DNA of 40,357 nt from Cytophagales bacterium. Its GTDB lineage: Bacteria > Bacteroidota > Bacteroidia > Cytophagales > Cytophagaceae. The stretch is taken from positions 1 to 40,357 of the forward strand of contig JAAFID010000011.1 in the NCBI GenBank assembly GCA_013297765.1, given 5' to 3'. Positions within the stretch are counted from its first letter, which is position 1. The number at the start of each line of letters is the position of its first letter. Positions 1-40,357 of this stretch are shown here, piece by piece. The translations under genes were made by a program, and so were the position numbers. Under the pieces are notes generated by a model. The model made no database searches. It was not told the DNA's origin and saw nothing but the letters and a program-made list of their open reading frames with translations.

Positions 1-267
1 TTGCTGAGTACAGAAGAAACTGCGGATACACTAGCCAATACTATAAAAATATACCCCAACCCAAGCGATGGAAATTATACTGTTGATTTTTCGCCTACCC
101 TAAATCAAGTTCAGTACGCTGTGCTAGACTTGTCGGGCAAAATACTATTTGAACAACAGCTAACCGAGCCTACTTCTTATCTATCTCACAAATTACCTCA
201 AGGCATGTATATGATTCATTTAAAAAATGATCGAATAGATACCTATAGAAAATTAAGTATAAAATAA
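1..267 (+). CDS. C-terminal part of a secreted protein with T9SS type A sorting domain (partial)
   Basis: Only the last 88 or so codons are inside the window; the frame is open to the left edge, so the leading TTG is probably not the true start. The fragment has the features of a type IX secretion C-terminal sorting domain (Por_Secre_tail type): the opening KIYPNPSDGNYTVDF, a middle VLDLSGKILFEQ strand and a final GMYMIHLKND...KLSIK. Such domains direct a cargo protein through the outer-membrane T9SS channel and are cleaved or anchored on the surface. The function of the missing catalytic or adhesive part cannot be told. The stop at 265-267 is followed by 114 AT-rich bases before the first lipoprotein gene, in which I see no clear terminator. 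Confidence 0.85.
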   Translation: MLSTEETADTLANTIKIYPNPSDGNYTVDFSPTLNQVQYAVLDLSGKILFEQQLTEPTSYLSHKLPQGMYMIHLKNDRIDTYRKLSIK

Positions 268-381
268 TTACAATATGGCAACGACAAGAATAACTGTGTA
301 TAGTAATTAAACTTAAATCATAAAATATTATATAATCAGCTTAAAGTAAATAAATTAACTTTTTTATAAAAAAAACAAAAA

Positions 382-1011
382 ATGAAAAAAACAATCCTTT
401 ACATCGCAGCATCTACATTCGTACTAGGCTTTGCACTCACCAACTGTAGCAAAAAATCTGACCCAGCACCTGCGGCATCGACAAGTACCACAGGAACTAC
501 TACGACAGGGACAACTACCACAAGTACCACAGCAGGTAGCACTACGAGTGCAACGACAGCAGGAAGTACCACAAGCTCTACTACAAGTGCAAAAACTAAT
601 AATCTTACATTAAATACTTGGGAGGTAGTTACAAAATCGTCTACGACATTAAATGTTGTAAATCAAGCTGGATTTACAGATAATGTAGATGATAATACAA
701 GAACATACACTTTTGGTGCTAATATAGGAACAAGTAGCCCAGTAAGTTTGAATTTTACTTTTGCAGGAAAAGGTGTCATGCCACCATCAGGAATTTATAA
801 AATGATTGATTTTGTCAGCGGGTCACTGCCCAAGGCGAATGAAGTCATTTTTTCAAATGGTGGTTTTGGAGGTGGATATTCTAAACTAGATTTAAACAGC
901 AGTATTTTAGTAACTAACAGTTCATCTAAAATTCTAATCGAAACTACTGGTGCAAGTATATATGGATTTACTGGTACAGCGATGACATTAAATGCTAAAG
1001 TTCAACAATGA
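382..1011 (+). CDS. Putative lipoprotein with Ser/Thr-repeat linker (copy 1)
   Basis: A 209-residue protein with a lipoprotein signal peptide (basic MKKT start, hydrophobic core, Cys22 in ALTNC followed by SKKSDPAP). Residues about 33-72 are a low-complexity linker of Ser, Thr, Gly and Ala with STTAGSTT-like units; the rest (about 73-209) is probably a small beta-rich globular domain rich in Thr, Asn and Gly. The likely location is the periplasmic or outer face of the outer membrane. The first 25 residues are nearly identical to the next gene, and the leader DNA before both starts is similar, so the two arose by tandem duplication, while the C-terminal domains are very different. I do not recognise the C-terminal family. 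An alternative frame across the linker (from 431) is only a by-product of the repeats. Confidence 0.85.
   Translation: MKKTILYIAASTFVLGFALTNCSKKSDPAPAASTSTTGTTTTGTTTTSTTAGSTTSATTAGSTTSSTTSAKTNNLTLNTWEVVTKSSTTLNVVNQAGFTDNVDDNTRTYTFGANIGTSSPVSLNFTFAGKGVMPPSGIYKMIDFVSGSLPKANEVIFSNGGFGGGYSKLDLNSSILVTNSSSKILIETTGASIYGFTGTAMTLNAKVQQ
478..594 (+). repeat. Low-complexity Ser/Thr codon repeat (linker of lipoprotein copy 1)
   Basis: The stretch encodes repeated STT, GTT and AGSTT units. The amino-acid pattern repeats closely, but threonine codons alternate among aca, acc, act and acg, so the DNA repeat is degenerate. It works as a spacer between the lipid anchor and the globular domain. Confidence 0.7.
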
Positions 1012-1069
1012 TAAAAAATATTAATTCAATCGCTTAAAATAAATTAATTCACCTTAACAAAAACAAAAA

Positions 1070-1756
1070 ATGAAAAAAACAATCCTTTATATCGCAGCAT
1101 CTACATTCGTACTAGGCTTTGCACTCACCAACTGTAGCAAAAAAGCTGACCCTGTACCTGCGTCAACGACGAGTACAACAGGAACTACAACAACAGGCAC
1201 TACTACCACAAGTACTACCGCAGGAAGCACCACCACTAGTACAACAGCAGGCTCGACTACTGCCACAACTGCTGGCAGCACAACTGCTAGTACCACTGCT
1301 GGTTCTACTACAGCCAGTACTACAGCGGGAAGTACAACTTCAAGTACAACTTCTGGTACCACAACAGCAGCAATGACTTTTAATGGAACTGGCTCCTTTA
1401 CAATAGATGGTACAAGTTATACAGGTACAGTTACTTATTTACCTGGAAATGCAACTGCACTGACAACTGTTATGGGGTCTAGTGCACCATTCTCAGTACA
1501 GGTAAGAACAGGTACAAATCTTTTGAAGGATGGAACATATCCTTTAGAAGGTGTCATTCCTTTAACATCGGATAAAGCTGGCATTGCTGTAGTAAATACC
1601 TCTCCATCTGGAAGTAAACAGTACTGGTCAAGCGCTGCAACTGGTGGAAGCGTTACAGTTTCAGGCAAAACTGTAACTTTCAGTAATATTAAATTGACTA
1701 ATTATGTTGACGCCAAAGATGTTATGACCGTATCTGCAAGTCTTACCATTCAATAA
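1070..1756 (+). CDS. Putative lipoprotein with Ser/Thr-repeat linker (copy 2)
   Basis: A 228-residue paralogue of the preceding gene with the same signal peptide and lipobox (Cys22), starting 58 bp after that gene's stop. The linker is longer: about 70 residues (32-102) built mainly of AGSTT-A-STT units, against about 40 in copy 1. The C-terminal domain (about 103-228) begins MTFNGTGSFTIDGTSYTG and looks like a beta-sandwich of short strands; it shares only faint pattern similarity with copy 1 (a DGTYPL/SGIYKM strand and a late VTFSNIKL strand). Location is probably the outer membrane surface. Function is unknown; no catalytic motif is visible. The gene ends 15 bp before a strong bidirectional terminator shared with gcvP. 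Confidence 0.85.
   Translation: MKKTILYIAASTFVLGFALTNCSKKADPVPASTTSTTGTTTTGTTTTSTTAGSTTTSTTAGSTTATTAGSTTASTTAGSTTASTTAGSTTSSTTSGTTTAAMTFNGTGSFTIDGTSYTGTVTYLPGNATALTTVMGSSAPFSVQVRTGTNLLKDGTYPLEGVIPLTSDKAGIAVVNTSPSGSKQYWSSAATGGSVTVSGKTVTFSNIKLTNYVDAKDVMTVSASLTIQ
1168..1371 (+). repeat. Degenerate 15-24 bp repeat array coding (AGSTT-A-STT)n
   Basis: About six units of AGSTT followed by ASTT, TSTT or SSTT, with different synonymous codons in each unit. The complementary strand is open for 91 codons here only because the repeat is free of stops. Confidence 0.75.
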
Positions 1757-1771
1757 ATAATCACAAACCAC

Positions 1772-1806
1772 AAAAAAGGAGCTACCCGAAATGTAGCTCC
1801 TTTTTT
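1772..1806. terminator. Bidirectional intrinsic terminator between lipoprotein gene and gcvP
   Basis: A perfect 14-bp inverted repeat: AAAAAAGGAGCTAC at 1772-1785 and its complement at 1793-1806, with a 7-nt loop. A runs on one side and T runs on the other make it a terminator in both directions, fitting the convergent genes that end at 1756 (plus) and 1841 (minus). Confidence 0.92.
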
Positions 1807-1840
1807 ATGTCTCTAATTAAAAAATTATCGTTTCAAAAAC

Positions 1841-4744
1841 TCAGTTTACCATAGCATCAACTTTCTCATATTCCTCTATCGGCGGGCAGCTACATACTAG
1901 ATTTCTATCGCCATAAGCATTGTCTATTCTACTTACCGATGGCCAAAATTTATTTTCTTTAATAGATGCCAATGGATACACCGCTTTCTCACGACTATAT
2001 GGCTTATCCCAAACATCAGCCAAGGCTATTTTAGCGGTGTGTGGTGCATTTTTCAATACATTGTTCAATTTGTCTACACTGCCATTTTCTACTTCTGCAA
2101 TTTCCTTGCGAATGCTGATCATAGCTTCACAAAATTTATCCAGCTCTTCTTTGGTTTCACTCTCGGTAGGCTCTATCATAAGCGTACCTGCAACGGGAAA
2201 TGATACCGTAGGGGCATGAAAACCATAATCCATCAATCGTTTGGCAATATCTTCTACTTCAATGCCCACCGTATGTTTAAATCCTCTACAATCTAAAATA
2301 AATTCGTGAGCACAGTGACCATGTGTTCCAGTGTACAAAATAGGATAGTATTTTTCTAATCTAGATTTGATATAGTTGGCATTCAATATCGCATACTTGG
2401 TAGCATTGGTAAGGCCTTCAGCACCCATCATGGCAATATATGCGTAAGAAATAGTAAGAATGCTTGCACTACCCCATGGGGCAGCCGATACTGCGGAAAT
2501 GGCTTTTTCGCCCCCTGTTTTCAGTACAGCATGGCCAGGTAAAAATGGCACAAGATGCTTGGCTACGCCAATAGGGCCCATGCCAGGCCCACCGCCGCCG
2601 TGAGGAATGCAAAATGTTTTGTGCAAATTCAAGTGGCAAACGTCTGCACCAATAGAGCCAGGGCTGGTAAGACCTACTTGTGCGTTCATATTGGCACCAT
2701 CCATATATACCTGCCCCCCACACTCGTGAATGGTAGCACATATTTCAATAATTGTTTCTTCAAATACCCCATGAGTAGATGGGTAAGTAATCATAAGGCA
2801 AGATAAATTTTCTTTGTATTGAAGTGTTTTTTCTTTCAAGTCTGCAACATCAATATTGCCTTTTTCATCACATTTTACAATCACTACCTTCATGCCTGCC
2901 ATTACTGCACTAGCAGGATTAGTGCCGTGAGCAGAGCTGGGAATTAACGCAATATCACGATGTACATCGCCACGACTTATGTGGTATGCCCTAATCACCA
3001 TCAAACCTGTATATTCGCCTTGTGCACCAGAATTTGGCTGTAGCGATATGCCTGCAAAACCAGTTATTTCTGCCAACCAGTGCTCTAGTTCCCTAAACAT
3101 TTCTTGGTATCCTTCGGTTTGCTCTTTTGGTGCGAATGGGTGCAAGCCACCTACTTCTGGCCAAGTAACAGGAATCATTTCGGTAGTAGCATTGAGTTTC
3201 ATGGTGCATGAGCCAAGCGAAATCATAGAATGGACCAACGACAAATCTTTATTTTCAAGATGTTTCAAATACCGCAACATTTCATGTTCAGAATGGTACT
3301 TGTTAAACACTGGATGGGTAAGAAAATCAGTAGTCCTAGCTATATTTTTTGGAAATTCAATTTCCATATTGCTTAGCCAAGCATACATATCCTCTTCGTT
3401 GATGATAGTATTTTTTATGTTGGCAAATACCGTCACCAATTGTTTTACATCTTCTGCACTGGTCGTTTCATCTAGGGCTATACATACATAATTTCCTTCA
3501 TGCCTCAAATTAATACCTTCCTTATCGGCGGCAGCTTTTAATTTGCCACTTGCAGCACCAACTTCTATTTTTATGGTATCAAAATAACATTCATTGATGG
3601 GCGTAAAGCCTACCTCTGTAAGTGCAGTAGCCAGTACTTTTGTGAGTCCATGTACTTTGGTTGCAATGTTTTTTAAACCTTTAGGCCCATGATAAACGCC
3701 ATAGCAACCCGCCATAACGCTTAGTAGCACTTGTGCAGTGCAAATATTTGAAGTTGCTTTCTCTCTCTTGATGTGCTGCTCTCTGGTCTGAAGCGACATG
3801 CGGTAAGCTCTGTTTCCATAGGCATCTATAGATACACCTATCACCCTGCCTGGCAATTGACGTTTGTACTCTTCTTTGGTAGCAAGGTATGCCGCATGTG
3901 GCCCCCCGTAACCCATGGGTACGCCAAATCTTTGGGTATTGCCCACAACGGCATCTGCTCCCATTTCACCAGGGGGTGTTAGTAGGGTGAGTGCAAGCAA
4001 ATCTGCGGCGGCAATGACCAAAATATGATGAGCATGGCATTCGGAAAAGAAATTTTTAAAATCAATAATTTTGCCATCTCTATCGGGATATTGCACCATC
4101 ACTGCATAATATTCGGGCTGAGACACATCAAATTTTTCAATATTTCCTATCACCAACTCTATGCCTAAAGGTTGAGCCCTAGTTTTTAGTACATCTATCG
4201 TTTGCGGTAGGCAACCATCAGAAACAAATATTTTATGGGCATTTTTCTTAGTAGCAGACTTTACAGCATAAAGCATATTCATGGCTTCTGCAGCAGCAGT
4301 GGCCTCATCGAGTAGGGAGGCATTGGCAATTTGCATTCCAGTAAGGTCGGTCACCATGGTTTGATAATTAATCAAAGCCTCTAGCCGCCCTTGTGCTATC
4401 TCTGCTTGGTATGGTGTATATGCGGTGTACCAACCTGGGTTTTCCATTACATTGCGTAGTATTACTGGGGGCGTAATGCAATTGTGATAACCTAAACCTA
4501 TATAGGATTTGTAAATTTTATTCTTCTGAATAGTTGCTTTAAAATTATTAATAAAATCAAACTCGGATTGTGGACTGGGTAAATTCAGTTTCTTTTTAAG
4601 TCTAATTGCATCAGGAACTGTTTCGTTTATCAGCTGTTCTAGCGATGAAACTCCTATGGTTTGTAACATTTGTGCAACTTCATTTTCATCGGAGCCAATA
4701 TGGCGACCTTCAAATTTTTCTGTTTTTAGAAGATTAATTCCCAT
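1841..4744 (-). CDS. gcvP: Glycine dehydrogenase (aminomethyl-transferring), P-protein of the glycine cleavage system
   Basis: A full-length 967-residue homodimeric-type P-protein, which decarboxylates glycine with pyridoxal phosphate and passes the aminomethyl group to the lipoyl group of GcvH, in the cytoplasm. Both halves of the fused alpha/beta architecture are present: the N-terminal half starts with [10 protein letters not shown] and contains [20 protein letters not shown] and [16 protein letters not shown]; the C-terminal half has [25 protein letters not shown] and the cofactor-binding motif [20 protein letters not shown], in which the lysine is residue 709. The C-terminal [16 protein letters not shown] is typical. 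gcvT and gcvH are not nearby, as is common in Bacteroidota. A -7 box lies 27 bp upstream of the ATG. Several long antisense frames inside it are shadows. Confidence 0.98.
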
Positions 4745-4770
4745 TGATAGTAATAAGATAAATATTAACC

Positions 4771-4778
4771 CAAAGTTA
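4771..4778 (-). promoter_or_regulatory. Candidate -7 box of the gcvP promoter
   Basis: The minus strand reads TAACTTTG, an exact match to the Bacteroidota TAnnTTTG element, 27 bp before the gcvP ATG. No good TTTG box is seen at the 19-bp distance, so only the -7 element supports it. Confidence 0.5.
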
Positions 4779-4866
4779 ATACTGATAGCGTAAATATTAT
4801 TTTGTTTGTCATAAAATTAACCCACAATGTGTCTTTTTAATTCATGCACTTAAAATACAGGTCGTA

Positions 4867-4887
4867 GCTAATTGCTAATTGCTAATT
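4867..4887. repeat. Three exact tandem copies of heptamer GCTAATT
   Basis: GCTAATT repeats three times without a change in the 323-bp gap between gcvP and rimP, directly before a TATCTTTG box at 4889-4896. Confidence 0.9.
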
Positions 4888-4888
4888 T

Positions 4889-4896
4889 TATCTTTG
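4889..4896 (+). promoter_or_regulatory. Possible distal -7 box upstream of rimP
   Basis: TATCTTTG fits TAnnTTTG. No -33 box is seen at normal spacing; the three heptamers lie where the spacer would be. It could start a longer leader for rimP-nusA-infB or a small transcript that ends at the hairpin at 5026-5050. Confidence 0.35.
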
Positions 4897-4973
4897 TATA
4901 ATTTAATTTATTGTTCTTAAAATACAGAAAAGGTCTGTTGCAAGGGCTTCATTGCAATATTTATAGACAAGGT

Positions 4974-5004
4974 TTTGAATTGCTCACAATTTTATTTAGT
5001 TTTG
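4974..5004 (+). promoter_or_regulatory. Canonical Bacteroidota promoter of the rimP-nusA-infB operon
   Basis: TTTG at 4974-4977, exactly 19 bp of spacer, then TAGTTTTG at 4997-5004: a full match to TTTG-N19-TAnnTTTG. A transcript would start near 5010, about 16 nt before the hairpin at 5026 and about 58 nt before the rimP ATG. Confidence 0.75.
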
Positions 5005-5025
5005 TGATGATAAAGATATAGACAG

Positions 5026-5050
5026 AAAGGGAGCGAAAGTTCCCTTTTTT
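5026..5050 (+). promoter_or_regulatory. Terminator-like leader hairpin before rimP (candidate attenuator)
   Basis: AAAGGGAGC (5026-5034) pairs with GTTCCCTTT (5039-5047), with one G-U pair, around a GAAA tetraloop (5035-5038), and the T run extends to 5050. It has the form of an intrinsic terminator but lies between the operon promoter and the rimP start codon, 17 bp before the ATG. That position suggests attenuation or antitermination rather than an end of transcription. The other reading is the terminator of a small RNA from the distal promoter. rimP leaders with terminator hairpins are known in other bacteria, but I claim no homology to them. Confidence 0.6.
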
Positions 5051-5067
5051 ATTTTGCACAACCCAAT

Positions 5068-5547
5068 ATGGATTTACAATCTAAAGTTACAACGTTAGTA
5101 CAAGCAGCATTAGAGGACGATAGTTTTTTTATAGTAGATATTAACGTAGCTGGCAGCGAAGAAGGGATGAAAAAAATTTCAATATTGGTAGATAGCGACA
5201 CCAGTATCAATATTGATGAGTGTGCTAGAATTAGTAGAAAAGTTTCTAATCAACTAGAGGAAGATGACATCATCACCTCTGCATTTATCATAGAAGTATC
5301 GTCGCCAGGGCTCGATAGACCATTTGTATTTCCTAGGCAATACAAAAAAAATATAGGCAAGAAGATAGAAGTAACGCTAAAAGATGGCAAAGTGAAAACA
5401 GGAAAACTGGAAGCCTTGCACCCAGATTTTATTACCCTAGGTGAGGAAGTTCCTAACAAAGCAAACAAGAAAAAAATAGATGTACTGTCTATCAACATTA
5501 CCTTTGCAGAAATAGCAAAAACAATTAAAGTAGTTTCATTCAAATAA
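5068..5547 (+). CDS. rimP: Ribosome maturation factor RimP
   Basis: A 159-residue protein of the usual RimP length, needed in the cytoplasm for assembly of the 30S ribosomal subunit. The N-terminal domain (about 1-80) contains the conserved ISILVDSDTSINIDECARISR and VSSPGLDRPF stretches; the C-terminal SH3-like domain (about 85-159) contains KIEVTLKDGKVKTGKL and ends in the INITFAEIAKTIKVV strand. It is the first gene of the classic rimP-nusA-infB operon and is followed by nusA after 57 bp. A small hairpin with a GTTGCC stem lies in that gap at 5560-5575 but lacks a T run. Expression probably starts at the promoter at 4974-5004 and passes through the leader hairpin. Confidence 0.96.
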   Translation: MDLQSKVTTLVQAALEDDSFFIVDINVAGSEEGMKKISILVDSDTSINIDECARISRKVSNQLEEDDIITSAFIIEVSSPGLDRPFVFPRQYKKNIGKKIEVTLKDGKVKTGKLEALHPDFITLGEEVPNKANKKKIDVLSINITFAEIAKTIKVVSFK

Positions 5548-5604
5548 AAATACCGAGAGGTTGCCCTACGGCAGCATTAGCAAAACACAACTATTTGTTC
5601 AACA

Positions 5605-6858
5605 ATGGAAACATTAAACTTAATCGAAGCCTTTGCAGAGTTTGCAAAACAAAAAAACATTGATCGCCCTACCATGATTAGGATACTGGAAGATGTGTTC
5701 CGTACCATGATTAGGAAAAAATTTGAAAATGATGAAAATTTTGACGTTATCATCAACGTAGATAAAGGCGATTTGGAAATGTGGCGTTCTAGAGAAATTG
5801 TGGATGATGAGTTTGCAGAAGACAGTTTCGATTTTGATCCCAACAAACATATTGCACTATCTGAAGCTCAAAAAATAGAAGAAGATTTTGAAATAGGAGA
5901 GGAGGTTGCGGAACAATTTAAGTTAGAAGATTTTGGTCGTCGCCTAGTGACTACTGCTCGCCAGACTTTGATTCAGAAAGTAAAAGATTTAGAAAAAGAT
6001 ATTTTATTTTTAAAGTATAAAGAATTAGTTGGTGAAATAATTACTGGTGAAGTATATCAAGTATTAGGCAAAGAAGTACTGCTACTAGATGCCGATGGCA
6101 ATGAATTGGTGATACCAAAAAATGAGCAAATATCTAAAGATAGATTTAGAAAAGGAGAAAATGCCAAAGCTATAGTACACCGAGTAGAGATGCAGAATGG
6201 CAATCCTAAAATCATACTATCACGCACTGCTCCAGCTTTCCTAGAGCGTTTGTTTGAGCAAGAAGTACCCGAGGTTTATGATGGATTAATAGCTATAAAG
6301 AAAGTAGTAAGAGAGCCTGGCGAACGTGCCAAAGTTGCCGTAGAATCTTACGACGATAGGATAGACCCAGTAGGTGCTTGTGTAGGTATGAAAGGTTCAA
6401 GAATTCATAGTATTGTAAGAGAATTGCAGAATGAAAATATTGACGTTATTAATTATACCGACAATCTTGAACTGTTTATTGCAAGAGCACTAAGCCCAGC
6501 AAAAATAGGTAATATCAAATTGAACCATGATACCCAACGTGCATCGGTGTATTTGAAGCCAGATCAAGTTTCTTTGGCCATAGGCAAAGGTGGGCAAAAT
6601 ATCAAATTGGCTAGTAAGCTAGTAGGCATGGAGATAGATGTATTCCGTGAGTTAGTAGGTGTAGATGACGATGATGTGGACTTGAACGAGTTCAAAGATG
6701 AACTTGATAGTTGGGTAATAGATGAATTAAAGAAAATAGGGCTGGATACTGCGAAGAGCGTACTGGCACTAAGCAAAGAAGATTTGGTAAGACGTACCGA
6801 ACTGGAAGAAGAAACAGTAGAAGACGTGATGAATATTTTAAATCAAGAGTTTGAATAA
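5605..6858 (+). CDS. nusA: Transcription termination/antitermination protein NusA
   Basis: A 417-residue NusA, which binds RNA polymerase and modulates pausing, intrinsic termination and antitermination. Order of domains: N-terminal polymerase-binding domain (about 1-130, starting LNLIEAFAEFAKQKNIDR), S1 domain (about 135-200, with VGEIITGEVYQV and LVIPKNEQI), KH1 and KH2 (about 205-350, with DPVGACVGMKGSRI and SLAIGKGGQNIKLA), and a short helix-hairpin-helix-like tail (about 365-417). The long duplicated acidic repeats of the E. coli protein are absent, which is normal outside Gammaproteobacteria. The gap to infB is 102 bp without a clear terminator. Since it acts on intrinsic terminators, its own leader hairpin makes autoregulation an attractive inference. 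Confidence 0.97.
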   Translation: METLNLIEAFAEFAKQKNIDRPTMIRILEDVFRTMIRKKFENDENFDVIINVDKGDLEMWRSREIVDDEFAEDSFDFDPNKHIALSEAQKIEEDFEIGEEVAEQFKLEDFGRRLVTTARQTLIQKVKDLEKDILFLKYKELVGEIITGEVYQVLGKEVLLLDADGNELVIPKNEQISKDRFRKGENAKAIVHRVEMQNGNPKIILSRTAPAFLERLFEQEVPEVYDGLIAIKKVVREPGERAKVAVESYDDRIDPVGACVGMKGSRIHSIVRELQNENIDVINYTDNLELFIARALSPAKIGNIKLNHDTQRASVYLKPDQVSLAIGKGGQNIKLASKLVGMEIDVFRELVGVDDDDVDLNEFKDELDSWVIDELKKIGLDTAKSVLALSKEDLVRRTELEEETVEDVMNILNQEFE

Positions 6859-6960
6859 ACGTTATGAGGTGGGCTAGTGAATACCATTATCCATAGGCAC
6901 TCTAGCGTTTAATCAAAATATATTAACAAAGCCAAAAGCTGATAAATATTTTTTATACAG

Positions 6961-9900
6961 ATGTCAGAAGAAAAAATGATGAGGTTGAGCCAGGCGGCTA
7001 GAAAGGTCAATGTTGCATTGCCTAAGGTGGTAGATTTTTTATCTGCCAAAGGTATGCCTGTGGAAAATAATCCCAATGCAAAAATTACACCTGAGCAGTT
7101 TACTATGCTACTCAAAGAATTTGAGTCTTCTGCACTGGACAAGATGGAAGCCTCTGGGCTTACTATTGGTAAAAAACACAACGACAACTTGGTGGTAGAA
7201 TCAGAAATTTTTTCTACTAAAAAAACCAAAGAGGCAGAAGAAGAATTTTTTATTAAAAATCTAATGGTAGAAAAAGCAGCTACCGAAACACGCAAAGTAG
7301 CTGAGCAACTTGAGCGAGACCAAGCAGAGATTAACCGCATTGCTGCCGAAAAAGCTTCTGAACTAGCCAAAATATCTGCCGAAAAAGCCGCCAGAAATGA
7401 AGTAGATATTGCTCCAGTAGTGCTGCAAGGGATTACGGTGATAGGTAAAATTGATTTAGAACCTAAAAAATCTAAAAAAACGCCTCAAGTTGAAAAAAAT
7501 ATACCCATCAAGGTTGAAAAAATTGAAGCCAATACCCAAGACATACTGGAAGTAGAGGCGAAGAAACAAACTTCTGAAGCTGCTATTATCCCGCAGCATG
7601 AATTAGAAGAAGAAATAAAAGGAGCACCCCTACCCAATCAAATAGTGGAGGCACCTAAAGAAGTAGAAGTATTGCAACCCGCAGAAATAGTAATTGCAGA
7701 GCACACCACAACCAATAATGAAATACTTGCTGAAGAAGAATTGCCAGAGCATGTAATCAAAGGCGAAGCAGATACCCTAAAAGGATTGACTGTACTAGGC
7801 AAAATAGAATTGCCAGATAAAAAGAAAAAAGAAACACCACCCTCTGCACCCGATTATCACAGAGACCCTAAAAAGAAACGAGCGAGAATAACCAATGACC
7901 GCCCCAACAACAAACAAACTACCAATACGCCAGCTACCAACACTGGTAGCCCTAATATTGCTGGTAATGGACAGGGAAATAATTTCAAAAAAGGATCACG
8001 TGATTTTGCCAAAAAACCAAGTACTCCCAATACCCCAAATCCTGCTAACAAACAGGCACTAACAGACAAAGAGATTCAAGATAAAATAAAATCTACTTTA
8101 GCAAAATTAAGTGGCAATAAAATATCTGGGAATAGATCTAAATATAGAAAAGAAAAACGCTCGGCCATAGCCGATGCCAATGAAGAACGCATCCTTCAAG
8201 AGCAAGAAGATGCCAAAATATTGAAAGTTACAGAATTTGTTTCTGCAAATGACCTTGCCTCGCTTATGGATGTAACGGTTAATGAAGTTATCAAAATATG
8301 CTTAAGCATGGGAATGTTTGTTTCCATCAATCAAAGATTAGATGCAGAAGCTATAACCGTTATTGCAGATGAATTTGGATTTGAAGTTCAGTTCATCAAC
8401 GTAGAAGAAGAAGATAGTAATGTGGAAGAGGAAGAAGACGATGAAGAATCTCTTGAGTTGCGTGCACCTATAGTAACCATCATGGGACACGTGGATCACG
8501 GCAAAACGTCTTTACTAGATTATATCAGAAAAGCAAAGGTTGCCGCAGGCGAGGCGGGGGGTATTACTCAGCACATTGGTGCGTATTCCGTATTGACAGA
8601 TTCGGGCAAGAAAATAACTTTCTTAGATACACCAGGGCACGAGGCATTTACTGCCATGCGTGCAAGGGGTGCTAAACTTACTGACATTGTAATCATAGTA
8701 GTAGCTGCCGATGATAGTGTGATGCCACAAACAAAAGAGGCCATCAACCACGCTATGGTAGCTGGTGTACCTATTATTATTGCGATAAATAAGGTGGACA
8801 AACCTGCCGCAAACCCTGATAAAATTAAAGAAGAACTATCCAAAGAAAATATTTTGGTAGAGGAATGGGGCGGAAAATATCAGTGCGAATTAATTTCAGC
8901 CAAAAGCGGACAAGGTATTCCTGAATTGCTAGAAAAAATATTGCTTGAAGCAGAATTGTTGGATTTGAAAGCTAACCCTAACAAACGTGCATCGGGTACT
9001 GTAATCGAGGGGTCTCTTGACAAAGGTCGTGGTTACCTAGCAACGGTATTGGTACAAACAGGTACGTTGAAAGTTGGTGATGTAATACTTGCTGGAGCAC
9101 AATTTGGTAAAGTAAAAGCAATGACCGATCACCGTGGGTTACGCATTAAAGAAGCTGGACCTTGTACACCTGTTCAGGTACTTGGTTTGCCAGGAGCACC
9201 TGCTGCCGGTGACAAATTCAACGCTATGGAAACAGAGCGTGAAGCTAGAGAGATAGCCACCAAAAGAGAACAAGTGATGCGAGAGCAATCGCTAAGAACC
9301 AAGAAACACATTACCCTAGACGAGATAGGTCGCCGATTGGCAATAGGTAGTTTCAAAGAACTAAACATCATTGTAAAAGGAGATGTGGATGGTTCGGTAG
9401 AGGCACTTTCCGATTCGTTGTTGAAACTTTCAACTGCCGAGGTACAAGTGAGAATTATTCACAAAGGAGTAGGCCAAATTTCCGAATCAGATGTATTGTT
9501 GGCCTCAGCTTCTGATGCCATTATTATTGGTTTCCAAGTACGCCCATCTATCAGTGCTCGCAAACTTGCCGAGCAAGAACAAATTGATGTAAGGTTATAT
9601 TCTATCATTTACGATGCCATCGACGAACTGAAAGCCGCTATGGAGGGCATGCTAGCCCCATCTGTAGAAGAAGTAATCACTGGCACTATAGAAGTAAGAG
9701 AAGTATTTAAAATCTCTAAAATAGGCACCGTTGCTGGTTGCTACGTAACCGATGGAGCTTTGAAAAGAAGCACCAGAGTACGAGTTATTAGAAATGGAAT
9801 TGTGGTTCACACAGGCAACATTGACGCCTTGAAACGCTTTAAAGACGATGTTTCGGAAGTAAAAACAGGCTACGAATGTGGTATCAGCATCAAAGGGTTC

Positions 9901-9966
9901 AACGACATATTAGTAGGCGATACCATCGAAGGCTTTGATACAAAAGAGGTGAAAAGAACTTTATAG
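6961..9966 (+). CDS. infB: Translation initiation factor IF-2
   Basis: A 1001-residue GTPase that brings initiator fMet-tRNA to the 30S subunit and promotes subunit joining. Residues 1-430 are a charged, Lys/Glu- and Pro/Asn-rich region typical of long Bacteroidota IF-2 proteins, with an IF2_N-like segment ([25 protein letters not shown]) at the start and a second near 420-490. The G domain carries G1 GHVDHGKT (509-516), G3 DTPGHE (556-561) and G4 NKVD (610-613); beta-barrel domains and the C-terminal tRNA-binding domain follow to residue 1001. In a two-part internal repeat, [21 protein letters not shown] and [21 protein letters not shown] occur about 115 residues apart. The gene ends 5 bp before a very strong terminator. 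Confidence 0.98.
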
Positions 9967-9971
9967 ATAGC

Positions 9972-10020
9972 ATAATCATCGAAGGTAAAACACATTTTAC
10001 CTTCGATGATTATATTTTTT
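9972..10020 (+). terminator. Intrinsic terminator of the rimP-nusA-infB operon
   Basis: A perfect 19-bp inverted repeat (9972-9990 and 9995-10013) around the 4-nt loop CACA, followed by ATTTTTT. It starts 5 bp after the infB stop codon. Confidence 0.95.
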
Positions 10021-10160
10021 AGTGTCCATTCCAAATATTGCTTGTGTGCTGTTGTTTGGGGTTGGGGCAATACATAATACAACTCATTCCCTCATTAAAA
10101 AAACAATAACCCTCCTTATTTTTATTTTTCAAAAACACAGCATTGTAGTTCATCAACTTT

Positions 10161-10168
10161 TATCTTTG
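10161..10168 (+). promoter_or_regulatory. Candidate -7 box of the lysA promoter
   Basis: TATCTTTG matches TAnnTTTG and lies 21 bp before the lysA ATG at 10190. It supports that ATG over the GTG at 10022, which would put the promoter inside the coding region. The -33 box is not clear. Confidence 0.5.
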
Positions 10169-10189
10169 CAACTCTTAAAAAAAACATTC

Positions 10190-11422
10190 ATGCAATTAGA
10201 AAATAACAACTATCACATTCAAGGGGTTCAAATAACAGACTTGTGCAAAGAATTCGGTACACCGCTGTACGTGTACAATGCTGCAAAAATAGAAAACCAA
10301 TACCTACGCTTGAAAAACGCTTTTTCGGGAGTAAATGTAAAAATAAAATATGCCGCCAAAGCACTCACCAATCAGGCTATTCTTAAATTGTTGCGTAAGG
10401 CTGGTGCAGGTATAGATGTGGTTTCATTGCAAGAATTGCAACTAGGGCTTATGGCTGGTTTTCTGCCTACCGATATTATGTTTACGCCCAACTGTGTAGC
10501 TTTTGAAGAGATTAGGCAAGCAGTGAAATTAGGCGTAACCGTCAATATCGACAACATTCCGTTTTTAGCACAATTTGGGGCAGAATATGGCAACGGCTAC
10601 CCTGTGTGCATACGCCTAAACCCACACATAGAAGCTGGTGGCAATATCAAAATTATGACTGGGCATAAAGCTTCCAAATTTGGTATTTCTATAGACCAAA
10701 TAGACGAAGTGTATGAAGTGGTAAAAAAATACAACCTAGATATTGCTGGCGTGCACGTACACAGCGGTTCTGATTTTAAAAGTGCCGATGCCTTTATCAA
10801 GGCTGCGGATGTATTGTTTGAGGTAGCAAAAAACTTTTCCAATTTAAAATTTTTAGACTTTGGTAGTGGTTTCAAAGTTGCTTACAAAGCCGACGACCAC
10901 GCTACGGATATAGAGGAATTGGGTAAAAAAATGACGGCTCATTTCAAAAACTTTTGTCAATCCTATGGCAGGGAATTGGAATTGTGGTTTGAGCCAGGCA
11001 AATTTTTGGTGAGTGAATCGGGTTATTTGTTGTGTACTGCAAATGTGGTGAAACCCACACCTGCCGCTACTTTTGTAGGCGTAGATACTGGGCTCAATCA
11101 TCTTATTCGGCCTATGATGTACGGTGCTTATCACTCCATCATTAATATTTCTAATCCATCAGGAGCTGTGCAACCATACAATGTAGTAGGTTACATTTGT
11201 GAAACAGATACTTTTGGTACAGATATGCCCATGGCAGAAGTAAAAGCAGGCGACATTATAGGCATGCTCAATGCGGGTGCGTATGGCTTTAGCATGAGTT
11301 CAAACTACAATTCTCGCTTTCGCCCTGCCGAAGTATTGATATACCAAGGCAATGCACACCTGATACGCAAACGTGAAGTGATGGAAGATTTGACTAGAAA
11401 TCAAGTAGAGATTGACATTTAA
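10190..11422 (+). CDS. lysA: Diaminopimelate decarboxylase
   Basis: A 410-residue fold-type III PLP enzyme that converts meso-diaminopimelate to L-lysine, the last step of lysine synthesis. PLP lysine is Lys57 in IKYAAKALTN; other family motifs are GAGIDVVSLQEL, GVHVHSGSD, FLDFGSGFKV, WFEPGKFLV and the active-site CETDTFG in the second domain, where Cys, Glu and Asp contact the substrate. I choose ATG 10190 because the 56 codons before it encode a hydrophobic, non-conserved stretch and contain a promoter box; a longer frame starting with GTG at 10022 is open but overlaps the region just after the infB terminator. The gene stands alone and ends in a bidirectional terminator shared with the convergent GH97 gene. 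Related decarboxylases (carboxynorspermidine, ornithine) are less likely. Confidence 0.92.
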   Translation: MQLENNNYHIQGVQITDLCKEFGTPLYVYNAAKIENQYLRLKNAFSGVNVKIKYAAKALTNQAILKLLRKAGAGIDVVSLQELQLGLMAGFLPTDIMFTPNCVAFEEIRQAVKLGVTVNIDNIPFLAQFGAEYGNGYPVCIRLNPHIEAGGNIKIMTGHKASKFGISIDQIDEVYEVVKKYNLDIAGVHVHSGSDFKSADAFIKAADVLFEVAKNFSNLKFLDFGSGFKVAYKADDHATDIEELGKKMTAHFKNFCQSYGRELELWFEPGKFLVSESGYLLCTANVVKPTPAATFVGVDTGLNHLIRPMMYGAYHSIINISNPSGAVQPYNVVGYICETDTFGTDMPMAEVKAGDIIGMLNAGAYGFSMSSNYNSRFRPAEVLIYQGNAHLIRKREVMEDLTRNQVEIDI

Positions 11423-11440
11423 TAGTGCAGGCATGAAATA

Positions 11441-11472
11441 AAAAAAGGCTGTCTATCTAGACAGCCTTTTTT
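11441..11472. terminator. Bidirectional terminator between lysA and the GH97 gene
   Basis: AAAAAAGGCTGTCT pairs with AGACAGCCTTTTTT around a 4-nt loop (11455-11458). A and T runs on opposite sides allow it to stop both convergent genes, which end at 11422 (plus) and 11493 (minus). Confidence 0.92.
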
Positions 11473-11492
11473 ATTTTAAAATTGGAATATGT

Positions 11493-13445
11493 TTATTTTT
11501 TCAACCAAATGGTGAAACCACCATTTCCCAAAAGGCTTACTTTTAGTGGCGAACCAGCAGTGTATTCTAGTTCCTCCACTTTTATTTCTGTCGCTTTTGC
11601 ACCATCTTTCAAAATCATCATTTTGTATTTTTCTCCATCTTTCAAAAATGGCAATTTTAAATCTAGTTCTTTCGTTAGATTTTCTCCGTTTGCACCTGCT
11701 ACAAACCATTCCTCGCCTTTCTGACGGGCTAGTACCATCAATTTACCTGGTTCGCCATCTATAAATTTAGTATTATCCCAAGTAACAGGAACTGCTTTCA
11801 TAAAAGATTTCGTTTGGGCATTGAGGCCTCTGTATGGTGCTGCCCTATCGGCAAAGTGCAACAAGCCAGATTCGAAAAGCACCGACAAAGCCAATTCGTG
11901 GGCGTTGCTGGTAGTGTGTGGGCAGCATTCGTAATCGCTAAAGGTAACAGGCGTATAGTCCATTGGCCCAACAACGTTGCGGGTGCACATTACTACCGTG
12001 TTGTGCGATGGGGCCTCTTTGGCAAATGCAGAATCCCAGCCGTATTGCTCGGCACCTTTTATGGCTTCCATAGACATCAAATTGGGGTAGGTGCGAGACC
12101 AGCCTCTAGGCAATGTACAACCATGAAAATCTATTAAAATATTAGCATCGGCGGCATCTTTCAATATATCTAAGTATAATTTGATAATGTCTTGTTTATC
12201 CGACTGAAAGAAGTCAATCTTTACACCTTTCACGCCCCAAGCATTCAATTTTTTAAACTCTTCTTTTCTTTTCACCGCATCCGACATGATGTCTCTGGGT
12301 CGCTCGGTTACTTTGTTGTGTACGCCACCAGAGTTGTACCACAGTAGTAAGCCAATTTGTTTTTCATTGGCATATTTCACTAGTTCTTCAATGGTTCCAC
12401 CTTCCATAATGTCCCAGTTGGCATCTACCAGTGAATATTCCCATCCCATTTCTTTGGCCAAATCGACAAAGTTTTTGAGGCTTGAAAACGTTTTGCTACC
12501 TGTATGCTCTCCCCACCAGTTCCACGATGCACGACCTGGTTTTATCCAGCTCACATCACTTACTTTGCTAGGTGCTGCCAAATCATGAACTAAATTTGAT
12601 TCTATTATTGTACCCAAAGATTTGCCAATGATAATGGCACGCCAAGGCGATTGAAATGGTAGGGTAGTAGTTGCTGTAATCTCACTTGTACCTAAGCCTT
12701 CGCCTTTTTCTGGCAACCTTATTTTGTACACGCCACCTTCGCTATTTTGTTGCAAATGCGATGCAAAGTAATTTTCTGCTAAGCCAGCTTCGGTAATTAA
12801 AATCCAATTGTTTTTGCTGTGAAACAATGCAGGAAAACTCCATCCGCTGCTGTCCTTTGCCATTGCCCCAATAGCCGAGCCATTGGTAAAGCCTTGCTCA
12901 TAAGCTGGACCCCAATCGTTAGGGATACCGTAGCTTTGCAACCAAGCCTTCCCTTCTGTAGGTATTGCAAATCCTGTGGCTTCTGCATTGATGGTCACTT
13001 TTTCTGTGCCTTCGGCAAACTGGTACCTGAAGGCCACACCATCGTTGTAGGCACGTGCAGCAATTTGCAGCGGTGCACCATTTTTATTTTTTAGCGAAAT
13101 GATGATTTCATTTCCCAAATTTCTATTTTCTTTTCTCTTGCCAATAGTCATGGTATAGGCCTCGTCTATCACCTTTGCGGGCGATACTGATACAAATGAA
13201 AGTTCATCATTAAATTGCTGGTCTGCACGAGTGATACCAAGTGGCGACTTGCCCACTGCGGTATCGCTACCACTAAGTACGGTGTAAAATAGTTGTCCAC
13301 TTTCGGCAAATACCGATAATTGTAAACTACTATCGGGCGAGGCGACAGACCATTTGGTTGCAGTAGTTTCTTTCTGCCCATTGCAGGCATAGAGTGAAGC
13401 CAACAGCACTAGGCTGCTGAAAAATTGTAAGGCGTTTTTTTTCAT
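11493..13445 (-). CDS. GH97 family glycoside hydrolase, lipoprotein (alpha-glucosidase/alpha-galactosidase type)
   Basis: A 650-residue enzyme with a lipoprotein signal peptide (Cys21 in LYACNG), so periplasmic or membrane-anchored. It has the three GH97 parts: N-terminal beta-sandwich (about 30-280, with YGIPNDWGPAYEQGF), catalytic barrel (about 290-560, starting KPGRASWNWWGEHTG, with YSLVDANWD) and a C-terminal beta-sandwich to WLKK. Asp411 in GVKIDFFQSD lies where retaining GH97 enzymes carry the nucleophile, and Glu466 in KGAEQYGW fits the acid position by spacing; inverting SusB-type enzymes lack the Asp. This points to a retaining member, of which the known ones are alpha-galactosidases, but substrate is an inference. 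No SusC/SusD pair is next to it. Transcription probably starts from the box at 13517-13524. Confidence 0.92.
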   Translation of the reverse strand: MKKNALQFFSSLVLLASLYACNGQKETTATKWSVASPDSSLQLSVFAESGQLFYTVLSGSDTAVGKSPLGITRADQQFNDELSFVSVSPAKVIDEAYTMTIGKRKENRNLGNEIIISLKNKNGAPLQIAARAYNDGVAFRYQFAEGTEKVTINAEATGFAIPTEGKAWLQSYGIPNDWGPAYEQGFTNGSAIGAMAKDSSGWSFPALFHSKNNWILITEAGLAENYFASHLQQNSEGGVYKIRLPEKGEGLGTSEITATTTLPFQSPWRAIIIGKSLGTIIESNLVHDLAAPSKVSDVSWIKPGRASWNWWGEHTGSKTFSSLKNFVDLAKEMGWEYSLVDANWDIMEGGTIEELVKYANEKQIGLLLWYNSGGVHNKVTERPRDIMSDAVKRKEEFKKLNAWGVKGVKIDFFQSDKQDIIKLYLDILKDAADANILIDFHGCTLPRGWSRTYPNLMSMEAIKGAEQYGWDSAFAKEAPSHNTVVMCTRNVVGPMDYTPVTFSDYECCPHTTSNAHELALSVLFESGLLHFADRAAPYRGLNAQTKSFMKAVPVTWDNTKFIDGEPGKLMVLARQKGEEWFVAGANGENLTKELDLKLPFLKDGEKYKMMILKDGAKATEIKVEELEYTAGSPLKVSLLGNGGFTIWLKK

Positions 13446-13516
13446 TTTATTTTCTTTAAATTAATTGGGGTTATGGTTTCACTCATTTATGATTGATTTG
13501 AAAATTGGGGTAATTT

Positions 13517-13524
13517 CAAAGATA
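13517..13524 (-). promoter_or_regulatory. Candidate -7 box of the GH97 gene
   Basis: The minus strand reads TATCTTTG, 72 bp before the GH97 ATG. The expected -33 position carries only a T-rich stretch. Confidence 0.45.
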
Positions 13525-13661
13525 ACAATAGTCGAGAAAGGAAAAAAGAAATGAATTTGTATAATGATGCTTGCACCTGAAAAAGTATTTGCTGATGTTA
13601 AAAAAAATATGCTAATCATTATCCATTTTGCAAACTATTTAAAAACAAAAATTACTGATTC

Positions 13662-14804
13662 ATGCCATTTTCTGCACTAGGACTCTCTACCGATATTTTA
13701 AAATCTGTAACTGCACAAGGTTATGCAAAGCCATATCCCATACAAGCGTTAGCAATTCCTGCAATTTTGGAAGGAAAAGATATTTTTGGAATAGCAGAAA
13801 CAGGATCGGGCAAAACGGCAAGCTTTGTATTGCCCATTCTGCAAATACTTCAAAAATCTAAAGGTTCCAAAAACAGAAGTGTAAAAGTTCTTGTGCTGGT
13901 TCCTACCAGAGAATTGGCAATGCAAGTGGCAGATGTTTTTAAAACTTTTAGTCTTGCCCTGCCCAATAAGCCCAAAACACTAGCTGTGTATGGTGGCGTA
14001 TCTATCAATCCACAAATGATGCAGCTACAAAATACCGATATACTCGTAGCCACACCGGGTAGGTTACTAGATTTAATTTCATCTAAAGCTGTGCAACTTT
14101 CTTCTGTAGAAATATTGGTGATGGATGAGGCCGATAAAATGCTTAATCTAGGTTTTAGGGAAGAAATGAATCAGCTATTTGCACTACTACCGCCACAACG
14201 CCAAAGCCTATTGTTCTCGGCAACCCTGAAAGATGAAATTGTAAATATCAAAGAAGGGTTACTGAAAAATCCAATCACTATAGAAATACAAAAAGAAACA
14301 CAAAATATAGAACTGATTACTCAGGTGGCCTATAGGGTTAGCGATGAACGAAAAGGTGTAATGCTAAGGTACCTGATCAAAAATAGAAAGATGAAGCAGG
14401 TGTTGATTTTTGTATCTTCTACCCATAGGGCAGACCATGTGGTAGTGAAGCTATTGAAAAATGGAATACATGCCGCCGCCATGCACAGCAAGAAAAGCCA
14501 AGGGGCAAGAACCGATGCGTTGAGAAATTTCAAAGAAGGTAGGCTGCGGGTTTTGGTAGCTACAGATTTGGCGTCTCGTGGCATCGATATTCAGTTTTTG
14601 CCTTATGTTATTAATTACGAAATGCCTCGATCGCCCACAGACTATATTCATCGTATAGGCCGCACTGGCAGGGCAGAATCTGCTGGTGAAGCTATTTCGT
14701 TGATATCACCAGAGGACGAGCATCAATTTAAAATCATCCAAAAAAAGATGCGGAAACAAGTGAATACAATTGAAACTGATACTTTGGATTTGATGGGGTA
14801 CTGA
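13662..14804 (+). CDS. DEAD-box ATP-dependent RNA helicase (RhlE-like)
   Basis: A 380-residue minimal DEAD-box core without a long C-terminal extension. Motifs are complete and in order: Q-motif region with PYPIQALAIP, motif I AETGSGKT (45-52), Ia PTRELAMQ, Ib VATPGR, motif II DEAD (155-158), motif III SAT (186-188), motif V ATDLASRGID and motif VI HRIGRTGR (330-337). It unwinds short RNA duplexes with ATP, in roles such as ribosome assembly or RNA turnover. The common Bacteroidota RhlE copies have a basic tail after the core; here only a short tail follows motif VI, ending LDLMGY. The ATG at 13662 places the conserved F-S-LGLS start at residues 3-10. It is convergent with the nucleotidyltransferase gene 7 bp away, with no obvious terminator between. 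Confidence 0.95.
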   Translation: MPFSALGLSTDILKSVTAQGYAKPYPIQALAIPAILEGKDIFGIAETGSGKTASFVLPILQILQKSKGSKNRSVKVLVLVPTRELAMQVADVFKTFSLALPNKPKTLAVYGGVSINPQMMQLQNTDILVATPGRLLDLISSKAVQLSSVEILVMDEADKMLNLGFREEMNQLFALLPPQRQSLLFSATLKDEIVNIKEGLLKNPITIEIQKETQNIELITQVAYRVSDERKGVMLRYLIKNRKMKQVLIFVSSTHRADHVVVKLLKNGIHAAAMHSKKSQGARTDALRNFKEGRLRVLVATDLASRGIDIQFLPYVINYEMPRSPTDYIHRIGRTGRAESAGEAISLISPEDEHQFKIIQKKMRKQVNTIETDTLDLMGY

Positions 14805-14811
14805 GAAAGTT

Positions 14812-15303
14812 CTACTCGTTTTTTAGATTTTTTCTATTTTGTAAAATTTCCTTTAATCGAGCAGCATCATAACTATCAAGTAAACCTTTACTACCACTGC
14901 GGTTCAGGCTTTCCTTGTTTTTAATAAGGTCTCTTATATCTATCATTTTAATTATAAAACCATCGATATTAATAAGGTTAGCATTCACATCTACCTCCTC
15001 ATAATTTATTCCTTTTGTGAAAGTCATGATATCAATGGCTTCTGGTTCAAACCCAAAAGATAAAAACAATTCGGTTTCAAATTCATTCAACTCAATATCC
15101 GCAGCGTCAAAATTTCCTTCTTTAAAAGCATTCAAAAGATTTTGGCCATTTTCTTTAGTTGGTTTCACTAACAAATCAATATCAGAAGTGGTTCTGTCGC
15201 CGCCATGCAAAATCACTGCATAGCCACCTATCAGCACAAATTCCACTTTGTGCTTGATGATAAGTTTTAAAAATTTTTGATGTGCCTCGTTTAAAATACT
15301 CAT
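14812..15303 (-). CDS. Nucleotidyltransferase-fold protein (AbiEii/DUF6036-like)
   Basis: A 163-residue protein with the DNA polymerase beta-type nucleotidyltransferase signature: IGG (25-27) followed by GGDRTTSDIDLLV, with Asp41 and Asp43 as likely metal ligands. The family includes the nucleotidyltransferase halves of toxin-antitoxin systems and uncharacterised proteins. I use ATG 15303 because it overlaps the stop of the upstream small gene as ATGA, implying coupled translation; a longer frame begins with an ATG at 15327 (MCGKKNKA). The preserved Asp pair suggests an active enzyme. No HEPN partner is adjacent; the only candidate partner is the 58-codon protein upstream. The exact reaction is unknown. 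Confidence 0.75.
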   Translation of the reverse strand: MSILNEAHQKFLKLIIKHKVEFVLIGGYAVILHGGDRTTSDIDLLVKPTKENGQNLLNAFKEGNFDAADIELNEFETELFLSFGFEPEAIDIMTFTKGINYEEVDVNANLINIDGFIIKMIDIRDLIKNKESLNRSGSKGLLDSYDAARLKEILQNRKNLKNE

Positions 15304-15476
15304 GGCTTTATTTTTCTTACCACACAACCATCGAAACTACTCATTCTGGGTTTACCTTCATATAGTTTATCTATCAAAAGTTTATGGCGTATCAACCGCT
15401 CTGTCATAGTAAGGGAAAGTATATAATCTAGTTTTTCCTTGTAAGCCTCGTCAGGATGAATTTTATTAACTTTCAT
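15300..15476 (-). CDS. Small hypothetical protein coupled to the nucleotidyltransferase
   Basis: A 58-residue charged protein (MKVNKIHPDEAYKEKLDYI...) with helical SLTMTERLIRHKLLIDKLYEGKPRM and a basic end, VVRKIKP. Its stop codon overlaps the nucleotidyltransferase ATG by the ATGA arrangement, so both are likely made from one transcript. An alternative GTG start at 15509 would add 11 hydrophobic and basic residues and overlap the last base of the YwbE-like gene's stop; I prefer ATG 15476. I do not recognise the family. By position it could be the partner, perhaps the antitoxin-like or regulatory part, of the nucleotidyltransferase; that is inference. Confidence 0.6.
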   Translation of the reverse strand: MKVNKIHPDEAYKEKLDYILSLTMTERLIRHKLLIDKLYEGKPRMSSFDGCVVRKIKP

Positions 15477-15508
15477 AAATAAAATAAAATAAAATTTGTT
15501 AATATTCA

Positions 15509-15712
15509 CTAATCAAGAAAATCCAAAATTTCTTGAACCCTGCCAATAGCCCCGTCTTCTAATCTTACCTTAATGCCACGATGGTGCTTGGGTGCACTGG
15601 TCAGTAGGTCTTTCACTATACCCTCGGTGAGTTTTCCTGATTTTTGGTCTTGCTTTAGCACAATGTTTACCGCCATGCCTGGTTTAATGTCGCTTCGAGT
15701 AGTTCCGTTCAT
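15509..15712 (-). CDS. YwbE family protein (DUF2196)
   Basis: A 67-residue protein with the family pattern MNGTTRSDIKPGMAVNIVLKQDQKSGKLTEGIVKDLLT...HHRGIKVRLEDGAIGRVQEIL. The length fits the family, which is a small beta-barrel of unknown function common in Bacillota and Bacteroidota. The KPGM and GRVQ segments are reminiscent of small KOW/SH3-like barrels and may bind nucleic acid; this is only inference. It is the first of three co-directional minus-strand genes with the small protein and the nucleotidyltransferase, and lies after a large palindrome. Confidence 0.88.
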   Translation of the reverse strand: MNGTTRSDIKPGMAVNIVLKQDQKSGKLTEGIVKDLLTSAPKHHRGIKVRLEDGAIGRVQEILDFLD

Positions 15713-15741
15713 AAAGTAAATTTAACTATATATTTTTGGTG

Positions 15742-15782
15742 TTTTACCTTTTGGAAAGTTGCAAACATTCCAAAAGGTAAAA
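15742..15782. other. 41-nt near-perfect palindrome between the VOC and YwbE genes
   Basis: TTTTACCTTTTGGAA (15742-15756) is the exact reverse complement of 15768-15782. After one A-A mismatch the arms continue with GTT/AAC around GCA. There is no T run after either arm, so it is not a standard terminator. It lies 25 bp downstream of the VOC stop and 30 bp upstream of the ywbE-like start. It could be a processed hairpin, an operator or a repeat-family element. Confidence 0.7.
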
Positions 15783-15807
15783 TGATAAAAATGGAAAAGC
15801 TGAAAAT

Positions 15808-16215
15808 CTATGCCGAAGGCATGGCTGTTTCATCCATAAAGCCAATTTCCCATTGGTGGCCATCTAAATCGGCAAAGTTATGAAAATACATCCAGCCGTG
15901 GTCTTGTGGGGGCATATAGGTAGAGCCTCCGGCCTCTATTGCTTTGCGTACCATGTCGTCTACCTCTGCTCTACTTGCTGCATCCATCGCAATCAACACC
16001 TCGGTAGTTTTGGTCGCATCTGCAACATCTTTTTTGGTAAATTCTTTGAATCTAGGCTCTACCATCAGCATGGCAAAAATATTGTCTGCAATGATCATAC
16101 AGGTTGCCGAATCGTCGGTAAACTGAGGGTTGAAGGTAAAGCCAAGATGGGTAAAGAATGCAATTGATTTCTTTAAATCTTTTACGGGCAAGTTTATGAA
16201 TATTCTTGATGCCAT
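15808..16215 (-). CDS. VOC superfamily (glyoxalase/bleomycin-resistance-like) protein
   Basis: A 135-residue single VOC-fold protein: MASRIFINLPVKDLKKSIAFFTHLGF at the start and GWMYFHNFADLDGHQWEIGFMD near the end are typical of the two beta-alpha-beta-beta-beta modules. Such proteins are dimeric and may be metal-dependent lyases, isomerases or dioxygenases, or simple binding proteins. This subgroup (a YaeR/YcgJ-like extradiol-dioxygenase annotation is common) has no established reaction; the His of FHNF and the Glu of WEIGF may be metal ligands. A promoter box lies 31 bp upstream. The protein has no signal peptide and is probably cytoplasmic. Confidence 0.88.
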   Translation of the reverse strand: MASRIFINLPVKDLKKSIAFFTHLGFTFNPQFTDDSATCMIIADNIFAMLMVEPRFKEFTKKDVADATKTTEVLIAMDAASRAEVDDMVRKAIEAGGSTYMPPQDHGWMYFHNFADLDGHQWEIGFMDETAMPSA

Positions 16216-16245
16216 TGATTTGAAAATTTAAGTTTGATAGTACTA

Positions 16246-16253
16246 CAAACATA
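16246..16253 (-). promoter_or_regulatory. Candidate -7 box of the VOC gene
   Basis: The minus strand reads TATGTTTG, fitting TAnnTTTG, 31 bp before the ATG. A CTTG lies 21 bp further upstream (16275-16278), a near match to the -33 element at slightly long spacing. Confidence 0.5.
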
Positions 16254-16356
16254 AGTATTTATAGGTGTTTTTTTCAAGTTGAGTAGATGCTTTTTTATCT
16301 CAATTTAAAACCGCAATTTTGAACTCTTCACTACAACCCACTTTCAAATTTAAAAC

Positions 16357-18594
16357 ATGAAAAAAATATTCGCTCTACTATCAATACTATTGCTTTGTCA
16401 TTTACTATCTGCCCAAAAACTGGTGGTAGATATGCAGCATTTTTTACAAAAACAAGATCCAATTTGGGACACCACGCACACCTATTTTTATGAAGGAGCT
16501 TTTATAGGCAATGGCCTCGAAGGGGCTATGGTGTATAGAGAAGATTCCAATGCCTTACGATGGGATATCAACCGTACCGACCTTACTGCACCATCGCACA
16601 ACCCAGAGTACACTAGGGCTAGATTTGGGGTGGGGAAATACATATTGCGACCACAAGGAAAAATATTGACTACTTCTATGCGGTTAGATTTGTGGAATGG
16701 ACAACTTATTGGCCATATTACTACCACCAAAGGAAGCATTGATTTTGTCTCGTACGTACACCACGATGCAAAGGTGATGGTGACAGAATTTGTAGAAAAG
16801 GGCGAACAAGTTTCTTTTAATTATGTACCTGAGCAAGCAAAAGTAATCAAAGAATACCAATGGATAGAGAGCAGCACTATTTACGATTATCCTGCAAAAG
16901 CTATTCAAGAATTGAAGGTAGAAAATATCCAAGTTTCCCGACAAGAATTTAAAGAAGAGAAGACCTATTTTGAAGTAGCACATAGTGAAATAGCCCAAGT
17001 AGGAAAACGGATTTTTTTCAGCACTATTGGTACCAACGTACCTTTTACCACCGATACTACTGCTGCATTGACTAGGGTTAAGAGGGCTATGAATACTGGT
17101 GCAGCTACACTTTACCAAACCCATCAAGCATGGTGGCATCAATACTATCAAAAAACATTTGTAAGCATACCCGATGCTAGGCTAGAAAGTTTTTATTGGA
17201 TACAGCTATATAAACTGGGCTCTTCACTACGTGCAGATGGTCCTCTGCTCGATTTGATGGGGCCTTGGTATGCCCATACGCCATGGCCTGCAATATGGTG
17301 GAACCTGAATGTGCAACTGACCTACTCGCCTTTGTACTCTTTAAATCAATTAGATTTAGGCGAAACTTTATATAAAACTTTGGATAAAAATACTGCCAAT
17401 TTGATAAACAACGCACCTGAACCATTTCGGTACAATGCTGCTGGTATAGGCAGAGTCACTACTTACGACCTAAAGGGTGAAGTCAATTTATTGCATAGCA
17501 AATTTCCTTATTACGACAAAGAGCCCGGCAACCTTCAGTGGATTATGCACAATTATTTTATGCAATACCGCTATACGATGAACGATTCTATGTTATTGCG
17601 TCGCATATTTCCTTTGTTGAAACGCAGTACCAATCTTTATCTTGACATTATAGTGCAAGATGCGGCGGGCAAATACCATTTGCCAGAAACCTTCTCGCCC
17701 GAATATGCCCTTACCAAAGATGCCAACTACGACCTGTCGTTGCTAAAATGGGGCTGCCAAACGTTGCTGTTCATCAATCAAAAATTTGGGTTAAAAGATG
17801 CTTTAAATTCAAAATGGAACGATGTATTACAAAATTTAACCCCCTTTCCTACCGATAATACTGGACTACGCATAGGGGCAGATACCAGCTTACTTACCTC
17901 GCACCGCCATTTTTCTCACTTATTAATGATATATCCATTGCGGTTGTTGTCTTGGAATAATTTGGCCGACCGACCTATTATACAGCAATCGGTAGACCAC
18001 TGGCTAGGGCTAAAGGGTGGCCATGCTGGCTATACTTACACTGCCGCTACAGCCATCAACGCATCGATGGGGCGAGGCGATAGTGCATTGAAATATTTGA
18101 ATATTTTTTTAGACTATTTGCCTTGCAACACCCTTTACCGAGAGGCTGGTCCTGTGATAGAAACGCCTTACGCAGCAGTAAATTCTATGCACCAAATGCT
18201 ATTGCAAAGTCATGGCGAATATTTGAATGTGTTCCCCGCTATGCCTAACACCTGGGGCGATGCTGCATTTCATCAACTACGTGCCGAAGGAGCATTTTTG
18301 GTAAGTGCAAAACGCCAGCAAGGCAAAACTCAGTGGATCATGATAGAAAGTTTGGCAGGAAGCGTATGTAAAATCAAACTAGATTTTAATGCTTTAAAGC
18401 TGATTGTAAAAGGAAAAAGAAAGCACAATTATACAATAGGTGAAAACAATATTTTTACCATTGATTTAAAAAAAGGAGAAAAAATAACGATTGCAGAAAG
18501 TGAAATACTTGCAAATATAACAGAGGTAAATAGTGTGGGAAAGCCCAATTGTTATGGAATGAAATTTAAAACCAAGTTTACCTCTAAAAAATAG
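16357..18594 (+). CDS. Secreted glycoside hydrolase, GH95-like (alpha/alpha)6 barrel
   Basis: A 745-residue protein with a signal peptide (MKKIFALLSILLLCHLLSAQK, cut after SAQ). An N-terminal beta-sandwich contains GAFIGNGLEGAMVY and WDINRTDL, like the GNG-LGAM and N-DTLW segments of GH95. The central helical barrel has WWNLNVQLTYSP (Asn316 and Asn318 match the catalytic Asn pair of the Bifidobacterium fucosidase AfcA), LPETFSPEY (Glu449 at the acid position) and MLLQSHGEYLNVFPAMP, a family hallmark. The usual DGNFG motif before MLLQSH is replaced by VIETPYA with Glu602. Known GH95 enzymes release alpha-L-fucose or galactose; substrate here is uncertain because of this change. It is followed after 24 bp by the 7TM receptor gene, so they are probably co-transcribed. 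A weak TTTT-N19-CAATTTTG lies at 16291-16321. Confidence 0.78.
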   Translation: MKKIFALLSILLLCHLLSAQKLVVDMQHFLQKQDPIWDTTHTYFYEGAFIGNGLEGAMVYREDSNALRWDINRTDLTAPSHNPEYTRARFGVGKYILRPQGKILTTSMRLDLWNGQLIGHITTTKGSIDFVSYVHHDAKVMVTEFVEKGEQVSFNYVPEQAKVIKEYQWIESSTIYDYPAKAIQELKVENIQVSRQEFKEEKTYFEVAHSEIAQVGKRIFFSTIGTNVPFTTDTTAALTRVKRAMNTGAATLYQTHQAWWHQYYQKTFVSIPDARLESFYWIQLYKLGSSLRADGPLLDLMGPWYAHTPWPAIWWNLNVQLTYSPLYSLNQLDLGETLYKTLDKNTANLINNAPEPFRYNAAGIGRVTTYDLKGEVNLLHSKFPYYDKEPGNLQWIMHNYFMQYRYTMNDSMLLRRIFPLLKRSTNLYLDIIVQDAAGKYHLPETFSPEYALTKDANYDLSLLKWGCQTLLFINQKFGLKDALNSKWNDVLQNLTPFPTDNTGLRIGADTSLLTSHRHFSHLLMIYPLRLLSWNNLADRPIIQQSVDHWLGLKGGHAGYTYTAATAINASMGRGDSALKYLNIFLDYLPCNTLYREAGPVIETPYAAVNSMHQMLLQSHGEYLNVFPAMPNTWGDAAFHQLRAEGAFLVSAKRQQGKTQWIMIESLAGSVCKIKLDFNALKLIVKGKRKHNYTIGENNIFTIDLKKGEKITIAESEILANITEVNSVGKPNCYGMKFKTKFTSKK

Positions 18595-18618
18595 TAAACC
18601 ATATTGATAGATTGTACA

Positions 18619-20382
18619 ATGAGGAAAAAAAAACAATGCGTATGGATACAACTATGGGCAATGTCGCTATTGACATTATTTATAATACCGAATGGTGTTG
18701 TTGCAGAAGAGTATAAATTAATATATGAAGATAAGGGTCAAATATATCTAGACACCACAGAAAAACTTACTATTAAAGAGGTTACTGCTACAAAATTTGA
18801 CCATAATTTTAAAGATGCAATGGGTGCAGACGCTGTACTTCACAATTTTGAACATAGTTATTGGTATAGATTTAAAATAATCAACCGCTCTCATCATTTA
18901 GATTTGGTTTTTCGGCCACTTATCAATGCTCATCCGCTAGAAGTCTATTTTCAAAATGGAAACCAAGTATTTACAAAAGCGAAAATATATAAAACATTCT
19001 CTTTTTTAGGGTTAAATATCCCAATGCCAAAGCCCTACTTTGTATTGCACCATCCTCAAAGTACACAATTTTGTTATATCCGACTAAAAGTCAATTACTA
19101 TACAGGTATAGGCTACGAAGTGAGAGCCCTACCAGATTTATTAAGAGAATACATCGGCAATTTTAGCTATTTCGGTTTTTTTGTAGGGGTAGTATTGGTT
19201 ATCACTTTGTTCAACCTAGCGCTGTTTTACAAGTTGCGAGAAAAAATTTACTTCTATTATTTTACCTATACCTTGAGCCTTGCACTTTATGCACTGGTTT
19301 CTTGGGGATTTTTAAATTCTTTTTTGTTTAGCACCTTTTGGCTTAATTTAATATACTCTACGCCATATTCTTGTATCACTTTGTCGTTGCTATGCTACAC
19401 ACAACATTTTTTTCAAGCAAAGAGACGTTATCCTCAACTGCACATTATCTTAAGGCGAACGGTAGTCGTCAAATTGATATTATTTCTAATTAGCATTAGT
19501 ACAGGATATTATTTTTTAATGAATAGATATACTGATAATTTGCTACTGGTGCCTGCACTCATCTTAGGCTTGCTAGCATTTAAAGATGGATATAAGCCAG
19601 CACTGTATTTTCTTATCGCCTTATTTATTATTTATTTGGGAATGCTGATTACCGCATTATCAAGTATCTTAAATATACAAGATTCAGATATTATTTTATT
19701 TAATCTAGCTTTATGCGAAATAGTACTATTTTCTATTGCACTAGCCGATCGATTGCGAAACTTGAAAAGAGAAAAAGAAATGGCACTTCAGCAAACAGTA
19801 GCCATTCAAGCCAATAAAAATAAAGAATTGGAAGAAAATGTAGCACAGCGTACAGACGAACTAAAATTGGCTAGTTTGGAAATAGTAAGAATGAATGAAT
19901 TGTTGAAAAGCTACACTAAAAAACTAGAAACCAAAGTAAAGGAAGTTTCTCAAGAAAGGGTAGTAAACAAGCAATTGGATTTTGAAGCATTTAAGGAAAT
20001 ATTTCCCGATGAAGAAGCCTGCCTCAAATACCTCTCAGAATTAAAATGGAGCAAGGAATTTGAGTGTCGCAAATGCCAAAATACAAGTTATTTCTTAGTA
20101 AAAAATTCGTTAAGTAGAAGGTGTACCCGTTGCCGATATATAGAATCGCCAATGGTTAATACCATATTTGACAATATAAAATTTCCGTTGGTAAAGGCAT
20201 TTTATTTGTTATTTGTAGTGAGTAGCGGTATGGAAATATCCATAGAGCACCTTTCTAAAATGATGGAATTGAGAAGTGCCACTTGTTCATCATTTAGAAA
20301 AAAAATATTATCAACCATTCGTGAAACCAAAAAAGCAAAAGGCAGCAGTGCCTGGAGCAATCTTATTTTACAAAAGTTATAA
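18619..20382 (+). CDS. 7TMR-DISM membrane receptor with C-terminal transposase-type zinc ribbon
   Basis: A 587-residue protein. After a signal sequence (WAMSLLTLFIIPNGVVAEE), residues about 30-165 form a periplasmic sensor of the 7TMR-DISMED2 type (SYWYRFKIINRSHHLDLVFRP; IRLKVNYYTG). About seven hydrophobic helices follow (about 178-380: FGFFVGVVLVITLFNLALFY, YYFTYTLSLALYALVSWGFL and others), then a coiled coil (about 385-445). Instead of a histidine kinase or cyclase, the C-terminus (about 462-570) looks like an IS1595-type transposase N-terminal region: FPDEEACLKYLSELKWS, a zinc ribbon with Cys483, Cys486, Cys502 and Cys505, then TIFDNIKFPLVKAFYLLF and a helix-turn-helix-like SIEHLSKMMELRSATCSSFRKKI. 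No transposase catalytic domain is present. ATG 18619 is preferred over the upstream TTG at 18604. It may be a membrane-bound transcription regulator; unproven. Confidence 0.85.
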   Translation: MRKKKQCVWIQLWAMSLLTLFIIPNGVVAEEYKLIYEDKGQIYLDTTEKLTIKEVTATKFDHNFKDAMGADAVLHNFEHSYWYRFKIINRSHHLDLVFRPLINAHPLEVYFQNGNQVFTKAKIYKTFSFLGLNIPMPKPYFVLHHPQSTQFCYIRLKVNYYTGIGYEVRALPDLLREYIGNFSYFGFFVGVVLVITLFNLALFYKLREKIYFYYFTYTLSLALYALVSWGFLNSFLFSTFWLNLIYSTPYSCITLSLLCYTQHFFQAKRRYPQLHIILRRTVVVKLILFLISISTGYYFLMNRYTDNLLLVPALILGLLAFKDGYKPALYFLIALFIIYLGMLITALSSILNIQDSDIILFNLALCEIVLFSIALADRLRNLKREKEMALQQTVAIQANKNKELEENVAQRTDELKLASLEIVRMNELLKSYTKKLETKVKEVSQERVVNKQLDFEAFKEIFPDEEACLKYLSELKWSKEFECRKCQNTSYFLVKNSLSRRCTRCRYIESPMVNTIFDNIKFPLVKAFYLLFVVSSGMEISIEHLSKMMELRSATCSSFRKKILSTIRETKKAKGSSAWSNLILQKL

Positions 20383-20524
20383 AGCTAATAAATGAACGTT
20401 TGGTTCCAGATTATCCATATAAACTTACTAAAAACCTAGTGGGTACTGAACTGTTTTTTGTCGGCTTTAAAAACAAAAAATAATAATATATAAAAAATTG
20501 ATAAACAAAATATTGATATTCTAA

Positions 20525-20538
20525 TTGATGTGCATCAA
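20525..20538. promoter_or_regulatory. FNR/CRP-family-type box TTGAT-N4-ATCAA
   Basis: TTGATGTGCATCAA is an exact match to the FNR consensus half-sites. It lies about 110 bp upstream of the inferred transcription start of the thioredoxin-like gene. A chance match in 40 kb of AT-rich DNA is possible, and no CRP/FNR gene is in the window. Confidence 0.4.
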
Positions 20539-20603
20539 GGTGTAAATAAGATTTGATTTTTTTGTTGTAAAATATAAAAATATGCTTTGGTTTGTAGATT
20601 TTT

Positions 20604-20634
20604 TTTCTAAACTCTAATTTATAATTTACTTTTG
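20604..20634 (+). promoter_or_regulatory. Promoter of the thioredoxin-like T9SS gene
   Basis: TTTC (20604-20607), 19 bp, TACTTTTG (20627-20634): one mismatch from the Bacteroidota consensus with exact spacing, 57 bp before the ATG. Confidence 0.6.
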
Positions 20635-20691
20635 GATAGTTGCCACTTTTGATTGGCACTAAAAAATAATTCTTCTAAACCATAACAAAAC

Positions 20692-21477
20692 ATGAAAAAA
20701 TTAATACTTGCATTAAGTTTCTTTATCGGCATAGAAACACTCATCGCTCAACCTACAAACTGGCAAAATTTTTCCGCAACAGGATGCGATGGCAAAATGA
20801 AATCTTTAAAGACCACGATACAAACTGAATCAAAACCTATGATATTAATTTGGGAAGGTTTTGATTGTGGATTTTGCAGAGAAGAAGGGTCTGAATGTGC
20901 GGTTTCAGCTCAAACCTACGGAAAAACAATCATTTATTGGAATGCATTTGGTAGAATAAATGGCAATGCTACTTGCAAGGAAGCAGCATCATGGGCTACT
21001 GAATATGGCACGCCAGCAAGTAACTTTGTTTTTTTAGATGCCCCGGCTGAAGACAATTGGTCACAACCATCACCTGGACAAGGGCGTTGGTACTTTGTAA
21101 TTTCTCAAGATAAAGTTTCTAAAGAATTGAAAATTATATATTCTGGAAACATCATCAAAGATGCAGAGGTAGTGGCTCGTAGAGCTACCAAAGATTTTCC
21201 TACAGCAAATGAATCAAGCGAATCTATATTGACTAGTGCGAAACTATTTCCAAATCCTGCTAATGAAAGCATTAATTTTCAATTGCAGTTAAAATCTACT
21301 GCTGCTGTAAGTGCTGAAATAGTAGATTTGACAGGCAAATCTTTAGGGGTGATTTTAAATGGTGCATACCAATCGGTAGATAAATCAATAGACTTAAATG
21401 GATATGCTAAAGGGATGTACTTTGTAAAATATACAGTTGATGGTATGCCATTTAGCCAATTATTTACAATTAAATAA
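20692..21477 (+). CDS. Secreted thioredoxin-like protein with T9SS type A sorting domain
   Basis: A 261-residue protein: signal peptide (MKKLILALSFFIGIETLIAQ), a domain of about 150 residues, and a C-terminal sorting domain (about 182-261) with AKLFPNPANESINFQL, AEIVDLTGKSLGVIL and GMYFVKYTVDG. The first domain has MILIWEGFDCGFCREEGSECA, where Cys59-Gly-Phe-Cys62 sits after a beta strand as in thioredoxin-fold proteins; this suggests a disulphide or peroxiredoxin-like activity at the cell surface, but family assignment is tentative. A further Cys pair (Cys68 region and the TCKEAASW Cys) could form structural disulphides. It is followed 37 bp later by a lipoprotein, with no terminator between, so they are likely one transcript. 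Confidence 0.82.
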   Translation: MKKLILALSFFIGIETLIAQPTNWQNFSATGCDGKMKSLKTTIQTESKPMILIWEGFDCGFCREEGSECAVSAQTYGKTIIYWNAFGRINGNATCKEAASWATEYGTPASNFVFLDAPAEDNWSQPSPGQGRWYFVISQDKVSKELKIIYSGNIIKDAEVVARRATKDFPTANESSESILTSAKLFPNPANESINFQLQLKSTAAVSAEIVDLTGKSLGVILNGAYQSVDKSIDLNGYAKGMYFVKYTVDGMPFSQLFTIK

Positions 21478-21514
21478 TATAAAAACTGTTCGTTGTTTTC
21501 TAACCCCATATAAA

Positions 21515-22063
21515 ATGATACTTAATATGCCATCTGTCAAATTAGCCATTGTAATAGCGATTCTTTCTGGAATGCTCGTAGGATGTAAAAAAGAAGATAC
21601 TGTAGCTCCTACAACAGAAAAGACAATTGCCCCGCCAAAAGATTCGGTTAAAGCAATAGCAATGAACGCTACGTTCTCTACACCAAACATGACTGCTACA
21701 GTTTTGGGCGATAGCATAGAATATTACCAATTTAAGGCTGTATTTACCAATACAGAAATAACCAAAGATGAATTATCGGATAGTTTATTTGTATGGGAAC
21801 TAGTATCTGCAACCTTACCAGCTTCATGGTATGTATATGTTTGTGCAGATGGGGTTTGCAATTCAGAAACAATAAAAAAAGCAGATTTTGACATCTCTTC
21901 GGGTGGTAAAACTTCTTTCTATATAGATTTTGCCACCGAGGATGCTAAAGGTTTCTCTCAACCACTAGGAAAAGGTACGGCAGAAGCCGTTTATCTGATA
22001 TATAGAAAAGGGATGAAAAAAGAAGATGGTATAAAAGTAACTGTTAAACTTACAGCAGAATAA
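21515..22063 (+). CDS. Putative lipoprotein downstream of the T9SS thioredoxin-like protein
   Basis: A 182-residue protein with a lipoprotein signal ending LSGMLVGC (Cys24) followed by KKEDTVAP. After a short linker, the globular part looks like an Ig-like or fibronectin-type beta domain: YYQFKAVFTN, FVWELVSATLPASWYVYVCADGVCNS and GTAEAVYLIY. Domains of this pattern, with a paired C-x4-C after W-x-V-x-V, are frequent in secreted Bacteroidota proteins of unknown role. The Met at 21515 (or 21527) gives a proper signal peptide; a longer frame opening at 21437 overlaps the preceding gene and is unlikely. A terminator follows directly. It may be the membrane-bound partner of the preceding secreted protein. 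Confidence 0.82.
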   Translation: MILNMPSVKLAIVIAILSGMLVGCKKEDTVAPTTEKTIAPPKDSVKAIAMNATFSTPNMTATVLGDSIEYYQFKAVFTNTEITKDELSDSLFVWELVSATLPASWYVYVCADGVCNSETIKKADFDISSGGKTSFYIDFATEDAKGFSQPLGKGTAEAVYLIYRKGMKKEDGIKVTVKLTAE

Positions 22064-22074
22064 AACGAGTATTA

Positions 22075-22112
22075 CTTCCTTGCAAAAATCTCATTTGCAA
22101 GGAAGATTTTTT
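22075..22112 (+). terminator. Intrinsic terminator after the lipoprotein gene
   Basis: CTTCCTTGCAAA (22075-22086) and its exact complement (22094-22105) form a 12-bp stem with a 7-nt loop, followed by ATTTTTT. It is 11 bp after the stop. Confidence 0.92.
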
Positions 22113-22320
22113 CCTATACTAAATCAGTGGACTTTAATGTATTTTTTTAATCAAGGTTATATAAACGTTGATACACAAGCAACTTAAACATTGTAAATTG
22201 CGGTAGCTTTTTTTGCCCTTATCCTCTAGGATTTTAAGGATAATAACTCGAAATTAGAAACTTTAAAAGTCACCTCTAGTGTGGCTTGGATATTAATCTC
22301 GACAACAATTTATTTCTTTT

Positions 22321-25300
22321 ATGAAATTCTTCAAATTTACCCTTTCTAGTGGCTGTACAGTGCGTGTTTTAACATTCTTTTGTATCGTTTTTTTTCAAAT
22401 CAACTATCAAGCAAATGGGCAAACGAGAATATGCAACATCCCATTATTTAGCAAAGGTTGCAACAGTGCAAGTATAGCCTCTATTGCTATTGTAGATGCT
22501 ACAAAAGATACAGTTTTTAGCTTTACCAGCAAAACAGTTTGTGACCAACCAACAGAGATACCTGCAATAAGTACTATAGCCCTAAAGCCAAACAACGAAT
22601 ATACCTTATATGTAAAAACTGCCACCACTGGGTACAGTATTGGTGCTTTTTTGTCAAACGATGGAGATTTATTTTACAACGAGATAGGAGTAGATAATGT
22701 AATCAATCTAGTTAGTAGCGCAAGCAATGTTGTTGCGTCGAAGTTTACGGTTTCTGGCCAAAATGGCAGTACTTTAAGAATGAGGATACTATCCACTATT
22801 GGCAAAAGAAGTTACGTGCTAAACGACGCATGTACAGGAGCTGATTTTGCACAAGGAGAGTTTGAAGACTATGTGTTCAATATAAGAAACTGTAATTTAC
22901 CTAGAGGATTTTCTGCCGGGCAGAACGATACTATTTGCATTGGCGGTTTTGATACACTTAATGGAACTTTTTTAAATAATGCTACTATCAAATGGAGTCC
23001 TTCAAACTTAGTATTGCAACCCAACAACCCATCGACCAATACAGCTGTACTTAATGCAACCACTACATTTACCTACTCGGCTATCAATGATACGAGTAGA
23101 TGCAGATATACAGATGCAGTTACTATTTATGTAAACCCTACCCCTTCGGCAAAATCATATATTGCCGAGGTGCAAAAAGGAAACCGTTGCCCCTATCCTG
23201 GCAATGAACTTAAAATCTATCTTGACCCCACAGTTACCACCCCCGTTCTCTATCAATGGTATAATAAAGCAGGATTGATTAAAGGTGCTACAAAGAGTAC
23301 CTATATTGCCACTACATCTGACACCTACTATGCCACCATTCAATACAAAAAATCTTGTGCGGTTACCAAATTAAACAGCATAACCATAGACCTAATCCCA
23401 GCAGAAATACACACCATAAGTACCACCAGCAATGTGCTATGCCCCAAAGGAAGCCTAAACTTAAAATCATCATTGCCAGCTTCGGGCTACAGGTTTCAGT
23501 GGGCCAAAATAAACAAACCTCTTACTGCCAATATTGACGATACGGTAGCTATAAATAATGAAACCAATAGCCAGATTGCAATTAAAGATACAGGTAGATA
23601 CATCTTATTGGCTTACAACATCAGTACAGGTTGCATTTCATTCAATAAAGAGGGAAACATCAAAATAGTACCCTCTACAATATCAGCCGCAATTGCCAAG
23701 CAAAGTCTTGGATATTGCCCCAATAGTTCCGTAGCTATTCAAGCTGTGTACTCGCCAAAGAATGTGACTTTTCAATGGATGTACGGTTCATCAGGATTGC
23801 CTATTGCCACCAACAGCAGTAAAGAAGTTTACAATGCTTCAGAATCGAAAAGTATATTTGTAAAAGTAAGCGATGGCAGTTGTACCGTAAACTCTGATAC
23901 CGTTTACCCACGGCAGGTAGAATTATTTAAAGTGGGTCTTTCAACCGCATCAGATTGTAAAGGAGCTTCCACTCAGATAATTTCTAATTATGATGCCAGC
24001 CTTGCGAACTACAAATTTGCTTACGAATGGTATTCAGGTAAAGAAGGTAATCCAATAGATGCTAGTGAAACTAAAACGTCTAATTATCCATACGCTATAG
24101 CCCCCTCAAAAGTAGGTGTAAAATATTTTTTAAAAGTAGCTACTGAAGATGGTAAATGTTCAGAGACAGCGGCTATTACAGTTCCTACTAAGCCACAACC
24201 TTTCAAAATACTAGCCGATAATGATACTATTTGTGAAGGAACTGGAACCTTTATTACCAACAATTTAAAATCGCCATATTTTGAATGGACAATGCCAAAC
24301 AAGACATCTATTTCTAATACTGCATCATTTTATACAAATTTAGAAGGTTGGCATTTTGCTAATGGTATTATAGTAGATGCAAATCAAAACGAATGTTTCG
24401 TTCGAGATTCTATATATATAACTGTACTAAAGAAACCTACCATTACCCCAAATCTTAAATATGCTGATACTACAGTATGTGCCCCTAAAACAGTAACATT
24501 GGAATTGATAGGAGATACCAAAAATATTAAAAGTTACGAATGGACTAACTATGGTGAAATAACTGTAGAAGGGGCTAATAAATCTATTTTTGAAGCTACC
24601 CAAAGTGGCGATTATACAGCACTTGCCATAGGGCTAAATGGCTGCAAATCGGACAATAGCAATAGTAAAATAGTAACGATTAATGATTTACCTGCTGCTG
24701 CCAAATGGTATTCTTACAACCAAAATGAAAGAACCACAACCCAAATATGCAGTGGAGACAGCCTTTTTACCAATATTTCTGCAATGCCCAAGGCCAATGA
24801 TATTGTAAACATTTCTTTATTGTTGAATAATGCAGTAGTAAAGCCGATAGATTCAGGTACAAACAATTTGTATTACCGAATAAAACTAGCGGGTGATTAC
24901 ACTGCTAGAGTAACCAATACCATAACAGGGTGTATTGCCGATACCGTGGTAAAGGTGATAGCTATAGCCTCGCCACAGATAAAAATACACAGAGATAGTA
25001 CTTTCTGTACCAATAATACTTTTGTACTCAATACCAACTATGGTGCAACCTATAAATACCTGTGGATCGCTGATAATGGAACTATTGCAGATACTACATT
25101 GAATGAAACCAATTTAAGTTTATTTTCTACTTTTATTCCACCTCAAATAAAAGTTTCGCTAAGAGTAACTGACCAAGTAACCAGTTGCATAGCTACCGAT
25201 ACTTTCTTGCTTACCGTAATCCAAAATTTTACAGTAAACTCTCAAACAGGTTCTCCCGAGTGTAGTGGTGGTCTTGGCTATGCCAAAGCCATACCTCTAG

Positions 25301-27114
25301 GCGGCAAAGCACCATTTCAATACTTATGGAACGATGCTGATAACCAAACCAAAGACAGTATTTTGGTAAAATCTGGAATATATAGTGTTGCAGTCAAAGA
25401 CAGCAGAGGGTGTAGCAATTCGGCCCAGCAAGTTATTGTTCAAAATAAAGGCTTTTCTAACATCATCATAGACACTGTAAAATATTTGCCCCCTACTTGT
25501 GGAAATATACCCAATGGAGAAATAGAGATAGATACCAACAGTACTTTAGGCAAAACAACTGTAAAATGGACTGCGGGAACTATAAATTTGGGCAGTAGCT
25601 TAAAACTTAGCAACCTTAAAGGAGGCACCTATACAGTAACCGTTTCAGATATATTAGGCTGCAAGTCTGCTACTTTTGAATTTGCTGATCCTATTGCTGC
25701 TACTTCAGGAACCATAGCAGGCGACAAAAGTTTAAATATAGGTACCCCAATGCCTATCATCAGCAATGTGACCTCGCCCAAGGGCAATCAAAATCTAAAA
25801 ATTCAATGGCAAAAAAGTGAAAACAAACAAACCTGGGATACCATACCTGGGGCTAACCAACTGGATTATTCACCTATAGACCTTACCGCTACTACTAGTT
25901 TTAGACGTTTGGTAACTGATGCTTGTAGCACTTATTATTCTAATATGGTCACCTATACCATGCGACCTGCACTGCCCGATTCTATTTCGGGGGTAGGTAA
26001 AGTAGGCGCACCCATTGCCATCATGATCAATAGTACCTACAAATCGCCATATACAGTGGTGCTCAGTATTGCTCCTACTAATAATCAAGGGCAATCTATA
26101 GATACGACCCTATCGTTCTCAAGTAATACCTTTTCATTTGCAAGCAAACGAGAGGGCATTTATACCATCAAATCGGTAAATGGTACAAACGTTTCTGCTA
26201 CTGCCCGAGGCAATGCGACTATTGGTAATAGCGGTGCTTTGCTATCGGGCGAGGTTACGCTAGGACAACCGTTGAAAATTGTATTTATTGGAAATATAAA
26301 ATTCAAAGTAAAGATTTATTACAACTTCTTTGCTACGCCACAAAGCAACCCCATCAAGGATTCTGTGATTTTTGACAATGAGTTGTCAAAATTTATCCCT
26401 ACCCAAACTGGTCGCTATGAGCTGCTGTCGTTGATTGATGGTAATGGCACCAAAGGTCAAGCCACGGGATTTGCCAATGTAAACCCAGTGTTCAACCCAC
26501 CTACGGCCGATATTAAGGGTGGTGGTTATGTAGGTTCTATTATCAGTATCACCATTACACCAAATAGTGGTGTAGGCCCTTGGGACGTGGAAATATTGCT
26601 AGATGATATGCCCTACAAGACCATCACTATGGAAGGGCTGGCATTTCAATTTCCATCAGAGAAGCCCGGCAAATACAAGATAAAATCGGTAAACAACAAT
26701 CGCCGAGGCAATGGCGAGGCTATAGTCATTACCATCAACCCACTTCCCGACTTGAATTCGGTATTTGTTTGGAATGCCGTATCGCCCGATGGAGACGGCA
26801 AAAACGACCATTTTGTGATTCAAATTCCGCTTTGGCTAGACAGTTTGGGTTTCAAATTTGACCTAGATATATTTGATAGAGAAGGTACATTCTTGAAAAA
26901 AATGCACGAGGTAGATGCTGCCACCCTTGGTACCACAGCCTCTAATGACATGCTAGAATACAAATGGAACGGTAAAAATGAAAATGGAGAACTATTAACC
27001 CCTGGAACTTATTTCTTCTCGTTTAAAATAAACGACAGTGCGAGTAAAAATAAACCCACCAAAGCCGAAAAGGAAAAAGCCAACAGAAGTGGGTTTTTGG
27101 AGATAAGAAGATAG
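22321..27114 (+). CDS. Large cell-surface protein with GEVED-, Ig/SprB-like repeats and T9SS type B sorting domain
   Basis: A 1597-residue exported protein. The N-terminus is hydrophobic (FFCIVFFQINYQANGQ, likely cut after NGQ). Residues about 35-190 look like a GEVED-type domain (SIAIVDATKDTVFSF ... GEFEDYVFNI). A series of Ig-like or PKD-like units of about 80-100 residues with single cysteines follows (for example YQWYNKAGLIKGATKSTYIAT). Around 975-1040, GGKAPFQYLWND ... GIYSVAVKDSRGCS is a SprB-type repeat. The C-terminus (about 1480-1597) is the gliding-motility-associated CHU_C/type B sorting domain: FVWNAVSPDGDGKNDHF ... IFDREGTFLKKM ... WNGKNENGELLTPGTYFF. The protein is probably a surface adhesin or gliding-related cargo of T9SS. 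It stands alone behind a 257-bp upstream region with no clear promoter box. Confidence 0.92.
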   Translation: MKFFKFTLSSGCTVRVLTFFCIVFFQINYQANGQTRICNIPLFSKGCNSASIASIAIVDATKDTVFSFTSKTVCDQPTEIPAISTIALKPNNEYTLYVKTATTGYSIGAFLSNDGDLFYNEIGVDNVINLVSSASNVVASKFTVSGQNGSTLRMRILSTIGKRSYVLNDACTGADFAQGEFEDYVFNIRNCNLPRGFSAGQNDTICIGGFDTLNGTFLNNATIKWSPSNLVLQPNNPSTNTAVLNATTTFTYSAINDTSRCRYTDAVTIYVNPTPSAKSYIAEVQKGNRCPYPGNELKIYLDPTVTTPVLYQWYNKAGLIKGATKSTYIATTSDTYYATIQYKKSCAVTKLNSITIDLIPAEIHTISTTSNVLCPKGSLNLKSSLPASGYRFQWAKINKPLTANIDDTVAINNETNSQIAIKDTGRYILLAYNISTGCISFNKEGNIKIVPSTISAAIAKQSLGYCPNSSVAIQAVYSPKNVTFQWMYGSSGLPIATNSSKEVYNASESKSIFVKVSDGSCTVNSDTVYPRQVELFKVGLSTASDCKGASTQIISNYDASLANYKFAYEWYSGKEGNPIDASETKTSNYPYAIAPSKVGVKYFLKVATEDGKCSETAAITVPTKPQPFKILADNDTICEGTGTFITNNLKSPYFEWTMPNKTSISNTASFYTNLEGWHFANGIIVDANQNECFVRDSIYITVLKKPTITPNLKYADTTVCAPKTVTLELIGDTKNIKSYEWTNYGEITVEGANKSIFEATQSGDYTALAIGLNGCKSDNSNSKIVTINDLPAAAKWYSYNQNERTTTQICSGDSLFTNISAMPKANDIVNISLLLNNAVVKPIDSGTNNLYYRIKLAGDYTARVTNTITGCIADTVVKVIAIASPQIKIHRDSTFCTNNTFVLNTNYGATYKYLWIADNGTIADTTLNETNLSLFSTFIPPQIKVSLRVTDQVTSCIATDTFLLTVIQNFTVNSQTGSPECSGGLGYAKAIPLGGKAPFQYLWNDADNQTKDSILVKSGIYSVAVKDSRGCSNSAQQVIVQNKGFSNIIIDTVKYLPPTCGNIPNGEIEIDTNSTLGKTTVKWTAGTINLGSSLKLSNLKGGTYTVTVSDILGCKSATFEFADPIAATSGTIAGDKSLNIGTPMPIISNVTSPKGNQNLKIQWQKSENKQTWDTIPGANQLDYSPIDLTATTSFRRLVTDACSTYYSNMVTYTMRPALPDSISGVGKVGAPIAIMINSTYKSPYTVVLSIAPTNNQGQSIDTTLSFSSNTFSFASKREGIYTIKSVNGTNVSATARGNATIGNSGALLSGEVTLGQPLKIVFIGNIKFKVKIYYNFFATPQSNPIKDSVIFDNELSKFIPTQTGRYELLSLIDGNGTKGQATGFANVNPVFNPPTADIKGGGYVGSIISITITPNSGVGPWDVEILLDDMPYKTITMEGLAFQFPSEKPGKYKIKSVNNNRRGNGEAIVITINPLPDLNSVFVWNAVSPDGDGKNDHFVIQIPLWLDSLGFKFDLDIFDREGTFLKKMHEVDAATLGTTASNDMLEYKWNGKNENGELLTPGTYFFSFKINDSASKNKPTKAEKEKANRSGFLEIRR

Positions 27115-27270
27115 AAAGGTGAGATTGATTAACTGTATTGAGCAAATTGGTGTTTAGATAAAATTCTTTTCTCTCGTTGGTAATAAATGTATCATGATAT
27201 AGACATTTGCCCAAAATAGAAGTTGTAATATTGAATGTTCATCGAAATCAGAATATTTAAAATTGTTTAT

Positions 27271-27303
27271 ATTTAAAATCGCATATTAGCTGTGATTTTA
27301 AAT
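27271..27303 (+). terminator. Possible 13-bp stem hairpin downstream of the large T9SS protein
   Basis: ATTTAAAATCGCA (27271-27283) pairs with TGTGATTTTAAAT (27291-27303), with one G-U pair and a 7-nt loop. It is AT-rich and lacks a clean T run after the stem; it lies 157 bp after the stop and 20 bp before the restriction-enzyme remnant. Confidence 0.4.
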
Positions 27304-27323
27304 TATAATTTCTTCATTAGCAC

Positions 27324-27488
27324 ATGGTATTAAGCTGTAACGAAATAAAAGACCGAGTAATTTATTTCTCAAAAGAATGGGTAGAAACTTTAAACGAAGA
27401 AGCAAATGCAAGACCATTTTTAGTTGAATTTTTTAATGTGTTAGGCATTAGTAGCAAAAGTATATTTGCCTTTGAACATATCACCTAA
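27324..27488 (+). pseudogene. N-terminal remnant of an MmeI-like (type IIL) restriction-modification enzyme
   Basis: A 54-codon open frame, ATG 27324 to TAA 27486-27488. The peptide has NEIKDRVIYFSKEW, then ARPFLVEFFNVLGISSKSIFAFE, which closely follows the beginning of MmeI-type fused methyltransferase-endonucleases (pattern EIK-RA--FSKEW ... F---FF-VFGI-R---A-FE). Full enzymes are over 900 residues; here the frame stops at residue 54 and mutS starts 5 bp later, so all nuclease and methyltransferase domains are lost. The remnant has no other visible degraded part downstream. It could be expressed as a stub, but no function is expected. The mutS promoter box lies inside it. Confidence 0.65.
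27461..27468 (+). promoter_or_regulatory. Candidate -7 box of mutS inside the remnant
   Basis: TATATTTG fits TAnnTTTG and lies 24 bp before the mutS ATG. No -33 box at usual spacing. Confidence 0.4.
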
Positions 27489-27492
27489 ATTT

Positions 27493-30090
27493 ATGAGTAG
27501 CTACAGCGAAACGCCATTAATGAAACAGTTCAATGCCATCAAAGCCAAGTATCCTGGGGCATTGTTGCTGTTTAGGGTGGGCGACTTTTATGAAACATTT
27601 GGCGAAGATGCCATACTTGCCAGTAAAATACTGGACATCACACTTACCAAACGTGGCAATGGTAGTGCCTCTGAAACTGCACTTGCTGGCTTTCCACACC
27701 ATTCGATAGACAACTATTTGCCAAAGCTGGTGCGGGCTGGCCAGCGTGTAGCGATATGCGACCAGCTAGAAGATCCCAAAACGGTGAAGGGAATTGTGAA
27801 ACGTGGCGTTACCGAACTCGTAACCCCTGGAGTTTCCTATAATGACCACGTGCTAGAAACAAGGCAAAATAATTATTTGGCCTCCATTCATATTGCCAAA
27901 GACATTTTTGGCATTTCATTTCTCGATATTTCTACAGGCGAATTTATTACCTCGCAAGGCGATAAAAATTATATTGAAAAATTATTGCAAAGCCTACAGC
28001 CCTCTGAAATTCTTTATTGTAAGAAAAACAAAACGGAATTTATTGCCACCTTTGGCAACGAGTACAACACCTTTGCACTAGAAGATTGGGTGTACGCACA
28101 CGACTACGCCTACGAGCAACTAACGCAACATTTTGGCACAGCAACTCTCAAAGGTTTCGGCATAGAAGATATGGCTTTTGGCATCATCTCGGCAGGGACA
28201 ATTTTTTATTATTTGAAGGAAACAGAACACCGAGAGCTCAATCATATCAGTGCTATTGCCCGAATAGAAGAAGAAAAATATGTATGGCTAGATAAGTTTA
28301 CCATTCGCAATTTAGAGCTGGTATTTCCACAACAAGTAGGAGCAATACCATTGATTGCTATTTTCGACAAAACACTTACGCCCATGGGTAGCCGCCTACT
28401 GAAACGTTGGCTGGTATTGCCCTTGAAAGAAATTGCTCCAATACAAAATAGGCTAGAAGTGGTAGATAAATTGGTAAATAATACAGAACTACTGAATGCA
28501 TTAAATAGCGAACTAAAACATATTGGCGATTTGGAACGGTTGATTTCTAAAGTAGCGGTACGCCGCATCAACCCTAGAGAATTGATGCAATTGAAACGTT
28601 CGCTAGAACACACATTACCCATCAAACATAAATTGCAAGAATCGGCAACCCGTACCCTGCAACAGTATGCAGACCAGTTGCATCCTTGCGAATTTTTAAT
28701 TGAAAAAATAGGCAATACCTTGTTAGCAGACCTGCCGCTATTGACGTCTCAAGGAAACATTATTCAAAACGGAATTCATCCAGAACTAGACGAACTGCGG
28801 TCAATTGCATTCTCGGGCAAAGATTTTTTGGCAAAAATTCAGCAGCGAGAGGTGGAACGCACTGGAATAGGTTCGCTAAAAATTTCTTACAACAAAGTTT
28901 TTGGGTATTACCTAGAAGTGACCAATACCAATAAAGACAAAGTTCCCACCGATTGGATTCGCAAGCAAACCCTTGCCAATGCAGAGCGGTACATCACCGA
29001 AGAGCTGAAAATATATGAAGAAAAAATACTTACCGCAGAAGATAAAATCAATCAAATAGAATTTCGATTGTACAATGAATTGGTGGCAAGTGCAGAAGAT
29101 TACGTAACACAAGTGCAGCAAAATGCACGACTACTGGCACAGGTCGATTGCCTTTGTTCGTTTGCGGCTACCGCCATCGCCAACAACTATTGCAAGCCAG
29201 ACATAAATGAAAGCCACACCATAGATATTAAAGAAGGTCGCCACCCAGTGATAGAGCGACAACTGCCTGCTGGCGAGGCATACATTGCCAACGATGTGCT
29301 GCTCGACAATGAAGGTCAGCAAATCATCATCATTACTGGGCCCAATATGGCGGGAAAGTCGGCCTTGCTAAGACAAACAGCCTTGATTACTTTGCTGGCG
29401 CAGATAGGTTCATTCGTACCTGCTACCTCGGCAAAAATAGGGTTGGTAGATAAAATATTTACCCGAGTAGGGGCATCCGACAACTTGTCCAAAGGGGAAT
29501 CTACTTTTATGGTAGAAATGCACGAAACCGCAAGTATTCTCAACAACATGAGCGAACGAAGCCTTATTTTGATGGACGAGATAGGCCGTGGCACCAGCAC
29601 TTACGATGGTATTTCTATTGCATGGTCTATTGTGGAGCACTTGCACAACCACCCCAAAGCCCGACCACGAACACTTTTTGCTACACACTACCACGAGTTA
29701 AACCAATTGGCCAATGATTTTGACCGAGTAAAAAATTTCAATGTAAGTGTAAAAGAAGTAGGCAACAAAGTGGTGTTTCTACGCAAACTAAAAGAAGGAG
29801 GTAGCGAGCATAGTTTTGGTATTCATGTGGCACAAATGGCAGGAATGCCCAACAGCGTAGTGCTTCGTGCTAATGAAATTATGTACCATTTGGAAAAAGA
29901 TAAAATCAGAAATAAAACTGCCGCAAAGTTGAATGATATTCCCAAAAATAATTTTCAATTGAAACTTTTTGAAGCCACCAACCCCTACTTTGACCAAGTA
30001 GTAGAAGAGCTAAATAAACTTGACATCAACACCATGTCGCCAGTAGAAGCCTTGTTAAAACTCAATGAAATTAAGGGAATGTTGATGTAG
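27493..30090 (+). CDS. mutS: DNA mismatch repair protein MutS
   Basis: An 865-residue MutS1-type protein, which recognises mismatches and small loops and recruits MutL. The mismatch-reading motif is FRVGDFYETF (Phe32 and Glu34). Connector, lever and clamp domains follow (GSRLLKRWLVLPL; ISYNKVFGYYLEV). The ATPase domain has Walker A GPNMAGKS (616-623), GASDNLSKGESTFMVEM, Walker B DEIGRGTSTYDG (from Asp695) and FATHYHEL. The C-terminus contains the short SPVEALLKLNEIKGML tail. I choose ATG 27493; an in-frame TTG at 27466 would overlap the remnant gene and add nine non-conserved residues. It is followed after 76 bp by a toxin-antitoxin pair in the same direction. Confidence 0.98.
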   Translation: MSSYSETPLMKQFNAIKAKYPGALLLFRVGDFYETFGEDAILASKILDITLTKRGNGSASETALAGFPHHSIDNYLPKLVRAGQRVAICDQLEDPKTVKGIVKRGVTELVTPGVSYNDHVLETRQNNYLASIHIAKDIFGISFLDISTGEFITSQGDKNYIEKLLQSLQPSEILYCKKNKTEFIATFGNEYNTFALEDWVYAHDYAYEQLTQHFGTATLKGFGIEDMAFGIISAGTIFYYLKETEHRELNHISAIARIEEEKYVWLDKFTIRNLELVFPQQVGAIPLIAIFDKTLTPMGSRLLKRWLVLPLKEIAPIQNRLEVVDKLVNNTELLNALNSELKHIGDLERLISKVAVRRINPRELMQLKRSLEHTLPIKHKLQESATRTLQQYADQLHPCEFLIEKIGNTLLADLPLLTSQGNIIQNGIHPELDELRSIAFSGKDFLAKIQQREVERTGIGSLKISYNKVFGYYLEVTNTNKDKVPTDWIRKQTLANAERYITEELKIYEEKILTAEDKINQIEFRLYNELVASAEDYVTQVQQNARLLAQVDCLCSFAATAIANNYCKPDINESHTIDIKEGRHPVIERQLPAGEAYIANDVLLDNEGQQIIIITGPNMAGKSALLRQTALITLLAQIGSFVPATSAKIGLVDKIFTRVGASDNLSKGESTFMVEMHETASILNNMSERSLILMDEIGRGTSTYDGISIAWSIVEHLHNHPKARPRTLFATHYHELNQLANDFDRVKNFNVSVKEVGNKVVFLRKLKEGGSEHSFGIHVAQMAGMPNSVVLRANEIMYHLEKDKIRNKTAAKLNDIPKNNFQLKLFEATNPYFDQVVEELNKLDINTMSPVEALLKLNEIKGMLM

Positions 30091-30126
30091 GTTGTTTAAA
30101 AATTTATGTCTAAAATTTTATGAAAG

Positions 30127-30134
30127 TATATTTG
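30127..30134 (+). promoter_or_regulatory. Candidate -7 box of the toxin-antitoxin pair
   Basis: TATATTTG, 32 bp before the toxin GTG start, between mutS and the toxin gene. It suggests separate transcription from mutS. Confidence 0.4.
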
Positions 30135-30166
30135 GAAATTGTTGCCCATTCAGATAACTTGTAAAG

Positions 30167-30511
30167 GTGAACGAAAATTATATCAGAAATACCATCGTCT
30201 ACAAAGATTATTTTTGGGACTTTTATAATAATCAAACAAAAGCAGTTCAAGAAAAAATTGATTGGGTTATTGGCTTAGTGCGAACATTAAAATTTATTCC
30301 AGACAAGTTTTTTAAACATTTGGAAGGGACTCATGGAATTTATGAAATGAGAATAAAAGTTGGCAGTGATATCTTTAGAATATTTTGCTGTTTTGATAAA
30401 GGAAACCTCGTAATTCTTTTCAATGGTTTTCAAAAGAAAACCAACAAAACACCCTCTCAAGAAATTGAAAGGGCAAAAAAATTAAAACAACAATATTTTG
30501 AAACTAAATAA
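30167..30511 (+). CDS. RelE/HigB-type toxin (phage Gp49-like family)
   Basis: A 114-residue protein with the Gp49-like pattern: a helical start (FWDFYNNQTKAVQEKIDWVIGLVRT), FFKHLEGTHGIYEMRIKVGSDIFRIFCCFDKGNLVILFNGFQKKTNKTP and a final charged helix (EIERAKKLKQQYF). In this family the toxin is a ribosome-dependent mRNA endonuclease; the basic and aromatic residues in the YEMRI, FRIF and FNGFQKK strands are the usual active-site region. Start is GTG at 30167, the only good start before the conserved part. The antitoxin follows after 25 bp, so the order is toxin first, as in higBA. Confidence 0.88.
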   Translation: MNENYIRNTIVYKDYFWDFYNNQTKAVQEKIDWVIGLVRTLKFIPDKFFKHLEGTHGIYEMRIKVGSDIFRIFCCFDKGNLVILFNGFQKKTNKTPSQEIERAKKLKQQYFETK

Positions 30512-30536
30512 TAAATAATGAATAAAAATAACATCT

Positions 30537-30845
30537 ATGATAAATAAAAAACAAACTGATATTGTGAATTGGGACGACCATCTAGATAAAAAATATGGTA
30601 AAAAAGGCACACCTGGCCGTGAAAAATATGCAGAAGGTTTTGAAGCATTCAAAATTGGAGTACTTATTCAAGAGGCTAGAAAGAAACAACACTTGACACA
30701 GGAAGACCTGGCTTTACGGATAGGCACCACTAAAAATTACATTTCAAGGATAGAAAATGATGCAAGTGATATACGTCTCACTACATTAATGCGCATTATT
30801 CGTGAAGGATTGGGTGGTGAATTGACATTAAATTTTAGTATTTGA
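30537..30845 (+). CDS. XRE-family antitoxin (HigA-like)
   Basis: A 102-residue helix-turn-helix protein. The N-terminal 40 residues (INKKQTDIVNWDDHLDKKYGKKGTPGREKYAEGFEAF) carry charged segments that probably bind the toxin, and residues about 43-98 form the XRE domain, LIQEARKKQHLTQEDLALRIGTTKNYISRIEN, followed by a short GGELTLNFSI strand. It neutralises the preceding toxin and likely represses the operon. It ends 15 bp before the convergent aroK stop, without an obvious terminator. Confidence 0.9.
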   Translation: MINKKQTDIVNWDDHLDKKYGKKGTPGREKYAEGFEAFKIGVLIQEARKKQHLTQEDLALRIGTTKNYISRIENDASDIRLTTLMRIIREGLGGELTLNFSI

Positions 30846-30860
30846 AAGTCACTATAAAAC

Positions 30861-31361
30861 TTAAATCCCAATCTTGCTAATAATCTCTTCTGCCCTAGTA
30901 GTATCTCCTTCAAAAATATATGCTGCTTGTTCATAAAAAGGAGTGCGTTCTGCAAGTTTAGCCAATAAAAATGTGTTTAATTCATCATCCGATTTTTGGC
31001 TTAACATAGGTCTTTTATCTTTCCCAGCTTGGAGTCGGGTGAGTAATGCAGTTTGTGAAACTTTCAAATAAATACTAATATCATTTTTCTTTATTTGCTC
31101 CATATTGTCGTAGAAACAAGGTGCACCGCCGCCTGTAGCAATCACAGCATTTGTTTCATTTAACACTTCATGTAAAACTTTACGCTCTACCTCCCTAAAA
31201 TAATCTTCCCCATGCTCGGCAAAAATGCTGGCGATAGTTTTATTTTCGTGTGCTTCTATGCGTTCATCTACATCTACAAATTGATAGTGTAGCATTTTTG
31301 CCAGTACCCTTCCTAGGGTCGATTTGCCGCTGCCTGGCATGCCTACGAGAATGATGTTCAT
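30861..31361 (-). CDS. aroK: Shikimate kinase
   Basis: A 166-residue kinase that phosphorylates shikimate at the 3-hydroxyl, in aromatic amino acid synthesis. P-loop GMPGSGKST starts at residue 7; FVDVDERIE carries the shikimate-binding Asp, FREVER the conserved Arg, ATGGGAPC the Walker B-like Gly triplet, and KDKRPML the lid. The length is usual. It lies between a convergent antitoxin and an upstream reductase 35 bp away in the same direction, so a two-gene transcript with it is possible. Confidence 0.96.
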   Translation of the reverse strand: MNIILVGMPGSGKSTLGRVLAKMLHYQFVDVDERIEAHENKTIASIFAEHGEDYFREVERKVLHEVLNETNAVIATGGGAPCFYDNMEQIKKNDISIYLKVSQTALLTRLQAGKDKRPMLSQKSDDELNTFLLAKLAERTPFYEQAAYIFEGDTTRAEEIISKIGI

Positions 31362-31396
31362 GAAATTTGATTTTAAATCAATAAACGAGTGCTACC

Positions 31397-31936
31397 TCAA
31401 TTAAATATCTTTTTGTAGTGCAATTGCACTAATCCTTTATCAAAACTTTTTACTTCGCTTAATTTTAGATTTAATTCTGGTCTATGTTGTTTAAACAAAG
31501 ATATTCCCTCTCCTAATAGAATGGGAACAATAGAAATGTAAAACTCATCTATTAAATTTTCCTTCAATAACTCATGCACTATTTCTGCACCACCATCGCA
31601 ATAGATGCCTTTGCCAGATTGAGATTTCAATTGTAAGACCAATTCTTTGAGATTGCCAGAATAAAATTTAGTGTTACCACTATTGGGTATAGATTGCCTA
31701 GTAATTACATATACTTCCTTATCAGCATGTGGAAATTCATACCCCATCGAAATTACTTTTTCATACGTTTTTCGCCCAATAAGTACGGTATCTATACCAC
31801 TTACAAATTCTGCATACCCATAATCCTCACCTTCATGTGCTACAACGGATAGAAATTCCAAATCATCATTTGGTTTTGCAATGTATCCATCCAAACTCAT
31901 TGCAATGTAGAGGATAAGTTTTCTTTCAGAAGTCAT
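31397..31936 (-). CDS. RibD C-terminal/dihydrofolate reductase-like family protein
   Basis: A 179-residue protein of the DHFR-like superfamily: ILYIAMSLDGYIAKPNDDLEFL at the N-terminus, VLIGRKTYEKVISMG in the nucleotide-binding region, IYCDGGAEIVHELLKENLIDEFYISIVPILLGEGISLF in the C-terminal half. These are the signatures of the RibD_C group (YyaP/YwjB-like), stand-alone NADPH reductases with unknown substrate. It lacks the typical motifs of a true folate-reducing FolA, so a role as housekeeping DHFR is unlikely although folP is near. Cytoplasmic. Confidence 0.9.
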   Translation of the reverse strand: MTSERKLILYIAMSLDGYIAKPNDDLEFLSVVAHEGEDYGYAEFVSGIDTVLIGRKTYEKVISMGYEFPHADKEVYVITRQSIPNSGNTKFYSGNLKELVLQLKSQSGKGIYCDGGAEIVHELLKENLIDEFYISIVPILLGEGISLFKQHRPELNLKLSEVKSFDKGLVQLHYKKIFN

Positions 31937-32006
31937 TAGAAATTATTCAAAGAGGATTGGATTGCTAGACAAAATATAAATCAAAAAGAAATAAAAACCA
32001 ATCCAC

Positions 32007-33080
32007 TTACTTCAACCTCACCCTAGGATCTACAGTAGCGTAGAGTATGTCTACAAAAATATTGATGATGATGAAAACAAAAGCTACAAAAAGTGTAGTG
32101 CCCATTACTACTGGAAAATCTAGTTTGTATACTGCATCAATAGTTACAGAGCCTATGCCTTTCCAGTTGAATACTTTTTCTATAAAAAATGCACCTGCCA
32201 TAAGTGATGCCAGCCAACCGGAAACAGCCGTAATTACAGGGTTCAATGCATTTTTTAAAGCATGCTTTACCACGATTGCAAAGTAGCGCAATCCCTTGGC
32301 ACGAGCGGTACGAATGTAGTCTTGCGAAAGCACATCTAGCATAGCACTACGGGTCAGTTGCACTATGATGGACAATGGCCGCAAGCCTAGCGTTATTGCT
32401 GGCAGGATAATGTTTTTTAATACCAATTCTTTGCCATCAATTCCATATTCCCATAGTTGGCCCGAAGAATTAAGCCCTGTATAATCTGAAAGATAATAAC
32501 CAAATACCATAGCTATTAAAGCCCCCATAACAAAGGGTGGGGCAGAAATACCAAATACGGAAATGGTGACCATGGTATGATCGAGAATACTATTTTGCCT
32601 AAGCGAGGCGATAACGCCAAACAAAATACCAAAGAACGTGGCGAAAAGCATGGCAGCAGTAGCCAGCCAAAAAGTTCCTTCCATATTTTCTACAATAATT
32701 TCGTTTACTTTCTTATTGGTTTGAAACGACCTACGCATGTAGGGGTATTTTGCCACAAATACTTTTTGGGTGCCATAAGAAATTTGGGTGCCATAAGAAA
32801 ATAGCTTTTTGTAGGCATATTTTTTTTCGTTTTCGATATTAGATTCGTGGCACGACAAGGGCGACAGGTCGTTCAGGTACATCAGCAATTGCTCTGGTAG
32901 TGGCCTATCCAATCCCAAATCTTTGGTGATGGCTTCTCTAGTTGACACATCGGTACGCTGCCCCGCCATCATAGAAACTGGGTCGCCAGGCAAAACATTG
33001 AATATAAAAAATACCACAATTACTGCCCCAAAAAGCACTAGGCAACCATAAAGAAGTCTGGAAAAGACAAATTGAATCAT
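32007..33080 (-). CDS. ABC transporter permease, DppB/OppB type
   Basis: A 357-residue inner-membrane permease of the peptide/nickel ABC import family. The N-terminus MIQFVFSRLLYGCLVLFGAVIVVFFIFNVLPGDPV is the family hallmark; the ATPase-contacting EAA-like loop is YIRTARAKGLRYFAIVVKHALKNALNPV. About six membrane helices and a long periplasmic loop (about 75-135) are present. In the loop, an 18-bp tandem duplication adds a second SYGTQ unit. No DppC, ATPase or binding protein is next to it; partner genes must be elsewhere. Its ATG overlaps the stop of the DoxX-like gene (ATGA at 33077-33080), so translation is probably coupled. Confidence 0.93.
   Translation of the reverse strand: MIQFVFSRLLYGCLVLFGAVIVVFFIFNVLPGDPVSMMAGQRTDVSTREAITKDLGLDRPLPEQLLMYLNDLSPLSCHESNIENEKKYAYKKLFSYGTQISYGTQKVFVAKYPYMRRSFQTNKKVNEIIVENMEGTFWLATAAMLFATFFGILFGVIASLRQNSILDHTMVTISVFGISAPPFVMGALIAMVFGYYLSDYTGLNSSGQLWEYGIDGKELVLKNIILPAITLGLRPLSIIVQLTRSAMLDVLSQDYIRTARAKGLRYFAIVVKHALKNALNPVITAVSGWLASLMAGAFFIEKVFNWKGIGSVTIDAVYKLDFPVVMGTTLFVAFVFIIINIFVDILYATVDPRVRLK
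32765..32800 (-). repeat. Exact 18-bp tandem duplication in the permease gene
   Basis: TTTGGGTGCCATAAGAAA occurs twice in a row (32765-32782 and 32783-32800, plus strand). It is in frame and codes a doubled SYGTQ-containing hexapeptide in the periplasmic loop. Confidence 0.95.
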
Positions 33081-34201
33081 TGGAGCAATTGGAGTATAAC
33101 TTCGGGCGACGGTGTATCATTGTAATGCCATTTGCCTAGTACCACACCGTCTTTGAGTAATATTGTACCAGGGTTAGCTCGTACCATCGTTTTTAAAATG
33201 GTTTCATCCACAAAATAGTAAGGTGCGGCCAACTGTGTACCATGACGATATTCTTCAAATATAGTTGCACTAGCATGGCTGGTCAATACCATAGTTTGTC
33301 CTATTTTATTATTTTCCAAAGATTTAATTATTTGGTTAATTTTCCCCATGCACTCGCCTTCGCAAGCAACTTTTGCTTTTAGCGGAAACGGAATCACGAC
33401 CAAAAATTTATTTCCTTTAAATAGTTCTGGCGTAGCATCACCATCTTCTCCTTCGATACGTAACCCTACTATTTTGGGAATTAATTTTGTTGAATCGCCC
33501 ACTAATGTATGCCGCACGTATTTGTAAGCAGTATCGGTAGGGTAGGTAGCATCAGTAAACTCGTATTCTTTGCCGTCTTTGGAGAGTATCCATTGATATT
33601 GGGCTTTTTCTTCGGGCTGAGTTAATTTCAAAATATTGTTGCCCACTTTGTAATTCAAATTGTCTATTAAAGGCAAGTGTTGGGTAATGTAGTAACCGCT
33701 ATACACCATGCCTAAAGCCAAGACACCCATAATAAAATGCTGTACTTTTTGAGGCAGCATTGTTTTTAAACTATTCTTTTGAAAGAACAATACAAGCAAA
33801 AATGCAAGTGTAACAATGTTTTTGTAAAATGATTCTTTAGGCGTCATGGGCAGCACCGTACCAAAGCAACCGCATTCTTTTACCTTGTCAAAATAATAAG
33901 AGTAGAATGTGAGGAAGGTAAAAAATAAAGTCATGAGTAGGGCAATCCACATGGTTTTACGCATTTCATATTGCAGCAAAATAGCGATGCCCAGCACCAA
34001 TTCAAATGCACAGATGAGTACCGAAAACTGAATGCTGTAGGGAACCAATAGATGAAAAAGTGGCGTAAAATCGGTAGCAAATACTTCAAAATATTCTACC
34101 AGCATGTGGGCTGTGCCATAAGGGTCATTGAGCTTTACAGCACCAGAAAAAACAAAAAGCCCCCCAATCAGGAAGCGACAAATTTGGGTAAATAGTTTCA
34201 T
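33077..34201 (-). CDS. DoxX-like membrane protein (BT_3928 family)
   Basis: A 374-residue protein. The first about 150 residues form four membrane helices of the DoxX/MauE type (FLIGGLFVFSGAVKLNDPYGTAHMLVEYFEVF; FELVLGIAILLQYE; LMTLFFTFLTFYSYYFDKVKECGCFG), with the paired cysteines in KECGCFG after helix 3. One more helix (about 160-180) leads to a periplasmic thioredoxin-like region (about 185-374; KFLVVIPFPLKAKVACEGECMGKINQIIKSL, with a C-x3-C motif; LLKDGVVLGKWHYND at the end). Such proteins are proposed to move electrons or thiols. In Bacteroidota a relative commonly sits beside DUF1599 and folP genes, as here, except that a toxin-antitoxin pair now intervenes. Stop overlaps the downstream permease start. 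Confidence 0.88.
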   Translation of the reverse strand: MKLFTQICRFLIGGLFVFSGAVKLNDPYGTAHMLVEYFEVFATDFTPLFHLLVPYSIQFSVLICAFELVLGIAILLQYEMRKTMWIALLMTLFFTFLTFYSYYFDKVKECGCFGTVLPMTPKESFYKNIVTLAFLLVLFFQKNSLKTMLPQKVQHFIMGVLALGMVYSGYYITQHLPLIDNLNYKVGNNILKLTQPEEKAQYQWILSKDGKEYEFTDATYPTDTAYKYVRHTLVGDSTKLIPKIVGLRIEGEDGDATPELFKGNKFLVVIPFPLKAKVACEGECMGKINQIIKSLENNKIGQTMVLTSHASATIFEEYRHGTQLAAPYYFVDETILKTMVRANPGTILLKDGVVLGKWHYNDTPSPEVILQLLQ

Positions 34202-34237
34202 AGAAAGATTTAAGGAATAAATATGATTAATAGTTAT

Positions 34238-34528
34238 TTAATAGGAATATTTTTTGGGATTTTGAGAAGTGTGAAAAATTGCTAAAACACTAACTAACAA
34301 CTTCTCTTCATTAACTCTAAATAATATTATGTATGGAAATTTATTCAAATTTATCACCCTAACATTTTTAAATCGAATTGCATAATGAGGATTGATGGTT
34401 AAGGACGCAATTTTATTATCCACTTCATTTAAAAATTCAACCCCTAATTGTTGTTTCTTATTGGTATACCAATTGTAATTTTTCTTTAAGTTATTTATTG
34501 CTGTTGGATTTAATTTAACGCTATACAT
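34238..34528 (-). CDS. RelE/ParE-family toxin
   Basis: A 96-residue protein with the ParE/RelE pattern: YSVKLNPTAINNLKKNYNWYTNKKQQLGVEFLNEVDNKIASLTINPHYAIRFKNVRVINLNKFPYIILFRVNEEKLLVSVLAIFHTSQNPKKY. The two N-terminal helices and the final strand with AIFH are typical. Members poison DNA gyrase (ParE) or cleave mRNA (RelE); which one applies cannot be seen. The start overlaps the antitoxin stop by 8 bp, so the antitoxin is made first, the usual relBE/parDE order. It sits between the DoxX-like and DUF1599 genes. Confidence 0.9.
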   Translation of the reverse strand: MYSVKLNPTAINNLKKNYNWYTNKKQQLGVEFLNEVDNKIASLTINPHYAIRFKNVRVINLNKFPYIILFRVNEEKLLVSVLAIFHTSQNPKKYSY

Positions 34529-34763
34529 GCTTCCCTTCCCTTAATTCTTTTAAGAAAACAAATGCATCTATTCCTGGCTGTGGATTTGCCTCTTCCTCTA
34601 ATAAAATTTTTTCAAGTTCTTCAATCTGCCAAGGATGTAATCCAGATGCATGATTCTTATTGACTTCCTCTACTTTTAATATAGTGGCAGATTTTAATCT
34701 TTCAAAAACTTGCATATAAAATGGTAATTCTTCATCCGGAACACTTATGTATATACCTTTCAT
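34521..34763 (-). CDS. Antitoxin of the ParE-type pair
   Basis: An 80-residue acidic protein (MKGIYISVPDEELPFYMQVFERLKSATILKVEEVNKN...) whose C-terminal half, ELEKILLEEEANPQPGIDAFVFLKELREGK, is of the helical type that wraps ParE/RelE toxins. The N-terminal strand and helix may be the dimer and DNA-binding part; the family is not a classic ParD that I can name. Overlap with the toxin gene supports the pairing. The 168 bp upstream hold no clear promoter match. Confidence 0.78.
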   Translation of the reverse strand: MKGIYISVPDEELPFYMQVFERLKSATILKVEEVNKNHASGLHPWQIEELEKILLEEEANPQPGIDAFVFLKELREGKHV

Positions 34764-34931
34764 AATTTAATCATTTTATATGCCTTTATAAACCTTATAT
34801 TTTTACATCAAATTAAATAAAATGAGTCAATATTCAAGAAAAAAAATTCAATAAAAACATACCTGACTTTGATAGTTTAATTATACCCATTGTTAAATTA
34901 GAAAGGCCTAATTTATGAAAGTTTAAAATTC

Positions 34932-35477
34932 TCACTCCCCATATCCCATTTTTATTAGGCAGAAGACAGCATAGTTAATCATGTCTTGATAGTTGGCATC
35001 TACCCCTTCGCTGATACGGGTTTTGCCATCGTGGTCTTCAATCTGTTTTACCCGCAGTAGCTTCATCAATATCAAATCGGTGATAGAGCTTACCCGCATA
35101 TCTCGCCAAGCCTCGCCATAATCATGATTTTTCTTTTGCATCAATTCTAGCGTTTCTGCAATGTATTTGTCGTACATGGAAAACACTCGGTCTGGCTGCA
35201 TTTCTAATGTAGTTTCGGTCATAAGTTCTATTTGCATCAATGCCATGACGCAATAATTAATAATGGCAATAAATTCGGAATTAATACCTTCTTCTATTTG
35301 CTGTGCTCCCTTATCTTGGATAGATCGAATTCGCTGGGCTTTAATAAATATTTGATCGGTGATGGAAGGCAACCTTAATATGCGCCAAGCAGTGCCATAA
35401 TCCAATGTTTTATTGACAAAAATAGATCGAGCTTTTCGTATCACATTTTTGTATTCCACAATCGTTTGATTTATCAC
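34932..35477 (-). CDS. DUF1599 domain protein with two internal repeats
   Basis: A 181-residue, all-helical protein consisting of two copies of one domain: residues about 10-85 (ARSIFVNKTLDYGTAWRILRLPSITDQIFIKAQRIRSIQD) and about 100-175 (MQKKNHDYGEAWRDMRVSSITDLILMKLLRVKQIED). Each has a DYG-AWR-(LM)R-(PS)SITD motif with a conserved INY in its second half. The all-helical DYG-AWR pattern resembles nucleotide-pyrophosphohydrolase folds, but this is a weak guess. In Bacteroidota it is usually next to folP, as here, where the two are divergent with 67 bp between starts. No function is established. Confidence 0.9.
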   Translation of the reverse strand: MINQTIVEYKNVIRKARSIFVNKTLDYGTAWRILRLPSITDQIFIKAQRIRSIQDKGAQQIEEGINSEFIAIINYCVMALMQIELMTETTLEMQPDRVFSMYDKYIAETLELMQKKNHDYGEAWRDMRVSSITDLILMKLLRVKQIEDHDGKTRISEGVDANYQDMINYAVFCLIKMGYGE

Positions 35478-35544
35478 TTTAAATAGGTATAATTAAAATA
35501 CACAGAAATTTTATTTTTCAAATTCTAAATTAAGACAATTCTTA

Positions 35545-36423
35545 ATGAAAGAGATATTTTTTAACCCAAAAAAAACCTTGAATGTAGGCGGCAGCTTGCT
35601 TTCGCTGCATACCCCAATAGTGATGGGGATACTTAATGCTACACCAGATTCTTTTTTTGCCCAAAGTCGAGTGCAAAATGAAGAGGCTATTTTGCAAAGA
35701 GCCCAGACTATGATTGCAGAGGGTGCAGCCATACTTGACCTAGGTGGATATTCTACACGCCCAAACGCACCTGAAGTGAGCGAACAAGAAGAATTGCAAA
35801 GAGTGATATGGGTGGTAGAATTATTAAAAAGCAATTTCCCACAAGTACCCATTTCTATAGATACCTTTCGTGCAAGTGTAGCCCAGTCAGCAGTAGCAAA
35901 GGGTGCAACCATCATCAACGATATTTCTGGTGGGCAAATGGATGATAAAATGTTTGAAACGATAGCACAGTTGCAACTGCCCTACATTCTTACGCACACA
36001 CGAGGTACTCCTCAAAATATGATGCAACTAACTAATTACGAAAATTTTATTAAAGAAATCTTAGATTATTTTGAAATTCGTATTTCTAGATTGTATCAAT
36101 TAGGTGTAAAAGATATCATCCTTGATTTAGGTTTTGGATTTGCGAAAACGATAGAGCAAAATTTTGAGTTGTTAGGTAAATTGGAAGTTTTCAAAATGTT
36201 CAATTTGCCACTATTGGTCGGTGTTTCTAGAAAATCTATGGTGTATAAAACATTAAATTGCACCGCCGATGAATCGCTAAATGGTACTACGGTATTGCAT
36301 ACTGCTGCACTACTTCAAGGAGCATCAATATTAAGAGTACACGATGTAAGGGAAGCAAAAGAAGCAATCATATTATGTGAAAAACTAAATCTTCACAATC
36401 GGTTTTTAAACGTTATAAATTAG
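35545..36423 (+). CDS. folP: Dihydropteroate synthase
   Basis: A 292-residue TIM-barrel enzyme joining 6-hydroxymethyl-dihydropterin diphosphate to p-aminobenzoate to form dihydropteroate, the sulfonamide target. Motifs in order: MGILNATPDSFF, AAILDLGGYSTRPNAPEVSEQEE, VPISIDTFRASVA, IINDISGGQMDDKMF, YILTHTRGTPQNM, DLGFGFAKT, LVGVSRKSMV and the last ILRVHDVRE. These are complete pterin, diphosphate and sulfa-binding loops; the family's SRK is intact. It is followed after 14 bp by cdaA, so the two are probably one transcript. The divergent neighbour is the DUF1599 gene. Confidence 0.97.
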   Translation: MKEIFFNPKKTLNVGGSLLSLHTPIVMGILNATPDSFFAQSRVQNEEAILQRAQTMIAEGAAILDLGGYSTRPNAPEVSEQEELQRVIWVVELLKSNFPQVPISIDTFRASVAQSAVAKGATIINDISGGQMDDKMFETIAQLQLPYILTHTRGTPQNMMQLTNYENFIKEILDYFEIRISRLYQLGVKDIILDLGFGFAKTIEQNFELLGKLEVFKMFNLPLLVGVSRKSMVYKTLNCTADESLNGTTVLHTAALLQGASILRVHDVREAKEAIILCEKLNLHNRFLNVIN

Positions 36424-36437
36424 TATATTTTAGTAGC

Positions 36438-37277
36438 ATGGCATTTTTATTTCATATAGGATTTTTAGAGGTGACACCTGTCGATTTGCTCGACATTGCT
36501 ATTGTGGCGTTGATTATATTTCAGCTTTACAAATTGATGCGAGGTCGTGTTGCTGCCAACATATTTTTAGGAGTACTATCGGTGTACATGGTTTATTTGG
36601 TAGTAAGGGCATTGAAAATGGAGCTACTGTCGTCTGTTTTAGGGCAGTTTATGGGCATTGGGGTTATTGCAATCATCATTATTTTTCAGCCCGATATTCG
36701 TAAATTTTTGCTCATGTCGGGCAATTCTGCCTCCCTTACCGAACGACTTATACATTGGTTTATTGGTAAAAAAGAAATAAAATCGACTGCCATTAATATG
36801 AACCCCATTATAGAAACAGCCAAGTTTCTAGGGGCTTCAAATACAGGAGCGTTGATTGTATTTGCTCGCAATACAGATTTGAAATTTTATATAGAATCTG
36901 GCGATATGCTCGATGCCGAAATATCAAAGCGATTGCTCATTTCCATATTTCAAAAACACAGCCCGCTACACGATGGGGCAGTGATAATAGTGGCAGGTCG
37001 CATCAAAGCTGCTCGTTGCATACTTCCTGTTTCTGATCAATTAGATATTCCTGCCCGCCTAGGGCTTCGTCATCGTGCGGCTATAGGCTTGACAGAGGCT
37101 ACAGATAGCATAGTAGTCGTTGTTTCAGAAGAAACAGGCGAAGTATCGTTGGCCGTTCATGGACAGTTGATTAATAAACTTTCAAAAGCAGAATTGAAAA
37201 CAAAACTAAATTATTTTCTCTACGAAGAATCGACTGACCAACCCAAAGAAACTGCAGAAGAAACGCTCGAGGCATAG
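36438..37277 (+). CDS. cdaA: Diadenylate cyclase CdaA
   Basis: A 279-residue membrane enzyme that makes the second messenger c-di-AMP from two ATP. Three N-terminal membrane helices (about 10-30, 38-58, 64-88) precede a DisA_N/DAC domain with the catalytic motifs DGA at 179-181 (HSPLHDGAVIIV) and RHR at 211-213 (LGLRHRAAIG). The tail after about 255 is acidic (STDQPKETAEETLEA). The signal controls osmotic, potassium and cell-wall homeostasis in other bacteria; in Bacteroidota the gene sits in this same place next to folP. ATG 36438 is preceded by 14 bp from folP. Confidence 0.97.
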   Translation: MAFLFHIGFLEVTPVDLLDIAIVALIIFQLYKLMRGRVAANIFLGVLSVYMVYLVVRALKMELLSSVLGQFMGIGVIAIIIIFQPDIRKFLLMSGNSASLTERLIHWFIGKKEIKSTAINMNPIIETAKFLGASNTGALIVFARNTDLKFYIESGDMLDAEISKRLLISIFQKHSPLHDGAVIIVAGRIKAARCILPVSDQLDIPARLGLRHRAAIGLTEATDSIVVVVSEETGEVSLAVHGQLINKLSKAELKTKLNYFLYEESTDQPKETAEETLEA

Positions 37278-37413
37278 CGTTTACAGATTGTGGTTTCATT
37301 TCTTATAGATACTTTTCACATGAGGCAACTAAGCTATTCCCCTACTATTTTTATACCCATCCAAATAAATTTCTTTGCGTACACAGCTTTACTTATCCAT
37401 ATAAATATTGCAA

Positions 37414-38184
37414 ATGAAAACTAAAGAAGAAATAGTGAAAGATTGGTTGCCACGCTACACTGGCAGGGCATTAGAAGGCTTTGGAGAATATATTTTACTC
37501 ACCAATTTTGGACACTATTTAGAATTGTTTAGCGAAAAATTTGATGTAGAAATACTGGGCAAAAATAAACCCATGCAAACAGCCACGGCAAACAATATCA
37601 CCATCATCAATTTTGGTATGGGCAGTGCCATGGCCGCAACGGTTATGGATTTGCTTTCTGCCATAGCACCCAAAGCTGCCCTGTTTTTAGGCAAATGTGG
37701 TGGGTTAAAAAAAACAAAAGTAGGCGATTTGATACTGCCCATTGCGGCAATACGTGGCGAGGGAACCAGCAACGATTACCTGCCGCCAGAAATACCAGCA
37801 CTTCCATCATTTCGGTTGCAAAGAGCTGTTTCTTCAATAATCAAAAAAAGAGAATTGGATTATTGGACGGGCACAGTTTACACCACCAATAGACGTGTAT
37901 GGGAGCATGACGAAAAGTTTAAAGAATACTTAACCCAAATTCGTACCATGGGCATAGATATGGAAACCGCAACCATCTTTGTGGTGGGGTTTGCCAATGG
38001 TATTCCCCACGGTGCACTACTACTCGTTTCCGATAATCCCATGACACCAGATGGAGTGAAAACCTCAAAAAGTGATTTAAGTGTAACCGAAAATTTTGTA
38101 AAAACCCACTTGGAAATTGGTATAGATTCGCTGAAAGAGCTTGCCAATTCGGGCGAATCCGTAAAACATTTGATATTCGAATAA
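37414..38184 (+). CDS. amn: AMP nucleosidase (short Bacteroidota-type)
   Basis: A 256-residue enzyme that cleaves AMP to adenine and ribose 5-phosphate. It is the short form (no long N-terminal domain as in E. coli) of the PNP/UDP phosphorylase fold: NNITIINFGMGSAMAATVMD, LFLGKCGGLKKTKVGDLILPIAAIRGEG, MGIDMETATIFVVGFANGIP (the Glu binds ribose) and LLLVSDNPMTPDGVKT (the active-site Asp). ATG 37414 is preferred to TTG 37408. A box TTTCTTTG at 37370-37377 resembles the -7 element with one mismatch. A terminator follows. Confidence 0.93.
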   Translation: MKTKEEIVKDWLPRYTGRALEGFGEYILLTNFGHYLELFSEKFDVEILGKNKPMQTATANNITIINFGMGSAMAATVMDLLSAIAPKAALFLGKCGGLKKTKVGDLILPIAAIRGEGTSNDYLPPEIPALPSFRLQRAVSSIIKKRELDYWTGTVYTTNRRVWEHDEKFKEYLTQIRTMGIDMETATIFVVGFANGIPHGALLLVSDNPMTPDGVKTSKSDLSVTENFVKTHLEIGIDSLKELANSGESVKHLIFE

Positions 38185-38215
38185 AATCAATTTTTGTTTA
38201 AAATTGAAAAATATT

Positions 38216-38250
38216 AAAAGGAGTACTCTTGATATAGAGCTCCTTTTTTT
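38216..38250 (+). terminator. Intrinsic terminator after AMP nucleosidase
   Basis: AAAAGGAG (38216-38223) pairs with CTCCTTTT (38240-38247); above a 2-nt bulge, CTC pairs with GAG around an 8-nt loop. The T run reaches 38250. It is 31 bp after the stop. Confidence 0.88.
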
Positions 38251-38263
38251 ATGCAAATAACCC

Positions 38264-38271
38264 TATCTTTG
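38264..38271 (+). promoter_or_regulatory. Candidate -7 box of the WG-repeat gene
   Basis: TATCTTTG, 24 bp before the ATG at 38296. The -33 region is the T run of the preceding terminator, so no standard box is seen. Confidence 0.45.
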
Positions 38272-38295
38272 CCCTTTGCCAATGCCAGTATTACT

Positions 38296-40357
38296 ATGCG
38301 ATGGAAGCCTTATTTTTATTTTATTCTTTTAATCTTTGTTGTAGCTCCCAGTGTAGCCCAGCAAATGCCAGCTATGGCAGATAGTGTATTGGTTTTTGAC
38401 ATTCATCAGCTCAGCATCAAAAAAAACAACTATCAAATAGCAAAAAAACATTTTAAAAAACAGCAATTTACTAAAGTACTTACCAAAATAAAGGTGATAG
38501 ACACTACTGCTGTTCATTGGGGGTTTGTCAATCAAGAAGGCGTTTTTACCATTCCACCTGTTTACGATTCGGTACTTTCAACTTTTAATCATGGAAGGGT
38601 ATTACTAGGTAGGTATTTTCCTGAAATCGAGAAGGGAACTTTGTTTTTAGGTATGGTCAATGCAAGCAATGAACCCATAGTGCCTGTGGCAAATGTAGCC
38701 GTGGGGGGCGTAGCTAATGGTTTTATTCCTGCCCAAAATAGACAAGGAAGGTGGGCCATATACGACACCACAGGAAGATTGGTACATGAGCCAGACTATG
38801 ATAGCGTATTGCAAGCACGCAAAGGCAGTATTTGGGTACGCAAGCAAGGCAAATGGGGTGCATTGAATGGTATGGGCAAGTACATGATTGCCCCAAAGTA
38901 TAAATATGTGCAGCCAGATACAGGCGGCTGTAGCCTAGTGACCAAGTTTCCGGTATTTGAGTATATGAATGCCAAAAGCGAGTCGGTAATTTCTTTTGAA
39001 TGCGATAGCGTGATTAATTTTTCCAAAGGAATTTACCTGTATTATCAAAATGAAAAATGTGGACTACGCTCTATAAAAGAAGATACCAAGGCGATTTACT
39101 CTTTCATTGGAAAGCCTATAAAACAAAGGGTGGTAGCGGGCAAAGATGGTAAATATGGACTACTGAATATGCAAGGTAAAATCACATTGCCTCTGGTGTA
39201 CGATAGTGTAATGATAGACCAAACAGAATTTATACGGCTCAAGAAAAATAACCTTTGGGGAATGGTCGATAGAATATATTTTCCAAAAATTTCGAATCAA
39301 TACCATTTTCTTAAAAATTTTACCAATGGTATGGCTGCTGCCCAATCTGCACATGGGCTTTGGGGATATGTAAATATAGTAGGCGATACCGTAATTCCAT
39401 TCATTTATCAACGTGCAGAAGATTTTTCTGCTGGTTTGGCTACTGTAACCGCTGGCGACAGCACCTATGTAATCAATAAAAATGGAGTAATGGTAGTATC
39501 ACCTGCCGATATGCCACGCTTTGCTGCTGGTGCTGGCAGGGTAGATAACAACCTGCCAGTGCAATATACTTTTCCCTTAGATTATTACGACAGCTATACC
39601 AAATTGGTAGATGGCATAACCCAAGTGCAGTGCGGCAAGCAATATGGTTTGCTGGGCAAGCAAGCCAATGAACTTTTTCCTGCTATTTGCGATACCGTGG
39701 TTTACGATGCTACGCTTCAGGTAGCTACCTTTCATTGCGACACCATGGCTGGTGTGGTAAATCGGTATGGCAATTTTGTACATCCTTTGCTTTATAATTT
39801 TGACACTATTTACAGCTACCACCAAGGCTGTGCACTGGCCAAAAAGAAAGGTTACTTTGGTGGAATAGACATTATGAAAAATATTCGTGTAGCCCCGCAA
39901 TACGAGCGAATGCAAAATTTTCATGATGGTAAATGGGGAATTACCCTCAATGGCAAATGGGGATTTACCGATTTGAATGAAAATATTGTAGTGCAACCCA
40001 ATTATGAAGCCATACAGCCTTTTAACGGTGGTGCTGGTGGCATAAAATATAAAGGCAGATGGAACTTAATTTCTGCACAGGATAAAGAAATGAATGTAAC
40101 TACCTACGACAGTATATCGCCCACCCCTCATGCCTCTTGGGTACTCTACCTTGATGGCAAGCAAGGCCTCACCGACACCACAGGCGAGGAAATGATTGTA
40201 TGCCGCTATGAAAAAATAATGGATTTGGGCAAAGGCCTAGTGCAAGTTTGGAAAAATGGAAAAACAGGAGTAATGAATAGATTTCAAAATCTAGTAATTC
40301 CCATCATCTACGATTATTTTGAATTTGACAGTTTGAACGATTTGTTCTTACTTACCA
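38296..40357 (+). CDS. WG-repeat secreted protein (partial, runs off the window)
   Basis: An open frame of 687 codons from ATG 38296 to the window end without a stop. It begins with a signal peptide (WKPYFYFILLIFVVAPSVAQQ). The rest consists of WG/YG repeats of about 40-60 residues, with motifs such as GKWGALNGMGKYMIAPKYKYV, GKYGLLNMQGKITLPLVYDSV, LWGYVNIVGDTVIPFIYQRAEDF and GKWGITLNGKWGFTDLNENIVVQPNYEAI. Each repeat is a few beta strands; such proteins are thought to be beta-propeller or solenoid scaffolds, with no catalytic role proven. The number of repeats to the right is unknown. An ATG at 38282 is in another frame and stops soon, so 38296 is the start. Confidence 0.92.
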   Translation, partial: MRWKPYFYFILLIFVVAPSVAQQMPAMADSVLVFDIHQLSIKKNNYQIAKKHFKKQQFTKVLTKIKVIDTTAVHWGFVNQEGVFTIPPVYDSVLSTFNHGRVLLGRYFPEIEKGTLFLGMVNASNEPIVPVANVAVGGVANGFIPAQNRQGRWAIYDTTGRLVHEPDYDSVLQARKGSIWVRKQGKWGALNGMGKYMIAPKYKYVQPDTGGCSLVTKFPVFEYMNAKSESVISFECDSVINFSKGIYLYYQNEKCGLRSIKEDTKAIYSFIGKPIKQRVVAGKDGKYGLLNMQGKITLPLVYDSVMIDQTEFIRLKKNNLWGMVDRIYFPKISNQYHFLKNFTNGMAAAQSAHGLWGYVNIVGDTVIPFIYQRAEDFSAGLATVTAGDSTYVINKNGVMVVSPADMPRFAAGAGRVDNNLPVQYTFPLDYYDSYTKLVDGITQVQCGKQYGLLGKQANELFPAICDTVVYDATLQVATFHCDTMAGVVNRYGNFVHPLLYNFDTIYSYHQGCALAKKKGYFGGIDIMKNIRVAPQYERMQNFHDGKWGITLNGKWGFTDLNENIVVQPNYEAIQPFNGGAGGIKYKGRWNLISAQDKEMNVTTYDSISPTPHASWVLYLDGKQGLTDTTGEEMIVCRYEKIMDLGKGLVQVWKNGKTGVMNRFQNLVIPIIYDYFEFDSLNDLFLLT

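Follow-up and report, generated by a model that had tools for sequence, protein, structure and literature searches.

Results

The stretch of Cytophagales DNA analysed here (the window, 40,357 nucleotides) carries on its forward strand a gene at 18619..20382 that starts with ATG and encodes a receptor of 587 residues. Three Pfam domains exceed their curated cut-offs in this protein: a periplasmic 7TMR-DISMED2 domain (residues 41-158, positions 18739..19092, forward strand; 6.5e-8, 33.1 bits against a cut-off of 22), a 7TMR-DISM_7TM seven-helix membrane domain (residues 184-378, 19168..19752, forward; 1.7e-25, 90.6 bits against 29), whose helices also appear in the AlphaFold2 model, and a zinc ribbon of the IS1595 type (PF12760, Zn_ribbon_IS1595; residues 463-507, 20005..20139, forward; 31.7 bits against 25.4). 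In the AlphaFold2 model, the last membrane helix runs on into a coiled coil as one continuous helix (residues 356-448, 19684..19962, forward). The zinc ribbon is followed by a helix-turn-helix (HTH) segment (residues 524-570, 20188..20328, forward), supported by alignment with true IS1595 transposases and by AlphaFold2, and by a receptor-specific C-terminal tail (residues 575-584, 20341..20370, forward) with an invariant Trp579. This tail is common to the receptors and stands in place of the catalytic domain, at the point where a transposase continues into it.

An earlier note, made from the sequence alone, had proposed this order of parts, and it was borne out throughout: both receptor domains are above cut-off, the zinc-binding cysteines are residues 483, 486, 502 and 505 as it had said, the HTH-like segment aligns with genuine transposases, the coiled coil after the membrane helices is present as a predicted helix, and the reading frame crosses the junction between receptor and zinc ribbon unbroken. 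It was also right that the catalytic domain is missing, as Pfam finds no DDE domain (PF12762) in the protein, where about 80 residues remain after the zinc ribbon. The four cysteines are invariant in 35 of 35 aligned receptors, and N426, L429 and R447 of the long helix are kept in at least 90% of the receptor alignment. Neither the window receptor nor the scanned members of the family with a Reg_prop head (see below) contain a histidine kinase or receiver domain by Pfam, and the window receptor has no NCBIfam name. In a Hymenobacter relative, the HTH segment is also matched by the NCBIfam IS1595 model (2e-7, below the cut-off of that model).

The AlphaFold2 model of the whole receptor (35 relatives; mean pLDDT 83.9) shows a periplasmic domain rich in beta structure, the seven helices of the membrane part, the helix 356-448 and a C-terminal domain. 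In Foldseek searches the periplasmic part matches the periplasmic domain of RetS (3jyb, E 5e-4; also 2xbz), and the DISMED2 domain is a candidate ligand-binding module. The long helix would serve both signal transmission and dimerisation. Modelled alone (AlphaFold2, 87 sequences, pLDDT 87), the DNA-binding region forms a zinc ribbon and then helices; its structural matches (VIA) are homeodomain-like but weak (Z 4-5, below 5), Foldseek gave no significant match for it, and no convincing sequence relative of this domain has a solved structure.

Immediately upstream, on the same strand, lies a gene for a GH95 enzyme with a signal peptide (16357..18594), the stop of which is 24 bp before the receptor ATG, the distance given in the earlier note. 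We regard this gene as the probable operon partner and target of the window receptor, and the intergenic region before it (16216..16356, sequence inspected) as the presumed promoter and putative operator of a GH95-receptor operon. No close ortholog of the window receptor was found with which to footprint this region. The receptor gene is itself upstream of genes for a Por_Secre protein and a 1597-residue CHU_C protein. A further glycan gene of the region, for a GH97 enzyme, lies at 11496-13445 on the opposite strand. Giant secreted surface proteins of the CHU_C or Ig_7 kind adjoin or lie near several receptors (window 22321-27114; loci L011, L015 and L016), and are possible further targets.

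The source genome (3.56 Mb, 290 contigs) encodes eight more full-length proteins of the same architecture, at 28-36% identity, making nine receptors in total. All nine PF12760 matches above cut-off in this genome sit in these receptors, and the IS1595 DDE domain occurs nowhere in it. A fragment on contig 2 (L017:4650-5012) resembles the receptor C-terminus with most zinc cysteines gone, and looks like a decayed paralog. The genome survey that the earlier note had suggested shows the architecture to be abundant in the order and the junction to be conserved among paralogs and across families: 115 of 291 genomes of the order match the DNA-binding region, about 100 of them strongly. A single genome has as many as 13 matches, and most of the strong ones lie in frames of 600-700 residues; a few frames of about 300 residues are transposases. 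None of the outcomes that the earlier note had named as refuting its reading came about. One genome of 4,433,218 bp, the size of that of Cytophaga hutchinsonii, has three matches. In the phylum, 19 of 395 genomes match, and two more families of the class have receptor-type frames; no relatives were found in viral contigs. Among the named relatives are many species of Hymenobacter, as well as Cytophagaceae, Sporocytophaga, Mangrovivirga, Flexithrix, Chitinophagaceae and Prolixibacteraceae. In 35 diverse members, Pfam finds the zinc ribbon every time, the 7TM domain in 34 and the DISMED2 domain in 30; the one member lacking the 7TM domain carries a Reg_prop and Y_Y_Y head instead, and further members headed in this way occur in Flexithrix, Prolixibacteraceae and an uncultured Cytophagales.

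We used IQ-TREE on an alignment of 148 columns to build a tree for 100 DNA-binding domains, in which all 66 receptor-fused domains and three stand-alone ones form one clade (support 99/93; inner node 95/84). Genuine IS1595 transposases fall outside and around this clade, those nearest to it are complete and carry DDE_Tnp_IS1595, and the label of fused domain versus transposase changes only once. As a single receptor clade is nested among IS1595 transposases, one domestication is the simplest history, and the tree supports both a single origin from an IS1595-family transposase and the earlier reading of the domain as a domesticated transposase module. The domain was later moved onto Reg_prop/Y_Y_Y sensor heads; with few columns for many rows the tree does not resolve its inner forks, which makes it uncertain whether heads were swapped two or three times. 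Distances between sensor parts and between DNA-binding parts are correlated (Mantel rho 0.48, 0 of 2000 permutations), with a mean identity of 44% for the DNA-binding part versus 24% for the sensor part.

Two other observations concern the surroundings of the receptor clade. A stand-alone protein of 137 residues with the same DNA-binding domain (L062:1197-1607, genome G445) is sister to all receptors in the tree, and may be either a regulator in soluble form or a remnant of the step at which the domain was domesticated. In genome G447, about ten transposase copies of the IS1595 type fall near the receptor clade (L056, L068, L071, L073, L075 and L077); the six that were compared are 71-84% identical and have no clear shared terminal repeats, which is unusual for an active element.

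The neighbours of the receptor genes are often genes of glycan degradation. Two of the paralogs are preceded on the same strand by Melibiase-family enzymes that end some 12-15 bp upstream, so that the operonic upstream gene is of the GH95 or Melibiase family in three of the nine receptors of the source genome; one more paralog overlaps a sugar transferase gene. Beside relatives in the window's family, adjacent genes include those for GH3 (four), GH18 (two), GH9, GH16 and alginate lyase. Strong GH matches account for 7 of 37 direct neighbours in this family, whereas the families listed for 55 random genes include none (p 0.001), a background in which 25 of 90 families are listed and weak GH matches could be hidden. 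In families rich in SusC/SusD, one or the other lies within two genes of the receptor at 10 of 18 loci; a simple model of random placement, based on genome sizes and the numbers of SusD, would give 1.2 (P about 2e-8). A Hymenobacter locus with an order of the GH5-receptor-GH3-SusC-SusD-PKD-GH16 type is conserved in some 30 records, a Hymenobacter receptor lies directly upstream of a SusC-SusD-GH16 locus, and a Reg_prop-headed member in Flexithrix is likewise upstream of SusC-SusD. At many loci, among them those of several source-genome paralogs, the neighbours show no evident connection with glycans.

The Hymenobacter loci also yielded a candidate operator. When the intergenic regions between receptor and SusC/GH3 were aligned for 27 loci of this type, an element GTGTGNNGTAAGYGTATA was found to be conserved between the terminator-like hairpin of the receptor gene and a promoter of the Bacteroidetes type (TTGNNTTT ... 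TATATTTG); about 24-25 bp further on it is repeated in a weaker form. Across 20 Hymenobacter genomes the pattern GTGNNSTAAGYGTRYA has 24 matches versus 3 for the reversed control, and each of the ten genomes with the main receptor ortholog carries it in the receptor-SusC intergenic region; additional matches lie before further operons of the same locus and, in some cases, before unlinked SusC or sugar-gene operons. Its apparent absence beside diverged Hymenobacter receptors proved to be due to too strict a pattern, as 6 of 10 have a relaxed version at the corresponding position. Neither the window nor the surroundings of other receptor types gave a clear match; the motif belongs to a single ortholog group, which would fit paralogs of differing specificity. 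Judged from sequence conservation, the motif may be the operator of these receptors, or another factor could bind it, and its position upstream of the promoter makes a weak argument for an activator. Transposon ends, compared with the motif, show no resemblance to it, and several transposase copies have no clear ends. The same Hymenobacter intergenic regions contain an almost invariant block, TTGTTTTTTA, just past the terminator-like hairpin of the receptor gene (for example at about 9900 in L086).

Discussion

We suggest that the window receptor is probably a membrane-bound one-component transcription regulator of glycan-use genes that arose through a single IS1595 domestication. According to this proposal, the periplasmic DISMED2 domain would sense a ligand, probably a product of glycan breakdown, and the seven-helix bundle with the continuous signalling helix would relay the state of the dimer to two cytoplasmic zinc-ribbon/HTH domains. 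These would then act on adjacent glycan-degradation genes by binding an operator close to their promoter, which in the window is probably that of the GH95-receptor operon. An IS1595-family transposase would have lost its DDE domain, its DNA-binding domain having been domesticated once, and the resulting receptor family would have spread through duplication and swapping of heads. Control of adjacent glycan genes by the receptors is supported at the level of the family, by gene neighbourhood and by the Hymenobacter promoter footprint; DNA binding itself, the ligand, dimerisation, and activation rather than repression are what we infer.

Other explanations can be weighed against this one. The zinc-ribbon/HTH end of the receptor might now recognise a protein or an RNA and no longer a specific DNA operator, since proteins and RNA are also among the partners of zinc ribbons and of trihelical folds, and the tail with its invariant Trp579 could be a protein contact. 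Such a role appears unlikely to us, because the entire DNA-binding half of the transposase, HTH included, has been retained as the best-conserved part of the protein, and because the genes are linked to target-like operons and to a promoter-proximal motif. Unlikely too, and a reading to which we attach little weight, is that these are transcription factors mainly for surface and adhesion proteins of the large T9SS/CHU_C kind, the glycosidases being mere bystanders. Several paralogs adjoin giant proteins of the Ig_7/CHU_C or Por_Secre kind, and the window gene has Por_Secre and CHU_C neighbours downstream, but these genomes have many proteins of this sort (4 of 55 random genes carry Por_Secre_tail), and linkage to SusCD and GH genes recurs across families and in operon-like positions. 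A recent, non-functional insertion of IS1595 into a 7TMR-DISM gene would account for the transposase origin of the domain but was rejected as next to inconceivable, since the eight further full-length paralogs span the junction (so that the fusion is neither chance nor recent), the same junction is shared by nine paralogs and, across the order, by roughly 100 genomes, the tree gives one old clade, no DDE remnant is left, and no pair of terminal inverted repeats brackets 18619-20382 (searched over 18350-20800).

The use of transposase DNA-binding domains as transcription factors is well known in animals and plants, and a widely distributed bacterial example in which such a domain is fused to a receptor is, to our knowledge, unusual. 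We found no published description of a transposase-derived domain in a receptor role in the open-access papers that were searched. Like the 7TMR-DISM receptors RetS, SagS and RgsP, the window receptor combines DISMED2, 7TM and a cytoplasmic helical linker; unlike them, it ends not in a kinase, cyclase or phosphatase output but in a transposase-derived DNA-binding domain, and the zinc ribbon and HTH as a C-terminal intracellular signalling module are, as far as we found, a new type of 7TMR-DISM output. With IS1595-family transposases (PF12760 plus PF12762) it shares the zinc ribbon and HTH, and it differs from them in the absent DDE domain, the lack of bracketing inverted repeats, the membrane receptor in front and the receptor-specific tail.

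Transmembrane transcription regulators, which like the window receptor join a membrane span and a DNA-binding domain in one chain, are common and enriched in Bacteroidota (PMC10269533), and the main text of that survey makes no mention of zinc ribbons, transposase domains or 7TM receptors. Architectures of the ChiS family include 7TMR-DISM joined to a DNA-binding domain, which is a different one and not derived from IS1595 (PMC8092284). The hybrid two-component systems of Bacteroides polysaccharide utilization loci (PMC11253607) are single membrane proteins that control polysaccharide utilization genes, as we propose here, and their Reg_prop/Y_Y_Y head is also found on one subgroup of our receptors, but the window receptor, in contrast to them, has no histidine kinase, receiver or AraC domain.

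The receptor is more than an isolated oddity and, as the earlier note could not have seen, belongs to a widespread family that is often linked to polysaccharide utilization loci. We think it probable that this family is a large undescribed class of Bacteroidota proteins, namely membrane-bound one-component regulators of glycan genes with an IS1595 domain domesticated once and two types of sensor, standing beside the hybrid two-component and sigma/anti-sigma systems. Culturable Hymenobacter offers motif, receptor and target locus together for a ready test. If true, the proposal would add a class of regulators to those of polysaccharide utilization, including in the cellulose-degrading Cytophaga hutchinsonii, in which regulators of cellulase genes are of practical interest.
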